From the NCBI RefSeq assembly GCF_004210215.2, contig NZ_CP067394.1, positions 2,666,001 to 2,730,000 of the forward strand: a stretch of 64,000 nt of DNA. Reading direction: 5' to 3'. The translations under genes and the position numbers were made by a program. Under the pieces are notes generated by a model. The model had not been told where the DNA came from and made no database searches. It worked only from the letters and a program-made list of their open reading frames with translations. Within the stretch, counting starts at the first letter, position 1. Each line of letters starts with the position of its first letter. Positions 1-64,000 of the stretch are shown in pieces. This stretch comes from Cryobacterium sp. SO1 (GTDB lineage Bacteria; Actinomycetota; Actinomycetes; Actinomycetales; Microbacteriaceae).

Positions 1-519
1 ATCCGCGGCGTCCTCGAGCATGATCGGCAGGGTGCTGCGCTCGATGCTGGAGAAGTCGTGCAGCACGAAGTCGGCGGCGTTCTGGCGGCCGGGCGGCCGG
101 CCGATGCCCATCCGGATGCGGGTGAATTCGTTGCTGCCCGTAGCGGCGATGATGTCCCGCACCCCGTTGTGGCCGCCGTGGCCGCCGCCCACCTTGATCT
201 TCAGGGTGTCGAAGGGCAGGTCCAACTCGTCATGCACGACGATCAGCCGGGAGACGTCGAGCGAGTAGAAGCGCAGCAGGCCCGCGACGGGGCCGCCGGA
301 GAGGTTCATGAAGCTGTTCGGCTTGGCCAGGATCAGCTTGGGGCCGCCGGGCGCGCTGCGACCCTCGGCGACGGAGGCGTTCGCCTTGTGGTTCTTGAAG
401 TTCGCGCGCATCCGGTCGGCGAGCACTGCCGTGACCATGTGGCCGACGTTGTGGCGGTTGCCGGCGTAGCCGGGCCCGGGGTTACCGAGCCCGACTACGA
501 GCCAAAGATTCTCGTCCAG
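1..519 (-). CDS. pth: Peptidyl-tRNA hydrolase, 3' end cut by window edge
   Basis: Cleaves the ester bond of peptidyl-tRNAs released prematurely from ribosomes, recycling tRNA in the cytosol. The frame reads without a stop from 519 to the window edge (173 codons; the family is usually about 190-200, so roughly the last 20 residues are missing). The N-terminus carries the family signature GLGNPGPGY followed by NRHN; His23 matches the catalytic His20 of the E. coli enzyme, and the motif [11 protein letters not shown] follows. The start is unusual. The frame has a TAA 12 bases upstream, and the only start-like codon between it and the conserved core is CTG at 519-517, preceded by an AAAGGA ribosome site. 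It lies 47 bp downstream of rplY on the same strand, the usual actinobacterial rplY-pth pair. Confidence 0.93.
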
Positions 520-566
520 GGGGTTCCTTTACACAAGTTCCTGTCCGGCGGTGAGGAGGGGAAAGG

Positions 567-1178
567 CTACTCGGCGGCGGCTTCCTCGGCGGGAGCCTCG
601 GCCTCGGTGGTCTCCTCTGCCTCTTCCTCTGCGGGCAGGTGCACGCCGATGACGACCATCTCGGGGTCGGAGACGAGCGACGCGCCGGCGGGGAGCTTGA
701 TCTCGCTGGCGTGGATGAGGGCGCCGTCTTCCAGTCCCTCGACATCGACGCTGACGCTCTGCGGGATGTTGGTGGCTTCGACCTCAAGGAGCAGGGTCTT
801 GGCGTCGAGGTCCGCGATGGTGCCGGGGGCGCTCTCACCGGTGATGTGCACGGCGACCTCGACCTGGACCTTTTCACCCTTGCGGATGACGATGAGGTCG
901 AGGTGCTCGATGATCTGGCGAACCGGGTCCTTCTGCACGTCCTTGACCAGGGTCAGGTGCGTGGTGCCCTCGACGTCGAGCTCGAGCACGGCGTTCGCGC
1001 GACGCAGAAGCAGGCCGATCTCGTGGGCCGGCAGGGCCACGTGCACGGGCTCGGTGCCGTGGCCGTAGATGACGGCGGGGATCTTGCCCAGCACGCGCAG
1101 CTTGCGGGCAGCGCCCTTGCCGAAGCTGTGGCGCGCGTCAGCGGAAATCTTGTTGTTGTTGTTCTTGGCCTCGGCCAT
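567..1178 (-). CDS. rplY: 50S ribosomal protein L25 (general stress protein CTC type)
   Basis: Ribosomal protein that binds 5S rRNA. The 203-residue length fits the long CTC form: an N-terminal L25 domain (about residues 1-95, with KIPAVIYG typical of the 5S-binding face), a C-terminal beta domain (about 96-180, including EATNIPQSVSVDV), and a Glu/Ala-rich acidic tail from about residue 183. The ATG at 1178 is preceded by an AAGGAG site. It lies immediately upstream of pth. On its other side it is divergent from a GntR-type regulator, with about 220 bp between the two starts that must hold both promoters. Family assignment is secure; a stress role is known only for homologues. Confidence 0.96.
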   Translation of the reverse strand: MAEAKNNNNKISADARHSFGKGAARKLRVLGKIPAVIYGHGTEPVHVALPAHEIGLLLRRANAVLELDVEGTTHLTLVKDVQKDPVRQIIEHLDLIVIRKGEKVQVEVAVHITGESAPGTIADLDAKTLLLEVEATNIPQSVSVDVEGLEDGALIHASEIKLPAGASLVSDPEMVVIGVHLPAEEEAEETTEAEAPAEEAAAE

Positions 1179-1398
1179 GGTGTCTCCTTGCGGGCCTCGT
1201 GTGCCCGTATTGATGTGTGCTGGCGCTGGGCCCGCAGTACGGATGCTGGTTCAACTCGAACGCATGTCAGCGTGAGGAAAGGCCTTGGAGGGACTTTTCG
1301 CCGCGTCGATTACGGATTTCACCGGGCCGGTTTCCCGGGCCCCGCACGAATCCCTCGCCGAAGTTCAACTCACCACTCTAGACGATAAAGTGACGATC

Positions 1399-2103
1399 AT
1401 GGCCAGCCTGCACACCCGAGTGACCGATGACGTCGGCCGGTCCATCGTCGATGGCACGGTTCCGGCGGGCACGATCCTGCTCTCCGATGAGATCGAACGC
1501 CGGCAGGGTGTGAGCCGGTCGGTGATCCGGGAGGCGATCCGGGTGCTGGGGTCGATGGGGCTGGTGGAGTCGGTCAAACGGGTCGGCATCCGGGTTCTGC
1601 CGCCGGAGAGCTGGAACGCGTACGATCCCACCATCATCCGCTGGCGCCTGCTCGGGCCGGGCAAAGGGGAACAGTTGCGGTCACTGACCGAACTCCGAAG
1701 CGCCGTGGAGCCGATGGCCGCGGAGCTGGCCGCCCGGCACTCGGCTCCCGCGGTCTCCGCCGAGCTGGTGGCCGTGGCCGAGCTGATGCGCAGCGCCGGC
1801 GATTCCGGTGACCTGTCCCAGTTCCTGGAGCTCGACATCCGCTTTCACACGCTGGTGCTGCACGGGTCGGGCAACCAGATGTTCGCCAAACTCGGCGAGC
1901 CCATCGCGGCGGTGCTGTCCGGCCGCACCGACCTGGGCCTGATGCCCGACCGCCCGCACGAGAACACGTTGCAGTTGCACGCCGACGTCGCCGATGCCAT
2001 CGCCGCCGGCGAGCCGGGAGCGGCCCGGGTGGCGATGGAGCTGATCATGCGCCGCACCTACGCGGAGGTGCAGCCCAGCTGGTCCCGCGCATCCGGGCAA
2101 TAA
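1399..2103 (+). CDS. GntR/FadR-family transcriptional regulator
   Basis: DNA-binding regulator of the FadR subgroup, 234 residues. The N-terminal winged helix-turn-helix covers about residues 20-70 (SDEIERRQGVSRSVIREAI is the recognition region). The C-terminal all-helical FCD ligand domain runs from about 95 to 220 and carries DIRFHTLVL and the LQLHADVADAI helix, which supply metal and ligand residues in this family. The frame is open back to 1285, but the ATG at 1399 fits the FadR domain start best; a GTG at 1390 is an alternative. Its stop is 73 bp before gnd on the same strand, so control of gluconate/pentose-phosphate genes is a reasonable inference. The ligand is unknown. Confidence 0.85.
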   Translation: MASLHTRVTDDVGRSIVDGTVPAGTILLSDEIERRQGVSRSVIREAIRVLGSMGLVESVKRVGIRVLPPESWNAYDPTIIRWRLLGPGKGEQLRSLTELRSAVEPMAAELAARHSAPAVSAELVAVAELMRSAGDSGDLSQFLELDIRFHTLVLHGSGNQMFAKLGEPIAAVLSGRTDLGLMPDRPHENTLQLHADVADAIAAGEPGAARVAMELIMRRTYAEVQPSWSRASGQ

Positions 2104-2176
2104 ATATGATTACATAGGTCTAGCGGTCCACTAACCTTGATGGTGGTCATCGCTCACAGACCCAAAGGAGATTTGC

Positions 2177-3628
2177 GTGTCAGAAACCGGTTCAGCAAAC
2201 ATCGGCGTCGTCGGACTGGCGGTGATGGGCTCCAACCTCGCCCGTAACCTCGCCAGCCGCGAAGGCAACACCGTGGCCGTCTACAACCGTTCGCCCGAAC
2301 GCACCCGCCTGCTCACCACCGAACACCCCGAGGCCGGCTTCGTGGCATCCGAAACCATCGCGGACTTCGTCGCCTCGCTCAGCACCCCCCGCACGGCCAT
2401 CATCATGGTGCAGGCCGGCACGGGCACCGACGCCGTGATCAGCCAGCTGACCGAGCTGTTCGAGCCCGGCGACATCATCGTCGACGGCGGCAACGCGCTG
2501 TTCACCGACACCCTCCGTCGCGAGAAGGCCGTTCGCGAGACAGGCATCAACTTCGTCGGCGCCGGCATCTCCGGTGGTGAGGAAGGCGCCCTCAACGGCC
2601 CGAGCATCATGCCCGGCGGTTCAGCGGAGGCGTACGTCACCCTCGGCCCTATCCTCGAGTCCATTGCCGCGGTCGTTGACGGCGTGCCCTGCGTCACCCA
2701 CGTCGGCACCGATGGCGCCGGCCACTTCGTCAAGATGATCCACAACGGCATCGAATACGCCGACATGCAGCTGATCGGCGAGGCGTACGACCTTATCCGT
2801 CGCGGAACCGGCAAGACCCCGGCCGAGATCTCCGAGATCTTCACCGAGTGGAACAAGGGCGAGCTCGAGAGCTACCTCATCGAGATCACCGCTGAGGTCC
2901 TCAAGCAGGTCGACGCGGAGACCGGCAAGCCGCTCGTCGACGTCATCCTCGACCAGGCGGGCAGCAAGGGCACCGGCGTGTGGACCGTGCAGACCGCCCT
3001 CGACCTGGGCATCCCCGTGTCCGGCATCGCCGAGGCCGTGTTCGCCCGGTCCGTCTCCTCCAAGCCCGCGCAGCGCGCAGCTGCCGCCGCCCTCCCCGGC
3101 CCGACCGCCAACCCCGTCGAAGATGTGGACGGCTTCATCGAGGGTGTCCGCCAGGCGCTCTATGCGTCCAAGGTCATCGCCTACTCGCAGGGCTTCGACG
3201 CCATCGTCGCCGGTGCCGAACAGTACAACTGGGACATCAAGAAGGGCGAGATCGCGAAGATCTGGCGCGGTGGCTGCATCATCCGCGCCCGCTTCCTCAA
3301 CCGCATCACCGAGGCGTACACCGAGAACCCGGGACTTGTCTCGCTCGTCACCGCCCCGTTCTTCACCGATGTTGTCGCGACGGCCCAGGACTCCTGGCGC
3401 AATGTTGTCGCCGACGCCGCCCACGCCGGCATCCCCGCGCCGGTGTTCGCCTCGTCACTGGCGTACTACGACAGCCTGCGCGCTGACCGCCTTCCCGCTG
3501 CCCTCACCCAGGGCCAGCGCGATTTCTTCGGTGCGCACACCTACAAGCGCGTCGACAAGGAAGGCACCTTCCACACCCTGTGGTCCGGCGACCGTACCGA
3601 GATCGTCACCGAGGGCTCCTCGCACTAG
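2177..3628 (+). CDS. gnd: 6-phosphogluconate dehydrogenase (NADP-dependent, decarboxylating)
   Basis: Oxidatively decarboxylates 6-phosphogluconate to ribulose 5-phosphate, making NADPH in the oxidative pentose-phosphate pathway. The 483 residues match the long homodimeric form. The Rossmann motif GLAVMGSN lies at residues 13-20, the substrate loop ISGGEEGALNGPSIMPGG near 131-148, and the catalytic Lys186 and Glu193 in KMIHNGIEYADMQ. Start is GTG at 2177, seven bases after a strong AAAGGAG site; the conserved N-terminus begins at once. The 73-bp gap from the upstream GntR gene is AT-rich for this genome and contains a GCGGTCCACTAACC stretch that could be an operator (inference). The gene ends against a palindromic repeat cluster that may act as its terminator. 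Confidence 0.97.
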   Translation: MSETGSANIGVVGLAVMGSNLARNLASREGNTVAVYNRSPERTRLLTTEHPEAGFVASETIADFVASLSTPRTAIIMVQAGTGTDAVISQLTELFEPGDIIVDGGNALFTDTLRREKAVRETGINFVGAGISGGEEGALNGPSIMPGGSAEAYVTLGPILESIAAVVDGVPCVTHVGTDGAGHFVKMIHNGIEYADMQLIGEAYDLIRRGTGKTPAEISEIFTEWNKGELESYLIEITAEVLKQVDAETGKPLVDVILDQAGSKGTGVWTVQTALDLGIPVSGIAEAVFARSVSSKPAQRAAAAALPGPTANPVEDVDGFIEGVRQALYASKVIAYSQGFDAIVAGAEQYNWDIKKGEIAKIWRGGCIIRARFLNRITEAYTENPGLVSLVTAPFFTDVVATAQDSWRNVVADAAHAGIPAPVFASSLAYYDSLRADRLPAALTQGQRDFFGAHTYKRVDKEGTFHTLWSGDRTEIVTEGSSH

Positions 3629-3660
3629 AGGCTGTTCCCCCCGCTCCACCCGCTCGGCGA

Positions 3661-3722
3661 CTGTTGCCCGTGCGGACATTGGCACCCGGCACACCGGGAC
3701 CAGTTGTCCGCACGGGCAACAG
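3661..3722. repeat. Dispersed palindromic element, family 1, copy A
   Basis: Perfect 18-bp inverted repeat: CTGTTGCCCGTGCGGACA at 3661-3678 pairs with 3705-3722. The arms enclose 26 nt that contain a second small hairpin, CCCGG-CACA-CCGGG (3685-3698). The same design, GGACA, 26 nt, TGTCC with an inner CCGG/CCGG hairpin, recurs at 4871-4918 and 30770-30831. It lies between the convergent genes gnd and the AbiEi-like gene, so it could also act as a bidirectional terminator, although no T-run follows. A REP-like or MITE-like dispersed element is the best description. Confidence 0.8.
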
Positions 3723-3794
3723 TTGTCTGTGCGGTCGATCGGCCGGCCGGTCGGCACACCGCGACCGGTTGTCCGCACGACGGGCAACAGTTGG
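3723..3794. repeat. Dispersed palindromic element, family 1, degenerate copy B
   Basis: Directly abuts copy A. The right half (GTTGTCCGCACGACGGGCAACAG, split by a 3-nt insertion relative to copy A) and the central GGCACACC are recognisable. The left half is degraded (TGTGCGG at 3729-3735 is the surviving arm). A head-to-tail pair of palindromes at one site resembles the REP doublets known from other bacteria; the comparison is by architecture only. Confidence 0.6.
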
Positions 3795-3799
3795 CTTGG

Positions 3800-4759
3800 T
3801 CACCGGGTGACCGGCAAGCCGGCAGTGACCAGCAGTCGGCTCAGCGCAGCCCGGTTGGCCAGCTCGGCGGCGCCCCACCTCACCACCCGGAACCCCTCGG
3901 CGCGCAGGTGGTCCTCCCGCACCTTCTCGGCGTACACGACGTCGCCCGGCGCACGCCCGTGCAGATATTCGTCCTTGAGGTACTTGCCCCGCCCGTCGAA
4001 CTCCCCGATCAGCCGGAATCTCGGCCATTCGAAGTCGGTGAAGTACCACCCACCTTGCGGATTCGGGTGCCGGCACTGCAACTCGGGGTCGGGGAAGCCC
4101 AGCTCGAAGATCGCCACCCGGCTCAGCGACTCCCCCGGGTTGTCGGCGTTGGGACGCGCGAAGTCGATGGCCCGTTGCGCTCTGGTGCTGCCGCGAACCG
4201 ACCCGCACCGGGCCAACATCTCGGACAACTCGTCCGGGTAGACGAGCATCTCCGGTGTGGCCCGTCGAGGATTCATGCCGTGGTCGAGCGCGACGACGGC
4301 ATTGTCGAACGTTGCCGTCCTCGCGAGGTCGAGGAGCGTGCGAGCCGGTCTGGTCACGAGCACGCCGTCGAGTTCGACGACCTCGGCCCAGTCGAACCCG
4401 GTGCGATGCACGAACACGCCGTTCTTGCTTCGCACCCGTGAGCCCGGTACCGCGAGAACATGCACGGTCTCCGGCCAGGCGCCACCCAGCGGGATGCCCC
4501 ACAGCGCCGCGGCAGACTGGTGGCTGACGACGGGGTCGTGCCGCCTCCTGGTCGCCACAACAGCGCGGATGCGGTCGAGGTATCGATCCTGGGGTGCCAG
4601 GCCGCCCCAACGGTCCGTCGTCGTGAAGACCCCGCGGCGCAAGCGGGTGCCCTGCCCCCGATCCACAGATCGGCGGAACTGCCGGGCATCGGTGTCAGAA
4701 ACGCCGACGCTCTGGACGAGGAAGAGGCCCGTTCGTGGGTCCAGCCGGTCATCAGCCAT
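3800..4759 (-). CDS. AbiEi-antitoxin-like / DUF559-like accessory protein
   Basis: 319 residues. The N-terminal part (about 1-70; TRLRRGVFTT) resembles the AbiEi-type antitoxin winged helix. The middle (SHQSAAALWGIPL, then VFVHRTG, then TRPARTLLDLAR) follows the pattern of large actinobacterial AbiEi-like families. The C-terminal 110 residues look like a Vsr/DUF559 endonuclease-type fold: DFEWPRFRLIGEFDGRGKY contains a plausible acidic pair, and REDHLRAEGFRVVRWG is the usual closing motif. No AbiEii toxin gene lies next to it, so a type IV toxin-antitoxin role is unsupported. It is bracketed by family-1 palindromes on both sides, and the flanking genes belong to the core, so it looks like an inserted accessory gene. 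Precise function unknown. Confidence 0.75.
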   Translation of the reverse strand: MADDRLDPRTGLFLVQSVGVSDTDARQFRRSVDRGQGTRLRRGVFTTTDRWGGLAPQDRYLDRIRAVVATRRRHDPVVSHQSAAALWGIPLGGAWPETVHVLAVPGSRVRSKNGVFVHRTGFDWAEVVELDGVLVTRPARTLLDLARTATFDNAVVALDHGMNPRRATPEMLVYPDELSEMLARCGSVRGSTRAQRAIDFARPNADNPGESLSRVAIFELGFPDPELQCRHPNPQGGWYFTDFEWPRFRLIGEFDGRGKYLKDEYLHGRAPGDVVYAEKVREDHLRAEGFRVVRWGAAELANRAALSRLLVTAGLPVTR

Positions 4760-4870
4760 GGGGTCAGACTCGCATCCGCCGTCTCACCGGGACCCGGATG
4801 GCGCCCATCGGTGCAGATCCGCCCGTCGCCCCGGCTGTGGAGGAGCCGCACCTTCCGCCGCTATCTGTTA

Positions 4871-4927
4871 CCGTCCGGACATTTGCACCCGGTGTGCCGG
4901 GACCAAGTGTCCGCACGGGGACCAGTT
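4871..4927. repeat. Dispersed palindromic element, family 1, copy C
   Basis: CCGTCCGGACA (4871-4881) and TGTCCGCACGG (4908-4918) form an 11-bp inverted repeat with one mismatch, again separated by exactly 26 nt. The inner hairpin is CCCGG-TGTG-CCGGG (4888-4901). Its loop TGTG is the complement of the CACA loop in copies A and D, so the copy sits in the opposite orientation. It lies between the permease stop and the start of the AbiEi-like gene. Confidence 0.75.
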
Positions 4928-4954
4928 CGTGCGTTCGGGAGCCTGTGCGGCGGG

Positions 4955-6226
4955 TCAGGAGCGGCGGGCGGCTCGGGCGAAGCGCAGCGCGCGGCCCGCC
5001 AGTCCAAGCCCCAGCCAGGCGAACGCGGCGAGCACGCCGGGCCAGGGCAGGGTGACGGCCAGCAACAGGCAGCCGGCGGCGCCCGCGTATTGCACCCAGC
5101 GGGGCAGCCAGCGTTCCTCGGGTGGCTGACGCAGCGCGGCCAGGTGCGCGATGGCGTAGTAGACCAGCACCGCGCAGGCCGAGAAGCCCACCAGCTGGGC
5201 AGGGTCCAGCAGCAGCACTCCGAACATCGCCACGAGGCCGATGGTCACCTCGGCCGTCACCGGGCTGCGCCGCGCCGGCGAGATACGGCCGAGCGCACCC
5301 GGCAGGTCCCCCTCCCTGGCCATCGCCAGTCCGGTGCGGCTGAGGCCGGCCAGGATGCCCGCGAGCGAGCCCAGGCAGGCGATGGCGGCCAGCACCCGGG
5401 CGATACCGGTCCACGGCTCGGCCCTGCCGGCCAGGTCGGCCAGCGGCGACGCAGAGGCCGCCAGGGCCGCCGGCCCGAGCACAAGCACGCACAGCAGGCC
5501 GATCACCCCGTAGACCACCAGGGTGAGGGCAAGCGCGGTCACAATCGCCCGCGGCAGGGTGCGGCGCGGGTCGCGGACCTCCTCCCCCAGGGTGGCCATC
5601 CGGGCGTAACCGGCGAACGCGAAGAAGAGCAGCCCGGCCGACTGCATGATGCCCACCCAGCCGCCCTCGAACAGCGTGCCGGAGTCGAACGCCACCGGCA
5701 ACGTCCCTCCGGCGAGGCCGGCACCCACCACGAGCACCAGCGTGAACAGTCCGCCGAGCACCAGGAACACCACCACGGCGCTGAGCCTGGCGGTGCTGCG
5801 GATCCCGGCCAGGTTCACGGAGCCGAGCACCAGGATCGCCAGGACGGCCACCAGCCTGGCCTGCTCCGGCCAGAGGTAGCCGCCCAGGATCAGGGCGATG
5901 GCGCCGGCCGAGGCGGTCTTACCGGCCAGGAACAGCCAGCCGGCCGAGAACCCCCACCACGGGCCCAGGGTCGCCCGGCCGAACGCGTACGCTCCCCCGG
6001 ACACCGGATGGCTCATCGCCAGTTGCGCCGAGCTCAGGGCGTTCAGCGAGGCGATCAGCCCCGCGAGGACCAGTCCGACGAGCAGGCCGGAACCGGCCGC
6101 GGCGGCGGCCGGCGCCCAGACGTAGAACACTCCGGCGCCGATCATCGCGGCCAGGCCCACCACGGTGGCCCCGCCGATGCCGAGGTGGCGCCGCAGGGTG
6201 TCCTCGGGCCGTGTCGATCCGTCCAT
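4955..6226 (-). CDS. APC-superfamily amino-acid permease
   Basis: Secondary transporter of the amino acid-polyamine-organocation superfamily, 423 residues if started at ATG 6226. The first helix holds the family hallmark GLAAMIGAGVFYVWAP (unwound GAG motif, about residues 18-33). About 12 membrane segments can be traced, with SGGAYAFGRATLGPWWGFSAGW in TM3 as expected. The conserved region begins shortly after ATG 6226, so the longer frame back to 6316 is unlikely. It is divergent from a small membrane-protein gene, with 75 bp between them. Substrate cannot be read from the sequence; neutral or branched amino acids are typical for this subgroup. Confidence 0.85.
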   Translation of the reverse strand: MDGSTRPEDTLRRHLGIGGATVVGLAAMIGAGVFYVWAPAAAAAGSGLLVGLVLAGLIASLNALSSAQLAMSHPVSGGAYAFGRATLGPWWGFSAGWLFLAGKTASAGAIALILGGYLWPEQARLVAVLAILVLGSVNLAGIRSTARLSAVVVFLVLGGLFTLVLVVGAGLAGGTLPVAFDSGTLFEGGWVGIMQSAGLLFFAFAGYARMATLGEEVRDPRRTLPRAIVTALALTLVVYGVIGLLCVLVLGPAALAASASPLADLAGRAEPWTGIARVLAAIACLGSLAGILAGLSRTGLAMAREGDLPGALGRISPARRSPVTAEVTIGLVAMFGVLLLDPAQLVGFSACAVLVYYAIAHLAALRQPPEERWLPRWVQYAGAAGCLLLAVTLPWPGVLAAFAWLGLGLAGRALRFARAARRS

Positions 6227-6301
6227 GCACCCACAGTAGGCAATCCAGGTGAACCGCAGGCATCCGCACCGGGCCAGGGTCTGATTTACTGGAGGACACC
6301 C

Positions 6302-6664
6302 ATGAGCGATTTTCACCCCGAACTCTCCGGCTACGAGCCGACCGACTCCTCCCGGCCCCTCCGCGGCCGGCGGATGCTGCTGCTCATGCGCATCACCGTG
6401 GTGCTCGGCCTGGTGGGGCTTGTCGTGCCCGGCGTCCTCACCACCCTGAGCATCGCCTCGGCCACGGCCGCGCGGGCCTGCGACCAGGCCGTGGCACGCT
6501 ACTACCCGCTCTCGGAGGGCATCGACGCCAGGTTCGAACTGGCCGGCGCGGGCGGCTTCGGCTGGCAGTGTTACGCGATCGACCAGAACGAACGCCAGAC
6601 CTTCGTGCTGCCCCTCGGCATCATCCCCGGCCCGTTCCGGCCGCCGGCGACCAGCGTGTCCTGA
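6302..6664 (+). CDS. Small single-helix membrane protein, unknown function
   Basis: 120 residues. One strong hydrophobic segment (MLLLMRITVVLGLVGLVVPG, about residues 25-45) follows a charged cytoplasmic start with RGRR. The outside domain contains two cysteines (ACDQ and WQCYAI) that could form a disulfide and ends in a hydrophobic/proline stretch. GGAGG lies six bases before the ATG, a strong start. The gene is alone on its strand, divergent from the permease and convergent with prs. I do not recognise a domain. Short membrane proteins of this layout are common in Microbacteriaceae. Confidence 0.75.
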   Translation: MSDFHPELSGYEPTDSSRPLRGRRMLLLMRITVVLGLVGLVVPGVLTTLSIASATAARACDQAVARYYPLSEGIDARFELAGAGGFGWQCYAIDQNERQTFVLPLGIIPGPFRPPATSVS

Positions 6665-6678
6665 CGCCGAACAGACCG

Positions 6679-6708
6679 AAGGCCGGCCCCGGGAACGGGA
6701 CCGGCCTT
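6679..6708. terminator. Bidirectional hairpin terminator between convergent genes
   Basis: AAGGCCGG (6679-6686) pairs perfectly with CCGGCCTT (6701-6708), and CCCG/CGGG continue the stem around a short loop. It lies in the 66-bp gap between the + strand small membrane-protein gene and the - strand prs, exactly where both transcripts should end. The AA/TT ends give a weak U-tract in both directions. Confidence 0.75.
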
Positions 6709-6730
6709 ACGACAGAACTGGGGGCGAGCG

Positions 6731-7708
6731 TTACGCGGCGCCCTCGAACATCGACGTGACGGATCCCTCGTCGAAGACCTCGTGGATGGCGCGCGCCAAC
6801 AGCGGGGCGATCGGCAGCACGGTCAGCGTCGGGAAACGCTTGTCCGTGGGGATCGGCAGGGTGTCGGTGACGACAACCTCCAGGATGGCGTCGTTCTGCA
6901 GCAGCTCGAGCGCGGGCGGACTGAACACGGCGTGCGTCGCGGCGACGACGACACCGATGGCGCCGGCGGCCATGAGCGCCTCGGCGGCCTGGACGATGGT
7001 GCGGCCGGTGTCGATCAGGTCGTCGACGATCAGGCAGACGCGGCCCTTGACCTCGCCGACGATCTCGTGAACGGTGATCTGGTTGGGCACCAGCGGGTCG
7101 CGGCGCTTGTGGATGATGGCCAGCGGGGCGCCGAGCTTGTCACTCCAGATATCGGCGACGCGCACACGGCCCATGTCCGGCGACACGATGGTGAGGGTGG
7201 ACGGGTCGAGCTTGGCGCGGAAGTGCTCGAGCAGCACCGGCATGGCGAAGAGGTGGTCGACGGGGCCGTCGAAGAAGCCCTGGATCTGGGCGGCGTGCAG
7301 GTCGACCGACATGATGCGGTCGGCGCCGGCGACCTTGAACAGGTCGGCGACGAGGCGGGCCGAGATCGGCTCACGGCCGCGGCCCTTCTTGTCCTGGCGG
7401 GCGTACGGGTAGAACGGGGCGACCACGGTGATGCGCTTGGCCGATGCTCGCTTGAGAGCGTCCACCATGATGAGCTGTTCCATCAGCCATTCGTTGATCG
7501 GGTTGGTGTGCGACTGGATGACGAACGCGTCCGCGCCGCGCACGCTCTCGTCGAAGCGAGCGTAGATCTCACCGTTCGCGAAGGTGCGTGCGTCGGTGGG
7601 GATCAGCTCCGAACCAAGTTCTGCGGCGATGTCGATCGCGAGTTGTGGGTGTGCTCGCCCCGAGATGAGCACCAATTTCTTCTCGCCGCTGCTCTTGATT
7701 CCAGGCAC
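6731..7708 (-). CDS. prs: Ribose-phosphate pyrophosphokinase (PRPP synthetase)
   Basis: Transfers pyrophosphate from ATP to ribose 5-phosphate, giving PRPP for nucleotide, histidine and tryptophan synthesis. 325 residues, the normal class I length. Visible motifs are the ATP-binding flexible loop APFYPYARQDKKGRGREPISA, the DLHAAQIQGFF metal site, and the PRPP-binding loop VDDLIDTGRT. The start is GTG at 7708, directly abutting the TAG of glmU; the GGAG just before the glmU stop serves as its ribosome site, so the two are translationally coupled. The glmU-prs pair is conserved across actinobacteria. A hairpin terminator follows. Confidence 0.97.
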   Translation of the reverse strand: MPGIKSSGEKKLVLISGRAHPQLAIDIAAELGSELIPTDARTFANGEIYARFDESVRGADAFVIQSHTNPINEWLMEQLIMVDALKRASAKRITVVAPFYPYARQDKKGRGREPISARLVADLFKVAGADRIMSVDLHAAQIQGFFDGPVDHLFAMPVLLEHFRAKLDPSTLTIVSPDMGRVRVADIWSDKLGAPLAIIHKRRDPLVPNQITVHEIVGEVKGRVCLIVDDLIDTGRTIVQAAEALMAAGAIGVVVAATHAVFSPPALELLQNDAILEVVVTDTLPIPTDKRFPTLTVLPIAPLLARAIHEVFDEGSVTSMFEGAA

Positions 7709-9136
7709 CTAGTCTCCGCTCTGTGAGGCGGCTGTCGCCGCATCTGTTCCCGGACGGTTGGTCTCTACCCAACCGACCATATTGCGTTGCGGAGCCACGT
7801 TGATCGCGAGCGCCCCGGCCTGCACGTCCTTGCGGACCACAGTGCCGGCGCCCGTGTAGGCTCCGTCTCCGATTCTAATCGGCGCGACGAACACGTTGTG
7901 CGACCCGGTGCGCACATGCGACCCGATCACCGACGGGTTCTTGTTCACGCCGTCGTAGTTGGCGAAGATCGTGCCGGCGCCGATGTTGGAGTGCACCCCG
8001 ACCGTGGCGTCGCCGACGTAACTGAGGTGCGGCACCTTGCTGCCCTCGCCGATGACCGCGTTCTTGGTCTCCACGAAGGTGCCGATCTTGCCGTCGGCGC
8101 CCAGCCAGGTGCCCGGGCGTAGATAGGCGAACGGGCCGACGGTGGCGCCGGCGCCGATCACCGCGAGAGTGCCGTCGGTGCGTTTGACCGTGGCCCCCTC
8201 ACCGATCTCGCAGTCGAGCAGGGTGGTGTCCGGGCCGACGATCGCGCCGGTGGCCACCGTGGTGGAGCCGAGGATCTGGGTGCCGGGCAGCAGGGTCACA
8301 TCGCTGGCGAGCGTGGCCTTGAGGTCGATCCAGGTGGTGGCCGGGTCCTGCACGGTCACCCCGGCCAGCTGCCAGCCGCGCACGATGACGGCGTTGAGCT
8401 TGGCGGCGGTGTCGCTGAGCTGCGCCCGGTCGTTGATGCCGGCGACGAGCCAGGCATCAGCCACGGGCACGGCGCGCACCTCGGAGCCTGCCGCGCGGAG
8501 CAGCCCGATCACATCGGTGAGGTACTTCTCGCCCTGCACGTTCTCGGTGGTGAGACGGGCCAGCTGGTCGCGCAGTTCGGCGAGGCCGAAGATGTACACA
8601 CCGGCGTTGGCTTCGTCGACCGCCCGCTCGTCGTCGCTGGCGTCCTTGTGCTCCACGATGCGGTCGAAGGTGCCGTCGTCGCCGCGGATGATGCGGCCGT
8701 AGCCGGTGACATCGCCAGGGAACGCGGACAGCACCGTTGCGGACACCCCGGCGCGTTCGCGGTGTGCCTCGATGAAGTTGGTGAGGGTGGCGGCGTTCAG
8801 CAGCGGCACATCGCCGCTGATCACGAGCACATCCCCGTCGAAGTCGGCCGGCAGCGCGGCGACGGCCTGCTGAACGGCACGGCCGGTGCCGGGGACCTCG
8901 TCCTGGTCGACGAGCAGGCTCTCCGGCAGGTCGAAGGCGACGAGCTCGGCCAGGCGTTCCCGTTCGTGCCGGAGCACGGTGATCACGTGGGCGGCATCCA
9001 GGGCCCTGGCCGTGGCGAGCACGTGGCTGATGATCGGCAACCCGGCCAGCGGATGCATCAGCTTGGGCAGGCTGGACTTCATGCGGGTGCCCTGGCCGGC
9101 GGCCAGCACGATGATGGCGAGGCGGGAATCGGTCAC
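7709..9136 (-). CDS. glmU: Bifunctional UDP-N-acetylglucosamine pyrophosphorylase / glucosamine-1-phosphate acetyltransferase
   Basis: Makes UDP-GlcNAc, the peptidoglycan precursor, in two steps. The N-terminal uridylyltransferase (about residues 1-235) starts with LAAGQGTRMKSSLPK, the nucleotide-binding signature. The C-terminal left-handed beta-helix acetyltransferase (about 260-455) shows hexapeptide repeats, with GPFAYLRPGT and NIGAGTIFANYDGVNK. The GTG start at 9136 has GAGAGGA upstream and places VTDSRLAIIVLAAG at the N-terminus. The open frame extends to 9214, but that part overlaps the tRNA gene and is discarded. 475 residues, normal length. Cotranscribed with prs. Confidence 0.96.
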   Translation of the reverse strand: MTDSRLAIIVLAAGQGTRMKSSLPKLMHPLAGLPIISHVLATARALDAAHVITVLRHERERLAELVAFDLPESLLVDQDEVPGTGRAVQQAVAALPADFDGDVLVISGDVPLLNAATLTNFIEAHRERAGVSATVLSAFPGDVTGYGRIIRGDDGTFDRIVEHKDASDDERAVDEANAGVYIFGLAELRDQLARLTTENVQGEKYLTDVIGLLRAAGSEVRAVPVADAWLVAGINDRAQLSDTAAKLNAVIVRGWQLAGVTVQDPATTWIDLKATLASDVTLLPGTQILGSTTVATGAIVGPDTTLLDCEIGEGATVKRTDGTLAVIGAGATVGPFAYLRPGTWLGADGKIGTFVETKNAVIGEGSKVPHLSYVGDATVGVHSNIGAGTIFANYDGVNKNPSVIGSHVRTGSHNVFVAPIRIGDGAYTGAGTVVRKDVQAGALAINVAPQRNMVGWVETNRPGTDAATAASQSGD

Positions 9137-9156
9137 GGGGGTCCTCTCAAAACGAG

Positions 9157-9228
9157 CTCCGCCGCCAGGACTCGAACCTAGACCTAACAGCTCCAAAGGC
9201 TGTCGTGCTGCCATTACACCACGGCGGA
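9157..9228 (-). tRNA. tRNA-Gln, anticodon TTG
   Basis: The reverse strand gives a full cloverleaf of 72 nt. The acceptor stem pairs TCCGCCG with CGGCGGA (plus-strand 9222-9228 and 9158-9164). The D arm contains GGTGTAATGGCAGCAC, the anticodon loop CTTTGGA reads TTG for Gln CAA codons, and the T arm is CTAGG-TTCGAGT-CCTGG. No CCA is encoded after the discriminator G. It lies 20 bp upstream of glmU on the same strand. Confidence 0.96.
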
Positions 9229-9330
9229 TTGCGCCGGCTACGGCCGGGCAACGGAGTCAAGTCTGCCAGATGCGCGGGCGCCTGCGCGTCATCCGCGCTT
9301 TCACGCGGCCGAAAACCGGATAATGGACGG

Positions 9331-9822
9331 ATGCCTGCCAATGACGAAGTCGACCGGATCGTTGATGCCTGGTTGCGGGAGCGCCCTGACCTGGATTTCG
9401 CTCCCCTGCAGGTGTTCTCCCGCGTCGCCCGGCTGAGCAAACATCTGGACCGTGCCCGCCGCACCGCGTTCTCCAGGTCGGAGCTGGATTCCTGGGAATT
9501 CGACGTGCTCTCGGCCCTGCGCCGCGCTGGCGATCCGTACGAGCTGAGCCCGAAGCTGCTCCTGCAGCAGACCCTGGTCTCCAGCGGCACCATGACCAAC
9601 CGCATCGACAGGCTCGTCGAACGTGGCCTGGTCACCCGGCGCACCGACCCCAACGACGGCCGTGGCATCTTCGTGGGCATGACCGCCGGCGGCCTCACCC
9701 GGGTGGATGCCGCGATCACCCGTCTGGTCGACGCCGAGGCGGCCCTGCTGCAGAGCCTGCCCGCCGTCGATCAGGAACGTCTGGCCGCCCTGCTGCGCAA
9801 GCTCAGCCTCGACTTCGACTGA
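9331..9822 (+). CDS. MarR-family transcriptional regulator
   Basis: 163 residues with a central winged helix-turn-helix. The helix pair LSPKLLLQQTLVSSGTMTN (about 75-93) is the recognition region, and the wing RGLVTRRTDPNDGRGIFVGMT is the standard MarR DxRG-type beta hairpin. The flanking helices give the dimer interface. ATG 9331 is preceded by GGACGG; the open frame runs further upstream but over the divergent tRNA region. The gene is convergent with metI, with a palindromic element between them, and no obvious target gene shares its transcript. The ligand is unknown. Confidence 0.9.
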   Translation: MPANDEVDRIVDAWLRERPDLDFAPLQVFSRVARLSKHLDRARRTAFSRSELDSWEFDVLSALRRAGDPYELSPKLLLQQTLVSSGTMTNRIDRLVERGLVTRRTDPNDGRGIFVGMTAGGLTRVDAAITRLVDAEAALLQSLPAVDQERLAALLRKLSLDFD

Positions 9823-9830
9823 CCACCCTC

Positions 9831-9894
9831 TCGCGAACTGTGACGTAAGCACCCAAAACCCGAGATTTCTGGGGCTTAACTCACGGTTCGCGGA
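9831..9894. repeat. Dispersed palindromic element, family 2, copy 1
   Basis: The left arm 9831-9853 (TCGCGAACTGTGACGTAAGC and three more bases) pairs imperfectly with 9871-9894, leaving 17 nt in the middle. The second copy, at 24447-24509, has the same arm length and the same 17-nt centre. It fills the whole gap between the MarR stop and the metI stop, so it probably doubles as the terminator for two convergent genes. Confidence 0.75.
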
Positions 9895-10554
9895 TCAGCG
9901 GCGCAGCGCCTTGCGGGCCAGCCGGTTGCCGAGGAACTGCACAACCTGCACAAAAATGACGATCAGCAGCACGGCGGCCCAGGTGACGACGGGGTCGAAC
10001 TGCCGCCAGCCGTAGAGCAGCGCGAACGCGCCCAGACCGCCGCCGCCGACGTAACCGGCCACCGCCGACATGTCCACGAGCGCCACGAAGATGAACGTGT
10101 AGCCCAGGATCAGCGGGCCGAGCGCCTCGGGCAGCAGCACCGTGAAAATGATGCGGATCGGGCCGGCGCCCACGCTGCGGGCCGCTTCGATCACGCCGGG
10201 CGTCACGGTGAGCAGGTTCTGCTCCACGATGCGCGCCATCGCGAACATCGCCGCCAGTGCGATGGTGAAGATCATCGCGTTGTTGCCGATACCGGTGCCC
10301 ACCACGGCTCGGGTGAGTGGTTGCACCGCCGCCAGGAAGATGATGAACGGGATCGGCCTGATGGTGTTGACGAGGACGTTGAGCACCCCGAAGACACCGC
10401 GGTTGGCCAGGATGCTGCCGGCCCGGGTGAGGTAGAGGCCGAGGCCGACGACCAGGCCGCCGAAGCCGCCCAGGAGCAGGGTGAGGCCCACGATGTACAG
10501 GGTCTCCCACGCGGCAACCCACAGTTGGGGCAGGAGAGTGATGAGTCCGTCCAT
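9895..10554 (-). CDS. metI: Methionine ABC transporter, permease
   Basis: Membrane subunit of the D/L-methionine importer. 219 residues with five predicted helices. The cytoplasmic coupling loop EAARSVGAGPIRIIFTVLLPEALGPL (about residues 125-150) is the EAA motif that docks on MetN. The ATG at 10554 follows the metN TGA by two bases, so translation is coupled. It is last in the metQ-metN-metI operon, which is read towards lower coordinates, and ends against a family-2 palindrome. Confidence 0.93.
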   Translation of the reverse strand: MDGLITLLPQLWVAAWETLYIVGLTLLLGGFGGLVVGLGLYLTRAGSILANRGVFGVLNVLVNTIRPIPFIIFLAAVQPLTRAVVGTGIGNNAMIFTIALAAMFAMARIVEQNLLTVTPGVIEAARSVGAGPIRIIFTVLLPEALGPLILGYTFIFVALVDMSAVAGYVGGGGLGAFALLYGWRQFDPVVTWAAVLLIVIFVQVVQFLGNRLARKALRR

Positions 10555-10556
10555 GG

Positions 10557-11597
10557 TCAGCGCACCTCGGTGACTGTCGTGAGCGCGCGCACCCGGTCAA
10601 GCGCGGCGTCGATGGTCGTCTCGTCCCCGGTCAGCGCCAGGGTGAGGTGCCCGAACGGGCGCCCCTGGATTTCGTTGATGCCCCCGTAGACGACCTGGAA
10701 GGCGATACCGTCGCGGGACAGTTCGCCGAACACCAGGGTCTGGTCGACGGTGTCGCTGCGGAACGCGAGGGTCACGATGCGGCCGGTGTGCCTGGAGCGG
10801 AGCACGTCGAGTTCCGGCTTGGACGGGAGCCCCTTGACCACCGTCGAGACGAACCGTGCGGACGCGGCCTGCTGCGGGTTCGAGAACACGTCGAACACGT
10901 CGCCGCGTTCGATGATGCGGCCCTGGTCCATCACGGCGACCTTGGTGGCCAGAGTCTGGATGACATCCATTTCGTGGGTGATGACGATGATGGTGACGCC
11001 GAACTCGCGGTTGACCCGCCCCAACAGTTCGAGCACCTCATGGGTGGTCTCGGGGTCCAGGGCGCTGGTGGCCTCGTCGGCCAGCAGCAGCGCGGGCGAG
11101 GACGCCAGGGCGCGGGCGATGCCCACACGCTGCTTCTGCCCGCCGGAGAGCTGGTCGGGGTAGGCGCCGGCCTTGTCGGCCAACCCCACGAAGTCGAGCA
11201 TTTCGGCGACCCGTGCCGTGCGGTCGGCCTTGTCCCGGCGGGCCACCTCGAGGGGGTAGGCCACATTGCGGGCGACGGTGCGGGAGTTCAGCAGGTTGAA
11301 CTGCTGGAAGATCATGCCGATCCCCAGTCGCACCGGTCGCAGTTCGCGTTCGGGCAGGCCGGCGACGTCCCGGCCGTCGATGAGGATCTGGCCGGCCGTG
11401 GAGCGCTCGAGCACGTTCACCAGGCGCACCAGGGTGCTCTTGCCCGCCCCTGAATAGCCGATGATGCCGTAGACGTCGCCGGCGTCGATGCTGATGCTCA
11501 CGTCGTCGATCGCCGTCACATCCGGTGCGCCCTTGACGGTGGCCGGGTACACCTTGCTGACGTTTCTCAGTTCGACGAGTGGGGTGGGTGCTGGCAT
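10557..11597 (-). CDS. metN: Methionine ABC transporter, ATP-binding protein with NIL domain
   Basis: ATPase subunit, 346 residues. The nucleotide-binding domain has Walker A GYSGAGKST (about 45-53), signature LSGGQKQR, Walker B LLADEAT and switch histidine VITHE. The last 100 residues form the NIL/ACT-like domain, where binding of intracellular methionine inhibits transport in the E. coli system. ATG 11597 is chosen because the conserved ABC start VELRNVSKVY follows it directly and GAAGGA lies upstream; the frame is open further but without homology. It is separated from metQ by a 70-bp gap containing a strong hairpin. Confidence 0.94.
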   Translation of the reverse strand: MPAPTPLVELRNVSKVYPATVKGAPDVTAIDDVSISIDAGDVYGIIGYSGAGKSTLVRLVNVLERSTAGQILIDGRDVAGLPERELRPVRLGIGMIFQQFNLLNSRTVARNVAYPLEVARRDKADRTARVAEMLDFVGLADKAGAYPDQLSGGQKQRVGIARALASSPALLLADEATSALDPETTHEVLELLGRVNREFGVTIIVITHEMDVIQTLATKVAVMDQGRIIERGDVFDVFSNPQQAASARFVSTVVKGLPSKPELDVLRSRHTGRIVTLAFRSDTVDQTLVFGELSRDGIAFQVVYGGINEIQGRPFGHLTLALTGDETTIDAALDRVRALTTVTEVR

Positions 11598-11624
11598 GCA
11601 GGTCCTTCGGTTGGAGCGGGGAAA

Positions 11625-11658
11625 GGCCGGCCGCGCCTCACGGGAGGGGCGGCCGGCC
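11625..11658 (-). promoter_or_regulatory. Stable hairpin between metQ and metN
   Basis: GGCCGGCCGC (11625-11634) and GCGGCCGGCC (11649-11658) make a perfect 10-bp stem with a 14-nt loop in the metQ-metN intercistronic RNA. No U-run follows in the direction of transcription, so it is more likely an mRNA stabiliser or partial attenuator. Such hairpins often let binding-protein genes be expressed above the rest of their operon (known for other ABC operons; inferred here). Confidence 0.6.
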
Positions 11659-11667
11659 GGGGGCTGC

Positions 11668-12573
11668 TTACTTCTGGGCCGCGGTGTCTTCCTCGACCGT
11701 GGCCAGGGCGGCCTGCAGGTCGGCGGGCGACGTGGTGGCCAGCACGGCGGAGTTGCCGGAGATCTCGAGCAGGCCGTCGGTGACGGTGCTCGTGGTCTGG
11801 AAGAGCTCGACGAGTGTGGCGTAGGTCTCGTTGTCCCTGTCTTCGGCGCGCACACCGAACACGTTCACGTACGGCAGGGCGGACTCGTCGGCTGGGTCGT
11901 CCTTGATCAGCGCGTCCTCGAACTTGAGGCCGGCCTTCTCGACGAAGTCGTTGTTGATGATCGCGGCATCCACGTCGGGCAGCGACGTCGCGGTCAGCGA
12001 CGGCTCGAGCGCGGTGACGGTGACCGTGGACTTGGCGGTGTCGACGTCGTCCAGGGTGCTGAAGATGGATCCGCCGTCCTTGAGCACAACGAGGTCGGCG
12101 CTCTGCAGCACCAGGAGGGCTCGGGCCAGGTTGCTCGCGTCGTTGGGCACGGCGACGGTGTCGCCCTTTTTGAGGTCGGCGACGTCGGTGACCTTGGTGG
12201 AGTACAGGCCGAGCGGGTAGATCGCCGTCGCGCCGATGGGCGTGAGGTCCTCACCGCTGGAGACGTTGTAGTCGGCCAGGTAGACCAGGTGCTGGAACTG
12301 GTTGATGTCGATGTCACCGTTGGTCAGGGCCGGGTTGGGCTGGTTGTAGTCGGCGAAGTCCACGATCTCGACGCTGATGCCCTCGTCGGCGGCTGCCGCG
12401 GTGTAGTCGGCCCAGTACGGGTCACTGGCCCCGACGACGCCGATCTTCACGGTCTCGTCGCCTCCGCCTGCCGCACCGGCACAGCCGGCAAGCAGTGTCA
12501 GGCTGGCGCCCACGGCCAGGATGCTCAGGAAGCCCTTTTTCGCGCTGTACTTCTTCACTTCAGTGTTCTCCAC
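11668..12573 (-). CDS. metQ: Methionine-binding lipoprotein of ABC importer
   Basis: Solute-binding lipoprotein (NLPA family) that delivers methionine to MetNI. With the GTG start at 12573 the product is 301 residues: a positively charged start, a hydrophobic stretch, and a lipobox LLAGC near residue 30. The mature part shows the family signature KIGVVGASDPYWADY and then NQFQHLVYLADYN. A GTG at 12558 is an alternative start; the longer frame to 12624 would put a very polar stretch before the signal peptide. It is the first gene of the operon and follows a 255-bp gap that can fold into exclusive hairpins. Confidence 0.92.
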   Translation of the reverse strand: MENTEVKKYSAKKGFLSILAVGASLTLLAGCAGAAGGGDETVKIGVVGASDPYWADYTAAAADEGISVEIVDFADYNQPNPALTNGDIDINQFQHLVYLADYNVSSGEDLTPIGATAIYPLGLYSTKVTDVADLKKGDTVAVPNDASNLARALLVLQSADLVVLKDGGSIFSTLDDVDTAKSTVTVTALEPSLTATSLPDVDAAIINNDFVEKAGLKFEDALIKDDPADESALPYVNVFGVRAEDRDNETYATLVELFQTTSTVTDGLLEISGNSAVLATTSPADLQAALATVEEDTAAQK

Positions 12574-12619
12574 GTCTCGGTCGCTGTGTGTGCGTGCAAC
12601 GCGGGACGAAGAGCTGGCT

Positions 12620-12679
12620 GGCACAGGTCATCCACGGAATCGTCGCGTGGGAATTCTGTGCCGCATCGTCGCGTGGCAC
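12620..12679 (-). promoter_or_regulatory. Structured metQ leader with mutually exclusive hairpins
   Basis: In the RNA read towards metQ, a GGCACAG segment (from plus-strand 12656-12662) can pair with an upstream GTGCC (from 12675-12679) or with a downstream CTGTGCC (from 12620-12626), but not both. The second option also encloses a CCACG/CGTGG stem (12632-12650). The 12-mer ATCGTCGCGTGG occurs twice on the plus strand (12639-12650 and 12665-12676), putting the same sequence into each alternative hairpin. This looks like an attenuation or riboswitch-type switch. It does not match the SAM-I or SAM-IV consensus that I know. Confidence 0.45.
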
Positions 12680-12736
12680 TCTCCCACGGTAGCCGCAGAA
12701 GGCACGACGACCGTACCGCGCCGACACACTTCGTCA

Positions 12737-12774
12737 CAGATGCTGCGACGACCGCCGCCCAGTCACAGCATCTG
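12737..12774. terminator. Inverted repeat after the ABC-F gene
   Basis: CAGATGCTG (12737-12745) and CAGCATCTG (12766-12774) are perfect complements with a 20-nt loop, 55 bp past the ABC-F stop. It could terminate the ABC-F transcript, though it lacks a U-run, or be an operator in the metQ promoter region. Both readings are open. Confidence 0.4.
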
Positions 12775-12828
12775 CGAGGCGGACGGCGGGTCAGCGAAGC
12801 GGTGCGCCGGTCGCCGGAAACGGCCGGG

Positions 12829-14634
<1,806 letters not shown>

Positions 14635-14737
14635 AGGGTTCGAGCCTAGCCGTCGCAGCTGAAAGCCCGGACCGCCGGCTCTCGCCCGGCAGTGCGAGGC
14701 GCGCACTTTTCGAGCTACGCGGGCACTGCGCCCCTAT

Positions 14738-14757
14738 GCGGGTGGCGCGCCACCCGC
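14738..14757. repeat. Perfect 20-bp GC palindrome downstream of ispE
   Basis: GCGGGTGGCGCGCCACCCGC is a perfect palindrome in the 171-bp gap between the ABC-F start and the ispE stop. In the direction of transcription it follows ispE by about 50 bp. It may be a rho-independent-like terminator without a U-run, or an operator ahead of the ABC-F gene. Nothing else is recognisable in the gap. Confidence 0.5.
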
Positions 14758-14805
14758 GCACCGGCGCCTGACCCGCGCATCGGCATCCGCCGGCCGCGCG
14801 GTGCG

Positions 14806-15741
14806 CTAGGAGGTGAGGATCCGGGCGCCGTGCACGGGACCGGTGGCCCGCACCAAATGAAGCCGGGCGGCGCTCAGCGCCACCTGCAGCTCGAGGCCCG
14901 CGTCCACGTCGGGCACCAGGAACGCCACAGTGGGGCCGGACCCGGAGAGGATGCCGGCCAGGGCGCCGTTCGCCTCGCCGAGCTCGAGCACCCGGCCCAG
15001 GCCCGGCGCCAGCTGCAGCGCCGGAGCCTGCAGGTCGTTGTGCATCGACTCGGCCAGCATGGCCGGGTCGCCCGCGCGCAGGGCCTGCAGCACGTCGGCG
15101 TCCACGGTGGGCTGCAACTGGGCGGGGAAGATGTCCTGGGCGTGCCGGGTGCGGTGCCGGTCCAACTCGCTGTAGACCGAGGGGGTCGACATGCCGAACT
15201 CGGCCAGGGCGAGGACCCAATGGAAGGTGCCCTTGGCCAGGGCGGGGCTCAGCTGGTCACCGCGCCCGGTGCCGATGGCGGTGCCGCCGGTGAACGCGAA
15301 CGGCACATCCGCGCCGAGGGTGGCCGCGATCTTCAGCAGTTCCTCGCGGCTCAGCTCGGTTCCCCAGAGCGCGTCGCAGGCGAGCAGGGTGGCCGCGGCA
15401 TCCGCCGACCCGCCGCCCATGCCGCCGGCGATGGGCACGTTCTTGTCGATCCTGAGGTGCACCCCGCCGGTGTAGCCGGTATACCGGGCCAGCGCCCTGG
15501 CAGCCTTGATCGCGAGGTTGCTGTCGTCAACGGCCAGAGCCGAGGTGTCGATGGTGCCGGTGAACTCGACGCTGAAGTCGTCAGCGGCCGTGGCGCGCAC
15601 GTCTTCGTAGACGGAGACGGCCTGGAACGCGGTGGCGAGATCGTGGTAGCCGTCGTCCATCACGGCGCCCACTTTGAGGAAGACGTTGATTTTGCCCGGT
15701 GCCCTCGCATGCACAACCGGTGAGGTCGCCGTGTTGGTCAT
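14806..15741 (-). CDS. ispE: 4-diphosphocytidyl-2-C-methyl-D-erythritol kinase
   Basis: GHMP kinase of the non-mevalonate isoprenoid pathway; phosphorylates CDP-ME at the 2-hydroxyl. 311 residues. The N-terminal [12 protein letters not shown] motif carries the catalytic lysine region, the ATP loop is [15 protein letters not shown] (about 108-122), and the C-terminal GHMP motif is [12 protein letters not shown] (about 270). The ATG at 15741 lies nine bases after the rsmA stop. The order tatD-rsmA-ispE on one strand is the standard actinobacterial arrangement. Confidence 0.95.
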
Positions 15742-15750
15742 GCCTCTAAC

Positions 15751-16629
15751 CTAGGCCAGCCAGGCCCGGGCGATCGCCAGGAAGTCGTTGACGGTGAGCT
15801 GCTCGCCACGTTCGGTGGGGTCGATGCCCGCAGCGGTGAGTACGGCCGCCGCCTGGGTGGAGTCGCCGAGCACGCCGGACAGCGACTGACGCAGCATTTT
15901 GCGGCGCTGCTGGAAGGCCCCGTCGACGAGGGCGAACGTGGCCAGACGCAATTCCTCGGATTCGAGTTCTTCGGCGCGGCGCTCGAACGCGATGAGGATG
16001 GAATCGACGTTCGGGACCGGCCAGAACACCTGCCGGCTCACCTTGCCGGCGGTGCGGAATTGGCCGTACCAGGCGGCCTTGACGCTGGGGCTGCCGTAGA
16101 TCTTCGACCCGGGCGCGGCTGCGAGGCGCTCCCCCACCTCGGCCTGCACCATCACGACGCCGGCGCGGATGGAGGCGAAGTGCTCGAGCAGGTGCAGCAG
16201 CACCGGCACCGACACGTTGTAGGGCAGGTTCGCCACCAGCCGGGTGGGCGCGCCAGGCAGGTCGGCGATCTTCAGCGCGTCGGCACGGATGACCGTGAGT
16301 TGTGCGGTCGGCTGCATGAGCTGCACGGTCAGCGGAAGCTGTTCGGCCAGACGGTCGTCGATCTCCACGGCCACGACGGCGGCGCCCACTTCGAGGATGC
16401 CCAGGGTCAGCGAGCCGAGGCCGGGGCCCACCTCGACGACGGTTTCGCCGGGCTGCACGGCGGCGACCTTCACGATCCGCCGCACCGTGTTGCCGTCGAT
16501 GACAAAATTCTGTCCGAGTTTCTTGGTCGGGTTCACCCCGAGCATCTCGGCGAGGTCGCGGATCTCGGCCGGCCCGAGCAGGGTGGGCGCGGCCGGTTCT
16601 GTGGCTGGTGTGGGGGCAGAGTCGGTCAT
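15751..16629 (-). CDS. rsmA: 16S rRNA (adenine1518/1519-N6)-dimethyltransferase
   Basis: KsgA-type enzyme that dimethylates two adjacent adenines in the 3' hairpin of 16S rRNA during 30S maturation. 292 residues. Substrate-binding LGQNFVIDGNT opens the conserved core, the SAM site is VVEVGPGLGSLT (about 70-81), and motif IV is NLPYNVS. The ATG at 16629 overlaps the tatD stop by four bases (ATGA), so the two are coupled. The N-terminal 20 residues are Ala/Pro-rich and variable. Confidence 0.95.
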   Translation of the reverse strand: MTDSAPTPATEPAAPTLLGPAEIRDLAEMLGVNPTKKLGQNFVIDGNTVRRIVKVAAVQPGETVVEVGPGLGSLTLGILEVGAAVVAVEIDDRLAEQLPLTVQLMQPTAQLTVIRADALKIADLPGAPTRLVANLPYNVSVPVLLHLLEHFASIRAGVVMVQAEVGERLAAAPGSKIYGSPSVKAAWYGQFRTAGKVSRQVFWPVPNVDSILIAFERRAEELESEELRLATFALVDGAFQQRRKMLRQSLSGVLGDSTQAAAVLTAAGIDPTERGEQLTVNDFLAIARAWLA

Positions 16630-17600
16630 GCGAGGCCTCCGGCCGGGCTGATGCGAGGGTCACGGGCGGTGTCGGTCACCACAACGGGTTCCGCGTCCCA
16701 GCGGCCGTAGACGAGTTCGGTGTTCGAGGTGATCTGGGCGGCCAGCACGGCGACATCGGTCTGCAGGTGGTCGGCCATGGCGCGCAGGGTGTGCGGCAGC
16801 AGGTACGGCGCGTTGGGGCGGCCGCGGTGCGGGGTGGGCGTGAGGTAGGGCGCGTCGGTCTCCACCAGCAGCAGGGAGCGCGGTGCCACGTCCAGCGCTT
16901 CGCGCAGGGTGGCAGCGTTCTTGAACGAGACCGGGCCGGCGAACGACAGGTACCAGCCCTGGTCGGCGCAGAGCCGGGCCAGCTCGGCGCCGCCGGAGAA
17001 GCAGTGGAACACCGTGCGTGCGGGCGCGCCGACCCGCAACAGGGTCTCGACGACCTCGTCGTGGGCGTCGCGGTCGTGGATCTGCAGGGCCAGGCCGTGC
17101 CGCTTGGCGATCTCGATGTGCGCCTCGAACGAGCGGAACTGGGCGGCCCGGCCCTCCGGTGCGGTGCGGAAGAAGTCCAGGCCGGTCTCGCCGATCGCGA
17201 CCACGCGGGGTCGCCCGGCGAGCTCGTCGATCACGGCGAGCCCCTCGTCGAGGGTGCCCGCGTTCTCCAGCGCCGGTGCATCGTTAGGGTGGATGGCGAC
17301 GGCGGCGAGCATCCGCGGTTCGCGGGCGGCCATTTCGGCGGACCACCGGGAGGTGGCCACGTCGGTGCCCACCTGGATCACGCCGCGCACTCCCACGCTG
17401 GAGGCCAGGTCGAGCTGCTCGGCGACCGAGAGCGGGGTGATGCCGTCCGCTCGTCCTGAGCCTGTCGAAGGGTCCAGGTGCGTGTGGTTGTCGTAGACGC
17501 CGACGACCAGCGGCACCGGGGCGGGCGGGTAGACCAGGTCGCGACCGGCGCACGCCCCGCGGGCGCGGATGTGACTGCGCTCGGCGGAGTCGTCAGCCAA
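16626..17600 (-). CDS. tatD: TatD-family metal-dependent hydrolase (3'-5' DNase)
   Basis: TIM-barrel metal hydrolase. Metal ligands are visible as YDNHTH (His39, His41), GETGLDFF, QIHDRDAHDE, FHCFSG and VETDAPYLTP. E. coli TatD is a 3'-5' exonuclease linked to DNA repair. The reading frame starts with TTG at 17600, overlapping the metG stop by eight bases; no ATG or GTG is available before the conserved YPPAP..VYDNHTHLD region, so TTG is likely. Residues about 44-53 (DPSTGSGRAD) come from a REP-like element inserted in frame just after the first metal motif. In mycobacteria rpfB follows tatD, but here rsmA follows directly. Confidence 0.92.
   Translation of the reverse strand: MADDSAERSHIRARGACAGRDLVYPPAPVPLVVGVYDNHTHLDPSTGSGRADGITPLSVAEQLDLASSVGVRGVIQVGTDVATSRWSAEMAAREPRMLAAVAIHPNDAPALENAGTLDEGLAVIDELAGRPRVVAIGETGLDFFRTAPEGRAAQFRSFEAHIEIAKRHGLALQIHDRDAHDEVVETLLRVGAPARTVFHCFSGGAELARLCADQGWYLSFAGPVSFKNAATLREALDVAPRSLLLVETDAPYLTPTPHRGRPNAPYLLPHTLRAMADHLQTDVAVLAAQITSNTELVYGRWDAEPVVVTDTARDPRISPAGGLA
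17448..17472. repeat. REP-like element inside tatD (CCTGAGCCTGTCGAAGG type)
   Basis: TCCTGAGCCTGTCGAAGGG at 17454-17472, with a short flank, matches the common dispersed repeat of the form TTCGACAAGCTCAGGA seen in many Microbacteriaceae genomes. A related copy lies at 57772-57790 in the recQ-like gene. It adds about ten codons to tatD without breaking the frame. Confidence 0.65.
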
Positions 17601-19155
17601 CCGTGGCCTCGATGCGTGGGAACAGGGCGGTCAGCGGCGACACGTGGGTGCCACCCGTCCATTCCCAGGCCCGGTGGATGGGCGTGTCCTGCACCGCTCC
17701 GGTGCCGCCCAGGGCGCTCCACAGGGTGGCGGTGGCCTGCGGCGTCACCGGGGAGAGCAGCACGGCGAGGGTGCCGAGCCCGCGCACCACGGTGTGCAGC
17801 ACGGTTTCCAGGCGTTCGCGGTCGTCAGGGTTCTTGGCCAGCGCCCACGGCTCCTGCGTGGTGATGTAGCCGTTGAGCTCGTCGACGAGTTCCCACACCG
17901 CGGCGAGGGCCTCGTGCAGGGCGAGCCTGTCGATGGCTTCGTCGGCGGTCTGGCTGACCCGGATCGAGGTGGCGAGGATGGCGGCATCCGCGGACGTTTG
18001 AGGGCCGCCGGCCGGGATCTCGCCGTCGCAGTAGCGCACGACCATGGCGATGACCCTGGAGGCCAGGTTGCCGAAGCCGTTGGCCAGTTCCGACTGGTAG
18101 CGGGCGGACAGGTCCTCCCAGGAGAACGAACCGTCCTGGCCGAAGCTGATGGCGCGCATGAAGTAATAGCGGAACGTGTCGGAGCCGAAAACGTCGGTGA
18201 TCTGGTTCGGGGCGATGCCGGTGAGCTTGGACTTGCTCATCTTCTCGCCGCCCACGAGCAGCCAACCGTGGCCGAAGACCTGGGTGGGCACCGGGAGCCC
18301 GGCGGCCAGCAGCATGGCGGGCCAGATCACGGCGTGGAAGCGCAGGATGTCCTTGCCGACGATGTGGGTGGCGGGCCAGAGCCGGCTGAACTTCTCATCG
18401 TCCTGGCCGTAACCGGCCGCGGTGATGTAGTTCAGCAGGGCGTCGAACCACACGTAGACGACGTGGCTGTCGTCCCAGGGCACCTTGATGCCCCAGTCGA
18501 AGCTCGAGCGGGAGATCGACAGGTCGGAGAGGCCCTGTTTGACGAACGAGATGACCTCGTTGCGGGCCGACTCGGGCTGGATGAAGTCGGGGTTGGCTTC
18601 GTACAGGGCCAGCAGCTGGTCGGTGAAGGTGCTCATCCGGAAGAAGTAGTTCTTCTCGTGCAGCAGCTCCACGGGGATGGAGTGGATGGCGCAGACCTGC
18701 TGGCCGGTGTACTCGCCGGTGCCGTCGACGAGGTCGCTGGGCTGCTTGTACTCCTCACAGCCCACACAGTAGAAACCCTCGTACTCGCCCGTGTAGATGT
18801 GGCCGGCGTCGAAGAGGTGCTGCAGGAACTTCTGCGCGTTCACCTCGTGGCGCACGTCCGTGGTGCGGATGAAGTCGTCGTTTTTGATGTCGACGGTTTC
18901 CAGCAGCGGCTTCCACGCCGTCTCGACCAGCCGGTCGGCCCACTGCTTGGGGGTGACCCCGTTGGCCGTGGCGGTGCGCAGGATCTTCTGGCCGTGCTCG
19001 TCCGTGCCGGTGAGCAGCCAGGCGTCCTCGCCGCGCTGGCGGTGCCAGCGGGCAAGCACATCCGCGGCCACCTCCGTGTAGGCGTGCCCGATGTGCGGGA
19101 CATCATTCACATAGAAAATAGGCGTGGTGATGTAAAAAGATGAGCCGTCGGACAT
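17593..19155 (-). CDS. metG: Methionyl-tRNA synthetase
   Basis: Charges tRNA-Met. 520 residues; class I motifs are HIGH at residues 21-24 (VPHIGHAYTEVAADV) and KMSKS near residue 305 (GEKMSKSKLTG). The zinc knuckle region has YCVGCEEY followed by QVCAIH, giving a reduced metal site of MetG1/2 type. The anticodon-binding helical domain covers roughly 370-510, and there is no C-terminal tRNA-binding extension, as usual in this phylum. The ATG at 19155 fits. It lies upstream of tatD, as in M. tuberculosis (metS-tatD). Confidence 0.96.
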   Translation of the reverse strand: MSDGSSFYITTPIFYVNDVPHIGHAYTEVAADVLARWHRQRGEDAWLLTGTDEHGQKILRTATANGVTPKQWADRLVETAWKPLLETVDIKNDDFIRTTDVRHEVNAQKFLQHLFDAGHIYTGEYEGFYCVGCEEYKQPSDLVDGTGEYTGQQVCAIHSIPVELLHEKNYFFRMSTFTDQLLALYEANPDFIQPESARNEVISFVKQGLSDLSISRSSFDWGIKVPWDDSHVVYVWFDALLNYITAAGYGQDDEKFSRLWPATHIVGKDILRFHAVIWPAMLLAAGLPVPTQVFGHGWLLVGGEKMSKSKLTGIAPNQITDVFGSDTFRYYFMRAISFGQDGSFSWEDLSARYQSELANGFGNLASRVIAMVVRYCDGEIPAGGPQTSADAAILATSIRVSQTADEAIDRLALHEALAAVWELVDELNGYITTQEPWALAKNPDDRERLETVLHTVVRGLGTLAVLLSPVTPQATATLWSALGGTGAVQDTPIHRAWEWTGGTHVSPLTALFPRIEATVG

Positions 19156-19222
19156 GCTTTCATCTTATGGGGACCGGCCAGGACCGCCGACCCTGTTACG
19201 CCGCGCGGCTGCGCCGCCGCGC

Positions 19223-20098
19223 TCAGCCCAGCGGCAGTTCGGGCTGCGGGGCCGCCTTCTGACGGGTCGACCCGGCTCCGGCGGCCTTGCCGGTGAGAGC
19301 GGCCTCGTACAGATCGCGTTTGCCGAGACCGGATGCGGCGGACACGTCCGCGGCGGCGTCCTTCAGGCGTGCCCCGGCCGCCACCAGGGCCAGCACCTCG
19401 TCGACGCCGGTGGCCAGGTCCAGCACGCGGGCGCTGGCTCCGGCCACGACGATGCAGATCTCCCCGCGCACACCCGCTGCGGCCCACTCGGCCAGCTCGG
19501 CGGCGGTGCCCCGCTTGACCTCTTCATAGAACTTGGTCAGTTCCCGGCAGACCACCACGCGGCGCTCGGCGCCGAGCGCGGCGGCAAGGTCGGTGAGCGA
19601 CGCGGCGAGCCGGTTGGGCGATTCGAAGAAGACCATGGTGCGCCGCTCGGTCGCCACCTCGCGCAGCGCCTGCATCCGCTCGCCGTGTTTGCGCGGCAGG
19701 AAGCCCTCGAAGGTGAACCTGTCGGTGGGCAGGCCGGAGACGGCCAGCGCGGTGAGCACGGCCGACGGGCCGGGCAGCGCCGTGACCGTGACGCCGGCGG
19801 CGATGGCGGCATCCACCAGGTGGAAGCCGGGGTCGGAGACCGTGGGCATGCCGGCGTCGCTGAGCACGAGCAGGTCGGTGTCGCGGGCCAACTCCACGAG
19901 CTCGGCGGCCTTGCCGCGCTCGTTGTGGTCGTGCAGCGCGATCAGCCGGGGCCGGTTCTCCACCCCGAGGGCCTTGAGCAGGTGCACGGTCACCCGGGTG
20001 TCCTCGGCGGCGATCACTGTGCTCGTGCGCAACGCCTCGATCAGGCGGGTTGAGGCGTCCCCGAGGTTTCCGATGGGGGTGGCAGCCAGAATGATCAT
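19223..20098 (-). CDS. rsmI: 16S rRNA (cytidine1402-2'-O)-methyltransferase
   Basis: SAM-dependent methyltransferase of the tetrapyrrole methylase fold that modifies C1402 in the decoding centre. 291 residues from ATG 20098. The N-terminus AATPIGNLGDAS is the family signature. EDTRVT, the GMPTVSDPG motif and the SAM-binding TALPGPSAVLTAL follow, and the C-terminal KRDLYEAAL region is also typical. The open frame begins 66 bases further upstream without homology. It is divergent from pmt with 51 bp between starts, the same rsmI/pmt head-to-head pair as in mycobacteria. Confidence 0.95.
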   Translation of the reverse strand: MIILAATPIGNLGDASTRLIEALRTSTVIAAEDTRVTVHLLKALGVENRPRLIALHDHNERGKAAELVELARDTDLLVLSDAGMPTVSDPGFHLVDAAIAAGVTVTALPGPSAVLTALAVSGLPTDRFTFEGFLPRKHGERMQALREVATERRTMVFFESPNRLAASLTDLAAALGAERRVVVCRELTKFYEEVKRGTAAELAEWAAAGVRGEICIVVAGASARVLDLATGVDEVLALVAAGARLKDAAADVSAASGLGKRDLYEAALTGKAAGAGSTRQKAAPQPELPLG

Positions 20099-20149
20099 GT
20101 ACTCAGTCTCGCAGCCCTGGCTCTTCCGGTCGCTCACTACGATGGTCAG

Positions 20150-21691
20150 GTGCTCCTCACCCACCCCGCGTCCGATCGTGCGACCCAGCGTTGGCCCGAC
20201 CTGTGGGTCACCCGATGGGTGCGCCTGGCCGGACCGGCGCTGGTTCTGCTGCTGACCGCTGCCTTACGCTTTTGGAACCTCGGCCACCCCGGCACCCTGG
20301 TGTTCGATGAGACCTTCTATGTGAAGGACGCCTGGAGCCTGTTCAACAACGGCTACGAGTCGACCTGGCCGGATGGTGCCGACGCCCTGTTCGCCGCCGG
20401 GCAGAGCAACGTCTTCGGCAGCGCTGCGTCCTTCGTGGTGCACCCGCCGCTGGGCAAGTGGCTGATCGCGCTCGGGATGGCCGCGTTCGGCGCCGACAAC
20501 CCGTTCGCCTGGCGGGTGGTCACCGCCCTGGTCGGGCTGCTCGCGGTCGCACTGCTGATGCTCATCGCCCAGAAGCTGTTCCGCTCGGTGCTGCTGACCA
20601 CGTTCGCCGGGTTCCTCTTCGCCATCGACGGCAACGCCATCGTGATGAGCCGGGTGGCGCTGCTCGACAACTCCGTGATGTTCTTCGCCCTGCTCGGCTT
20701 CGGCGCGGTACTGATGGACCGGGACCACCACCGGGTGCGCCTGGGCGCCTGGCTGAACGAGAAGCGGGACAATCAGATCGAGCCCACCTGGGGGCCGGCG
20801 CTCTGGTGGCGGCCGTGGGTGCTGGCGGCGGGATTGGCGTTCGGTCTGGCCTGCTCGGTGAAGTGGTCCGGCGCCTATTTCCTGGCCGCGTTCGGCATTT
20901 ACCTCGTGGTGGTCGACGCGCTCGCCCGGCGCCGGGCCGGGCTGCCGTTCTGGGCCAGCGGGGCGATCCTCAAGCAGGGCCCGGTGACGTTCCTGCTCTT
21001 CGTGCCCGTTGCCGTTCTCACCTTCCTGGTCTCCTGGACCGGCTGGTTCGTCACCCGCGGCGGCTACTACCGGGACTGGGCCGATCAGGCCGGTCAGGCC
21101 TGGACCGGAGCACTGGCCTGGGTGCCGCACAGCCTGCAGAGCTTCTGGCACTACCAGTCCGCGGCGTACGCGTACCACGTGGGCCTGGTCACCCCGCATC
21201 CGTACCAGGCGAACCCGCTCACCTGGCTGATCATGAGCCGGCCGACCAGCATGTACTACCAGGGTTCTTCCCTGGGCGAGATCGGCTGCGGCTACGCCAC
21301 CTGCTCCGAGGCGATCACCGGTATCGCCAATCCGCTGATCTGGTGGGCGGCGAGCATCGCCATCCTCTACCTGGTCTACCGGCTGGTGCGATACCGCCAG
21401 TGGCAGGTCGGCCTGATCCTGATGGGGCTGGTGGCCGGCTACCTGCCCTGGCTGATGTACCTGAACCGCACGGTCTTTCAGTTCTATACGATCGCGTTCC
21501 AGCCGTACCTGATCCTCGGCCTCACCCTGGTGATCGGCCTGCTCCTCAGGAGCGTCTCGGGCCGGGTCGTCGTGGTGGTGTTCCTGGTCCTGGCCACGCT
21601 CGTGAGCGCCTTCTACTTCCCGCTCTGGACCGGCGCCCAGGTTCCGTTCGGATTCTGGCAGGCCCACATCTGGCTGCCGAGCTGGCGCTGA
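20150..21691 (+). CDS. pmt: Protein O-mannosyltransferase (PMT family)
   Basis: Multi-pass membrane glycosyltransferase that moves mannose from polyprenyl-phosphomannose to Ser/Thr of exported proteins. 513 residues with about ten or more helices. The catalytic Asp-Glu pair DE lies at residues 53-54 in the first outside loop (LVFDETFYVKD), and the lipid-facing signature VHPPLGKWLI follows at about 97. The start is GTG at 20150 without a clear ribosome site; the conserved DE loop is 50 residues in, as in M. tuberculosis Rv1002c. Secreted lipoproteins such as MetQ would be possible acceptors (inference). Confidence 0.92.
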   Translation: MLLTHPASDRATQRWPDLWVTRWVRLAGPALVLLLTAALRFWNLGHPGTLVFDETFYVKDAWSLFNNGYESTWPDGADALFAAGQSNVFGSAASFVVHPPLGKWLIALGMAAFGADNPFAWRVVTALVGLLAVALLMLIAQKLFRSVLLTTFAGFLFAIDGNAIVMSRVALLDNSVMFFALLGFGAVLMDRDHHRVRLGAWLNEKRDNQIEPTWGPALWWRPWVLAAGLAFGLACSVKWSGAYFLAAFGIYLVVVDALARRRAGLPFWASGAILKQGPVTFLLFVPVAVLTFLVSWTGWFVTRGGYYRDWADQAGQAWTGALAWVPHSLQSFWHYQSAAYAYHVGLVTPHPYQANPLTWLIMSRPTSMYYQGSSLGEIGCGYATCSEAITGIANPLIWWAASIAILYLVYRLVRYRQWQVGLILMGLVAGYLPWLMYLNRTVFQFYTIAFQPYLILGLTLVIGLLLRSVSGRVVVVVFLVLATLVSAFYFPLWTGAQVPFGFWQAHIWLPSWR

Positions 21692-21881
21692 CCGGCTCAA
21701 ACGCTGGTATTGCAGGCCGTGCATACATCTCGACATATGCCGAAATTGGAATACGTCCGCTGTTAAAGGCGTGTGAATTGGCGCTGTTTTCGGGGTCAGA
21801 ACCCGTAGGATGGCCGGTATCTGCTTGACGAGTGTTTGCTCTATTACCGACTGAGAAGTCCAGATACAAACCAAAGGCCTC

Positions 21882-22982
21882 ATGTCGGAAGCATCTGCCG
21901 CACCCACGGTGCGTATTGTCCGCACTCGCAAGGGTGGCGACTCCAAGAACCCCACCACCGAGTACTCCTCTCTTTTGCACACCGTGCGGAACCTCGGCCT
22001 GCTCGGCCGCCGCACGGGTTTCTACTGGGGTGTCTTCGCCGCTCTGGTACTGATCACCGCCGGCCTCGGCGTCGGCTTTGTGCTGCTGGGCGATTCCTGG
22101 TACCAGCTGATCATCGCCGGCGTGCTGGGCATCATCCTCACCCAGTTCGCCTTCCTTGCCCACGAGGCCTCACACCGCCAGGTCTTCGAGTCCGGCCCCG
22201 CGAACGACCGGGCCGGCCGCATCCTCGCCAACCTGTTCGTCGGCATCAGCTACGCCTGGTGGATGACCAAGCACAGCCGGCACCACGCCAACCCGAACGT
22301 GGTGGGCAAGGACCCGGACATCGACCCCGACGTGATCCGGTTCAACGAGAAGGACGCGTCAGAGGTCAACTGGCTCACTTCCTTCATCACCCGCAAGCAG
22401 GGCTACCTGTTCTTCCCGCTGCTCACCCTCGAGGGCATCAACCTGCACATCCACGGCTTCAAGACCGTCTTCGGCAGGGGCAAGGTCGACAAGCGCTGGC
22501 TCGAGATCACCATGCTCACCACGCGCATCCTGGTCTACTTCGCCGTGATCTTCTACTTCCTGCCGCTGGGCATGGCGTTCGCCTTCATCGGCGTGCAGAT
22601 GGCCGTCTTCGGCGTCTACATGGGCGCATCCTTCGCACCCAACCATAAGGGCATGCCGCAGCTGCCGCACGAGAGCAAGGTCGACTTCCTCCGTCGCCAG
22701 GTGCTCACGTCGCGCAACATCCGCGGCGGCACCTTCATGGACACCTTCATGGGCGGCCTGAACTACCAGGTCGAGCACCACCTGTTCCCGAACATGGCCC
22801 GCCCGCACCTGAAAAAGGCGCAGGAGATCACCAAGGAATACTGCGAGTCGAACAAGATCCTGTACACGGAGACCGGTCTGTTCGAGTCGTACGGCATCGT
22901 CGTCGCCTACCTCAACAAGGTGGGCCTGGCCGCCCGCGACCCGTTCGACTGCCCGATGGTGCAGCGCTTCCACCACCGCTGA
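21882..22982 (+). CDS. Membrane fatty-acid desaturase
   Basis: Di-iron membrane desaturase that introduces a double bond into acyl chains. 366 residues. All three histidine boxes are present: HEASH (94-98), HSRHH (131-135) and QVEHH (about 295-299). Two paired helix bundles flank them. AAAGG lies before the ATG at 21882. The 190-bp upstream gap is AT-rich for this genome and long enough for a regulated leader, as in cold-induced desaturases, but I could not fit a clear -35/-10 pair. The stop TGA lies at the left edge of the IS110 element, so the insertion just missed the gene. Regiospecificity is unknown. Confidence 0.9.
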   Translation: MSEASAAPTVRIVRTRKGGDSKNPTTEYSSLLHTVRNLGLLGRRTGFYWGVFAALVLITAGLGVGFVLLGDSWYQLIIAGVLGIILTQFAFLAHEASHRQVFESGPANDRAGRILANLFVGISYAWWMTKHSRHHANPNVVGKDPDIDPDVIRFNEKDASEVNWLTSFITRKQGYLFFPLLTLEGINLHIHGFKTVFGRGKVDKRWLEITMLTTRILVYFAVIFYFLPLGMAFAFIGVQMAVFGVYMGASFAPNHKGMPQLPHESKVDFLRRQVLTSRNIRGGTFMDTFMGGLNYQVEHHLFPNMARPHLKKAQEITKEYCESNKILYTETGLFESYGIVVAYLNKVGLAARDPFDCPMVQRFHHR

Positions 22983-23002
22983 CCCCGTTACCTTGTAAGT
23001 AG

Positions 23003-23197
23003 CCCTTGAAGCTTGCTTCTGAAGGGTGTTGGCCTGTTAGGCCCGGCATGGTTGTTGCCCCCAGTCGTTAATGATCCGGGGGGTGTTGTCACCGGGCCTG
23101 ACTGGCATTGGGTGATCGCTAATAGGGGCTCGACTGGAACTCGTTTCTGGGTCGAACGTAACGTGGATGCCGAGACTTGATGCCGTGGACAGGCCAA
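23003..23197 (+). ncRNA. Candidate IS110 bridge RNA (target loop then donor loop)
   Basis: The fold was worked out by hand. A 5' hairpin CCCTTGAAG/CTTC..AAGGG (23003-23026) is followed by an outer closing stem TTGGCCTGT (23029-23037) with ACAGGCCAA (23189-23197), perfect over 9 bp. Inside are two hairpins with internal loops. Loop 1 has stem AGGCCCGG/CCGGGCCT (23039-23046, 23092-23099) and inner CCCCC/GGGGG. Loop 2 has stem GGCAT/ATGCC (23104-23108, 23167-23171) and inner TCGAC/GTCGA (23130-23134, 23151-23155). Loop 2, the expected donor loop, carries ATAGGGGC (23122-23129), identical to the right end of the element, and GTAACG (23158-23163), complementary to the left end. The order and strands match the IS621 bridge RNA. 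Confidence 0.75.
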
Positions 23198-23224
23198 CTA
23201 ATCCGCATGGCTGACGGGAAACTC

Positions 23225-24424
23225 ATGATTGAGAATTACGACAGCGTCGACGTGTTCATCGGTGTTGACGTTGGAAAAAGCGAACATCACGCGGTCGCTC
23301 TGGACCGCTCTGGGAAACGCCTCTATGACAAAGCGCTCCCCAATGACGAGGCAAGACTGCGCGCCGTGATCCAGAAACTCAAGGTCCGCGGGCAGGTCCT
23401 CCTAGTCGTCGACCAGCCCGAAACAGTCGGCGCTCTGCCCGTCGCCGTCGCTTATGCCGAAGGCATCCTCGTGGCCTATTTGCCCGGGCTGGCTATGCGT
23501 CGAATCGCCGACTTGCACCCCGGTGAGGCAAAGACGGATGCCCGCGACGCGGCCATCATCGCCGAAGCTGCCCGCACCCTCCCGCACGCTCTGCGCCCGC
23601 TGCGCCTTGAAGACGAGCAGATCGCTGAACTATCGATGCTGTGCGGATTCGACGATGACATCGTCGGCCAGATGACCGCCACCAGCAACCGGATCCGGGG
23701 GCTGCTGATGCAGATCCACCCAGCGTTGGAGCGGGTACTGGGCCCGCACCTCGACCACCCGGCCGTCCTGGATCTCCTCCAGAAATACCCGACACCGACA
23801 GCACTGACGGCCGCCGGGAGGGTCCGGGTCGGCAACCGCCTCATCAAGCTCGCGCCACGGATGGGCCGCCGCTTAGCAGAGGAAATCTTCCAGGCGCTCT
23901 CCGAGCAGACCGTCATCGTTGGTGGCACCCACGCCACACGCGCCGTGCTGCCGCGCCTCGCCGAGCAGCTCAGCACGCTCCACCGCCAACGCACCGAAAT
24001 TGCCGTCGAGGTCGCCGAGCTCGTCGACGCCAACCCACTGGAACCGATCATCACGAGCATGCCCGGGGTCGGTGTGAGGACCGCCGCCCGTGTCATCACC
24101 GAGATCTCCGGCAAGGAGTTCGCCACCGCCGGCCACCTCGCTTCCTACGCCGGCCTGGCGCCGGTCACCAGACGCTCCGGATCATCCATCCGAGGCGAGC
24201 ACCCCTCACGGCGTGGCAACAAAGTCCTCAAACGCACGCTGTTCCTCTCCGCCTTCGCGGCCCTCAGCGACCCCGTCTCACGCACCTACTACGACCGCAA
24301 GATCGCCCAAGGTAAACGCCATAACCAAGCCCTCATAGCCCTCGCCCGCCGACGCTGTGACGTGCTCTACGCCATGCTCCGCGATGGCACGCTCTACGAA
24401 AACAAAACCCCCATCAAGACTTGA
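23225..24424 (+). CDS. IS110-family transposase (DEDD + serine recombinase)
   Basis: RNA-guided recombinase of the IS110 type, about 399 residues. The N-terminal RuvC-like DEDD domain shows GVDVGKSEHHAVALD (Asp15 from this start), VVDQPE, and KTDARDAAIIAEAAR with the last two acidic residues. The C-terminal Tnp domain shows SMPGVGVRTAARVITEI, a helix-hairpin-helix-like segment, then YAGLAPVTRRSGSSIRG with the candidate catalytic serine, and RRGNKVLKRTLF. The frame is intact. ATG 23207 and ATG 23180 are alternatives; 23225 gives the usual N-terminus and leaves the RNA stem (ending 23197) untranslated. The TGA overlaps the TTGACG box at the right end. Confidence 0.93.
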   Translation: MIENYDSVDVFIGVDVGKSEHHAVALDRSGKRLYDKALPNDEARLRAVIQKLKVRGQVLLVVDQPETVGALPVAVAYAEGILVAYLPGLAMRRIADLHPGEAKTDARDAAIIAEAARTLPHALRPLRLEDEQIAELSMLCGFDDDIVGQMTATSNRIRGLLMQIHPALERVLGPHLDHPAVLDLLQKYPTPTALTAAGRVRVGNRLIKLAPRMGRRLAEEIFQALSEQTVIVGGTHATRAVLPRLAEQLSTLHRQRTEIAVEVAELVDANPLEPIITSMPGVGVRTAARVITEISGKEFATAGHLASYAGLAPVTRRSGSSIRGEHPSRRGNKVLKRTLFLSAFAALSDPVSRTYYDRKIAQGKRHNQALIALARRRCDVLYAMLRDGTLYENKTPIKT

Positions 24425-24446
24425 CGAAACACATAGGGGCACCCCC

Positions 24447-24509
24447 TCGCGAACTGTGAGGAAAGCCCCCGGAATCTCGGATTCTTGGGGCTTTTCTCAC
24501 GCTTCGCGA
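24447..24509. repeat. Dispersed palindromic element, family 2, copy 2
   Basis: The left arm 24447-24469 and right arm 24487-24509 (GGGGCTTTTCTCACGCTTCG and three more bases) are imperfect 23-bp complements around a 17-nt centre. The geometry equals copy 1 at 9831-9894. It directly borders the right end of the IS110 element, so it is the probable insertion landmark. Confidence 0.75.
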
Positions 24510-24531
24510 ACCGATCGGTAGGGTTGAGACA

Positions 24532-25575
24532 ATGTGGATGTGGGGAGTTGCGGCGGCCGGGATGGCCACCCTGGCGGCGTGGGGTGTGCACACTCTCGTT
24601 CCCGCGGTCCCGCTTCTGACCGCGGCCGTGCTGCTGGGCATCGTGGTGGGGCAGCTGCCCATGCTGCGCCCCGCCCTGGCCGGCCCGCTGGGGCCCGGCC
24701 TGTCCCTGGCCGCCAAACGCCTGATGCGGCTCGGCGTGGTGCTGCTCGGCCTCAAGCTCAGCCTGGTCGACATCGCCGCGCTCGGCTGGCTCACCATCAG
24801 CAGCACGGTGCTGATCGTGCTGCTGACCTTCTTCGGCACCCTGTGGCTGGGCCGCCGGGTGGGCCTGCCCGGCAATCAGCCGCTGCTCATCGCCACCGGC
24901 TTCGCCGTCTGCGGCGCCTCCGCCATCGGCGCGATGAGCGGGGTGATCAAGGCCAAGGACCGGGAGACCGCCACCCCGGTGGCGCTCGTCACCCTGTGCG
25001 GCACCCTCGCGATCGGCGTACTGCCGCTGCTCTGGCATCCGCTGGGACTGACCGACCTGAAATTCGGCCACTGGGTCGGCGCCGGGGTACACGATGTGGG
25101 CCAGGTCGTCGCCACCGCGCAGATCGCCGGGTCGGCGGCCCTCGCCGTGGCCGTGGTGGTCAAGCTCACCCGGGTGTTGATGCTCGCCCCGCTGGTGGCC
25201 GGCGTGGCGGTCTACGAACGCCGCCGGGCGCCCGTCCCGGTCACCCCGGCCGGCGACGTGATCGGCACCCCTGCCGCCGTGCCCGCCGCTATGCCTGCCG
25301 CCGTGCCCGCCGCCCGCCGAACGCCGGTGCTGCCCCTGTTCGTCGCCGGGTTCCTGGCGATGGTGCTGGTACGCACGTTTGTTCCGCTGCCCACGGCCGT
25401 GCTCGAAACAGCCGACCTGGTGCAGACCGTGCTGCTGGCCATGGCGCTGTTCGGGCTGGGCACCGCGGTGCGGCTGACCGAGCTGGTGCAGACCGGCGGG
25501 AAGGCGCTGGGCGTTGGCCTGGCCTCCTGGCTGCTGATCGCCCTGCTGGCGCTGGCCGCCGTGCAGCTGAGCTGA
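24532..25575 (+). CDS. YeiH/UPF0324-family membrane transporter
   Basis: 347 residues with about ten helices. Family features are LLGIVVGQLPML in the first helices, LMRLGVVLLGLKLSL, and the highly conserved GFAVCGASAIGAMSGVIKAKD followed by GAGVHDVGQVVATA. Members are called putative sulfate exporters; in this family a role with taurine/sulfonate breakdown is proposed for some. A low-complexity insertion rich in PAAVPAAMPAAVPAA (about residues 245-263) sits in a cytoplasmic loop. The start could be ATG 24532 or ATG 24538. It precedes metY on the same strand with a 61-bp gap, which fits a sulfur-assimilation link (inference). Confidence 0.88.
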   Translation: MWMWGVAAAGMATLAAWGVHTLVPAVPLLTAAVLLGIVVGQLPMLRPALAGPLGPGLSLAAKRLMRLGVVLLGLKLSLVDIAALGWLTISSTVLIVLLTFFGTLWLGRRVGLPGNQPLLIATGFAVCGASAIGAMSGVIKAKDRETATPVALVTLCGTLAIGVLPLLWHPLGLTDLKFGHWVGAGVHDVGQVVATAQIAGSAALAVAVVVKLTRVLMLAPLVAGVAVYERRRAPVPVTPAGDVIGTPAAVPAAMPAAVPAARRTPVLPLFVAGFLAMVLVRTFVPLPTAVLETADLVQTVLLAMALFGLGTAVRLTELVQTGGKALGVGLASWLLIALLALAAVQLS

Positions 25576-25636
25576 CATGTGGCGCTCTGTTACGCCGCCG
25601 GGCCGGGGGCCGGCACCTGGCCGGTAGCGTATTCCC

Positions 25637-26938
25637 ATGGCAGATCGCGAGTACGGCTTCACGACCAGGGCAATCCACGCCGGGAACATCCCCGACGCGG
25701 TGACGGGGGCACGGGCCCTGCCCATCTACCAGACCAGCGCCTTCGTCTTCGATGACACCGCGGATGCCGCCGCCCGCTTCGCCCTGCAGAAGTACGGCAA
25801 CGTCTACTCGCGGTTGTCCAACCCCACCGTGGCCGCGTTCGAGGAACGCATCGCCAGCCTGGAGGGCGGCCTCGGTGCCGTCGCCACCGCCTCGGGCCTG
25901 GCCGCCCAGTACATCACCTTCGCCAGCCTGGCCGGGGCGGGCGATCACATCGTCTCCAGCGCCAACCTCTACGGCGGCTCGATCACCCAGCTCGACGTGA
26001 CCCTGCGCCGGTTCGGCGTGGAGACCACCTTCGTGCAGTCCGCCGACCCGGCCGACTACGCAGCCGCGATCACCGACAAGACCAAGCTGATCTTCGCCGA
26101 GACCGTCGCGAACCCCTCCGGCGAGGTCGCCGACATCGAGGGCCTCGCGGCCGTGGCGCACGCCGCCGGCATCCCGCTGATCATCGACTCCACCATCGCC
26201 ACCCCGTACCTGTGCCGGCCGATCGAATGGGGCGCCGACATCGTCATCCACTCGGCCACCAAGTTCCTCGGCGGCCACGGCACCACCCTCGGCGGCGTGG
26301 TCGTGGAGAGCGGCCGGTTCAACTGGGACAGCGACAAGTTCCCGCTGTTCACCGAGGCCGTACCCAGCTACGGCGGCCTGGAGTGGTCGGGCAATTTCGG
26401 CGAGTACGCCTTCCTCACCCGCCTCCGCGCCGAACAGCTGCGCGACATCGGTCCGGTGCTCGCCCCGCACTCCGCGTTCCTGCTCGCCCAGGGAGTCGAG
26501 ACGCTGCCGTACCGGTTGCAGGCGCACGTGAACAACGCCCGCATCGTGGCCGAGTGGCTCGACGCCGACCCGCGCGTCGACTTCGTCAACTGGGCCGGTC
26601 TGCCCAGCCACCCGCACTACGAGCGCGGCCTCAAGTACCTGCCCAAGGGTCCGGGTTCGGTGTTCAGCTTCGGCGTCACGGGCGGCCGTGACGCCGGTCG
26701 CACCTTCATCGAATCGGTCGACCTGGCCAGCCACCTCGCCAACATCGGCGACGCCAAGACCCTGGTGATCCACCCGGCCTCCACCACGCACGCCCAACTC
26801 AGCGAGCAACAACTCGTCCACGCCGGCGTGCTGGCCGGGCTGGTGCGCATCAGCGTGGGCATCGAGGATGTCGACGACATCATCTACGATCTCGACCAGG
26901 CGCTGGCGCAGGCCGCCGGCACGTCAGGAGCGTCATGA
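25637..26938 (+). CDS. O-acetylhomoserine sulfhydrylase (MetY type)
   Basis: PLP enzyme of the Cys/Met metabolism family that makes homocysteine from O-acetyl-L-homoserine and sulfide. 433 residues; the long form (over 420) with FTTRAIHAGNIPD at the start is typical of MetY rather than MetB/MetZ. The phosphate-binding ASGLAAQYITF and the Schiff-base lysine in HSATKFLGGHGTT (about residue 210) are visible. The TGA overlaps the next ATG by four bases, so the gene pairs with a CoA-binding protein, a recurrent actinobacterial pairing. It fits with the metQNI importer in the same window for methionine supply. Confidence 0.92.
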   Translation: MADREYGFTTRAIHAGNIPDAVTGARALPIYQTSAFVFDDTADAAARFALQKYGNVYSRLSNPTVAAFEERIASLEGGLGAVATASGLAAQYITFASLAGAGDHIVSSANLYGGSITQLDVTLRRFGVETTFVQSADPADYAAAITDKTKLIFAETVANPSGEVADIEGLAAVAHAAGIPLIIDSTIATPYLCRPIEWGADIVIHSATKFLGGHGTTLGGVVVESGRFNWDSDKFPLFTEAVPSYGGLEWSGNFGEYAFLTRLRAEQLRDIGPVLAPHSAFLLAQGVETLPYRLQAHVNNARIVAEWLDADPRVDFVNWAGLPSHPHYERGLKYLPKGPGSVFSFGVTGGRDAGRTFIESVDLASHLANIGDAKTLVIHPASTTHAQLSEQQLVHAGVLAGLVRISVGIEDVDDIIYDLDQALAQAAGTSGAS

Positions 26939-27516
26939 GCACCGACACCGGGAACAGCACCGAAACAGTTCAGCTCACCAACGGCCTGAGCTGCAGCGTT
27001 CCCACCAACTCCCCGCTGGCCAAGCTGCTGCGCACCCAGCGCACCTGGGAGGGACCGGACGCCAAGGCACGCCTGGGCATCCTGCGGCGCGCAAAGTCCA
27101 TCGCCATCGTCGGCGCCTCCCCCAACCCGGCCAGGTCCAGCTTCTTCGTCGGCACCTACCTGCAGCAGTCGAGCGACTACACGGTCTACTTCGTCAACCC
27201 GCGCGCCGACAGAATCCTCGGCGAGAAGGCCTACCCCGACCTGGCGTCGCTGCCGGAGGTGCCCGACATCGTCGATGTGTTCCGCAAGGCCTCCGACATT
27301 CCCTCCGTGATCGACGACGCCCTCGCGGTGGGTGCCAAGACCGTGTGGGTGCAACTGGGCATCTGGAACCAGGAGGCGGCGGAGTACGGCGAGTCGAAGG
27401 GGCTGACCGTCGTGATGGACCGCTGCATCAAGATCGAGCACGCCAGGTTCCACGGCGGGCTGCACCTGCTCGGCTTCGACACCGGGCAGATCACGGCCCG
27501 CAAGAGAATCCGGTAG
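26935..27516 (+). CDS. CoA-binding (Rossmann) domain protein
   Basis: 193 residues. The CoA_binding_2 domain starts near residue 55 with SIAIVGASPNPARSSFFVG, then VYFVNPR and VPDIVDVFRKASDIP. The closing motif VVMDRCIKIEH is the usual YccU-type end, with the conserved cysteine. ATG overlaps the metY stop (ATGA). Proteins of this type bind CoA or related nucleotides in vitro; a physiological role is not established. In this position it is often annotated together with O-acetylhomoserine sulfhydrylase. Confidence 0.88.
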   Translation: MSTDTGNSTETVQLTNGLSCSVPTNSPLAKLLRTQRTWEGPDAKARLGILRRAKSIAIVGASPNPARSSFFVGTYLQQSSDYTVYFVNPRADRILGEKAYPDLASLPEVPDIVDVFRKASDIPSVIDDALAVGAKTVWVQLGIWNQEAAEYGESKGLTVVMDRCIKIEHARFHGGLHLLGFDTGQITARKRIR

Positions 27517-27543
27517 CTCCGTGGGCGGCGCGGCCCGCGTACG

Positions 27544-28932
<1,389 letters not shown>

Positions 28933-29106
28933 CCCTCCCCCGCAGTGGGCACACCGGCGGGGTGCCCCCGGCCAAATCCCTGACCTAAGCTAGGTTCCCG
29001 GGGGTACACCATCGACAATCTCAGCCAGAACCGGCCGGCACGGCCGCTCACCGCACTGCGTCACTCTGCACTCTTTCGCACCGGCCGCGCCATCGCACTG
29101 GCCGCC

Positions 29107-29539
29107 GTGCTCTCCGGTGGTCTGGTCCTGGCCGGCTGCGCCGCGGCGCCGGCTCCGGTGGTGACCCAGACGATCGTGATCACCCCGACCCCCCCCCACC
29201 CCCACAGCGACGCCCACCCCGACCCCGACGCAGGAACCGGTGGCCGAGGCGCCCGCGCCGGAGCCCGTTCCGAACCCCGACCTGCCGGCCGAGCCCATCC
29301 CGGAGGGCCCCGCGCAGGACAGGGGCGCGGGACCGGGCGCCCAAGCCGCCCCGGAGTACGACGGCGCGGGCAACCCGGTCAGCTACACCGTGATCGAGGG
29401 CGACTCGTTCTTCGACATCGCCCAGCGCTTCGACCTGCCGATGCAGCAGCTCCTGCGGATGAACCCCAAGGTGTCCGGGCTCGGCGAGAACATCTACCTG
29501 CGTCAGGTCATCAACCTCGACTGGACGACGACGGGCTGA
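29107..29539 (+). pseudogene. LysM-domain lipoprotein gene, frameshifted at a 9-C run
   Basis: Two frames make one sensible protein. The first frame encodes a lipoprotein signal (VLSGGLVLAGC, GTG 29107, with AIALAA just upstream) and VVTQTIVITPTP. The second, from about 29200, continues TPTPTQEPVAEAPAPEPVP and a C-terminal LysM domain (SYTVIEGDSFFDIAQRFDLPMQQLLRMNP region, about 45 residues). They join if the run of nine C at about 29189-29197 is read as eight. No ATG, GTG or TTG exists in the first frame between the stop at 28981 and GTG 29107, although ATC 29011 sits where an ATG would be expected. It is a wall-binding lipoprotein by design. Sequencing error, mutation or slippage switching are all possible. 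Confidence 0.7.
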
Positions 29540-29546
29540 TCCCGGC

Positions 29547-30728
29547 TCACCGCACCGAGGCGTGAATCCGTTCGATCAGTTCGATGGTGTGCGCCGAGTC
29601 GACGGCGTTCACCGGCAGCGGAGCACCACGTAGCAGGGCGTCGGCCAGGCCCTGGTAGAAGCCTGCATAGTGTCCGCGCTGGGTCGGCACGACCTGGCTG
29701 GCCCCGTCGGCGCCGAGACGGCCCCAGGTGGCTTCCGGCTCGAGGCCGAAGTCGGCGTCGCTGGGCAGGTTGCCGGCCTGGATGGCTGCCTCCTGACCGT
29801 CGACTCCCCACTTGGTGTAGCCCGCAGCCGAGCCGAGCACCCGGAACCGCGGGCCCGCCTGGGCGGCGAAGGAGCTCACCCACAGGTGCGAGCGCACCCC
29901 CGACCCGTGGTGCAGCGACACGAAGGAGTCGTCGTCGGCGGCGCCGCCGAGCCGGCGGGTGGACAGCTCCGCGGTGAAGTCGTCGACCGGGCCGAACAGA
30001 AGCACGGCCTGGTCGATCAGGTGGGCGCCGAGGTCATAGAGCACACCGCCGCCCGCGGCCGGGGTCGCGCCGGCCTTCCAACTGCGCGGGGTCCCCGGCT
30101 TGAAGAACTCGAATCTGGACTCGAACCTGTAGACATCGCCGAGGGCGCCGTCGGCCAAAAGGGCCTGCAGAGTGAGGAAATCGCCGTCCCAGCGCCGGTT
30201 CTGGAATACCGTCAGCGGCAGCCCCAGGCTCTCGGCCCGGTTCAGCAACGCCCAGCCGTGCTCGGAGTCCACCGCGAACGGCTTGTCGATGACGACGGCC
30301 AGGCCCACGTTCAGGGCCGCGTTGGCCAGGGCCACGTGGGTGTCCGGCGGGGTGCCGATGACCACCACGTCGAGGTCGGCCGCCTGCGCGAACAGGGCCT
30401 CGGCCGTGGGCACGATCCGCACGCCAGGGTAGCTGTCGGTGGCTCGTGCGCCGCGCTCGGGGTCGCCGGTCACGATGGCTTCGAGCGAGAAGTCGGGGTT
30501 GGCCGCCAGGAACGGCGCGTGGAAGACCCGGCCGGAGAGCCCGTAGCCGATCACGGCCGCGCGAATCGGCCCGGTCAGCCTGGCTGCCGTGCCGCCGGTG
30601 GCGGTCGGGGCAGGTCGTGCATCCGCCCGGGTGCCGTGCTGCGGGCCCTGTCCGGGGCGCGGGCCCGGCTTGGGCGCCGGCTTCGGCGTGTTGATCGGGG
30701 ATTCCGGCTGAATTTCTGAAGTGGCCAT
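29547..30728 (-). CDS. Gfo/Idh/MocA-family oxidoreductase
   Basis: NAD(P)-dependent sugar or polyol dehydrogenase-like protein. 393 residues. A proline-rich, low-complexity N-terminal tail of about 50 residues precedes the Rossmann domain (AAVIGYGLSGRVFHAPFL, about 56-73). The EKP-like motif is IDKPFAVD, with the conserved lysine, and FQNRRWDGDFLT and GGGVLYDLGAHLIDQAV follow, the latter carrying the usual catalytic histidine. The tail is unusual and might be a start artefact, but no later ATG fits before AAVIGYG. Substrate unknown. It is convergent with the LysM lipoprotein gene. Confidence 0.87.
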   Translation of the reverse strand: MATSEIQPESPINTPKPAPKPGPRPGQGPQHGTRADARPAPTATGGTAARLTGPIRAAVIGYGLSGRVFHAPFLAANPDFSLEAIVTGDPERGARATDSYPGVRIVPTAEALFAQAADLDVVVIGTPPDTHVALANAALNVGLAVVIDKPFAVDSEHGWALLNRAESLGLPLTVFQNRRWDGDFLTLQALLADGALGDVYRFESRFEFFKPGTPRSWKAGATPAAGGGVLYDLGAHLIDQAVLLFGPVDDFTAELSTRRLGGAADDDSFVSLHHGSGVRSHLWVSSFAAQAGPRFRVLGSAAGYTKWGVDGQEAAIQAGNLPSDADFGLEPEATWGRLGADGASQVVPTQRGHYAGFYQGLADALLRGAPLPVNAVDSAHTIELIERIHASVR

Positions 30729-30769
30729 GGCCCGAGGTTACGCCGGTTGACGGCACCATCCGCCCATAA

Positions 30770-30831
30770 CTGGTCCCCGTCCGGACAATTGGGTCCGGCA
30801 CACCGGCCACAAATGTCCGCTTTGGGACCAG
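30770..30831. repeat. Dispersed palindromic element, family 1, copy D
   Basis: The 18-nt arms CTGGTCCCCGTCCGGACA (30770-30787) and TGTCCGCTTTGGGACCAG (30814-30831) pair with a few mismatches around the same 26-nt centre holding CCGG-CACA-CCGG. It lies between the start of the Gfo/Idh/MocA gene and the end of the Lrp gene, 26 kb from copies A-C. Confidence 0.75.
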
Positions 30832-30854
30832 TTCGGGGGCGGGAGCGGGTCGGG

Positions 30855-31337
30855 CTACAGCGGCGGCGTCACGTGGTCGAAGATGACGCTGGTGCGGGTG
30901 GCCGCCACGACAGGGTCGGCCGAGAGATTGTCGACCACGAAGCGACGCAGCCCCGCGGTGTCCTGCACGGCCACATGCAGCAGAAAATCTTCGTTGCCGC
31001 CCACGAAGAAGAACTGCACCACCTCGGGCAGGTCGCGGATGCGGGTGGCGAACGGCGTGATCTGCGACCGGGCGCCGGAGTGGATGTTGATGCTGATCAA
31101 GGCCTGCACGCTCAGGCCCAGCGCGGCCGGGTCGACATCCACGGTGAACCGGCGGATCACACCACGGGTCACCAGCGACCGCACCCGCTCGAGGCAGGTG
31201 GACGCGGCGATGCCCACCGAGGCGGCCAGGGCGGCGTTCGACAGCCGCGAATTGGAGCGCAGCAACCCGAGCAGGCCGTGATCCACGGCGTCGAGGGCAT
31301 CCGCGCGAACGGCCAGTCGCTTCTTGGGTGCGTCCAT
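30855..31337 (-). CDS. Lrp/AsnC-family transcriptional regulator
   Basis: 160 residues. The N-terminal helix-turn-helix (about 17-65) reads LLRSNSRLSNAALAASVGIAASTCLERVRSL. The C-terminal RAM/ACT-like effector domain (about 70-150) ends in VIFDHVTPP, a family hallmark. The ATG at 31337 is the only good start. It lies 30 bp downstream of the Ski2-like helicase gene on the same strand. Effector unknown; amino acids are usual for the family. Confidence 0.92.
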   Translation of the reverse strand: MDAPKKRLAVRADALDAVDHGLLGLLRSNSRLSNAALAASVGIAASTCLERVRSLVTRGVIRRFTVDVDPAALGLSVQALISINIHSGARSQITPFATRIRDLPEVVQFFFVGGNEDFLLHVAVQDTAGLRRFVVDNLSADPVVAATRTSVIFDHVTPPL

Positions 31338-31367
31338 CCGAGGTCCTTGTCTGCCGAAGTCGGGAAG

Positions 31368-33866
31368 CTAGAGCCGGTTGATTCCGGTCACGGTCAGGGC
31401 CGGGATGCCCAGCTCGTCGGACTCGGCGAGGTCGATCTGGGCGCTGATGCCCCAGTCGTGATCGCCGGCCGGGTCGTCGAAGATCTGCCGGGCGGTCCAC
31501 ACCGCGGCACCCTCGTCGAGGATGAGCAGCCCGGCGCCGCGGGCGTTCGCCCCGGCCAGCAACTCGTCGTGCTCGGCGTAGTAGCCGTCCATGGCGTCGG
31601 CCCAGGCCTCCGCGCCGAAGCCGCTGTCGCGGTCGAGGTCGCCCAGGGCGTCGTAGTTCTCCAGCGCGGCCAGTTGCACCCGGCGGAACAGTTCGTTGCG
31701 CACCAGGATCCGGAACGCCCGGGTGTTGGTGGTGAGCCGGTGCGGCGCGGGCGGCACCACGGCGTGTGCGGTGGCCTCGTGCGCGGCCAGATCGGGGTGG
31801 ATCAGCTCCTCCCACTCGTCGAGCAGGCTGGAGTCCACCTGCCGCACCAGTTCGCCGAGCCACTCGATCAGGTCGAGCAGGTCCTCGGTCTTGGCTTCGT
31901 CCGGGATGGTCTGCCGGGCGGCCCGGTAGGCATCCGAGAGGTAGCGCAGCACCACGCCCTCGCTGCGGGCGAGCTTGTAGTAGGCCACGAACTCGCCGAA
32001 CGACATGGCCCGTTCGTACATGTCGCGCACCACGGTCTTGGGCCGCAGCGGGAAGTCGGCGATCCAGGGCTGGGACTGCTTGTAGGTCTCGAACGCGTAG
32101 CTGAGCAGCTCGTCCAGGGGCTTGGGCCAGGTGATCTCCTCGAGCAGCTCCATGCGCTGGTCGTACTCGATGCCCTCGCTCTTCATGGCGTTCACCGCCT
32201 CGCCGCGGGCGGCGAACTGCTGGCCCATCAGCACCGGGCGCGGGTCGTCGAGGGTGGACTCGAGCACCGAGATCATGTCCAGCGCGTAGGTGGGTGCCTC
32301 ACTGGAGAGCAGGTCGAACGCGGCCAGCGCGAACGGCGACAGCGGCTGGTTGAGCGCGAAGTTCGCCTGCAGGTCAACGGTGAGACGGATGCTGCCGTCC
32401 GCACCCTGCTCCACGATCCCAGCCGCGCGCAGGGTCTTGTAGATGCCCAGGGCGCGGCGGGCGTGGGCGAGCTGACGCTTCCACGGCTCGTGATTGTCGA
32501 ACACCAACGAGTACACGTTCGCGTAGGCGTCGCCGCCGCGGGCGATCACGTTGATCAGCATCGCGCTGGTCATCTGCATGCTCGAGGTGAGGGTCTCCGG
32601 TTCGGCGTCGACGAGCCGGCGGAACGACGGCTCCCCCCAGGAGACGAAGCCCTCCGGAGCGCGCTTGCGCACGATCTTGCGCCGCTTCTTGGGGTCGTCG
32701 CCGGCCTTCTCGATGGCCTTGAGGTTCTCGGTCTCGTGGTCGGGCGCCTGCACCATCACGGTTCCGGCGGTGTCGAAGCCGGCCCGGCCCGCCCGGCCGG
32801 CGATCTGGTGGAACTCGCGGGCGTTGAGCTGGCGCATCTTGACGCCGTCGTACTTGGTCAGGGCCGTGAACAGCACGCTGCGGATGGGCACGTTGATGCC
32901 CACGCCCAGGGTGTCGGTGCCGCAGATCACCCGGAGCAGGCCGCGCTGGGCGAGCTGCTCCACGAGTCGGCGGTACTTGGGCAGCATGCCGGCGTGGTGC
33001 ACGCCGATGCCCATCCGGATCAGCCTGGAGAGGGTCTTGCCGAAGCTGGTGGTGAACCTGAATTCGCCGATCAGCTCGGCGATGGCCTCCTTCTGCTCCT
33101 TGGTCACGACCTTCACGCTGGAGAGCGCCTGGGCGCGCTCGAGGGCGGCGGCCTGGGCGAAGTGCACGATGTACACGGGAGCCTGCCCGGTCTTGAGCAG
33201 GTCCTCCACGGTCTCGTGCACCGGGGTGGTCTCGTAGAAGTAGTGCAGCGGCACCGGGCGCTCGACACCGGTGACCACGGCGGTGTCGCGGTCGGTGCGG
33301 CGGGACAGGTCCGCGGCGATGTCGGTGACGTCACCGAGGGTGGCCGACATCAGGATGAACTGCACCCGCGGCAACAGCAGCAGCGGCACCTGCCAGGCCC
33401 AGCCGCGGTCCGGGTCGGAGTAGAAGTGGAACTCGTCCATCACGACCTGATCGACCGGGGTGTCCTCGCCGTTGCGAAGCGCCAGGTTGGCGAGGATCTC
33501 GGCGGTGCAGCAGATGATCGGGGCGTCGGAGTTGACCGACGAGTCACCGGTCATCATGCCCACGTTCTCGGCGCCGAAGATCTCCACCAGCGCGAAGAAC
33601 TTCTCGCTCACCAGCGCCTTGATCGGGGCGGTGTAGAAGCTGCGCTTGCCGGCGGAGAGCGCCGCGAAGTGCGCACCGACGGCCACGAGGGACTTGCCGG
33701 TGCCGGTGGGGGTGGAAAGGATCAGGTTGGCACCGGACACGATCTCGATGACCGCCTCCTCTTGCGCCGGATAGAGCCTGAGGCCCGCATCCGCCGCCCA
33801 GAGTTCGAAGGCCTCGAAGAGGACATCGGGATCGGTGACGTGCGGGAGGGCGGTGAGGGTTGCCAT
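31368..33866 (-). CDS. Ski2-like DEAD/DEAH-box RNA helicase (DUF3516)
   Basis: 832 residues. The helicase core has Walker A TPTGTGKS (Lys58), motif Ia APIKALVSEKF, motif II DEFH at 144-147, motif III MSATLG, and motif VI QIAGRAGRAG. The large C-terminal half (from about residue 430) is the DUF3516 region found in actinobacterial Mtr4/Ski2-like helicases. These probably unwind structured RNA in decay or rRNA processing; the bacterial role is inferred. The ATG at 33866 lies 17 bp downstream of the GH81 gene stop, and the next gene is the Lrp regulator. Confidence 0.9.
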   Translation of the reverse strand: MATLTALPHVTDPDVLFEAFELWAADAGLRLYPAQEEAVIEIVSGANLILSTPTGTGKSLVAVGAHFAALSAGKRSFYTAPIKALVSEKFFALVEIFGAENVGMMTGDSSVNSDAPIICCTAEILANLALRNGEDTPVDQVVMDEFHFYSDPDRGWAWQVPLLLLPRVQFILMSATLGDVTDIAADLSRRTDRDTAVVTGVERPVPLHYFYETTPVHETVEDLLKTGQAPVYIVHFAQAAALERAQALSSVKVVTKEQKEAIAELIGEFRFTTSFGKTLSRLIRMGIGVHHAGMLPKYRRLVEQLAQRGLLRVICGTDTLGVGINVPIRSVLFTALTKYDGVKMRQLNAREFHQIAGRAGRAGFDTAGTVMVQAPDHETENLKAIEKAGDDPKKRRKIVRKRAPEGFVSWGEPSFRRLVDAEPETLTSSMQMTSAMLINVIARGGDAYANVYSLVFDNHEPWKRQLAHARRALGIYKTLRAAGIVEQGADGSIRLTVDLQANFALNQPLSPFALAAFDLLSSEAPTYALDMISVLESTLDDPRPVLMGQQFAARGEAVNAMKSEGIEYDQRMELLEEITWPKPLDELLSYAFETYKQSQPWIADFPLRPKTVVRDMYERAMSFGEFVAYYKLARSEGVVLRYLSDAYRAARQTIPDEAKTEDLLDLIEWLGELVRQVDSSLLDEWEELIHPDLAAHEATAHAVVPPAPHRLTTNTRAFRILVRNELFRRVQLAALENYDALGDLDRDSGFGAEAWADAMDGYYAEHDELLAGANARGAGLLILDEGAAVWTARQIFDDPAGDHDWGISAQIDLAESDELGIPALTVTGINRL

Positions 33867-33883
33867 GATCCCCCAATCCTCCC

Positions 33884-35974
33884 CTATCCGGCGGCGTGCT
33901 GCATCAGCCAGGCCAGCAGGTAGGCCCGGCTGTTCCCGTCGTCGATCCGGTCCTCAGGCAGCCCCGTGGCGGCCGCGAGAGCGTCGGATGCGGCCTCCCG
34001 GCCGGCAAGGGCGGAGTACATCAGTAGGTAGTCGCCGAACAAGGCGTCGTAGCTCGCGGTGCCGGAGCTGCCGGAGGGCAGGGCATCGGCCAGGTTGGCC
34101 TGCACCCGAGCCGGGTCGCCGCCGAGGTAGTCGGCGACCGGGCTCATCGGCAGCACCAGGATGCCGAGCATGGCGCTCGGTTCGGCACTGAACCAGGTGG
34201 CGTAGTCCCGTTTGCCGCCCCAGACCAGCGAGGTGATGGTGTGGTCGAACCCCTGGTAGACCGGGTCGGCCAGGTCGAAGTCGGTCCAGTAGGCCCGGGC
34301 CGAGGCGGCCTCGGCTGAGAGCATCCACTCGGCCTGGGTCTGCAGCGTGGACTGGTCACTCACGGCGGCCCACAGGGCCAGCCCGTTCCAGGCGGTCACG
34401 GCCTCCGAACTGGATTCCTGGTTGTTGCCGTCGCCGAACGGCGAGGTGCCGCTGGCCCAGGAATGCCCGGCGTAGGCATCGAAGACCCGTCGGTCGGGGA
34501 ACACGTCGCTGCCGCCGCTCGTGGCCAGATCGGCCGCGAGCAGGTTGAGCACCGGCGCCCAACGTTTCGCGGCGTCGGGGTTCTCCGCCGCCACAACCGC
34601 CGCGGCGTAAAAGAAGTAGCCGTAGTGGAAATGGTGGTCGTTGAACTCCTCCGAGCCGAACGAGGTGGCCAGGCCCACGATGCCCTTCGCGGCGGGATCG
34701 TAGACGAAGCAGCGCTCGGTGCGGGTGACGCAGCCGTCGGGGTCCATCCAGGTGTCGAGTGCGGCGCTGAGGCGGTCGGTGAGGGCGGACACCGCGTCAT
34801 CGGCGCCGACCTGACGGGCCACCGCGAGCAGGTTGGCGGCCCGGTAGAGCGACTTGCCGCCGAAGTAGGTGTCGGCGGCGAAGGTCTGGGTGGCCAGCAC
34901 ATCCGCGCGCACCTGGTCGGCCAGCCGGGCGCGTTGATCAGAGTCGATGGCGGAAAGGTCCACGATTCCGCTCGGGGCGACGGTGGGTACCGACCAGTTC
35001 AGCGACGACCCGTGGCAGACCGTGAGCGCACCGTAGATGCTCGGGTACTCCCCCGCGGCGCAGGATGCGTTCTTCGCCAGGCCCGCCTGCTGGTGCGGGA
35101 GTACGGCGATCAGGGTGTCACCGCCGTCGCTGGTGTCGTAGGTGATGGTGGTGCCGGCGGTGTCGGCATCGGTGGAGTAGTCGACCCGGGTGCCGGTGAC
35201 CGGATGCGCCGCGGCTTCGACGAAAGCGTCGAGGCCCCCACCTGCCGGCAGGGCGAACCAGGTGGCGGACTGGCCCGCTGCCAGGGACAGATCGGTGCCG
35301 GCCGAGAGCGTGCCGCCGCTGACCAGCCCGTAGGTGTCGCCGGCGACCTCCGCGGTCCACGCGCCGCCGCTCTGCCCGGCATCCGCGGCGGAGAAGACGG
35401 TCGGCATCGCCAGGGCCACGTCGGCCGTGGCCGTGAACGTCACGAACGGCGAGCCTTCCGCGATCACGGTCCTGCCGACCAGGGTGCCGCCGACGAACTG
35501 GCCGATGGTGACCGACGCCTCGTCGTAGGCCGTCACCCGCTGCTCGAGGGCGGTATCCCCGGCGCCGACCTGCACCCCGATCTGGCCGGCGAAGCCGCCC
35601 ACGATCACGGTGGGCTCCGCAGACACCACCGGCAGTCCGAAGGCGAATCCGGTGTCGGTGAGCTGGAAGGTCAGCGGCAGCGGGAACACCGGCATCGAGT
35701 CCTCGCCGAAGACCAGGCCGGAGAACCAGCGGTTGGTGGGCGGGATCAGCCCGTCGGCGAGCCGGGCCGGGGGCAGGGATTTCACGGTCTGCTGGGGAAG
35801 AGCGCTCACCAGCGGCGCCACCTCGGCACTGGGGAACACCGCGGCTCCCCTGATCTCGTCGCCCCCGACGGGCGGGGAATCGGCGGTGGTCGTCGTGCAG
35901 GCGGCCAGAAATGTCGCGAGCACGACAATCGTGGCCATCGTGAGCGGGCTCCTCCTCGTCCTCCGCACGTTCAC
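33884..35974 (-). CDS. GH81-type endo-1,3-beta-glucanase lipoprotein
   Basis: Hydrolyses internal beta-1,3-glucan bonds. 696 residues with a lipoprotein signal (VVLATFLAAC, Cys near residue 26). The beta-sandwich domain covers about 80-330, and the (alpha/alpha)6 barrel follows. Family features include SLYRAANLLAVA, EFNDHHFHYGYFFYAAA, FPDRRVFDAYAGHSWASG and GDGNNQESSSEA, where the glutamates near NNQESSSEA are the expected catalytic residues. GTG 35974 overlaps the stop of the HlyD-like gene (GTGA), so it is the last gene of the glucan operon. A secreted glucanase in a synthase operon usually trims or releases the polymer. Confidence 0.88.
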   Translation of the reverse strand: MNVRRTRRSPLTMATIVVLATFLAACTTTTADSPPVGGDEIRGAAVFPSAEVAPLVSALPQQTVKSLPPARLADGLIPPTNRWFSGLVFGEDSMPVFPLPLTFQLTDTGFAFGLPVVSAEPTVIVGGFAGQIGVQVGAGDTALEQRVTAYDEASVTIGQFVGGTLVGRTVIAEGSPFVTFTATADVALAMPTVFSAADAGQSGGAWTAEVAGDTYGLVSGGTLSAGTDLSLAAGQSATWFALPAGGGLDAFVEAAAHPVTGTRVDYSTDADTAGTTITYDTSDGGDTLIAVLPHQQAGLAKNASCAAGEYPSIYGALTVCHGSSLNWSVPTVAPSGIVDLSAIDSDQRARLADQVRADVLATQTFAADTYFGGKSLYRAANLLAVARQVGADDAVSALTDRLSAALDTWMDPDGCVTRTERCFVYDPAAKGIVGLATSFGSEEFNDHHFHYGYFFYAAAVVAAENPDAAKRWAPVLNLLAADLATSGGSDVFPDRRVFDAYAGHSWASGTSPFGDGNNQESSSEAVTAWNGLALWAAVSDQSTLQTQAEWMLSAEAASARAYWTDFDLADPVYQGFDHTITSLVWGGKRDYATWFSAEPSAMLGILVLPMSPVADYLGGDPARVQANLADALPSGSSGTASYDALFGDYLLMYSALAGREAASDALAAATGLPEDRIDDGNSRAYLLAWLMQHAAG

Positions 35975-36702
35975 AGGCCGATCGTCCGCAGGAAGCTGAA
36001 CAGTCCGTCGCTGGCCCCGGCGAGAAGGCCGTCGTCGCGCAGGGAGATCGTGGCCGTCACGGGTGTGCCGGGAGCCATCAGCCCATTCGCGGCGCCGTCG
36101 ACGAGGTCGGGGCTCACGACCTTCGCCGTCGTCTCCGCCTGGCCGTCGGCGGTCTGCACGTCCAGGGTATCCATGGTGCCGGCCACCCGGGTCTGGTTGG
36201 GCAGCAGGATGTCGACGTCCGCGCCCGGTTCGATCCGCGCGTAGTCACCGCTGGTGAGCACAAAATCGGCCGACACGAACAGGGAACCGGTCTTGTCGAT
36301 CACGGCGAGCACCTGCCCCGCCTGCACGAAGGAACCGCGTTCGGTGGTGATGTCGGTGAGGGTGCCGTCGACGGATGCGGTGAGGGTGAGCACACCGTCG
36401 TCGCCGACGGAGTAGGCCACGTTGTCCGCCGTGACCAACCCTTCGGCCAGATCGGCCTGCAGGGTGGGGCTCTGCAACCTGAACAGGGCCTGGCCGGCCT
36501 TCACCTTGTCACCGTCGTCGACGAGCCGGTCCAGCACGGTTCCGCCGTAGTCGGATCCCACCGGGTACTCCGCCGCCTGGATCGAGGCGGAGGCGCTCAT
36601 CACCTGGGCCTGCCGCTGATTGAACACGATGGTGAGCACCGCGACGATGCCGACAACCGCGATGAGCCCGACGAAGAGCTTGAATCGATTGGCCCAGGTC
36701 AT
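35971..36702 (-). CDS. HlyD/membrane-fusion-like protein of the polysaccharide operon
   Basis: 243 residues. One N-terminal transmembrane helix (LFVGLIAVVGIVAVLTIVF, about 9-27) is followed by a split biotinyl-lipoyl-like beta domain (YGGTVLDRLVDDGDKVKAGQALF and SVDGTLTDITTERGSFVQAGQVLAVI). A beta-barrel segment with FVLTSGDYARIEPGADVDI completes it. This is the plan of membrane-fusion adaptors such as Alg44 C-termini and BgsB. ATG 36702 overlaps the synthase stop by four bases (ATGA). The long coiled-coil hairpin of tripartite pumps is absent, which fits a Gram-positive envelope. Probably works with the synthase in polymer passage. Confidence 0.82.
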   Translation of the reverse strand: MTWANRFKLFVGLIAVVGIVAVLTIVFNQRQAQVMSASASIQAAEYPVGSDYGGTVLDRLVDDGDKVKAGQALFRLQSPTLQADLAEGLVTADNVAYSVGDDGVLTLTASVDGTLTDITTERGSFVQAGQVLAVIDKTGSLFVSADFVLTSGDYARIEPGADVDILLPNQTRVAGTMDTLDVQTADGQAETTAKVVSPDLVDGAANGLMAPGTPVTATISLRDDGLLAGASDGLFSFLRTIGL

Positions 36703-38414
36703 GAGGGCACCACCTTTCGGGACAGGGCCCGCACCCGGCGGGCGCCGTGTGACTCGATCAGAGCCGTGCCCACGAAGGTGCCGAGGATGACGGTGTTGGT
36801 CACGTTCCACGCCGTGGCCAGGGTGAGGGTGCCGATCGTGACGTCCCGCCACACCGCCACCACCGAGGTCAGCAGCAGGAAGACGAAGAACAGGACCTGC
36901 GGAATCATGAAGTTGAACGGCGAGGCCGCTTTCGACCGGTTACCGGTGGCACTCCAGTGCTGCTCCTTGCCGACCAGCACGTTGATCAGCGCGGCCACAT
37001 AGATCGGGAACGACGCCGTGGCGAGCATCAGCGTCTCCCACCGGAACGACCCCATCGTGTAGAAGGCCAGGACGACCTGCATCAGGTAGAAGCCCGCGTA
37101 GTACAGCAACCAGGTCACGACGGTCGTGGAGATGTTCATCGGGCGCAGGTCGAAATAGATCTCCAGCGGCGGCACCAGCAGCAGCAGCAGCGGCGCGATC
37201 CCGGTGAGATAGAACGATGCGGTCACCAGGTACTGCAGGCGCTGGTCGAAGGTGAGGCGGCGGCGCGGACTGAGCGGGTTGCTCTGCAGCAGGATCTCAA
37301 AGCCGCCCGTTGCCCAACGCAGCTGCTGTTTCGTGTACGCCTCCACGGTGTCGGGGGCGTGGCCGGTTGCCAGCACGGTGGGAATGTAGATGGTCTTCCA
37401 TCCGCGCTCGTGCAGCTTGAGCGAGGTCCAGACATCCTCGGATTTGGAGTCGGTGTACATGCCGCCGATGTCGTTGATGGCGTCCCGGCGGAAGATCACA
37501 TTGGTGCCCACGCAGAATGCGGCGTTGAACCGGTTGCGGCCGGGCTGGATGAACCTGTAGAAGACGGCCTGCATGTACCCGGCGCCGCGCGAGATGACGT
37601 TGTGCAGGTTGCTGTAGGCCTGCGGGGTCTGCACAAAGGAGACCGTGTCATCGATGAAGAACGGCAGGGTCTCGAGCAGGAATCCCGGCTTGGGTACGAA
37701 GTCGGCGTCGAAGATCACGAAGAACTCCGCGGTGCTCACCGTGAGCGCGTGGTTGACGTTGCCCGCCTTCGCGCCGTTCGAACTCAGGCGCCGCAGGTAG
37801 CGCACGCCCAGCTCGGCGGCGAGGTCACGCACCTCGTCGGACCGGCCGTCATCGAGCACCCTGGTGAGGTGTTCGCCGTGCATCCGGCGCGCGGCGGTCA
37901 CGGTGGTGCGGATCACGTCGAGGTCCTCGCCGTAGGTGGTGATGAACACGTCGATCGTCGCCGGCTGGTCGCCCAGGTGCAGGGGCCACCGCTCCGGCTG
38001 GTCCATCAGACCGTCCCTGGCGAGGGATCGAGTGTGGATCAGGGTCGCCTGGGCCTGGTGCACGCTGAACTCCCTCGGATCGCTCGACCCGGACAGGATT
38101 GTCCACATCGACAGCAGCGCTTGGAAGATCAGGATCGACTCGGCCGCGATGACCAGCGAGTACGGCAGCCAGTCACCGCGGCTGGCCGGGTTGAGCAGGA
38201 AATGGGCGTAGGCCAGGATGCCGACGGTGGCGATCAGCACCAGCATCACCAGGGAGGGCGAATGGGCATGACCGGTGGGCGCCGGCCGGCCCGTGCGGGG
38301 TTCGGTTGCCACTCGGTGGGCGGGGATTCGGTACATGGCCTCGGGCGTCAGCACGGAATCCAGGGTGGATTCGGGAGTGCTGGGTACGCCAAGGCTGGGA
38401 TGAAGGGCAGTCAT
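36699..38414 (-). CDS. Processive family-2 glycosyltransferase (beta-glucan synthase type)
   Basis: 571 residues. Two N-terminal helices are followed by a cytosolic GT-A domain with DVFITTYGEDLDV, FVIFDADFVPKPGFL (the DxD), the TED-like KSEDVW and the processivity motif QQLRWATGG (QxxRW). Several C-terminal helices build the export channel. No PilZ domain follows the last helix (the protein ends RALSRKVVPS), unlike BcsA cellulose synthases. ATG 38414 is chosen for the AGAGAGACGG site; the longer frame to 38516 lacks homology. It leads a three-gene operon with an adaptor and a beta-1,3-glucanase, so curdlan or mixed-linkage glucan is the likeliest product (inference). Confidence 0.87.
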   Translation of the reverse strand: MTALHPSLGVPSTPESTLDSVLTPEAMYRIPAHRVATEPRTGRPAPTGHAHSPSLVMLVLIATVGILAYAHFLLNPASRGDWLPYSLVIAAESILIFQALLSMWTILSGSSDPREFSVHQAQATLIHTRSLARDGLMDQPERWPLHLGDQPATIDVFITTYGEDLDVIRTTVTAARRMHGEHLTRVLDDGRSDEVRDLAAELGVRYLRRLSSNGAKAGNVNHALTVSTAEFFVIFDADFVPKPGFLLETLPFFIDDTVSFVQTPQAYSNLHNVISRGAGYMQAVFYRFIQPGRNRFNAAFCVGTNVIFRRDAINDIGGMYTDSKSEDVWTSLKLHERGWKTIYIPTVLATGHAPDTVEAYTKQQLRWATGGFEILLQSNPLSPRRRLTFDQRLQYLVTASFYLTGIAPLLLLLVPPLEIYFDLRPMNISTTVVTWLLYYAGFYLMQVVLAFYTMGSFRWETLMLATASFPIYVAALINVLVGKEQHWSATGNRSKAASPFNFMIPQVLFFVFLLLTSVVAVWRDVTIGTLTLATAWNVTNTVILGTFVGTALIESHGARRVRALSRKVVPS

Positions 38415-38973
38415 CCGTCTCTCTTTCGGTGCCGGATTCGCATCCGGGGTTCGCGAACGGGATCTCGGGCGAGGTTCGCGGTGCTGGTGCTGACGCAAGC
38501 GTGGCCGGGGTGGCACGGGTGGGGCCGAGGAACTGGTTCACAGAGCGGTTCGATGGAACGGCGCGGTGCCAGGGCAACGGCGTAGACGATGAACGGGGAG
38601 GTCGGGTTCGACCGTTCGTCGTGGCGGTAGACCCACCGTAGAACCGACGCACCTCGGAGAGCTATCGGTTCCCTCAACGTTTTCGTGTTCGTAACATTGC
38701 CGTAACCCGGCCTCCGGCCCTGCTCACGGATCTGCTCGTAAGCCTTTCGTAAGGCTGATCCGGCACGATTGCCCGCACATCTCCCAGCGTGCGAACCTAT
38801 GCTGGGGCCATGTCCAGCCCGCTGTCCCCCCGCCGGCATCGGCTACGCCCGGCGGCTCATCGCCCGGCGTCTCGGCAGCCGGCGGCTCGGCCGGCGGCTC
38901 ATCGCCCGGCGTCTCGGCAGCGACCCGCGGCCGCGGGACGACCTGGCTGGCTGCCCTGGCCGGCCTGGCCGCT
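38415..38973. other. Long intergenic region between glucan operon and molybdo-oxidoreductase
   Basis: About 395 bp to the probable true start at 38810, or 559 bp to the GTG at 38974. Next to the synthase start it holds the hairpin CCGGAT-TCGC-ATCCGG (38432-38447; in the transcribed strand the loop is GCGA, a GNRA tetraloop), then GTTCGCGAAC (38449-38458). A second small hairpin, AGCCTT-TCGT-AAGGCT, lies at 38741-38756 on the other side. The centre is relatively AT-rich (CGTTTTCGTGTTCGTAAC) and probably carries the divergent promoters. I see no gene or known riboswitch. Confidence 0.5.
38851..38921 (+). repeat. 29-bp direct repeat encoding GGSSPGVSAA twice
   Basis: The 29 bases at 38851-38879 recur exactly at 38893-38921. 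In the frame of the downstream oxidoreductase they encode the decapeptide GGSSPGVSA(A) twice, separated by a shorter GGSAG unit. This supports the idea that the stretch is coding and belongs to that protein. Confidence 0.75.
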
Positions 38974-40515
38974 GTGCTGGCGGGATTCGGCCTCGCCGAG
39001 CTGGTCGCCGGTCTCATCGCGCCGGGCGCCAGCCCGGTGCTGGTCGTCGGCGCGCTCCTGATCGATCTGGCTCCGGCCTGGGCCAAGGAGCTGGTCATCT
39101 CCCTGTTCGGCACCGGCGACAAGGTCGCCCTGGTGGTCTTCATTGCACTGGTCGCGGCGGTCCTGGCGGCGCTGGCCGGCATTCTGGAGTACCGTCGGCC
39201 CCCGTTCGGCCGGTACGTGATCGTGGCCGCGGGCCTGGTGGCGCTGGCGGCGGCGCTCACCCGCGCCGGCGCCTCCCCGTTCGACGCCGTTCCTCCGGTG
39301 CTGGCGATGCTGGTCGCCGCCCTGGTGCTCAGCATGCTCACCCGGCGTCTGCACACCAGCCTGGCCCCCGGCGAAGCGGCCGCGGCGGCCGCCACGGACA
39401 CCGGCCGTGCGGCGGCCGTCACCCCGGCCGCGGCCACACGGGCCGCGCTGGACCGACGCAGGTTTCTTGCCTACACGGGCGTCAGCGCCGGCGTCGGCGT
39501 GCTCGCGGCGCTCGGCGGTCAGCTGCTCACGGCCGGCAGCCGGGCGGCGGATGCGGCGCGGGCGATGTTCACCCTGCCGGCTCCGACCGTGCCGGGCGCG
39601 GCCATCCCCGCCGGGGCGTCGTTCGCGGTCGACGGCCTCACGCCGATCATCACGCCCAACGCGGAGTTCTACCGCATCGACACCGCGCTCTCGGTGCCGC
39701 GGGTCGACCCGTCGACCTGGACCCTGAAGATCAGCGGGATGGTCGAGAACGAGGTGGAGATCGACTTCGCCGAGCTGCTGGCCCTGCCGCTGGAGGAGAG
39801 CACCACCACGCTGGCTTGCGTGTCGAACTACGTGGGCGGTGACCTGATCGGCAACGCGGTCTGGTTGGGCTACCCGATCCGCGAGCTGCTCGCCCGGGCC
39901 AAGCCCCGCGCTGACGCCGACATGGTGCTCTCCCGCAGCCAGGACGGCTGGACGGCGAGCACGCCGATCGAAGCGCTCACCGACGAGCGCAATTCGATTC
40001 TCGCGGTGGGCATGAACGGCGATCCGCTGCCGCTGGAACACGGTTACCCGGTGCGGATGGTGGTGCCCGGCCTGTACGGCTACGTGTCGGCGACCAAGTG
40101 GGTCACCGAGCTGGTAGTTACCCGGTTCGACAAAGAGACGGCGTACTGGTCCACTCGCGGCTGGTCAGAGAAGGGTCCGGTGAAGCTGTCGAGCCGGGTG
40201 GATGTGCCGCGCGGGAACGCGACCGTCGACGCCGGTACCATCACGGTCGCCGGTGTGGCGTGGAGCCAGCACGTGGGCATCTCCGCCGTAGACGTGCAGG
40301 TGGACGACGGCGACTGGAACTCCGCAACCCTCGCCGACGCAATCTCCGTCGACACCTGGCGGCAGTGGCGCTGGGACTGGGACGCCCCGAGCGGCTCCCA
40401 CACGATCCGGGTGCGCGCCACTGATGCCGACGGCCTGGTGCAGACCAGCAAGCTCGCGGATGTCGCGCCGGACGGTGCCACGGGTCTGCACGAGATCAGC
40501 GTCTCGGTCTCCTGA
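38974..40515 (+). CDS. Membrane-anchored molybdopterin-dependent oxidoreductase
   Basis: Sulfite-oxidase-fold (YedY-like) protein. From GTG 38974 it is 513 residues: about four membrane helices, then ALDRRRFLAYTGVSAGVGVLAALGG (a twin-arginine-like motif before a further helix, near residues 155-180). The molybdopterin domain follows (SGMVENEVEIDFAELLALP) with the Mo-ligating cysteine in TTLACVSNYVGG, and then a Mo-co dimerisation domain (about 400-505). The frame is open upstream through TTWLAALAGLAAVLAG, part of the first helix, but has no start there. ATG 38810 would fit if the C-run at 38825-38830 had one more C. So the true N-terminus is probably about 55 residues longer and frameshifted in this sequence. 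Confidence 0.82.
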   Translation: MLAGFGLAELVAGLIAPGASPVLVVGALLIDLAPAWAKELVISLFGTGDKVALVVFIALVAAVLAALAGILEYRRPPFGRYVIVAAGLVALAAALTRAGASPFDAVPPVLAMLVAALVLSMLTRRLHTSLAPGEAAAAAATDTGRAAAVTPAAATRAALDRRRFLAYTGVSAGVGVLAALGGQLLTAGSRAADAARAMFTLPAPTVPGAAIPAGASFAVDGLTPIITPNAEFYRIDTALSVPRVDPSTWTLKISGMVENEVEIDFAELLALPLEESTTTLACVSNYVGGDLIGNAVWLGYPIRELLARAKPRADADMVLSRSQDGWTASTPIEALTDERNSILAVGMNGDPLPLEHGYPVRMVVPGLYGYVSATKWVTELVVTRFDKETAYWSTRGWSEKGPVKLSSRVDVPRGNATVDAGTITVAGVAWSQHVGISAVDVQVDDGDWNSATLADAISVDTWRQWRWDWDAPSGSHTIRVRATDADGLVQTSKLADVAPDGATGLHEISVSVS

Positions 40516-40517
40516 TC

Positions 40518-40895
40518 GTGGGCGGCGCCTCATCGCCGCTGACGGCCGCGGAGGTCGGCTATTTCGAGGACGTGCTGGGCCGCCGGCGGCGTGACCTCCT
40601 GCTCGAGCTGAGCCGGCAGGGTGACACCCTGAATGCCGTGCGCGCCGCCCGCAGCGGCGGGGATGCCGACGACGAGCACGACCCCTAGGGCCCGACGCTC
40701 TCCGACGAGTGGTCGCTCCGCGCGGGAGTGCACGCGGAGCTGACCGCGTCCCTGGCGGCCATCGACGCGGCCCTGGTACGCATCGTCGAGGGCGGCTACG
40801 GGGTGTGCCTGCGCCGGGGCGAGCCGATCGGGCGCGAGCGGTTGGAGGCCCGGCCGGCCGCCGAGCTGTGCATCGACTGCGCCCGGGAGGCGTAG
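40518..40895 (+). pseudogene. DksA/TraR-type zinc-finger gene with in-frame TAG
   Basis: One frame from GTG 40518 to TAG 40893 reads as a DksA/TraR protein but has an internal TAG at 40686-40688 after 56 codons. The first part has helical YFEDVLGRRRRDLLLELSRQ; the second continues DEWSLRAGVHAELTASLAAIDAALVRIVEGGYGVCLRRGEPI and ends AELCIDCAREA. That is the coiled-coil-plus-zinc-finger plan, except that the second cysteine of the first CxxC pair is Arg. Family members bind RNA polymerase. Re-initiation at GTG 40731 could give a zinc-finger fragment. It begins three bases after the oxidoreductase stop. Likely inactive. Confidence 0.75.
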
Positions 40896-40985
40896 GCCCT
40901 CCTCCACAGGCCGGTCCTTTCAGTTGTTGTCCACCGAGGTCTTTTCGCGCCGGGGAGTGTCGGTGGTGGGTGATTCACTGTCCCT

Positions 40986-42479
40986 ATGGCCACCTCAGAT
41001 GCCACCCCCGGAGTAGACCCGATAGCGGCGGCGATCAGTGCGGTGATCGACCCGCTGATCGCCAACGAGAAAGTGATCGCCGCCGGCTACGCGGAGCGCA
41101 CCCGGCTGCTGGCCGAGCTGGACCGGCTCGGCCACGACCCGCGCATCATCGCGGGCCTGTGCGGAGACCCGGTCGAGTCCGGCCACAACGACCCCGACAC
41201 CGGCGCGCACGGCCCGGCCTGGGACGACGAAGAACTGGCCCGCCGGTGCATGGCCGCCGAAGCCGCCGGGGCGTTGCGGTTGAAGGCGAGCACGGCGGGG
41301 ATCATGGTGTTCAACGCCGTCCGCCTCACCGACCAACTCCCCCAGTTCCACCAGGCGCTGGGCCGGGGCAGCATCACCTGGGGTCACGCGCTGAAAATGC
41401 TCGATCTCACCGACGGGGTGCCCGAAGAGATCCTGCCCGCGTTCGAAGCCAAGGTGCTGCCCGCAGCGGAGAAACTCACCTCCACCCAGTTCGTCCGGGT
41501 CGCCGGCCGAATCCTGGAGCGGATGCACCCGGTGCCGTTGCAGACCCGCGCCGACGCCGGCTTCATCACACGAAGGCTGGTGTTGCGGCCCGACGCCGAC
41601 GGCATGGCCTGGCTGAACGCCTACCTCAAAGCCGAAGACGCCCAGGCGATCTACGACCGGCTCAGCCGCATCGCCACCACCCTCGACACCGACGCCTCGA
41701 CACCCGGCGCCGACCCAGCCAGCACCGGCCCGACCAGCACCGGCCCGACCGGCTGCGGCCCGACCGGCAGCGCCACAGCCCGCACCAAGGACCAGCGCCG
41801 CGCGGACGCGTACCGCGACCTCCTCCTCGACGGTGTCGGACCCGCCGGGCTCGGCCACGGCATCCGCGGCACCGTGCACCTGACTGTCCCCGCGCTGACG
41901 CTGCTGGGCCGCAGCGACGAACCCGCCATCCTCGAGGGCTACGGCCCGATCGACCCCGAGGCCGCCCGCCGGATCGCCGGCACCGCGACCAGCTGGAGTC
42001 GCATCCTCACCCACCCCGAAACCGGCTGCCGACTCAGCATGGGCCGCGAGCAATACGCCCCACCGGCGGATATGCGCCGCTACCTCGACGCCCGCGACCA
42101 AACCTGCCAAGGCATCGGCTGCACCCGCCGCGCCACCCTCAGCGAAATCGACCACACCCGGCCCTGGAACACCGGCGGACCCACCGACGTGGATAACCTC
42201 GTGAAACTTTGTAAATCATGCCACCGCCTCAAACACCAGTCCAGCTTCACCACCAACCAAGGCCCCGGCGGCGCCCTCACCTGGACCACCCCCGCAGGCA
42301 AGACGTACACCTCCGCCCCCACCCACACCGACCCCACCACCTACGACCCGGCACCGTACCCCGTCAGCGGCGACAGCCCGCCACCCGGCGCCACCACCCC
42401 GGCGGCCTCACCAACGCACCTAGGCGGCACCACACCGGAGGCCTCTGTGCCGTCACCACCCGGTCCACCTCCGTTCTGA
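40986..42479 (+). CDS. DUF222 / HNH endonuclease (13E12 repeat family)
   Basis: 497 residues. The N-terminal DUF222 domain covers about 20-290. An HNH motif lies near 375-420: CQGIGCTRRATLSEIDHTRPW, then NLVKLCKSCHRLKH with zinc-binding cysteines. A Thr/Pro/Gly-rich linker (about 237-258, repeated TGPTSTGPT) and a disordered Pro-rich tail of about 70 residues flank it. The family is multi-copy in actinomycetes and is often linked to mobile DNA, but its function is unproven. ATG 40986 is at the DUF222 start. Neighbouring genes do not suggest a partner. Confidence 0.88.
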   Translation: MATSDATPGVDPIAAAISAVIDPLIANEKVIAAGYAERTRLLAELDRLGHDPRIIAGLCGDPVESGHNDPDTGAHGPAWDDEELARRCMAAEAAGALRLKASTAGIMVFNAVRLTDQLPQFHQALGRGSITWGHALKMLDLTDGVPEEILPAFEAKVLPAAEKLTSTQFVRVAGRILERMHPVPLQTRADAGFITRRLVLRPDADGMAWLNAYLKAEDAQAIYDRLSRIATTLDTDASTPGADPASTGPTSTGPTGCGPTGSATARTKDQRRADAYRDLLLDGVGPAGLGHGIRGTVHLTVPALTLLGRSDEPAILEGYGPIDPEAARRIAGTATSWSRILTHPETGCRLSMGREQYAPPADMRRYLDARDQTCQGIGCTRRATLSEIDHTRPWNTGGPTDVDNLVKLCKSCHRLKHQSSFTTNQGPGGALTWTTPAGKTYTSAPTHTDPTTYDPAPYPVSGDSPPPGATTPAASPTHLGGTTPEASVPSPPGPPPF

Positions 42480-42533
42480 TCACGCATCACAGAAGTGCGC
42501 CCGAAGGTGCGCGGCGGTGTGAAAGGGTGAGAC

Positions 42534-43079
42534 GTGAGCGAAAGACTGGAAGGCGAACGTAGGGGCCGCGCTGCGCCGTCCTGGTTCACACAGTCCTGGT
42601 TCACACAGTCCTGGTACGCAAGCGTCATATCGGCAGCCCTGACCTTTCACCTCGGCGGGTTCATACTCATGCTCCTGCAGCTGAGTGGCCGCGGAGAATG
42701 GAGCCGATTCCCCTGGATCTACCTCGACGTTGTGCAGGCCTTGGCATTCCTTGCCCTCGGCGCTGTCTGCAGGATTCTGAGCAGCTCGGTCTTCCGGTCG
42801 TCCGATTCGGCATCCCGAGTGGTGTGGGGTGACCTCGGTGTGGTGGTGCTGGCGATCGCCGGAGTCTCCGCGATTGCACTGCCCCTGGATAGTTCTGGCG
42901 CATTCATGCTCGCACTCCTGCTGATCGTCCCCTGGGCGCTGCCGTTTGCCGCCTTGCTCAGCGGAATCTCGATCCTCGCTCAACGGTACGTCTGGCTGCA
43001 GATCGTGCTCACAGCGGTCCTGCTGGTCAATGTCGCCCTGATGCTGGTGGGACTGGCTGTGGCGACCGCGACCCCGTAG
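42534..43079 (+). CDS. Multi-pass membrane protein, unknown function
   Basis: 181 residues with about five hydrophobic segments and a short polar start. AAAGGGTGAG lies before the GTG at 42534. The N-terminus contains a duplicated SWFTQ (DNA unit TCCTGGTTCACACAG at 42579-42593 and 42594-42608), an obvious recent tandem duplication ahead of the first helix. No domain recognised. It precedes the sulfite-oxidase-like gene by 49 bp on the same strand and could be its membrane partner, but nothing in the sequence shows haem ligands of the MsrQ type. Confidence 0.75.
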   Translation: MSERLEGERRGRAAPSWFTQSWFTQSWYASVISAALTFHLGGFILMLLQLSGRGEWSRFPWIYLDVVQALAFLALGAVCRILSSSVFRSSDSASRVVWGDLGVVVLAIAGVSAIALPLDSSGAFMLALLLIVPWALPFAALLSGISILAQRYVWLQIVLTAVLLVNVALMLVGLAVATATP

Positions 43080-43128
43080 ACCGGGCGCCGATGCTCCATT
43101 AGGCTTCCGCCAAGCGAAAGGAACCCCC

Positions 43129-43722
43129 TTGGGAATCGTCTCCCCCGGCTTCTTCGGCCGCCGCCGCCAGGGCGATCCGGCGCTGCCGGCCGGCCAGTAC
43201 CTCACCGAGAGTTTCCCGGTGCTCTCGGCCGGCCCCACCCCGCGGATCGCACCGGACGAGTGGGAGTTCACCATCACCACCGAGACCGGCCAGGTGCACC
43301 GCTGGAGTTGGGACGAATTCCTCGCGCTCAAACAGGACGACGTGACCCAGGACATCCACTGTGTGACCAGCTGGTCCAAGCTCGGCACCAGCTGGCGCGG
43401 CGTCTCGCTGGACACCCTGTTCGAATCGGTCGAGTCCGATTGCGAATTCACCATGGCGCACTCCTACGGCGGCTACACGACCAACGTTCCGCTCGACGAT
43501 CTGCTCGGCGGCAAGGCCTGGATCGCCCACGAGTTCGACGGCACAGCGCTTGAGCCGGCCCACGGCGGCCCGGCCCGGCTGCTGGTGCCGCACCTGTACT
43601 TCTGGAAGAGCGCCAAGTGGGTGCGCGGCCTGGAGCTGCTGCGCCAGGACGAACCCGGCTTCTGGGAGAGCAACGGCTACCACATGTACGGCGATCCCTG
43701 GCGCGAAGAGCGCTACTGGTGA
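43129..43722 (+). CDS. Sulfite-oxidase-like molybdopterin oxidoreductase (soluble)
   Basis: 197 residues with the oxidoreductase molybdopterin-binding fold only. WEFTITTETGQVHRWSWDEFLAL is followed by DIHCVTSWSKLGTSWRGVSL, where Cys is the Mo ligand. There is no signal peptide, Tat motif or dimerisation domain, so it is cytosolic. The start is TTG 43129 with AAAGGA six bases upstream. Its stop overlaps the GTG of the flavin reductase gene (GTGA), showing that the two work together. Substrate unknown; sulfoxide or N-oxide reduction or sulfite oxidation are possible. Confidence 0.88.
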   Translation: MGIVSPGFFGRRRQGDPALPAGQYLTESFPVLSAGPTPRIAPDEWEFTITTETGQVHRWSWDEFLALKQDDVTQDIHCVTSWSKLGTSWRGVSLDTLFESVESDCEFTMAHSYGGYTTNVPLDDLLGGKAWIAHEFDGTALEPAHGGPARLLVPHLYFWKSAKWVRGLELLRQDEPGFWESNGYHMYGDPWREERYW

Positions 43723-44465
43723 GAACCGGGTGGAGAGTGGCGGAGGTGATCGGAGTGAGTCAGGAGACCCGGACAGCGCGCACCCTGCGCCTGCGGCTGC
43801 CCGGCCTGACCGGGCACCGGGCCGGTCAGCACGTCGACGTGCGCCTCAGCGCCCCGGATGGCTACACCGCGGTGCGCTCGTACTCGGTGGCGTCCGCGCT
43901 GCCCGGCGACGAACTCGAACTCACGGTGGAGGAACTGGACGACGGCGAGGTGTCGCCCTATCTCGTGCACGGCGTCTCGGTCGGCGACCAACTCGAGGTG
44001 CGCGGTCCGGTGGGCGGCTGGTTCGTCTGGGATCCGGCCGACCCGTCCCCCGTGCAACTCATCGCCGGCGGCTCCGGGGTGGTGCCGCTGATGGCCATGA
44101 TCCGGGCCCACGCCGCCGACCCCGCCTCCCCCGGCGGGACCGCCGAGTTCCGGCTGCTGTACTCGGTGCGGAGCCCCGAGGCGGCCTACTACGGCGCCGA
44201 GCTCGACGAACTGGCCAAGTCAGCCCTCCTCAGCGTCACCTACGTCTACACCCGCGAGGCCCCGGCCGGCAGCCCCGTTCCGCCGCGGCGGCTGGATGCC
44301 CGGGCGCTGAGCATCGCCGTGCTGCCGGTGTCGGCGAACCCGGCCTTCTACATCTGCGGGGCAACCGCGTTTGTGGAGACGGTGGCCGACTGGCTCGTGC
44401 AGGCCGGCTACCCCGCCGACCGGATCAAGACCGAGCGTTACGGCGGAATGGGGAGCACACCGTGA
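43719..44465 (+). CDS. FAD/NAD(P)H-dependent ferredoxin-reductase-like protein
   Basis: 248 residues. The FAD barrel has RSYSVAS (RxYS flavin motif, near 50) and the NAD(P) half has LIAGGSGVVPLMAMI and FYICGATAFVETV. No 2Fe-2S domain is fused. GTG 43719 overlaps the stop of the molybdo-oxidoreductase; an upstream open frame only shadows that gene. It probably feeds electrons from NAD(P)H to, or takes them from, its neighbour (inference from coupling). Followed by a zinc-ribbon gene. Confidence 0.88.
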   Translation: MRTGWRVAEVIGVSQETRTARTLRLRLPGLTGHRAGQHVDVRLSAPDGYTAVRSYSVASALPGDELELTVEELDDGEVSPYLVHGVSVGDQLEVRGPVGGWFVWDPADPSPVQLIAGGSGVVPLMAMIRAHAADPASPGGTAEFRLLYSVRSPEAAYYGAELDELAKSALLSVTYVYTREAPAGSPVPPRRLDARALSIAVLPVSANPAFYICGATAFVETVADWLVQAGYPADRIKTERYGGMGSTP

Positions 44466-44503
44466 GGTGCAGACCGTGAGGTGCAGACCGTGAGGTGCAC
44501 GCT
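44462..44503 (+). repeat. 14-bp tandem repeat carrying ribosome site and start
   Basis: GTGAGGTGCAGACC occurs at 44462-44475 and 44476-44489, with a third diverged unit at 44490-44503. Each unit contains a GAGGTG ribosome-site-like stretch, and each begins with a GTG. The first overlaps the stop of the flavin reductase. Unit number may change spacing between the two genes. Confidence 0.75.
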
Positions 44504-44764
44504 GTGAGCGACTACCTGGACGGCAACGCTGCGGCCGGGCCGCTCAGCGAGTTCTTCGCCATCGACGTCACCACCGCCCGCGGCCGGTGTCTGCACTGCG
44601 GCCGCACCGGCGCCCTGGCCACCGCACAGCTCTACCCCCACTCGCACGGCCTGCTGCTGCGCTGCCCCGGCTGCACGGAGATCCTGCTCCGGCTCGTGGA
44701 CACCGGCGACACCGTCTGCCTGGACCTGCACGGTCTGAGCTTCGTCGAACTCCAGCGCGACTGA
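44504..44764 (+). CDS. DUF6510-type zinc-ribbon protein
   Basis: 86 residues. Two CxxC pairs (CLHC near residue 30 and CPGC near 56) make a zinc ribbon. The N-terminus DYLDGNAAAGPLSEFFAIDVT is typical of DUF6510 proteins that follow sulfite-oxidase-like and flavin-reductase genes in actinobacteria. GTG 44504 has GAGGTG seven bases upstream; GTG 44495 is an alternative. Function unknown; electron transfer or cofactor handling for the neighbours would fit. Confidence 0.8.
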   Translation: MSDYLDGNAAAGPLSEFFAIDVTTARGRCLHCGRTGALATAQLYPHSHGLLLRCPGCTEILLRLVDTGDTVCLDLHGLSFVELQRD

Positions 44765-44870
44765 CGGCTCGCCGGCTCGACGGCTCGCCGGCTTCCCAGC
44801 TAAAGCCGCCACCGCCCCTTTAGGCTGGGTCACGGCGAATCTCACGCCGTTCAGACACCCGGGAGCGTGC

Positions 44871-46049
44871 ATGCAGGGATCGGTCATCCTCGACGTCATT
44901 CTGGTGGTGCTCCTCGTCGCCAGCCTGGGCGCCGGCTACCGCAGCGGCCTGATCGGCAGCATCAGCGGCATCCTCGGCCTGGTCGCCGGCGCTGTCGCCG
45001 CCTACTTCATCGTGCCACTGGTGCCCACCTGGGTGCCCGCCGCCGAGTGGCGCACCCCCGCGTCCATAGCCGCGGCGCTGGCGCTGGTCATCGTCGGGCT
45101 CACCGTCGGCGAGTCGATCGGCCTGGCCCTGCGCCGTCGCACACCCCGCAAGCTGCGCGGCGTGGACAGGCTCTTCGGCGCCGTGATCGGCGTGGCCGCT
45201 GCGGCGGCCGTCATGTCGATGGTCGCGTTCAGCGTCGGCGCCCTGGGCATTCCCGTGCTCACCTCCGCGATCGCCTCCTCCGGAGTGGTGCGCACCATCG
45301 ACTCGGTCACCCCCGGCCCGGTCAAGAGCTTCCTCGCCCAGCTGCGTTCCACCGTCGTCGACGACGGTCTGCCCGTCATCGCGGATGCGTTCGGCGGCCA
45401 GAGCCCGACCCTGCCCGAGGCCCAGCTCGACAACGCCGCGCTCGACACCGCCGCGGCATCCGTGCTACGCATCACGGGCAACGCCGTGGCCTGCGGCCAG
45501 AGCCAGTCCGGCTCGGGCTTCGTCATCGCCCCCGAGCGGGTGATGACCAACGCCCACGTCGTGGCCGGAGTCACCGAAGCCGTCGTGGAGGTACCCGGAG
45601 CCGGCGCCCTGACCGGCGAGATCGTCTACTTCGACCCCGTCGACGACCTCGCGATCATCGCCGTGCCTGGGCTGTCCGCCGCACCGCTGACCCTGCAGGG
45701 TGACCTGGCCGTGGACAGCGAGGGCGCCAGCCTGGGCTACCCGTTCGGTGGGCCTTTCGACTCCGATCCGGCCCGGGTCATGTCGGTCGGCTCGGTGCTC
45801 GTCGCCGACATCTACGGCCAGTCCCCCACCGCCAGGGATGTCTACACCCTCGCCGCGGACGTGCAGCAGGGCGAGTCGGGCGGCCCGCTGCTCAGCGGTG
45901 ACGGCCGGGTGGCCGGTGTGATCTTCGCCAAGGCTGCCAACACCGCCAACGTGGGCTACGCCTTGGCGATGTCCGAGGTCGCCCCGGTCGTCGCCCAGGC
46001 CGACGGCCTCTCCAGTGCGGTCAGCTCCGGTACCTGCATCCAGGGGTAG
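44871..46049 (+). CDS. MarP-like membrane serine protease (CvpA + trypsin fold)
   Basis: 392 residues. The N-terminal CvpA-like part has four membrane helices (about 1-130), followed by an extracytoplasmic chymotrypsin-like domain. The catalytic triad is visible as His229 (TNAHVVAG), Asp259 (PVDDLAII) and Ser336 (QQGESGGPL). Cys208 and a C-terminal Cys could form the disulfide used in MarP redox activation. M. tuberculosis MarP (Rv3671c) is needed for acid and oxidative-stress resistance. ATG 44871 is clear. The 106-bp gap before it holds nothing recognisable. Confidence 0.92.
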   Translation: MQGSVILDVILVVLLVASLGAGYRSGLIGSISGILGLVAGAVAAYFIVPLVPTWVPAAEWRTPASIAAALALVIVGLTVGESIGLALRRRTPRKLRGVDRLFGAVIGVAAAAAVMSMVAFSVGALGIPVLTSAIASSGVVRTIDSVTPGPVKSFLAQLRSTVVDDGLPVIADAFGGQSPTLPEAQLDNAALDTAAASVLRITGNAVACGQSQSGSGFVIAPERVMTNAHVVAGVTEAVVEVPGAGALTGEIVYFDPVDDLAIIAVPGLSAAPLTLQGDLAVDSEGASLGYPFGGPFDSDPARVMSVGSVLVADIYGQSPTARDVYTLAADVQQGESGGPLLSGDGRVAGVIFAKAANTANVGYALAMSEVAPVVAQADGLSSAVSSGTCIQG

Positions 46050-46093
46050 TTCGCCGGGGATTGAGCGCACTCCCGGGCTGGCAGACTGGATCC

Positions 46094-46816
46094 ATGACTA
46101 TCACCGCCGCCGCAGACGGCTCGGCCCTTGGCAACCCCGGACCGGCCGGCTGGGCCTGGTACATCGACGACAACAATTGGGCCGCCGGCGGCTGGAAGCA
46201 CGCCACCAACAACCAGGGCGAGCTCAAGGCCGTCCTCGAATTGTTCCGGGCCACCGCGCACGTGGACGACGACCTGCTGGTGCTCTGCGACAGCCAGTAC
46301 GTGATCAACGCCGTGACCAAGTGGATGCGCGGCTGGAAGGCCAAGGGTTGGCGCAAGGCCGACGGCAAGCCCGTGATGAACCTCGACCTGCTGCAGGAGA
46401 TCGATGAGGCCCTGGTGGGCCGCAGATACAGGTTCGAGTGGGTCAAGGGCCACGCGAACCACCCGCTCAACGAGGCCGCCGACTCCCGTGCCCGCGCGGT
46501 GTCCGAGGCGTATCAGCGGAACGCCTCGATCCCCGCCGGTCCGGGCTTCGTCGCGGGCGGCACCGCGCCGGTCAAGGCCGCGCCGGTCAAGGCCGCGCCG
46601 GTCAAGGCCGCGCCGGTCAAGGCCGCGCCGGTCAAGGCCGCGCCGGTGAAGAGCGCGGCACCGCGCGCATCCGCCGACCTGGGGCTGTTCGACTTCGAGG
46701 TCGACCGCCCGCACTCGGTGCAGGTGACGCTGAGCACCGAGGAGCTCGGCCGGCTCAAACGCCGGGCGTCCGGCCGCGGAGTCAGCCCTGAAGAGCTGCT
46801 CCGCGACCTGATCTGA
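46094..46816 (+). CDS. Ribonuclease H with repeat linker and C-terminal helical tail
   Basis: Degrades the RNA strand of RNA-DNA hybrids. 240 residues. The RNase HI domain (1-140) has all four metal ligands: Asp8, Glu43, Asp66 and Asp130, and KGHANHPLNEAAD supplies the loop histidine. Six APVKA-type repeats follow (about 158-187), a flexible basic linker. The last 45 residues (VTLSTEELGRLKRRASGRGVSPEELLRDLI) look like a small ribbon-helix-helix or DNA-binding tail. ATG 46094 is favoured over the longer frame. It ends directly against the convergent sugar-porter gene with no gap. Confidence 0.9.
   Translation: MTITAAADGSALGNPGPAGWAWYIDDNNWAAGGWKHATNNQGELKAVLELFRATAHVDDDLLVLCDSQYVINAVTKWMRGWKAKGWRKADGKPVMNLDLLQEIDEALVGRRYRFEWVKGHANHPLNEAADSRARAVSEAYQRNASIPAGPGFVAGGTAPVKAAPVKAAPVKAAPVKAAPVKAAPVKSAAPRASADLGLFDFEVDRPHSVQVTLSTEELGRLKRRASGRGVSPEELLRDLI
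46565..46654 (+). repeat. 15-bp tandem repeat (6 units) in the RNase H gene
   Basis: GCGCCGGTCAAGGCC occurs five times exactly (46565-46639) and once with two changes (46640-46654). It encodes APVKA repeats. The unit is a multiple of three, so gain or loss of units alters linker length only. Confidence 0.9.
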
Positions 46817-48301
46817 CTAGCGCCGCAGCTTCGGCTGCGTCTTCGGTTTGGCCGCATTCTTGTGCGGCAGCAGGGTGTTCGCCTCGTCGAGTGACATGCC
46901 GTTGGTCTCGGGTACCTTGGTGAGCACGAACAGGAACGACAGCCCGGCGAACAGGGCGTACATGCCGTAGGTGAGCGGCAGCGAGAGCGCCGCCATCGGC
47001 GGGAACGTCACCGTGATGAGGAAGTTCGCCACCCATTGGGCGGCGGCGGCCAGGCCGAGCGCCTTGGCGCGGATGGTGTTGGGGAAGATCTCGCCCAGCA
47101 GCACCCAGACCACCGGGCCCCAGGAGGCACCGAAGGAAATCACGAACACGTTCGCGGCGACGAGCGCGATCGGACCCCAGGCGCCCTGCAGGGCGAGTTC
47201 GCCGTCGACCATGACCGACTGGCTGAACGCGATGGCCATCGTGGCCAGCGACACCGTCATACCGATGGAACCACTGAGCAGGATCGGCCGCCGGCCGATC
47301 CGGTCGACGAGCGCGATCGCCACCAGGGTGACCAGGATGTTCGTCACCGACGTCGCCACCGAGATCGCCAGCGAACTGGATTCTTCGAAGCCCACCGCGC
47401 TCCACAGGGTGGTCGAGTAGTAGAAGATCACGTTGATGCCCACGAACTGCTGGAACACCGACAGGATGATGCCCACCCAGACGATGGGTTTGAGGCCCAG
47501 GACCGGCCCGCGCAACGACCCGGTGCGCTTGGCCTTGATGTCGTCGTCGATGGAGGCCTTCATGTCGCGGAGCTCACGGGCGACGTCGCCGTTCGGCCAC
47601 ACCCTGTGCAGCACCTCCTTGGCCTTGTCCTCTTTGCCGTGCAGCACCAGGTAGCGCGGCGACTCGGGAAGGAGCAGTGCGATCACGCCGTAGACGATGG
47701 CGGGAATCGCGGCGATCAGGAACATCCAGCGCCAGGCCTCCAGGCCCCACCAGAACATCTCGCTGGCACCGCCGGCTGTCGTGGCGAACACGGCGTCGGA
47801 GAGCAGGGCGGCGAAGATGCCGATGGTGATGGAGAGCTGCTGCAGGGAACCCAGCCGGCCGCGCATCTGCCGGGGCGAGATCTCAGCGATGTACGCGGGA
47901 GCGACGACCGAGGCGAGCCCGATGCCGATGCCGCCGACGACCCGCCAGACGATGAGGTCGACCACGCCGAACGCGAGACCGGAACCGATGGAGCTGGCGA
48001 AGAACACGATCGCGCCGGCGAGCATCACCGGGATGCGGCCGAACCGGTCCGCGAACCGGCCGCCCAGGAAGGCGCCGGTGGCAGCGCCGAGCAGTGCGCT
48101 GGCCACGGCGAAGCCGGTGATCGCTTCGGTGAGGCCGAACTGGCCCTGGATGGCCTCGACCGCACCATTGATCACGGAGGAGTCGAAGCCGAAGAGGAAC
48201 CCGCCGAACGCGCCGGCGATCGCCAACGCGACGACCTTGCGATTTGTCGCGGGTTTGTCTGTCGGCATCCGGTCTGTTTTCGGCCCTGTTGTGTTTGTCA
48301 T
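46817..48301 (-). CDS. MFS sugar porter (sugar:H+ symporter)
   Basis: 494 residues and 12 helices. Sugar-porter signatures are present: GGFLFGFDSSVINGA in TM1, GGRFADRFGRIP in loop 2-3, PESPRYLV after TM6, QQFVGINVIFYYS in TM7, and VPETNG after TM12. A hexose or pentose is the usual substrate; which one cannot be read. ATG 48301 has GGGGGAAG six bases upstream; GTG 48307 is an alternative. It is divergent from a DUF429 gene with 99 bp between starts. Its stop (plus-strand CTA 46817-46819) immediately follows the RNase H TGA. Confidence 0.92.
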   Translation of the reverse strand: MTNTTGPKTDRMPTDKPATNRKVVALAIAGAFGGFLFGFDSSVINGAVEAIQGQFGLTEAITGFAVASALLGAATGAFLGGRFADRFGRIPVMLAGAIVFFASSIGSGLAFGVVDLIVWRVVGGIGIGLASVVAPAYIAEISPRQMRGRLGSLQQLSITIGIFAALLSDAVFATTAGGASEMFWWGLEAWRWMFLIAAIPAIVYGVIALLLPESPRYLVLHGKEDKAKEVLHRVWPNGDVARELRDMKASIDDDIKAKRTGSLRGPVLGLKPIVWVGIILSVFQQFVGINVIFYYSTTLWSAVGFEESSSLAISVATSVTNILVTLVAIALVDRIGRRPILLSGSIGMTVSLATMAIAFSQSVMVDGELALQGAWGPIALVAANVFVISFGASWGPVVWVLLGEIFPNTIRAKALGLAAAAQWVANFLITVTFPPMAALSLPLTYGMYALFAGLSFLFVLTKVPETNGMSLDEANTLLPHKNAAKPKTQPKLRR

Positions 48302-48400
48302 CGCCACTTCCCCCGTCTTCGCTGGTGTTTTCGTCGTCTGGGCAACCTGAAAATCTTACGCCTGGCCCACACCCGGGGGTGACCATGGTATTCATGTCCC

Positions 48401-49300
48401 ATGACACGATTCCTCGGGGTGGATCTGGCCTGGGCCGAAGGCACGGCGGCGAAACCGGCTAATGAAAGCGGGCTCGCCTGCATCGACGACACCGGACGGG
48501 TGATCCACGCGGGTTGGGCCCGCGGCATCGACGAGGTCGTCGACTGGGTGCAGTCGATGGTCGAACCCGGCGCGGTGCTCGCCGTGGACGCACCACTCGT
48601 GGTCAACAACCCCACCGGCATGCGCGAGTGCGAACGGGAGACCGGGTCGCGGTACGGGCGGTGGCACGTGTCGGCGAACGCGTCCAACCAGGCCCTGCCG
48701 CGCCTGGGCGGCGTCACCCTGCGTGGCCGGCTGGAGGATCTCGGCTGGACCTACACCGACGGCGTCGAGCCCGTCGAAGCGGGGGCCCGGAGCGTCTTCG
48801 AGTGCTACCCGTACACGACCCTGGTGGGCGCGGCGGAGTTCGGCTATGACGAGCGGCGCCCCCGCTACAAGCGGATGGGGTCGGCGCTGCCGATCGTTCA
48901 GCGCCGCGCCGAGCGCGCCCTGGTCTGCGACGACCTCATTGAGCGATTGTGGCGGCTGCACGCGGGCTCACCGCCGCTGGACCTGGCCACGCACGCGGCG
49001 ACCGACAGCCTGGTGACCGAGCCGACACCGTTGGCCGACGCCGCCTACAAACACCGCGAGGATCTTCTCGACGCGGTGCTGTGCGCCTGGACGGCGTCGC
49101 TCTGGCACCGGTTCGGTACCGCCCGGTGTCAGGTCCTCGGCGCCGCAGACCCGCTCGTGGTCAACGGCCGCCGGGGCACCATCATCGCGCCGGCCCGGCC
49201 CGAACAGCGCCGCGGCGAGGATGCGCTGCGGGCCGCCGCGCACAGCTCACCGGCAGCCAGCGCACCGGCAGCCAGCGCCCCCACCGGCGCCGCCCACTAG
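48401..49300 (+). CDS. DUF429 protein (RNase H-fold predicted nuclease)
   Basis: 299 residues. The N-terminus TRFLGVDLAWAEG and AVLAVDAPLVV, with the later LLDAVLCAWTA, give the acidic positions expected for an RNase H-like fold. NPTGMRECERETGSRYGRWHVSAN is typical of DUF429. The C-terminal 30 residues are Ala/Pro/Ser-rich. Function is unproven in the family. Its TAG stop overlaps the stop of the convergent MenC-like gene in a shared CTAG (49297-49300). Confidence 0.85.
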   Translation: MTRFLGVDLAWAEGTAAKPANESGLACIDDTGRVIHAGWARGIDEVVDWVQSMVEPGAVLAVDAPLVVNNPTGMRECERETGSRYGRWHVSANASNQALPRLGGVTLRGRLEDLGWTYTDGVEPVEAGARSVFECYPYTTLVGAAEFGYDERRPRYKRMGSALPIVQRRAERALVCDDLIERLWRLHAGSPPLDLATHAATDSLVTEPTPLADAAYKHREDLLDAVLCAWTASLWHRFGTARCQVLGAADPLVVNGRRGTIIAPARPEQRRGEDALRAAAHSSPAASAPAASAPTGAAH

Positions 49301-50406
49301 AAGCGGATGTCCTGACGCGACAGGGTCACCTCGGCCAGCACGTCCGGCAGGACCTCCACCCCGATACCCGGGCCGGTCGGAACCCGGAGATGGCCGGCCT
49401 CGAGCACAAACGGCGCGGTCAGGTCCCGGGCGTAGTAGCGGTCCGAGGCCGACGTGTCGCCCGGCAGCACGAAGTTGGGCAGGCCGGCCAGCGCCACGTT
49501 CGCGGCCCGGCCGATCCCCGTTTCGAGCATCCCGCCGCACCACACCGGCACACCGTGCGCGGCCGCGACGTCGTGGATGCGCCGGGCCTCCAGGTAGCCG
49601 CCCACCCGCGACGGCTTCACGTTGATGATGCTGCACGCGGCCAGGCTGATCGCCGCGGCGGCGTCCTCGGCCGACTCGATCGACTCGTCCAGGCATACCG
49701 GGGTGCGGATCAGCCGGGCCAGCGCCGCGTGACCCAGCAGGTCCCGCTCGCCGAGCGGCTGCTCGATGAGCAGCAGGTCGAACGGGTCGAGCCGGGCGAG
49801 GTGCCGGGCATCCGCCAGCGAGTACGCGGTGTTCGCGTCGACCTGCAGCAGCAGGTCGGGGCCGAACCGCTCGCGCACGGCGCGTACCGGCTCGAGGTCC
49901 CAGCCGGGTTCGATCTTGAGCTTGATGCGCAGGTAGCCCTGAGCGAGGTAACCGGCCACGGCCTCGAGCAACTCGTCGACCGAGTCCATGATGCCCACCG
50001 AGACGCCGGCGGGCACGGTCTCGTGAACGGCGCCGAGGTAGCCGCCGAAGGACTGTCCGGTCCCCCGCAGCTGGGCGTCGAGGATCGCCGTCTCGAGTAC
50101 GGCCTTGGACATCTGGTGGCCCTTCACCGGGGCGAGCGCACCGCCCACCCGTTCGGCGGTGAGGCCGTCGCCGAGGGCTTGCAGCCGCGGGATCAGGTGG
50201 TCCCGGACCACCAGGTCGCTGGCGTCGATGAATTCCGAGCTGTAGAGCGGCCGCACCTCGGCGGCGCACTCCGCCCAGCCCTCGGCCTCGACGGTCGACA
50301 CGTGCACCAGGGAGATCTGGCGTTCCGTGACGGTGCCGAACGACGTGCGGAACGGCCGCACCAGCGGCAAGCTGACCCGGCGCAGCTCGATGTTCTCGAT
50401 TCTCAT
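49297..50406 (-). CDS. menC: o-Succinylbenzoate synthase / N-acylamino-acid racemase (enolase superfamily)
   Basis: 369 residues. Enolase-superfamily catalytic set: KxK lysines 162 and 164 (LRIKLKIEPGWD), metal ligands Asp190 (VDANTAYS), Glu215 (LIEQPL) and Asp240 (CLDESI), and the second base Lys264 (NVKPSRVGG). MenC dehydrates SHCHC to o-succinylbenzoate in menaquinone synthesis; members of this branch often also racemise N-acylamino acids. No other men genes are nearby, so the second role is equally open. ATG 50406 precedes the conserved IENIELRRVSLPL. Confidence 0.85.
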   Translation of the reverse strand: MRIENIELRRVSLPLVRPFRTSFGTVTERQISLVHVSTVEAEGWAECAAEVRPLYSSEFIDASDLVVRDHLIPRLQALGDGLTAERVGGALAPVKGHQMSKAVLETAILDAQLRGTGQSFGGYLGAVHETVPAGVSVGIMDSVDELLEAVAGYLAQGYLRIKLKIEPGWDLEPVRAVRERFGPDLLLQVDANTAYSLADARHLARLDPFDLLLIEQPLGERDLLGHAALARLIRTPVCLDESIESAEDAAAAISLAACSIINVKPSRVGGYLEARRIHDVAAAHGVPVWCGGMLETGIGRAANVALAGLPNFVLPGDTSASDRYYARDLTAPFVLEAGHLRVPTGPGIGVEVLPDVLAEVTLSRQDIRF

Positions 50407-50468
50407 GGTGCGGAGTTTACGGCGCATCCCCAGCCATCCGCCCGGTCTCGTCGATTAGGGTTCGAAGA

Positions 50469-51374
50469 ATGAGCGCTCTCGTGGATGGTTTTGTGAACAG
50501 CTGGCGGTCGCACCTGCTCGTCACGCTCTCGGGCAACGACGAGGGCCGGCCGGCCTGGGTGGGCACCATGCAGCAGGGCGACGACGCGGGCTTCTTCGGG
50601 CCGGGGTCGGCGTCCTGGGCGGTGCACGGCGGCATGGCCACCATGGTCGCGGGCATCCGGGCGCTGCTGATGCAGACCCTGCACCCGGGTGCCATGGCCG
50701 GGGTGCACGACTGGTCCCGGTACCGGGAGGATCCGCTCGGCAGGCTCAGCGGGACCATCCAATGGCTGGTCACCGTGACGTTCGCCGCCACCGAGCAGGC
50801 CGAGCGGGAGTCGGCGCGCGTGGGAAAGTTCCACGACAGAGTCGCGGGCCGCTACGTCGACGCCCGCGGCGTCGAACGGGAGTACTCGGCCGGCGACCCC
50901 GAGCTGCTGTCCTGGGTGCACGTGGTGTTCACCGACGCCTTCCTGGCCAGCCACACGCTGTGGGGCGGCCCGATCCCGGGTGGCGCCGACCGGTACGTGC
51001 GGGAGTGGGCCAAGGCCGGCGAGCTCGTGGGGGTGCAGAACCCGCCGCGCTCCGACGCGGACCTCGCCGCACAGCTGAAAGCCTTTTCCGACGCCGGTGT
51101 GCTGATGGGCGGCGACCGCGTCGCCGAGGCGGTGCGGTTCATCCGCAACCCGCCGCTGCGGCGCGGCATGATGCCGTTCTACCGCATCATGTTCGCCGGG
51201 GCCGTGGCGTCGATCCCGGTTCAGTACCGGCGGATGCTGGGACTGCGCCGTTCTCCCCTGCCCGTGGTCTGGGCCACCGGCGCGGTGCTCGGCCTGGTGC
51301 GCCTGCTGCTCGGCGCCTCCTCCACCTCGGAGGACGCCGCCCGGGCCCGGATCGCCCGCCTGGCGGTCTCCTAG
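50469..51374 (+). CDS. MpaB/DUF2236-family oxygenase-like protein
   Basis: 301 residues. DUF2236 features are GPGSASWAVHGG, the haem-ligand-type ALLMQTLHPGAMAGVHDWSRYREDPLGRL, TVTFAATEQAE, and WVHVVFTDAFLASH. In fungal MpaB and the rubber oxygenase Lcp this fold binds haem b. The bacterial function is unknown. ATG 50469 is 62 bp from the divergent menC start. The stop overlaps that of the convergent membrane-protein gene in a shared CTAG (51371-51374). Confidence 0.85.
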   Translation: MSALVDGFVNSWRSHLLVTLSGNDEGRPAWVGTMQQGDDAGFFGPGSASWAVHGGMATMVAGIRALLMQTLHPGAMAGVHDWSRYREDPLGRLSGTIQWLVTVTFAATEQAERESARVGKFHDRVAGRYVDARGVEREYSAGDPELLSWVHVVFTDAFLASHTLWGGPIPGGADRYVREWAKAGELVGVQNPPRSDADLAAQLKAFSDAGVLMGGDRVAEAVRFIRNPPLRRGMMPFYRIMFAGAVASIPVQYRRMLGLRRSPLPVVWATGAVLGLVRLLLGASSTSEDAARARIARLAVS

Positions 51375-52366
51375 GCTCGAAGCCGGCGGGATTCTCGGCG
51401 CAGGGTGACGGCGACGGCTGCGGCCGTGGCACCAGACAGGGCAGCCGCGATGGCGAGCACCGGAGCGTTCGGCTGCACGATCGACTGGCCGGCGAGAGCC
51501 TGACCGGTCACCAGGGCCAGCACGCCCAGGTACAGGACAACCAGCACGCGCAGGATGCCGCGACGGGCGAGCGGATGCGCCAGCAGGGTGATCCGTCTGC
51601 CCAGGACTTCGAGCAGCAGGGCCGCCAGCGGCAGCACCTGCAGGGCGTGCATGCCCACGAAGTGCGGGATGCGGAGGTCGCCGGCCACTGTGCTCCAGCC
51701 CACGAGCGGCAGGCTCGGGCCGCCGTCGGCGACGCCGACCGTATGCGCGCCGACGATGCCCTGATAGGCATCGAGCTGGGCGGCGGTGGGCCCGGTCATC
51801 AGGAACGCCAGACCCATGCCGACGAGGGCGATGAGCAGGCCGGAGCGGATGGCGAGGGCCCTGGCCGGGTCGCCCAGGTCGGTACGCAGCAGCAGGATGG
51901 CGATGGGGACTGCGGCGACCCAGACCGTGACGATCGATGCCGCCATCACCGACCAGAGTGCGGCGTTAAACGCCGTGGACACGTTGAAGTGGCTGGTGAG
52001 GCCGGCCACGGCGGCTCCGACGATGATCACCATCTCCACGACCAGGAAGACCGCCGCGATCGTGCCGGCCCACCAGGCCAATCGGTGCGGGGCCGGCCGG
52101 CGCCGGCGGGAGCTCGCCGCGGGCAGCAGCCCGATCAGCCAGGAGAGGGTCACCGCGTAGATGCCCACCGAGATCGCGAACTTGAGCGGCTTGGCCCAGA
52201 GTGGCGCGCCCGTGAGGGTGCGGGGATCCACGGCGAGGCCCACCAGAGCTGCGACGGCAACGACCGCCATGGCCGCCGCCAGCCAGAGCAGCGGCCGGTG
52301 CCAGCGGATGGCCGGCGGCAGAATGGTGCTGCGGACGGGTCCGGTTTCGGTGCGACTACTGGCCAT
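51371..52366 (-). CDS. Multi-pass membrane protein, probable MerR target
   Basis: 331 residues with about nine helices. Recognisable stretches are TLTGAPLWAKPLKFAISVGIYAVTLSW near the second helix and RIPHFVGMHALQVLPLAALLLE with a histidine pair near residue 225. Similar proteins are annotated only as membrane proteins. AGGAG lies ahead of the ATG at 52366. It is 30 bp downstream of the MerR gene on the same strand and so probably shares its promoter. Confidence 0.78.
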   Translation of the reverse strand: MASSRTETGPVRSTILPPAIRWHRPLLWLAAAMAVVAVAALVGLAVDPRTLTGAPLWAKPLKFAISVGIYAVTLSWLIGLLPAASSRRRRPAPHRLAWWAGTIAAVFLVVEMVIIVGAAVAGLTSHFNVSTAFNAALWSVMAASIVTVWVAAVPIAILLLRTDLGDPARALAIRSGLLIALVGMGLAFLMTGPTAAQLDAYQGIVGAHTVGVADGGPSLPLVGWSTVAGDLRIPHFVGMHALQVLPLAALLLEVLGRRITLLAHPLARRGILRVLVVLYLGVLALVTGQALAGQSIVQPNAPVLAIAAALSGATAAAVAVTLRRESRRLRA

Positions 52367-52396
52367 GATGACGGGCTCCTGTCAGGTCGGGTGGGG

Positions 52397-53074
52397 TTAC
52401 AAGTTGGTCGGTGCAGCAGAGTGGGTCGGTGCAGCAGAGTGGGTCGGTGCGGCAGGGGTGGGCGGTCCCGCGTATCGCGTCGCGGTGACGTGCTCCTGGG
52501 CGGCCCGGCGCAGCCCGGCGAAGAGGGCATCGCCGAGCACAGTGCCGATGACGACCATCTCGGTCTTGGATTCCCGGTCGTCTCGGGCGTCGACCTCGTC
52601 GAGGTCGGCCTCGGCCACGGCGAGCGCCGCGGCCGCGTAACCGGGCACCCAGCCGCGGAGGTCGGGCTGGCCGAGCTCGGCGAAGGTCTGCAGCACCCGG
52701 GCGGCGGCCAGGCGACCGGGATTCTCGGGTGACACGTGCCATCCGCTCAGTGCCTCGTCGACCTGTGCCACTGCCGCCGGCGACAGCGTCTTGCGGTCGA
52801 TCTGGGGCGAGACCGTGCGCTGGGCGATGTCAAAGGTGTGGGCGAGACCCAGATCGGAGTCGATGGCGTCGATTACCCGGCGGGCGGCAGTGACACTGAG
52901 CCCGCCCACGTCGAGCAGTCCCCGGATGACCCGCAGCCGGCGCAGGTGATCCGGTCCGTACAGCGACTGGTTGGGACCGCTTTTCTCTCCCGCGGGCAGC
53001 AGCCCCTCCCGGAGGTAGTACTTGATCGTCGCCACGGGAACCCCGCTGGTCGTGCTGAGCTGCGCCATCTTCAT
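52397..53074 (-). CDS. MerR-family regulator with repeat tail
   Basis: 225 residues. The N-terminal MerR helix-turn-helix and wing (MAQLSTTSGVPVATIKYYLREGLLPAG, then SLYGPDHLRRLRVIRGL) are clear. The effector part (about 75-200) is helical and lacks the metal-site cysteines of MerR/CueR, so it probably senses an organic or other signal. The tail consists of AAPTHS repeats. ATG 53074 sits six bases after a TATACT -10 box, so the message may be leaderless and autoregulated. It leads an operon with a membrane protein. Confidence 0.88.
   Translation of the reverse strand: MKMAQLSTTSGVPVATIKYYLREGLLPAGEKSGPNQSLYGPDHLRRLRVIRGLLDVGGLSVTAARRVIDAIDSDLGLAHTFDIAQRTVSPQIDRKTLSPAAVAQVDEALSGWHVSPENPGRLAAARVLQTFAELGQPDLRGWVPGYAAAALAVAEADLDEVDARDDRESKTEMVVIGTVLGDALFAGLRRAAQEHVTATRYAGPPTPAAPTHSAAPTHSAAPTNL
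52403..52456 (-). repeat. 18-bp tandem repeat (3 units) at the end of the MerR gene
   Basis: GTGGGTCGGTGCAGCAGA at 52421-52438 is flanked by near-identical units at 52403-52420 and 52439-52456. It encodes AAPTHS-type repeats at the C-terminus, in frame. Confidence 0.85.
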
Positions 53075-53077
53075 GCA

Positions 53078-53110
53078 GATAGTATATCTATCGGATAGTG
53101 CAACTGTCTA
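53078..53110 (-). promoter_or_regulatory. MerR promoter and operator, leaderless start
   Basis: Read on the minus strand, -35 TAGACA (plus 53105-53110) and -10 TATACT (plus 53081-53086) are 18 bp apart, slightly long as in MerR-type promoters. GATAG/CTATC units alternate across it (53078-53098: GATAG, 5 nt, CTATC, G, GATAG), forming overlapping palindromes that would suit a dimeric regulator. The ATG is only six bases past the -10, so transcription likely starts at or next to it. Confidence 0.6.
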
Positions 53111-53118
53111 TACCGATG

Positions 53119-54396
53119 TTACGCTCCGGCGAAGAACGCGCCGATCGACGCGGAGAGCGCGAACGGGTCGTTCACGTGCGCAAGTTCGCGGGCCGAGTGC
53201 ATCGAGAGCAACGGGATGCCCACATCCACGGTGCGGATGCCCAGCCGGGTCGCCGTGAGCGGCCCGATGGTGGAGCCGCAGGGAATCGCGTTGTTCGACA
53301 CGAACTCCTGGTACGACACGCCCGCCGCCGCGCTCGCGCGCGCCCAGAGGGCCGCGCCGGCCGCATCAGTGGCGTAGCGCTGGTTGCCGTTGATCTTCAG
53401 CAGCGGACCCCGGCCGGCCAGCGGCAGGTTGGCCGGATCGTGCCGCTCGGGGTAGTTCGGGTGCACGGCGTGGCCGGCATCGGCCGAGACGCACCAGGAG
53501 TCGGCGTAGGCGCGCTTCCGCTCGGACACCGTGGCCCCGAGGTCATCGCCGATGCGGCTGAGGATGTCGTCGAGCATCGGCCCGCTCGCCCCCGACCTGG
53601 ACTGCGACCCCAGCTCCTCGTGGTCGAACGCGGCGAGCACATTGATGGTCTCGTCGTTCCCCGACACCTCGATGAGCGCCAGCAAGCCGGCGTGCACCGA
53701 CGAGAGGTTGTCCATCCGGCCGGCGGCGAACAGCTCGTGATTCAGGCCGAACCGCGCCGGCGGGTTGGTGTCGGCGGTGAGGATGTCGTACCCGGCGACA
53801 TCCGCACCGGCGACCCCGGCGAGCGCGGCCAGGTGCCCGACCAGGTCCACCTGGCGAAGGTCGCCCACCCCGAATACCGGGTTGAGGTGCCGTTGCCGGT
53901 CCAGGGTGAGGGACTCGTTGGCAGTTCGGTCCAGGTGCACGGCCAGCTGCGGGATCCGCAGGAACGGGCCTGTGCGCACCAGGTACTCCTCCCCGTCTGT
54001 GGTGACCAGCCGGCCGGCCAGTTCGAGCTCGCGGTCGAGCCAGGAGTTGGCCAGCGGTCCGCCGTAGACCTCGACGCCGGCCTGCAGCCAGCCGTAAGAG
54101 CCTGTCGTGGGCTTGGGCTTGAGTTTGAAGCCTGGCGAGTCGGTGTGCGAGCCCAGGATCCGGAACGGCGTTGTCGGGGTCGCCCCGGCCGGTTGCACCC
54201 AGGCGACGATGGCGCCATCCCGCACCACGTAGTAGCGGCCGGCGCTCGTGCCGGCCGTCCAGTCCTCGGCCTCGTCCCGCTGCTCGAAGCCGGCCTCGCC
54301 CAGCCGCCTGGCCGCCTCCGCGGCCGCGTGGTACGACGACGGTGACGCGGTGATGAAGCGGGCGAAATCGTCGATGTATGCCGAGAGTGAAGTCAT
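53119..54396 (-). CDS. M18-family aspartyl aminopeptidase
   Basis: Metallo-aminopeptidase, 425 residues. Zinc ligands and catalytic residues lie in ILGSHTDSPGFKLKP, GRMDNLSSVHAGL, FDHEELGSQSRSGA and SMHSARELAHV. The dodecamer-forming M18 plan is usual. It removes N-terminal acidic (or broad) residues from peptides in the cytosol. ATG 54396 is used; the frame runs to 54498, overlapping the divergent GH65 start region. It is divergent from the GH65 gene with 74 bp between starts. Confidence 0.92.
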   Translation of the reverse strand: MTSLSAYIDDFARFITASPSSYHAAAEAARRLGEAGFEQRDEAEDWTAGTSAGRYYVVRDGAIVAWVQPAGATPTTPFRILGSHTDSPGFKLKPKPTTGSYGWLQAGVEVYGGPLANSWLDRELELAGRLVTTDGEEYLVRTGPFLRIPQLAVHLDRTANESLTLDRQRHLNPVFGVGDLRQVDLVGHLAALAGVAGADVAGYDILTADTNPPARFGLNHELFAAGRMDNLSSVHAGLLALIEVSGNDETINVLAAFDHEELGSQSRSGASGPMLDDILSRIGDDLGATVSERKRAYADSWCVSADAGHAVHPNYPERHDPANLPLAGRGPLLKINGNQRYATDAAGAALWARASAAAGVSYQEFVSNNAIPCGSTIGPLTATRLGIRTVDVGIPLLSMHSARELAHVNDPFALSASIGAFFAGA

Positions 54397-54470
54397 GCGT
54401 CCATCCAACCACCCACACCTCGACAAGCAGGCCCAGCGGTGCGACTCTCGCACCAGGCGAGGAGGGCATC

Positions 54471-57068
54471 GTGACCGACACGGCGAACGACAACACACCG
54501 GACCCGTGGCTGCTGCGCTTCGACGGGTTCGACCCGGCCGCCGAGGGGCATCGTGAAGCGCTGTGCACCCTGGGCAACGGCTACTGGGGCACCCGCGGCG
54601 CCGCCCCTGAGGCGCGCACGGATGCCGTGCACTACCCGGGCACCTACCTCGCCGGGGTCTACAACCCGCTGAGCACCGAGGTCCACCTCGGTGAAGCCGT
54701 CGGCGACACCGCGGCTGCAGGAGCGGCCGTGGTCGAGCCCGGCATCCGCACCCCGTTCCAGCCGGTGCCGGGGTCCCCGGCGGCGGAGTTCCCCGGCGCG
54801 CATGTGCGCGACGACGAACACATGGTGAACGCCCCCAACTGGCTGCCGCTCTGGTTCCGCACCGGCGGCGGCGGCCCCGGCAGCAGCAGTGTGGGCGACT
54901 TCGCCGCCCCCGACACCGGCTGGTTCCACCCGGAGACCGCCGAGCTGATCGACTACCGCCAGGAGCTCGACCTCCGCCGCGGTCTGCTCACCCGGCTGAT
55001 CCGGTTCCGCGACACGCGCGGCCACGTCACCCGGGTGCAGAGCCGGCGGTTCGTCTCCCAGGCGGCGCCGCACGTCGCGGTGCTGGAAACCACCTTCGTC
55101 GCCGAGGACTGGTCCGGCCCGCTCACCGTGCGGTCGGCCATCGACGGCCGGGTCGCCAACCGCAACGTGGCCGCCGACAGGCAGCTGGCCCATCTGCACC
55201 TGATGCCCCGCACGGCCAGGGAACTGAACCAGGACTCGGTGCTGCTCGAGGTCGAGACCACCCGGTCCGGCATCCACATCGCCATGGCCGCCCGCACCCG
55301 CGTCTACGCCGGCGGTGTGCCGCTCGAGCCCGAACGGCGCTTCCTCACCGACTCCAGCCGCTGGGTCGCCCACGAATTCGACCTCACCCTCGAGCAGGGC
55401 GTCCCCGTGCGGGTGGAGAAGGTCGTCGTGGTGAGCACCTCCAGGGACCGCGCCGTGGTCTCCCCACCGATGGCGGTGGCCACCTGGCTGGGCCGCACCC
55501 CGGACCCGGCCGAGCTGCTCGCCGCGCACGAGCGGGAATGGCAGATCCTCTGGGACGAATTCGCGGTACACCTGCACAGCGGGGCGCGGCAGTCACTGGC
55601 GCTCAATCTCAACACCTTCCACGTCTTGCAGACCGTCGCCGCGGTGGACGCCGACCTCGACGCCGGCGTCCCGGCGCGGGGCCTGCACGGCGAGGGGTAC
55701 CGCGGCCACGTCTTCTGGGACGAGATGTTCGTCTACCCGGTGCTCACCCTGCGCCGCCCCGACCTGAGCCGGGCGCTGCTGGGCTACCGCTACCGCCGGT
55801 TGGGCGAGGCCAGGGCCGCCGCGCACGCCGCCGGCTTCCGGGGCGCCAGGTTCCCCTGGCAGAGCGGCATCGACGGGCGCGACGTCACCCCCACCGAACT
55901 GTTCAACCCGCGCACCAACCGATGGATGCCCGACCACTCCGGCTTGCAGCACCACGTGGGCCTGGCGATCGCCTACAGCGTCTGGGGCTACTACCAGGCC
56001 ACCGGCGACGTCGAATACCTGATCGAGCAGGGCGCCGAGCTGCTGCTCGAGATCGCCAGGTTCTTCGCCTCGCTCACCGAGTACGACGACGCCGCCGACC
56101 GGTTCGACATCCCCGGCACGATGGGGCCGGACGAGTTCCACGACAGCCTGCCCGGCCACCCGGGCGAAGGGGTGCGCACCAGCGCCTACACGAATGTCAT
56201 GGTCGCCTGGGTGATGCGCCGCGCCGTCGACACGATCGCCCTGCTCGAGGGCCGCTCCTGCCGGCCGCTCTGGAACCGGGTGCGGCTGGGGCCGGACGAG
56301 GTGGACACCTGGGAGAGGATCGGCCGACGGCTGCGACTGGTCTTCCACACCGACGGGGTGATCAGCCAGTTCGACGGTTACGAGGCCCTGCCCGAGCTGG
56401 ACTGGGAGCACTACCGCACCACCTATGGCACCGAGGACCACTCGCTGGGCCGCCTGGACCTGATCCTGAACGCCGAGGGCGACAGCACCAACAACTACAG
56501 GGTCGCCAAACAGGCCGACGTGCTGATGCTGCTGTACCTGTTCTCCGCCGAGGAACTGCGCGAGCTGATCGAGGAGCTGGGCTATTCGCTCTCCCCCGAC
56601 CTGATCCGCCGCACCGTCGAGTTCTATCGCACCCGGTCGACGCACGGCTCCACCTTGAGCAACGTGGTGCATTCCTGGGTGGATGCCCGCGCCGACCGGG
56701 AACGGTCCTGGGCGGCGCTCTGCCTGGCCCTGGACAGCGACCTCGGCGACATCCAGGGCGGCACCACGCACGAGGGAATCCACCTCGGCGCGATGGCGGG
56801 CTCGCTCGACATGGTCGTGCGCTGCTACACGGGCCTGGAGATCCGCGACAACATGCTCTGGCTGCACCCCGCGCTGCCGACCGAACTGCCGAAGATCGTC
56901 TTCAGCATCAACTACCGCGAGCAACCGATCAACCTCGAGGTCACCCCGACCAATCTGCGGCTGCAGCTGCCCAGCGGCGGGGCCACGCCCATCCGGGTGC
57001 GCGTCGAGGGCCGTGAGGCGCAGCTCTACCCGGGGCAGACCCACGATTTCCTGCTCAGCCCGTCGTGA
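54471..57068 (+). CDS. GH65 disaccharide phosphorylase
   Basis: 865 residues from GTG 54471, which has a strong GAGGAGG site; the longer frame to 54378 runs into the divergent gene. The beta-sandwich N-domain (about 1-300) begins REALCTLGNGYWGTRGAAPE. The (alpha/alpha)6 catalytic domain contains FWDEMFVYPVL and RGARFPWQSG. The general acid is Glu555 in TMGPDEFHDSLPG, and HGSTLSNVVHSW belongs to the phosphate site. The C-terminal beta domain follows. GH65 enzymes reversibly phosphorolyse maltose, trehalose, kojibiose or nigerose; the substrate cannot be read. No beta-phosphoglucomutase gene is adjacent, which is unusual. Confidence 0.9.
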   Translation: MTDTANDNTPDPWLLRFDGFDPAAEGHREALCTLGNGYWGTRGAAPEARTDAVHYPGTYLAGVYNPLSTEVHLGEAVGDTAAAGAAVVEPGIRTPFQPVPGSPAAEFPGAHVRDDEHMVNAPNWLPLWFRTGGGGPGSSSVGDFAAPDTGWFHPETAELIDYRQELDLRRGLLTRLIRFRDTRGHVTRVQSRRFVSQAAPHVAVLETTFVAEDWSGPLTVRSAIDGRVANRNVAADRQLAHLHLMPRTARELNQDSVLLEVETTRSGIHIAMAARTRVYAGGVPLEPERRFLTDSSRWVAHEFDLTLEQGVPVRVEKVVVVSTSRDRAVVSPPMAVATWLGRTPDPAELLAAHEREWQILWDEFAVHLHSGARQSLALNLNTFHVLQTVAAVDADLDAGVPARGLHGEGYRGHVFWDEMFVYPVLTLRRPDLSRALLGYRYRRLGEARAAAHAAGFRGARFPWQSGIDGRDVTPTELFNPRTNRWMPDHSGLQHHVGLAIAYSVWGYYQATGDVEYLIEQGAELLLEIARFFASLTEYDDAADRFDIPGTMGPDEFHDSLPGHPGEGVRTSAYTNVMVAWVMRRAVDTIALLEGRSCRPLWNRVRLGPDEVDTWERIGRRLRLVFHTDGVISQFDGYEALPELDWEHYRTTYGTEDHSLGRLDLILNAEGDSTNNYRVAKQADVLMLLYLFSAEELRELIEELGYSLSPDLIRRTVEFYRTRSTHGSTLSNVVHSWVDARADRERSWAALCLALDSDLGDIQGGTTHEGIHLGAMAGSLDMVVRCYTGLEIRDNMLWLHPALPTELPKIVFSINYREQPINLEVTPTNLRLQLPSGGATPIRVRVEGREAQLYPGQTHDFLLSPS

Positions 57069-57127
57069 GCAGTGCGCCGAGAGCGGGCGTCGTGAGCACT
57101 GTCAGAGGACCCCGTTAGCCTGAGGGC

Positions 57128-59311
57128 ATGGCCAGAAACGTCGCAACCGGCTCCACCGGCTCCACCGAGGCTAGGACGAACACGCGCGCGGCCGCTCTCG
57201 ACATCCTGCGCACCCTGGTCGGCCGCACGGACGCGGATTTCCACGAGGGCCAGTACGAGGCCATCGAGACCCTCGTCGACCAGCGCCGCCGGGCCCTCGT
57301 GGTGCAGCGCACAGGCTGGGGCAAGTCGGCGGTGTACTTCGTATCCACCCTGTTGCTCCGCCGCCAGGGCGCCGGGCCCACCATCCTGGTGTCGCCGTTG
57401 CTCGCGCTGATGCGCGATCAGGTGGCCGCCGCCGCCCGCGCCGGCGTGCGGGCGGTGTCGATCAACTCCGCCAACGCCCACGAGTGGCCCGACGTGCTTG
57501 CTGCGCTCCGCGCCGACGAGGTGGACGTGCTGCTGGTCTCGCCCGAACGGTTGAACAACCCGTCCTTCCGCGACGAGCAGCTGCCGGCGCTGCTCGAGCG
57601 GGCCGGCCTGCTCGTGGTCGACGAGGCGCACTGCATTTCGGACTGGGGCCACGATTTCCGGCCGGACTACCGGCGGCTGCGTGACCTGATCGCCGCGATG
57701 CCGGTGGGAGTGCCCGTGCTGGCCACCACGGCCACGGCCAACAGCCGGGTGGTGACGGATGTGGCGGAGCAGGTCTCGACAAGCTCGACCCAAGGGTGGG
57801 GCAGCGACGTCGTCACCATCCGCGGCCCGCTCGCCCGCGCGTCGCTACGGCTGGGCGTGCTGCGGCTGCCGGACTCCCGCGCCCGGCTGGCCTGGCTGCT
57901 CAGCCATCTGGCCGAGTTGCCCGGCAGCGGCATCATCTACACCCTCACGGTCTCGGCCGCCGAAGACACCGCCCGGCTGCTGCGGGACGCCGGCCACGCC
58001 GTACGCGCGTACACGGGCCAGACCGACACCGCCGAACGGGAGGAGTCCGAGGGGCTGCTCAAGGCCAACCAGGTGAAGGCCCTCGTGGCCACCAGCGCCC
58101 TGGGCATGGGCTTCGACAAGCCGGACCTGGGCTTCGTGCTGCACCTGGGGGCTCCCAGTTCCCCGGTGGCCTACTACCAGCAGGTCGGCCGCGCCGGCCG
58201 CGCCACCGAGAACGCCGACGTGCTGTTGCTGCCCGGGGTGGAGGACGAAGCCATCTGGCAGTACTTCGCCACCTCGTCGATGCCCAGCCGGCACAAGGCT
58301 GAGGCGGTTCTCGCGGCGCTCGGCGCCAATGGGGGCGCCCCGCTGTCCACACCGGCCCTGGAGGCCAGGGTGGACCTGCGCCGCTCACCGCTGGAGTTGC
58401 TGCTCAAGGTACTCGACGTGGACGGCGCCGTGCGCCGGGTGACCGGCGGCTGGCTGGCCACCGGGCAGCCCTGGGTGTACGACAGCGACCGTTACGAACG
58501 CATCGGCGCGGCGCGGGTCAGCGAGCAGAACGCGATGCTCGCCTACGAACGCCTCACCGGCTGCCGGATGGAGTTTCTGCAGCGCGCCCTCGACGACGAC
58601 ACCGCGGTGCCCTGCGGCCGCTGCGACAACTGCACCTCCCCCTGGTATCCCGCCGAGGTGCAGGCCGACGCGGCGAGCACCGCCGCCGCCGCCCTGGACC
58701 GGGTGGGCGTGGCCCTGGAGCCCCGGGCGCAGTGGCCCACCGGCGCCGACCGGCTCGGCGTCACCGCCAAGGGCCGCATCGATCCGGGCGACCGGGTGCT
58801 GCCCGGGCGCTCGCTGGCCCGGCTCACCGACCTGGGCTGGGGCAACACCCTGCGTGAGATTTTCGCGCCCGGCACCCCGGATGCTCCCGCCTCCGCACCG
58901 CTGAAGGCCGCCTGTGTGCGGGTGCTCGCGGAGTGGGGCTGGACCGAACGGCCCGTGGGCGTGGTGGCCATGCCGTCCCGCTCGCATCCGCTGCTGGTGG
59001 CCTCGGTGGCCGCCGAACTCAGCCGGGTGGGACGCCTGCCGCTCCTGGGCACCCTGAGCCTGGTCGGCGCCGGGCCCGCCGGGGAGTCCGGCGGCAACAG
59101 CGCCTACAGGCTCTCCAGCGTCTGGGGAGCGTTCGAGGTGGGCCCGGAGCTCGCGGCGAACCTCACCGCGGTCCTCGGCGAGGCCGCCGGGCCGGTGTTG
59201 CTCGTCGACGACCTCGGTGACAGCCGGTGGACGATCACGGTCGCCGGTCGGCTGCTCCGGCGCGCGGGCGCGCCGGCGGTTCTGCCGTTCACCCTGGCGC
59301 AGCGTTCCTGA
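57128..59311 (+). CDS. RecQ-family ATP-dependent DNA helicase
   Basis: 727 residues. Motifs: Walker A QRTGWGKS (Lys67), SPLLALMRDQV, DEAH 165-168 followed by the RecQ-specific CISDWGHDFRPDYRRL, QVGRAGRA, and a zinc module with CRMEFLQ and CGRCDNC (about 480-510). The C-terminal 200 residues (winged-helix-like, then KGRIDPGDRVLPGRSLARLTDLGWG) match actinobacterial RecQ-like proteins that lack an HRDC domain. A REP-like element adds QVSTSSTQG near residue 217. ATG 57128 is clear. Likely acts in recombination repair. Confidence 0.92.
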   Translation: MARNVATGSTGSTEARTNTRAAALDILRTLVGRTDADFHEGQYEAIETLVDQRRRALVVQRTGWGKSAVYFVSTLLLRRQGAGPTILVSPLLALMRDQVAAAARAGVRAVSINSANAHEWPDVLAALRADEVDVLLVSPERLNNPSFRDEQLPALLERAGLLVVDEAHCISDWGHDFRPDYRRLRDLIAAMPVGVPVLATTATANSRVVTDVAEQVSTSSTQGWGSDVVTIRGPLARASLRLGVLRLPDSRARLAWLLSHLAELPGSGIIYTLTVSAAEDTARLLRDAGHAVRAYTGQTDTAEREESEGLLKANQVKALVATSALGMGFDKPDLGFVLHLGAPSSPVAYYQQVGRAGRATENADVLLLPGVEDEAIWQYFATSSMPSRHKAEAVLAALGANGGAPLSTPALEARVDLRRSPLELLLKVLDVDGAVRRVTGGWLATGQPWVYDSDRYERIGAARVSEQNAMLAYERLTGCRMEFLQRALDDDTAVPCGRCDNCTSPWYPAEVQADAASTAAAALDRVGVALEPRAQWPTGADRLGVTAKGRIDPGDRVLPGRSLARLTDLGWGNTLREIFAPGTPDAPASAPLKAACVRVLAEWGWTERPVGVVAMPSRSHPLLVASVAAELSRVGRLPLLGTLSLVGAGPAGESGGNSAYRLSSVWGAFEVGPELAANLTAVLGEAAGPVLLVDDLGDSRWTITVAGRLLRRAGAPAVLPFTLAQRS
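57772..57790. repeat. REP-like element inside the recQ-like gene
   Basis: GGTCTCGACAAGCTCGACC is an imperfect palindrome of the same type as the element in tatD (17448-17472). It encodes VSTSST in frame, between the conserved helicase blocks, so the gene stays open. A weaker partial match (CTCGACAAGC) lies at 54418-54427 in the M18/GH65 gap. Confidence 0.6.
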
Positions 59312-59346
59312 CCGCTACGCTCCTACCGCTGCGGGCCTGAAGGGCC

Positions 59347-60354
59347 TCACTTCACTGCGTGGAGCCGAAAGGTGTCGCGTTCGCCGGCCTCGTTGGTGTC
59401 TCGGCTGTGCGCGGCGAGCACCGACAGGCGCACCAGATCGGCTCCGCGCAGGCCCGGCCAGCCCTGCACCAGCCGGCGCCATTCGCTGGGCACCGCGGTC
59501 AGGCCCCACGTGGCGGCCAACAGCGCACCGGCGATGCCGGCCACGGCGTCGGTGTTGCCGCCGCCCCGCACGGCCGCCTCGACGCCGAGCCGGTACTGTC
59601 CGCCGGCGGCGCCGGTCTCCGTGCCCGCATCGGTGTGCACGATCGCGGACCAGGCGCCCTGCAGCGCCTGCACGACCCAGCCGTTACGGGTGAAGTCGCG
59701 CGGCTGCCGGCGTTCGGCGTGGTCGATCCGGGCCGACCAGAGCTCGCGGCGGCCGGGCGAGAGCGTGCCGAGCCCCACCCGCAGGTCGAGGTCGCCGGTC
59801 AGCACGGCGTGCCGGATGGCGAGCCCCCAGAGCACACAGGCGTCACCGGCGTCGGTCTCGCAGTGGGTGAGGTCGCTCAACGTGCGGGCGGCGGCGGCGA
59901 GGGCTTCCGGGTCGTGCAGGTACGCCAAGGCCACCGGAGCCGTGCGGATCAGGCAACCATTGCCGGCGCTGCGGCCGATGCGTTCGTGCTGCGCACGGGC
60001 GGCCGCGCGCACCCCGGCGGCCGTCGGATCGGGCCCGGACAGCGCGGCACCGAGCTGGAGCCCGGCGAACGGCGCCGTGTTGGACCAGTCCACCCACTCC
60101 GCGGTGATCAGGTCCAGGGTCGACTCGTCCCGGAGGTCGAGCCCTTCGGCCGCGGCCCGCGCCACCGGGATCGCCAGGGCGGTATAGTCCGTCCACTCCC
60201 CGCGCGCCCAGTTCGCGCTGCGTCCGCGCATCCCCACCACTGCGGACGGCGGCAGCGGCCCGGCGTAGGCGTAACCGGCACCCAGGGCATCACCGCAGGC
60301 CATGCCCAGCAAAACAGCGGCCGAACGATCGTGTTGAACCATCGACAATTTCAT
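59347..60354 (-). CDS. ADP-ribosylglycohydrolase-family protein
   Basis: 335 residues. The all-helical DraG fold is shown by AAVLLGMACGDALGAGYAYA, GEWTDYTALAIPVA (metal aspartate; usual WTDDT), GRSAGNGCLIRTAPVAL, THCETDAGDACVLWG, and RGGGNTDAVAGIAGALLAATWG (second metal site). Such enzymes remove ADP-ribose from proteins or nucleic acids. WTDY instead of WTDD changes one likely metal ligand, so activity is uncertain. AAGGAG precedes ATG 60354. It is divergent from the amino-acid ABC operon with 201 bp between starts. Confidence 0.87.
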   Translation of the reverse strand: MKLSMVQHDRSAAVLLGMACGDALGAGYAYAGPLPPSAVVGMRGRSANWARGEWTDYTALAIPVARAAAEGLDLRDESTLDLITAEWVDWSNTAPFAGLQLGAALSGPDPTAAGVRAAARAQHERIGRSAGNGCLIRTAPVALAYLHDPEALAAAARTLSDLTHCETDAGDACVLWGLAIRHAVLTGDLDLRVGLGTLSPGRRELWSARIDHAERRQPRDFTRNGWVVQALQGAWSAIVHTDAGTETGAAGGQYRLGVEAAVRGGGNTDAVAGIAGALLAATWGLTAVPSEWRRLVQGWPGLRGADLVRLSVLAAHSRDTNEAGERDTFRLHAVK

Positions 60355-60502
60355 GCGTACTCCTTCGGGTTGAGTGCGACGGCGGCAGCCTATGCCAAAA
60401 GCCGTGGGGCCGACAGGTGCTCGAATGGGGGGCCTGACGAGCTGCGGAGGCGTCATCCGGCGTCATCGGAATAATCCCCGGGGCCCCGGACTTGTTAACC
60501 TC

Positions 60503-60539
60503 GGTATACGGGCCTGCGCGCCCGCGCCGGCCCTGTACC
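60503..60539 (+). promoter_or_regulatory. Inverted repeat in the leader of the amino-acid ABC operon
   Basis: GGTATACGGGCC (60503-60514) and GGCCCTGTACC (60529-60539) can pair with one bulge and one mismatch, 17 bp ahead of the first gene. It could be an operator or a leader hairpin. Further upstream, GGCGTCATC occurs twice in a row (around 60451-60469). Confidence 0.4.
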
Positions 60540-60555
60540 TCGATCAGCACATTGG

Positions 60556-61389
60556 ATGACCACATACATGAAGCGCCACCTCGTCTCCGCCACCGTCCTC
60601 ACCCTCGCCGCAGCGGTGGCCCTGACCGGATGCAGCGGCTCCGCCGGTGACTCCGGCAGCGACGGCGCCACGGCCGGAACCGACGACTCACTGAGCTCGG
60701 TGCTCGAGTCCGGCACGCTGACCGTCGGAACCGAAGGGACCTACCGCCCGTTCTCCTTCCACGCCGACGGCTCCGGCGACCTCACCGGCTACGACGTCGA
60801 GGTGGCCACGGCCGTCGCCGCCGAGCTGGGCGTCGAGGTCACCTTCGAAGAGACCCAGTGGGATGCCATCTTCGCCGGCCTGGAGGCCGGCCGGTTCGAC
60901 ACCATCGCCAACCAGGTGTCGATCACCCCGGAGCGCGAGCAGTCCTACACGTTCTCCACCCCGTACACCTACTCCACCGGCGTGATCGTGGTACCGGAGG
61001 ACAACACCGACATCACCTCGTTCACGAGCCTCGCCGGCAAGACCACCGCCCAGTCGCTCACCAGCAACTGGAACACCCTGGCCACCGAGAGCGGCGCCAC
61101 CGTGCAGGGCGTCGAGGGCTGGGCGCAGTCGGTCGCGCTGGTCGAGCAGGGCCGCGTCGACGCCACCATCAACGACAAACTCACCTACCTCGACTACAAG
61201 AAGCAGACCGGCGCCGCCGGGCTCAAGGTCGCCGCCGAGACCGAGGACCGCTCCGAGAGCGCGTTCGCGTTCACCCAGGACGGCACCGCACTGGCCGCCG
61301 CCGTCTCTGACGCCCTGGCCACGCTGAGCGAGAACGGCACGCTCGCCGCCATTTCCGACGCCTACTTCGGGGCCGACGTCTCGAAGTGA
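60556..61389 (+). CDS. Polar amino-acid ABC transporter, substrate-binding lipoprotein
   Basis: 277 residues. A lipoprotein signal with lipobox LTGC (Cys near 26) is followed by a Ser/Gly/Asp-rich linker. The family-3 solute-binding fold shows LTVGTEGTYRPFSFHADGSGDLTGYDVEVATAVA and WDAIFAGLEAGRFDTIANQVSITPER. The arrangement and the ATPase type resemble cystine (TcyA-like) systems, but the ligand is uncertain. ATG 60556 or 60568 can start it. The stop overlaps the permease GTG (GTGA). Confidence 0.9.
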   Translation: MTTYMKRHLVSATVLTLAAAVALTGCSGSAGDSGSDGATAGTDDSLSSVLESGTLTVGTEGTYRPFSFHADGSGDLTGYDVEVATAVAAELGVEVTFEETQWDAIFAGLEAGRFDTIANQVSITPEREQSYTFSTPYTYSTGVIVVPEDNTDITSFTSLAGKTTAQSLTSNWNTLATESGATVQGVEGWAQSVALVEQGRVDATINDKLTYLDYKKQTGAAGLKVAAETEDRSESAFAFTQDGTALAAAVSDALATLSENGTLAAISDAYFGADVSK

Positions 61390-62054
61390 CCGACTCCACC
61401 TGGCAGCTCCTGCTGGACTCATTGTGGCCGATGATCCACGGCGCCATCACGGGAACCATACCGCTGGCTCTGTCGTCGTTCGCGATCGGGCTGGTGCTGG
61501 CCCTCGCGCTGGCCCTGATGCGGTTGTCCAGGCGGCGTTGGCTGTCGTCGATCGCCCGGGTGTACATCTCTGTGGTGCGCGGCACCCCCCTGCTGGTGCA
61601 GCTGTTCGTGATCTTCTACGGCCTGCCGTCGCTCGGGGTCGTGATCGATCCCTGGCCCAGCGCCATCATCGCCTTCTCGATCAACGTCGGCGGTTACGCG
61701 GCCGAGGTGATCCGTGCGGCCATCCTCTCGGTGCCCAAGGGGCAGTGGGAAGCCGCCTACATGATCGGCATGTCGCACCAGCGCGCGCTCACCCGGATCA
61801 TCCTGCCGCAGGCCGCGCGGGTGTCGGTGCCGCCGCTGTCGAACACCTTCATCAGCCTGGTCAAGGACACCTCGCTGGCCTCGCTGATCCTGGTCACCGA
61901 GCTGTTCCGCGAGGCCCAGCAGGTGGCGGCGTTCAGCGGGCAGTTCATGGCCCTCTACCTGGAGGCCGCCCTGCTGTACTGGGTGATCTGCCTCGTTCTG
62001 TCCAGTGGCCAGGGCGTGCTCGAAAAGCGATTGGACCGATATGTCGCCCACTGA
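61386..62054 (+). CDS. Polar amino-acid ABC transporter, permease
   Basis: 222 residues of the His/Glu/Gln/Arg/opine permease family. The motif VRGTPLLVQLFVIFYGLPSLG is diagnostic, and the EAA coupling loop reads EAAYMIGMSHQRALTRIILPQAARVSVPPLSN. About five helices. GTG 61386 overlaps the binding-protein stop. Its own stop lies 14 bp inside the ATPase gene, so all three are translated together. Confidence 0.93.
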   Translation: MTDSTWQLLLDSLWPMIHGAITGTIPLALSSFAIGLVLALALALMRLSRRRWLSSIARVYISVVRGTPLLVQLFVIFYGLPSLGVVIDPWPSAIIAFSINVGGYAAEVIRAAILSVPKGQWEAAYMIGMSHQRALTRIILPQAARVSVPPLSNTFISLVKDTSLASLILVTELFREAQQVAAFSGQFMALYLEAALLYWVICLVLSSGQGVLEKRLDRYVAH

Positions 62055-62862
62055 CCAGACTCCGCCCGCCCAGGCCCTGCTCACGGTTCGCGGCCTGCAG
62101 AAGAGCTTCGGCGCGAACCAGGTGCTCACCTCCGTCGACCTCACGGTGGCGCCAGGCACGGTCCTCGCGCTGATCGGCCCGTCCGGCTCCGGCAAGACCA
62201 CGGTGCTGCGCTGCCTGAACGGGCTGGAAATAGCGGACGGCGGCACCATCAGCGTTGTCGGCGCCGACGACGCCAGGCATGCACCGGTCACCATCGACTT
62301 CGCCGCCGCGCACGGCTCCCGCGCCGGTGTGCCCAAGAAGGCGCTCATCAACCTGCGCGACCAGTCCGCGATGGTCTTCCAGCACTACAACCTGTTCCCG
62401 CACAAGACCGTGCTCGAGAACGTGATGGAAGGCCCCGTCGTCGTGGAGCGCCGAGATCGGGCCGAGGTCGAGGCCGAGGCGTTGGCGCTGCTCGAGCGGG
62501 TGGGCCTGGGCGACAAGCGTGACAGCTACCCGTTCGAGCTGTCCGGTGGCCAGCAGCAGCGGGTGGGCATCGTGCGCGCCCTGGCGCTCCGCCCCACCCT
62601 GCTGCTCTTCGACGAGCCGACCAGCGCGCTGGACCCCGAACTCGTCGGCGACGTGCTGCGCCTGATCAAGGAACTCGCGGCCGAGGGCTGGACCATGGTG
62701 ATCGTCACCCACGAGCTCGAGTTCGCCCGGGAGGTGGCCACCGAGGTGGCCTTCGTCGACGGCGGCACCATCGTGGAGCACGGCGACCCCAAGGAGATGC
62801 TGCGGAACCCGAAGCACGAGCGCACCCGGCAGTTCCTGCACAGGCTACTCTTCCCTTTCTAG
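62041..62862 (+). CDS. Polar amino-acid ABC transporter, ATP-binding protein
   Basis: 273 residues. Walker A is GPSGSGKTT (about 43-51), Q-loop MVFQHYNLFPHKTVLENV, signature LSGGQQQR, Walker B LLLFDEPTSALD, and the switch histidine VTHE. Between Walker A and the Q-loop there is a longer insert than in GlnQ-type ATPases, as in TcyC/TcyN-like proteins. ATG 62041 sits 14 bp before the permease stop. The operon ends here; a membrane-protein gene starts 27 bp further on. Confidence 0.93.
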   Translation: MSPTDQTPPAQALLTVRGLQKSFGANQVLTSVDLTVAPGTVLALIGPSGSGKTTVLRCLNGLEIADGGTISVVGADDARHAPVTIDFAAAHGSRAGVPKKALINLRDQSAMVFQHYNLFPHKTVLENVMEGPVVVERRDRAEVEAEALALLERVGLGDKRDSYPFELSGGQQQRVGIVRALALRPTLLLFDEPTSALDPELVGDVLRLIKELAAEGWTMVIVTHELEFAREVATEVAFVDGGTIVEHGDPKEMLRNPKHERTRQFLHRLLFPF

Positions 62863-62888
62863 AGTGAACGCTGCACTAACCTGATCAG

Positions 62889-63584
62889 GTGAATTCCGAA
62901 GCTGCGCCCGCCAGGCTCGACGACTCCCCGACTCCCCTCAGACGCATCGTGGGGGTGTTGCGGATCCTGCTGGCCGTGCTCGTGCTGGCCGCCGTCGTAA
63001 CCCAGATCACCGACCAGATTCTGAACGACGCGTTCGATCCCGCTGCCTACTTCGGTTTCTTCACCATCCAGTCCAGCCTGATGAACGTGGTGGTGCTCGT
63101 CGTGGGCGGGGTGCTCGCCCTGCGCGTGGCCGCCGAACCCGAGTTGCTGGCGCGGGTGCGGATGTCCACACTCTCGTACGCCGTGATCACCGGAGTGGTC
63201 TACAACCTGTTGCTGCGCAACCTGCCCGCCGACGGCAGCTTCGTGGGGCTGGACTGGCCCAACGAGGTGCTGCACGTGTGGGCGCCCGCGCTGATCCTGC
63301 TCGACTGGCTGCTGGCGCCGGGCCGCCCGGCGCTGGCCTGGAAGCGGATCTGGTTCGCCCTGATCTACCCGCTGGCTTGGCTGGCCTACGCGCTGCTCCG
63401 CGGCACGTTCACCGACTGGTGGACCTACCCGTTCCTGAACCCGGGTGAACCGGGCGGCTGGCCGTCGGTGCTGCTGTACATCGTCGTCATCGCCGGGGTG
63501 ATCATCGCGATTTCGGCCGCGGCCATCGGGCTGAGCCGGCTGGGGCGCCGCGAGCCGGCGCTGTTGGAGCCCGACCCGGTCTGA
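62889..63584 (+). CDS. Pr6Pr-type (FAR-17a/AIG1-like) membrane protein
   Basis: 231 residues with six to seven helices. Family marks are FFTIQSSLMNVVVLVVGG, the YNLLLRN segment, HVWAPALILLDWLLAP, and WWTYPFLNPGEPGGWPSVLLYI near the C-terminus. Bacterial members are called Pr6Pr family integral membrane proteins; eukaryotic relatives include lipid hydrolases, but no bacterial function is known. GTG 62889 lacks a strong ribosome site. It may be cotranscribed with the amino-acid ABC genes. Confidence 0.83.
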   Translation: MNSEAAPARLDDSPTPLRRIVGVLRILLAVLVLAAVVTQITDQILNDAFDPAAYFGFFTIQSSLMNVVVLVVGGVLALRVAAEPELLARVRMSTLSYAVITGVVYNLLLRNLPADGSFVGLDWPNEVLHVWAPALILLDWLLAPGRPALAWKRIWFALIYPLAWLAYALLRGTFTDWWTYPFLNPGEPGGWPSVLLYIVVIAGVIIAISAAAIGLSRLGRREPALLEPDPV

Positions 63585-63664
63585 GCTTCATCTGCCGTTC
63601 ACCTCGGCGACGGATACTGGGCCGAACGTGGCCAACGGGCCATGGGAGCGTTCCGGAGGGTGAG

Positions 63665-64000
63665 ATGAACCGTCAAGCTACTGAAAACGAGTCCGGCTAC
63701 GCCGACGTGGTCGCCCACCGCGGCCGGGAGCTGGCCGACGCCGTCGCCGTTCTCGCCGAGGGCGAGGGTCCGCTGCTGGTTCACGGTCCCGGCGGCGAAC
63801 ACCAGTCCGGCCTGGTCCTCGCCCTGGCCCTGCTGGCCGCCGGCCTGACGCACGACGACGCCGTGGCCGCCGCCCTGCCCGCCGAGACACGGCCGGATGC
63901 CCTGATCCAGGCGCTGGCCGCCATCGGTGCCCTCGGCGGCACCGAACCGTACCTGCTCCGGCACGGCCTGATGGTGTCGCACTTCCTTGCGCTGCGGGAG
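63665..64000 (+). CDS. Phosphatase-fold-like protein with degenerate P-loop, truncated by window end
   Basis: 112 codons are open to the window end, with GGAGGGTGAG before ATG 63665. LLVHGPGGEHQSGLVLALALLAAGLTHDDAV resembles the HCxxGxxR-T loop and following helix of actinobacterial tyrosine-phosphatase-like proteins (typically VHCAAGKDRTG), but the nucleophilic Cys is Gly and the Arg is Gln. So either a pseudo-phosphatase or another fold. About half the gene is missing, so the call is tentative. Confidence 0.5.
   Translation, partial: MNRQATENESGYADVVAHRGRELADAVAVLAEGEGPLLVHGPGGEHQSGLVLALALLAAGLTHDDAVAAALPAETRPDALIQALAAIGALGGTEPYLLRHGLMVSHFLALRE

Follow-up and report, generated by a model that had tools for sequence, protein, structure and literature searches.

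An IS110-group insertion sequence with a probable C-run-directed bridge RNA, and natural guide variants of its relatives in Arthrobacter

The closest described systems are IS621, ISEc21 and ISMch6, and the comparisons made here draw on parts of the published accounts. IS621 carries in its left end an RNA with a 5' stem-loop and two guide loops, of which loop 1 reads the target and loop 2 the donor; the 5' side of a loop corresponds to the top strand and the 3' side is complementary, and the right end of the element equals the left donor guide (PMC11208160, PMC11208158). The CT core reported for IS621 applies to it and to related orthologues, and is not a description of the IS110 group as a whole. 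ISEc21 and ISMch6, both of the IS110 type, have an upstream RNA that reads both target strands in the same order, and for ISMch6, a single copy, natural redirection by changed guide bases has already been reported (PMC11187229). IS621 and ISEc21 are known to use handshake pairing and a junction promoter (PMC11208158, PMC11208160, PMC11187229). Covariation of guide and target over thousands of IS110 elements is likewise already known, as is one natural redirection. Members of the IS1111 group carry their RNA downstream of the recombinase (PMC11208160, PMC11187229).

The locus considered here lies at 22983..24446 of a 64-kb window (the whole stretch of DNA analysed, 64,000 nucleotides at 2666001-2730000 of a single-contig genome of 4.07 Mb); all features are on the forward strand. 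It is very probably an insertion sequence of the IS110 group with a bridge RNA of its own, in which the donor loop specifies the two ends of the element and the target loop a C-run. It shares with IS621 the recombinase domains, the left-end RNA with its 5' stem-loop and two guide loops, the order of those loops, the assignment of strands to their sides, and a right end equal to the left donor guide, and it shares with ISEc21 and ISMch6 the upstream RNA that reads both target strands in the same order. It differs from IS621 in having low-complexity target guides that fit each other, in the length of its recombinase (about 400 aa, compared with a 328-residue IS621 chain in the PDB), and in its apparent core: the CT dinucleotide of IS621 is absent, and a C-run or NC adjoins GTTAC instead, which bars the description "IS621-like in detail" and not membership of the IS110 group. 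The difference from ISMch6 is one of extent, as the redirection described below extends over eight genomes, two of them holding repeated copies, involves several different guides, and is accompanied by a host repeat that could be counted. ISKrh6 of Kocuria (IS110 family, 1,476 bp) is also actinobacterial and similar in length, and it too has non-coding sequence upstream and ends that are unclear; it was compared by description only, and the part of that description used here gives no guide or target (PMC12500396).

The recombinase and the five genomic copies

The recombinase gene occupies 23225..24424, with an alternative start at 23207, and its frame is intact, as the initial annotation had claimed. 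It encodes 399 aa from the ATG at 23225, in register with the start of many relatives, or 405 aa from the ATG at 23207. Both of its Pfam domains, PF01548 (DEDD RuvC-like, E 4.1e-48) and PF02371 (Transposase_20, E 1.2e-20), score above the curated cut-offs, and PDB matches were obtained to the IS621 transposase (8wt6, E 2.6e-15) and the ISCro4 transposase (E 6.3e-14). The conserved serine of the C-terminal domain, a trait of the IS110 group, is present: in the PDB-match alignment an SGSS motif falls on the SGSS of IS621, placing the serine codon at 24176..24178. The IS621 serine in question is one that we take to be the nucleophile S241, with the offset counted by hand. A second trait of the group is a left end longer than the right, and here about 240 bp with the structured RNA precede the gene. 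As the Pfam domains are common to the wider IS110 family, they would also suit an element of the IS1111 group or of another class of RNA-guided transposon. An IS1111 element would have a downstream RNA and sub-terminal inverted repeats of 7-17 bp. Here the RNA precedes the recombinase, which is the IS110-group order, and the gene is followed by no more than about 22 bp; either assignment is exceedingly improbable.

Five full copies of the element are found in the genome at five different sites, and they can be aligned over exactly 22983-24446. Four are identical, and the fifth (L005) carries three substitutions, at window positions 23401, 23404 and 23503, all of them inside the recombinase gene and none in the RNA region. 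In a sister genome of the same genus (L090), whose locus is 97% identical, the uninterrupted site reads CTGA-CCCCC-TCGCG; among the 29 loci viewed in this comparison, L091 reads CCACC and the remaining 27 are more divergent. The window copy has four C's on its left and five on its right, the latter run (24442..24446) being part element and part target according to the copy alignment and the empty site. Because both ends lie in C-runs, the exact ends are not placeable, and the earlier bounds of 22983-24445 prove to be one among several equal placements. These four and five C's compare with the CCCCC of the empty site, in a homopolymer that hides the register of any target duplication.

The suggestion that the element may be active gains from the near-identity of the copies and from the empty site, which back recent movement, and by these sequence comparisons it is probably active. 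An inactive, domesticated or relic element, whose guide matches would be inherited remains, is made conceivable by degraded relatives elsewhere in the same genome (79-85% identical pieces at genome coordinates 760249-760524 and 1455284-1455635), which show that the family has also decayed here; with an intact frame and four identical copies and a nearly identical fifth at unrelated sites, that reading is very unlikely.

A desaturase gene lies directly 5' of the element, its stop codon at 22980-22982. In sister genomes a palindrome comes after this stop codon, and the insertion has parted the two (22980-24508), so that read-through from the desaturase gene could also transcribe the bridge RNA.

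The bridge RNA and its donor loop

The region upstream of the recombinase is predicted to give a bridge RNA of about 200 nt, presumably expressed from the element. Its fold had been described as a 5' hairpin, a 9-bp closing stem and two hairpins, and checking base by base and folding agree with this description. The 5' hairpin (23002..23027) appears in both the MFE and the centroid structure, and the closing stem pairs perfectly between its 5' arm TTGGCCTGT (23029..23037) and its 3' arm ACAGGCCAA (23189..23197). Between these arms lie the target-binding hairpin (23040..23101), whose helices 1-4 are paired in 98-100% of cells among 49 relatives, and the donor-binding hairpin (23103..23187), whose helices 5-8 are paired in 91.8-99.5%. 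The window RNA has an MFE of -83.5 kcal/mol (z -2.14, with 4 of 200 shuffles as good), moderately better than shuffled sequences, and the stronger support for the RNA thus comes from the relatives, not from the single-sequence fold. A scan of 22600-24700 against Rfam gave four sub-threshold matches and none to a bridge RNA family.

From 230 loci encoding a relative, 80 were kept, with recombinase identities of 68-96%; their hosts are Actinobacteria, several Burkholderiales and, for one locus, Steroidobacter. At the Burkholderiales loci L075, L080, L081, L083 and L085-L087 the recombinase match runs from residue 24 on, and L060, a part copy, is absent from all tables. The 73 cut-out RNA regions, the window included, were reduced to 49 at under 95% identity; L032, which has a small tandem duplication, was left out and L069 taken in, which leaves the number at 49. 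RNAalifold predicts 43 pairs in this alignment, 17 of them changed on both sides, and 97.2% of pair cells pair. Cells changed on both sides number 120, compared with 39.9 in shuffles, and further pair types 52, compared with 46.9; the latter count was equalled in 2 of 500 shuffles, the other four measures in 0 of 500. When partners were slid, at most 59.1% paired, with 25 cells, in a control that flatters the structure because it is derived from the same sequences. The closing stem, which the alignment misplaces, had to be tested apart: the longest helix has at least 7 pairs in 37 of 49 relatives, compared with 48% for swapped arms and 29% for shuffled arms, the swapped-arm control not being clean because related stems resemble one another. 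The relatives, in short, keep the stems with compensatory changes.

As in IS621-type RNAs, the 5' side of the donor loop equals the right end of the element and its 3' side is complementary to the left end. The left donor guide ATAGGGGC (23122..23129) recurs as the right end, or left donor, at 24433..24440, an identity that is confirmed base by base, and the right donor guide GTAACG (23158..23163) is the reverse complement of the left end CGTTAC, or right donor, at 22986..22991. This second match, reported in the initial annotation, is exact, but it had been given too much weight: among 20000 dinucleotide shuffles of the second hairpin, in the window alone, 5768 match the 6-nt left end by chance, making the right donor guide weak by itself and barely above chance. 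The 8-nt right-end match arises in 287 of these shuffles, and both matches in the right order in 35.

The relatives carry more weight. For them the search itself had required both the GTTAC[CT][TA]T that opens the element in 74 of 74 parsed left ends and the right guide core CG[TC]AACG, the conservation of which is no independent test. Comparison of the left donor guide with its own right end covers 71 loci (70 of the 79 tabulated relatives, nine having no readable guide or right end, and the window). The two agree exactly in 56, by wobble only (G.T or U.G) in 11, and are mismatched in four (L040, L048, L057, L088), so that the guide tracks its right end in 67 of 71 loci; the maxima over 5000 permutations were 56 for loci free of mismatch and 39 for exact ones. 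A change to A at guide position 5 is matched in the right end in 7 of 7 cases, and at position 7 an A stands with A in 17 and a G with A, as a wobble, in one; a guide A against an end G does not occur among the 71 loci. The right end varies together with the second-loop guide; as the stems are kept too, the relatives bear out the initial annotation on both points that it had named as able to refute it. Tree-independent contrasts number four, three in the same direction, none opposite and one unchanged, which is too few for significance.

The target loop, C-runs and the Arthrobacter repeat

The first loop, with the letters TTGCCCCCAG and CCGGGGGGTG, contains the core CCCCC of a left target guide (23058..23062) and a right target guide GGGGGG (23078..23083); neither these, nor the C-run sites, nor retargeting in relatives figured in the initial annotation. 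The left core equals the C-run at all five genomic sites, and the right guide is complementary to the C-run on the right of the element. Read on the element's top strand, the five copies have 4/5, 9/6, 8/7, 5/6 and 5/8 C's to their left and right, so that five of five lie in C-runs on the predicted strand. Runs of at least six are scarce in the 64-kb window, which has 6 of C and 2 of G. Where relatives have C-run guides, the left flank ends in 3 or more C's ahead of GTTAC in 63 of 69 cases and reads CCCTC or CCGC in the remaining six, and the right flank opens with 3 or more C's in 62 of 65; these flanks overstate the evidence for the target, as the adjoining C's are partly the element's own, about 5 by count.

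Copy L004 interrupts a gene whose frame is kept in ten viewed homologues, and by our reading the site in that frame had 6 C's; taken with L001 and L005, it points to a contribution of about 5 C's by the element itself. When the empty site of L005 was sought in 57 genomes, 16 matched, one being its own genome and the others aligning only in short stretches that stop before the site, so that its target length is taken from the frame reading. L001 and L002, two of the five, lie directly against a terminator-like palindrome of 60 bp (24448-24507 at the window copy, CGCGAACYGTGAG..AAAGCCCC), of which there are 159 half-sites genome-wide. As 20 of the 55 half-sites examined, the L001 and L002 sites included, have CCCC within 12 nt upstream, C-runs are common at the edge of this palindrome. 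Among the listed publications on target sites of the IS110 family, none connects poly-C with IS110, and we do not claim such targets as unreported.

The predicted fold pairs CCCCC with GGGGG, and a homopolymer eases any guide match, both of which would suit a real structured RNA in which CCCCC/GGGGGG is a mere hairpin stem while insertion into C-runs follows from a preference of the protein or from DNA shape. The bearing evidence comes from Arthrobacter. A search of 206 genomes of this genus found a match in 43, and eight of these carry a changed target loop in readable copies: ACGCTC/GAGCG in L061 (Arthrobacter MA-N2, G080), for example, and ACGCTC/GAGAG in L069 (OY3WO11, G081). The changed left guides of the clade are ACGCTC (four genomes), ACCCTC (three) and TTGCTC (one). 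In all eight genomes the left flank equals the element's own changed 6-nt guide, in seven by script and in one (L131) by eye, and the scripted count of 7/8 exact was reached in 421 of 100000 permutations. Copy by copy, 11 of 12 left flanks are exact, and L157 agrees at 5 of 6 positions with a wobble. In G080, G081, G215 and G229, the four of these genomes with readable right flanks, the flank is CACTCTCA or CACGCTCA, in agreement with the right guide, with the exception of L157 in G080, which has CCCGCTCA. A target loop that matches the insertion site, as in IS621-type elements, is therefore present both in the C-runs and in the changed guides of eight of eight genomes.

The insertion sites of this clade are copies of a repeat, RCSCTCNCTCACNT, found 79, 63, 30, 68 and 26 times in G080, G081, G229, G132 and G215, compared with 0-2 for a reversed control in those genomes; the genome of the window has 2 copies. 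A 13-base motif guessed at first for this target had 0-4 matches per genome and was dropped, the longer repeat motif being the correct one. In G080, G081 and G132, the intergenic repeat reads ACGCTC(G/T)CTCAC, frequently at 32-bp spacing, and its variable base depends on the host. The right guide GAGCG is confined to G080, a genome with 53 G-type repeats and 1 T-type repeat. The other seven genomes have GAGAG, with G-type to T-type ratios of 4:71, 3:81, 12:20, 0:5, 4:20, 1:8 and 4:13 (reversed-pattern controls gave 0-3 per genome). The right guide thus agrees in eight of eight genomes with the commoner form of the repeat in its host, with a single independent switch (G080), and the base that separates the two right guides is the base that separates the repeats of their hosts.

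In the recombinase tree, the changed-guide clade lies beside or inside the C-run elements (97*, quick tree), and from this position C-run targeting looks ancestral at the Arthrobacter clade. A mere hairpin stem does not account for elements that enter sites matching their changed letters on both sides, the host-specific base of G080 included, with recombinases that fall inside the C-run tree, and it is highly improbable. On the preferred reading of the loop as a pair of target guides, the target loop has mutated in this Arthrobacter clade, whose element now enters a host repeat found genome-wide, and loop letters ACGCTC/GAGAG would lead one to expect insertion at ACGCTCTCTCAC.

Joined ends and the significance of the guide variants

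By analogy with IS621 and ISEc21, the element would leave in circular form, with a promoter for the RNA created where its ends are joined; this RNA would hold the circle through its donor loop and the C-run through its target loop, and the recombinase would exchange strands where the two are paired. RNA binding and recombination would follow those systems, handshake pairing is compatible with the present locus, and circle formation and a junction promoter are likewise compatible with its sequence. The right donor guide extended to 23165 reads GTAACGTG and would pair at 8 of 8 positions with the circle junction CACGTTAC. In the Arthrobacter repeat, the letters flanking the element sum to an uninterrupted repeat if the joined ends are ATAGGGGC-AC-GTTAC, in which case all 8 positions of the right donor guide GUAACGUG pair with CACGTTAC. 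Junctions of the right-end/left-end type, GGCACGTTA, can be read directly in L041, L150 and L173. A donor junction of right end, AC and GTTAC for all members was considered and is contradicted by the C counts of the window copies, where the C's appear to number about 5, giving a promoter spacer of about 22 nt, compared with a single C in the Arthrobacter copies. A -35-like box in the right end, TTGACG (24421..24426), may combine with the left-end TACCTT into a circle-junction promoter. If AC is present at the junction, the spacing from TTGACR to TACYTT or TACTAT is 17 or 18 nt in 12 and 56 of 68 loci, in a count for which the search itself required TTGAC[AG].

Other right ends among the relatives depart from the usual form. 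Those of L082, L150, L041 and L173 are directly followed by another left-end-like sequence of the GTTAC type, as tandem elements or joined ends would be. In the Microbacterium relatives L037, L039, L041, L054 and L063, the right end lies 323-1824 bp past the gene, compared with about 20 bp elsewhere, with other ORFs between (DUF6176, E 2e-31, in L037; only a sub-threshold match in L054; no Pfam match in L063), and these ORFs may be passenger genes inside IS110 elements.

The C-run programme could be imagined as an old generalist setting of these elements in Actinobacteria and Burkholderiales, in which slippage of the register adds or drops C's, changes the -35/-10 spacing and so tunes the amount of guide RNA, the guide mutation in Arthrobacter then being an escape to a host repeat that does not slip; we regard this as speculative and rather unlikely. 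The present locus and its relatives contribute a C-run programme together with a multi-genome series of natural guide variants, an unusually clear case of natural retargeting. For annotation, the C-run programme explains why the alignment of copies alone cannot place the ends of such elements. The guide variants, with their directly readable landing sites and host repeats, form a ready-made series for testing the natural retargeting of bridge RNAs, and one that also bears on the agreement between donor flank and target and on the behaviour of low-complexity targets.
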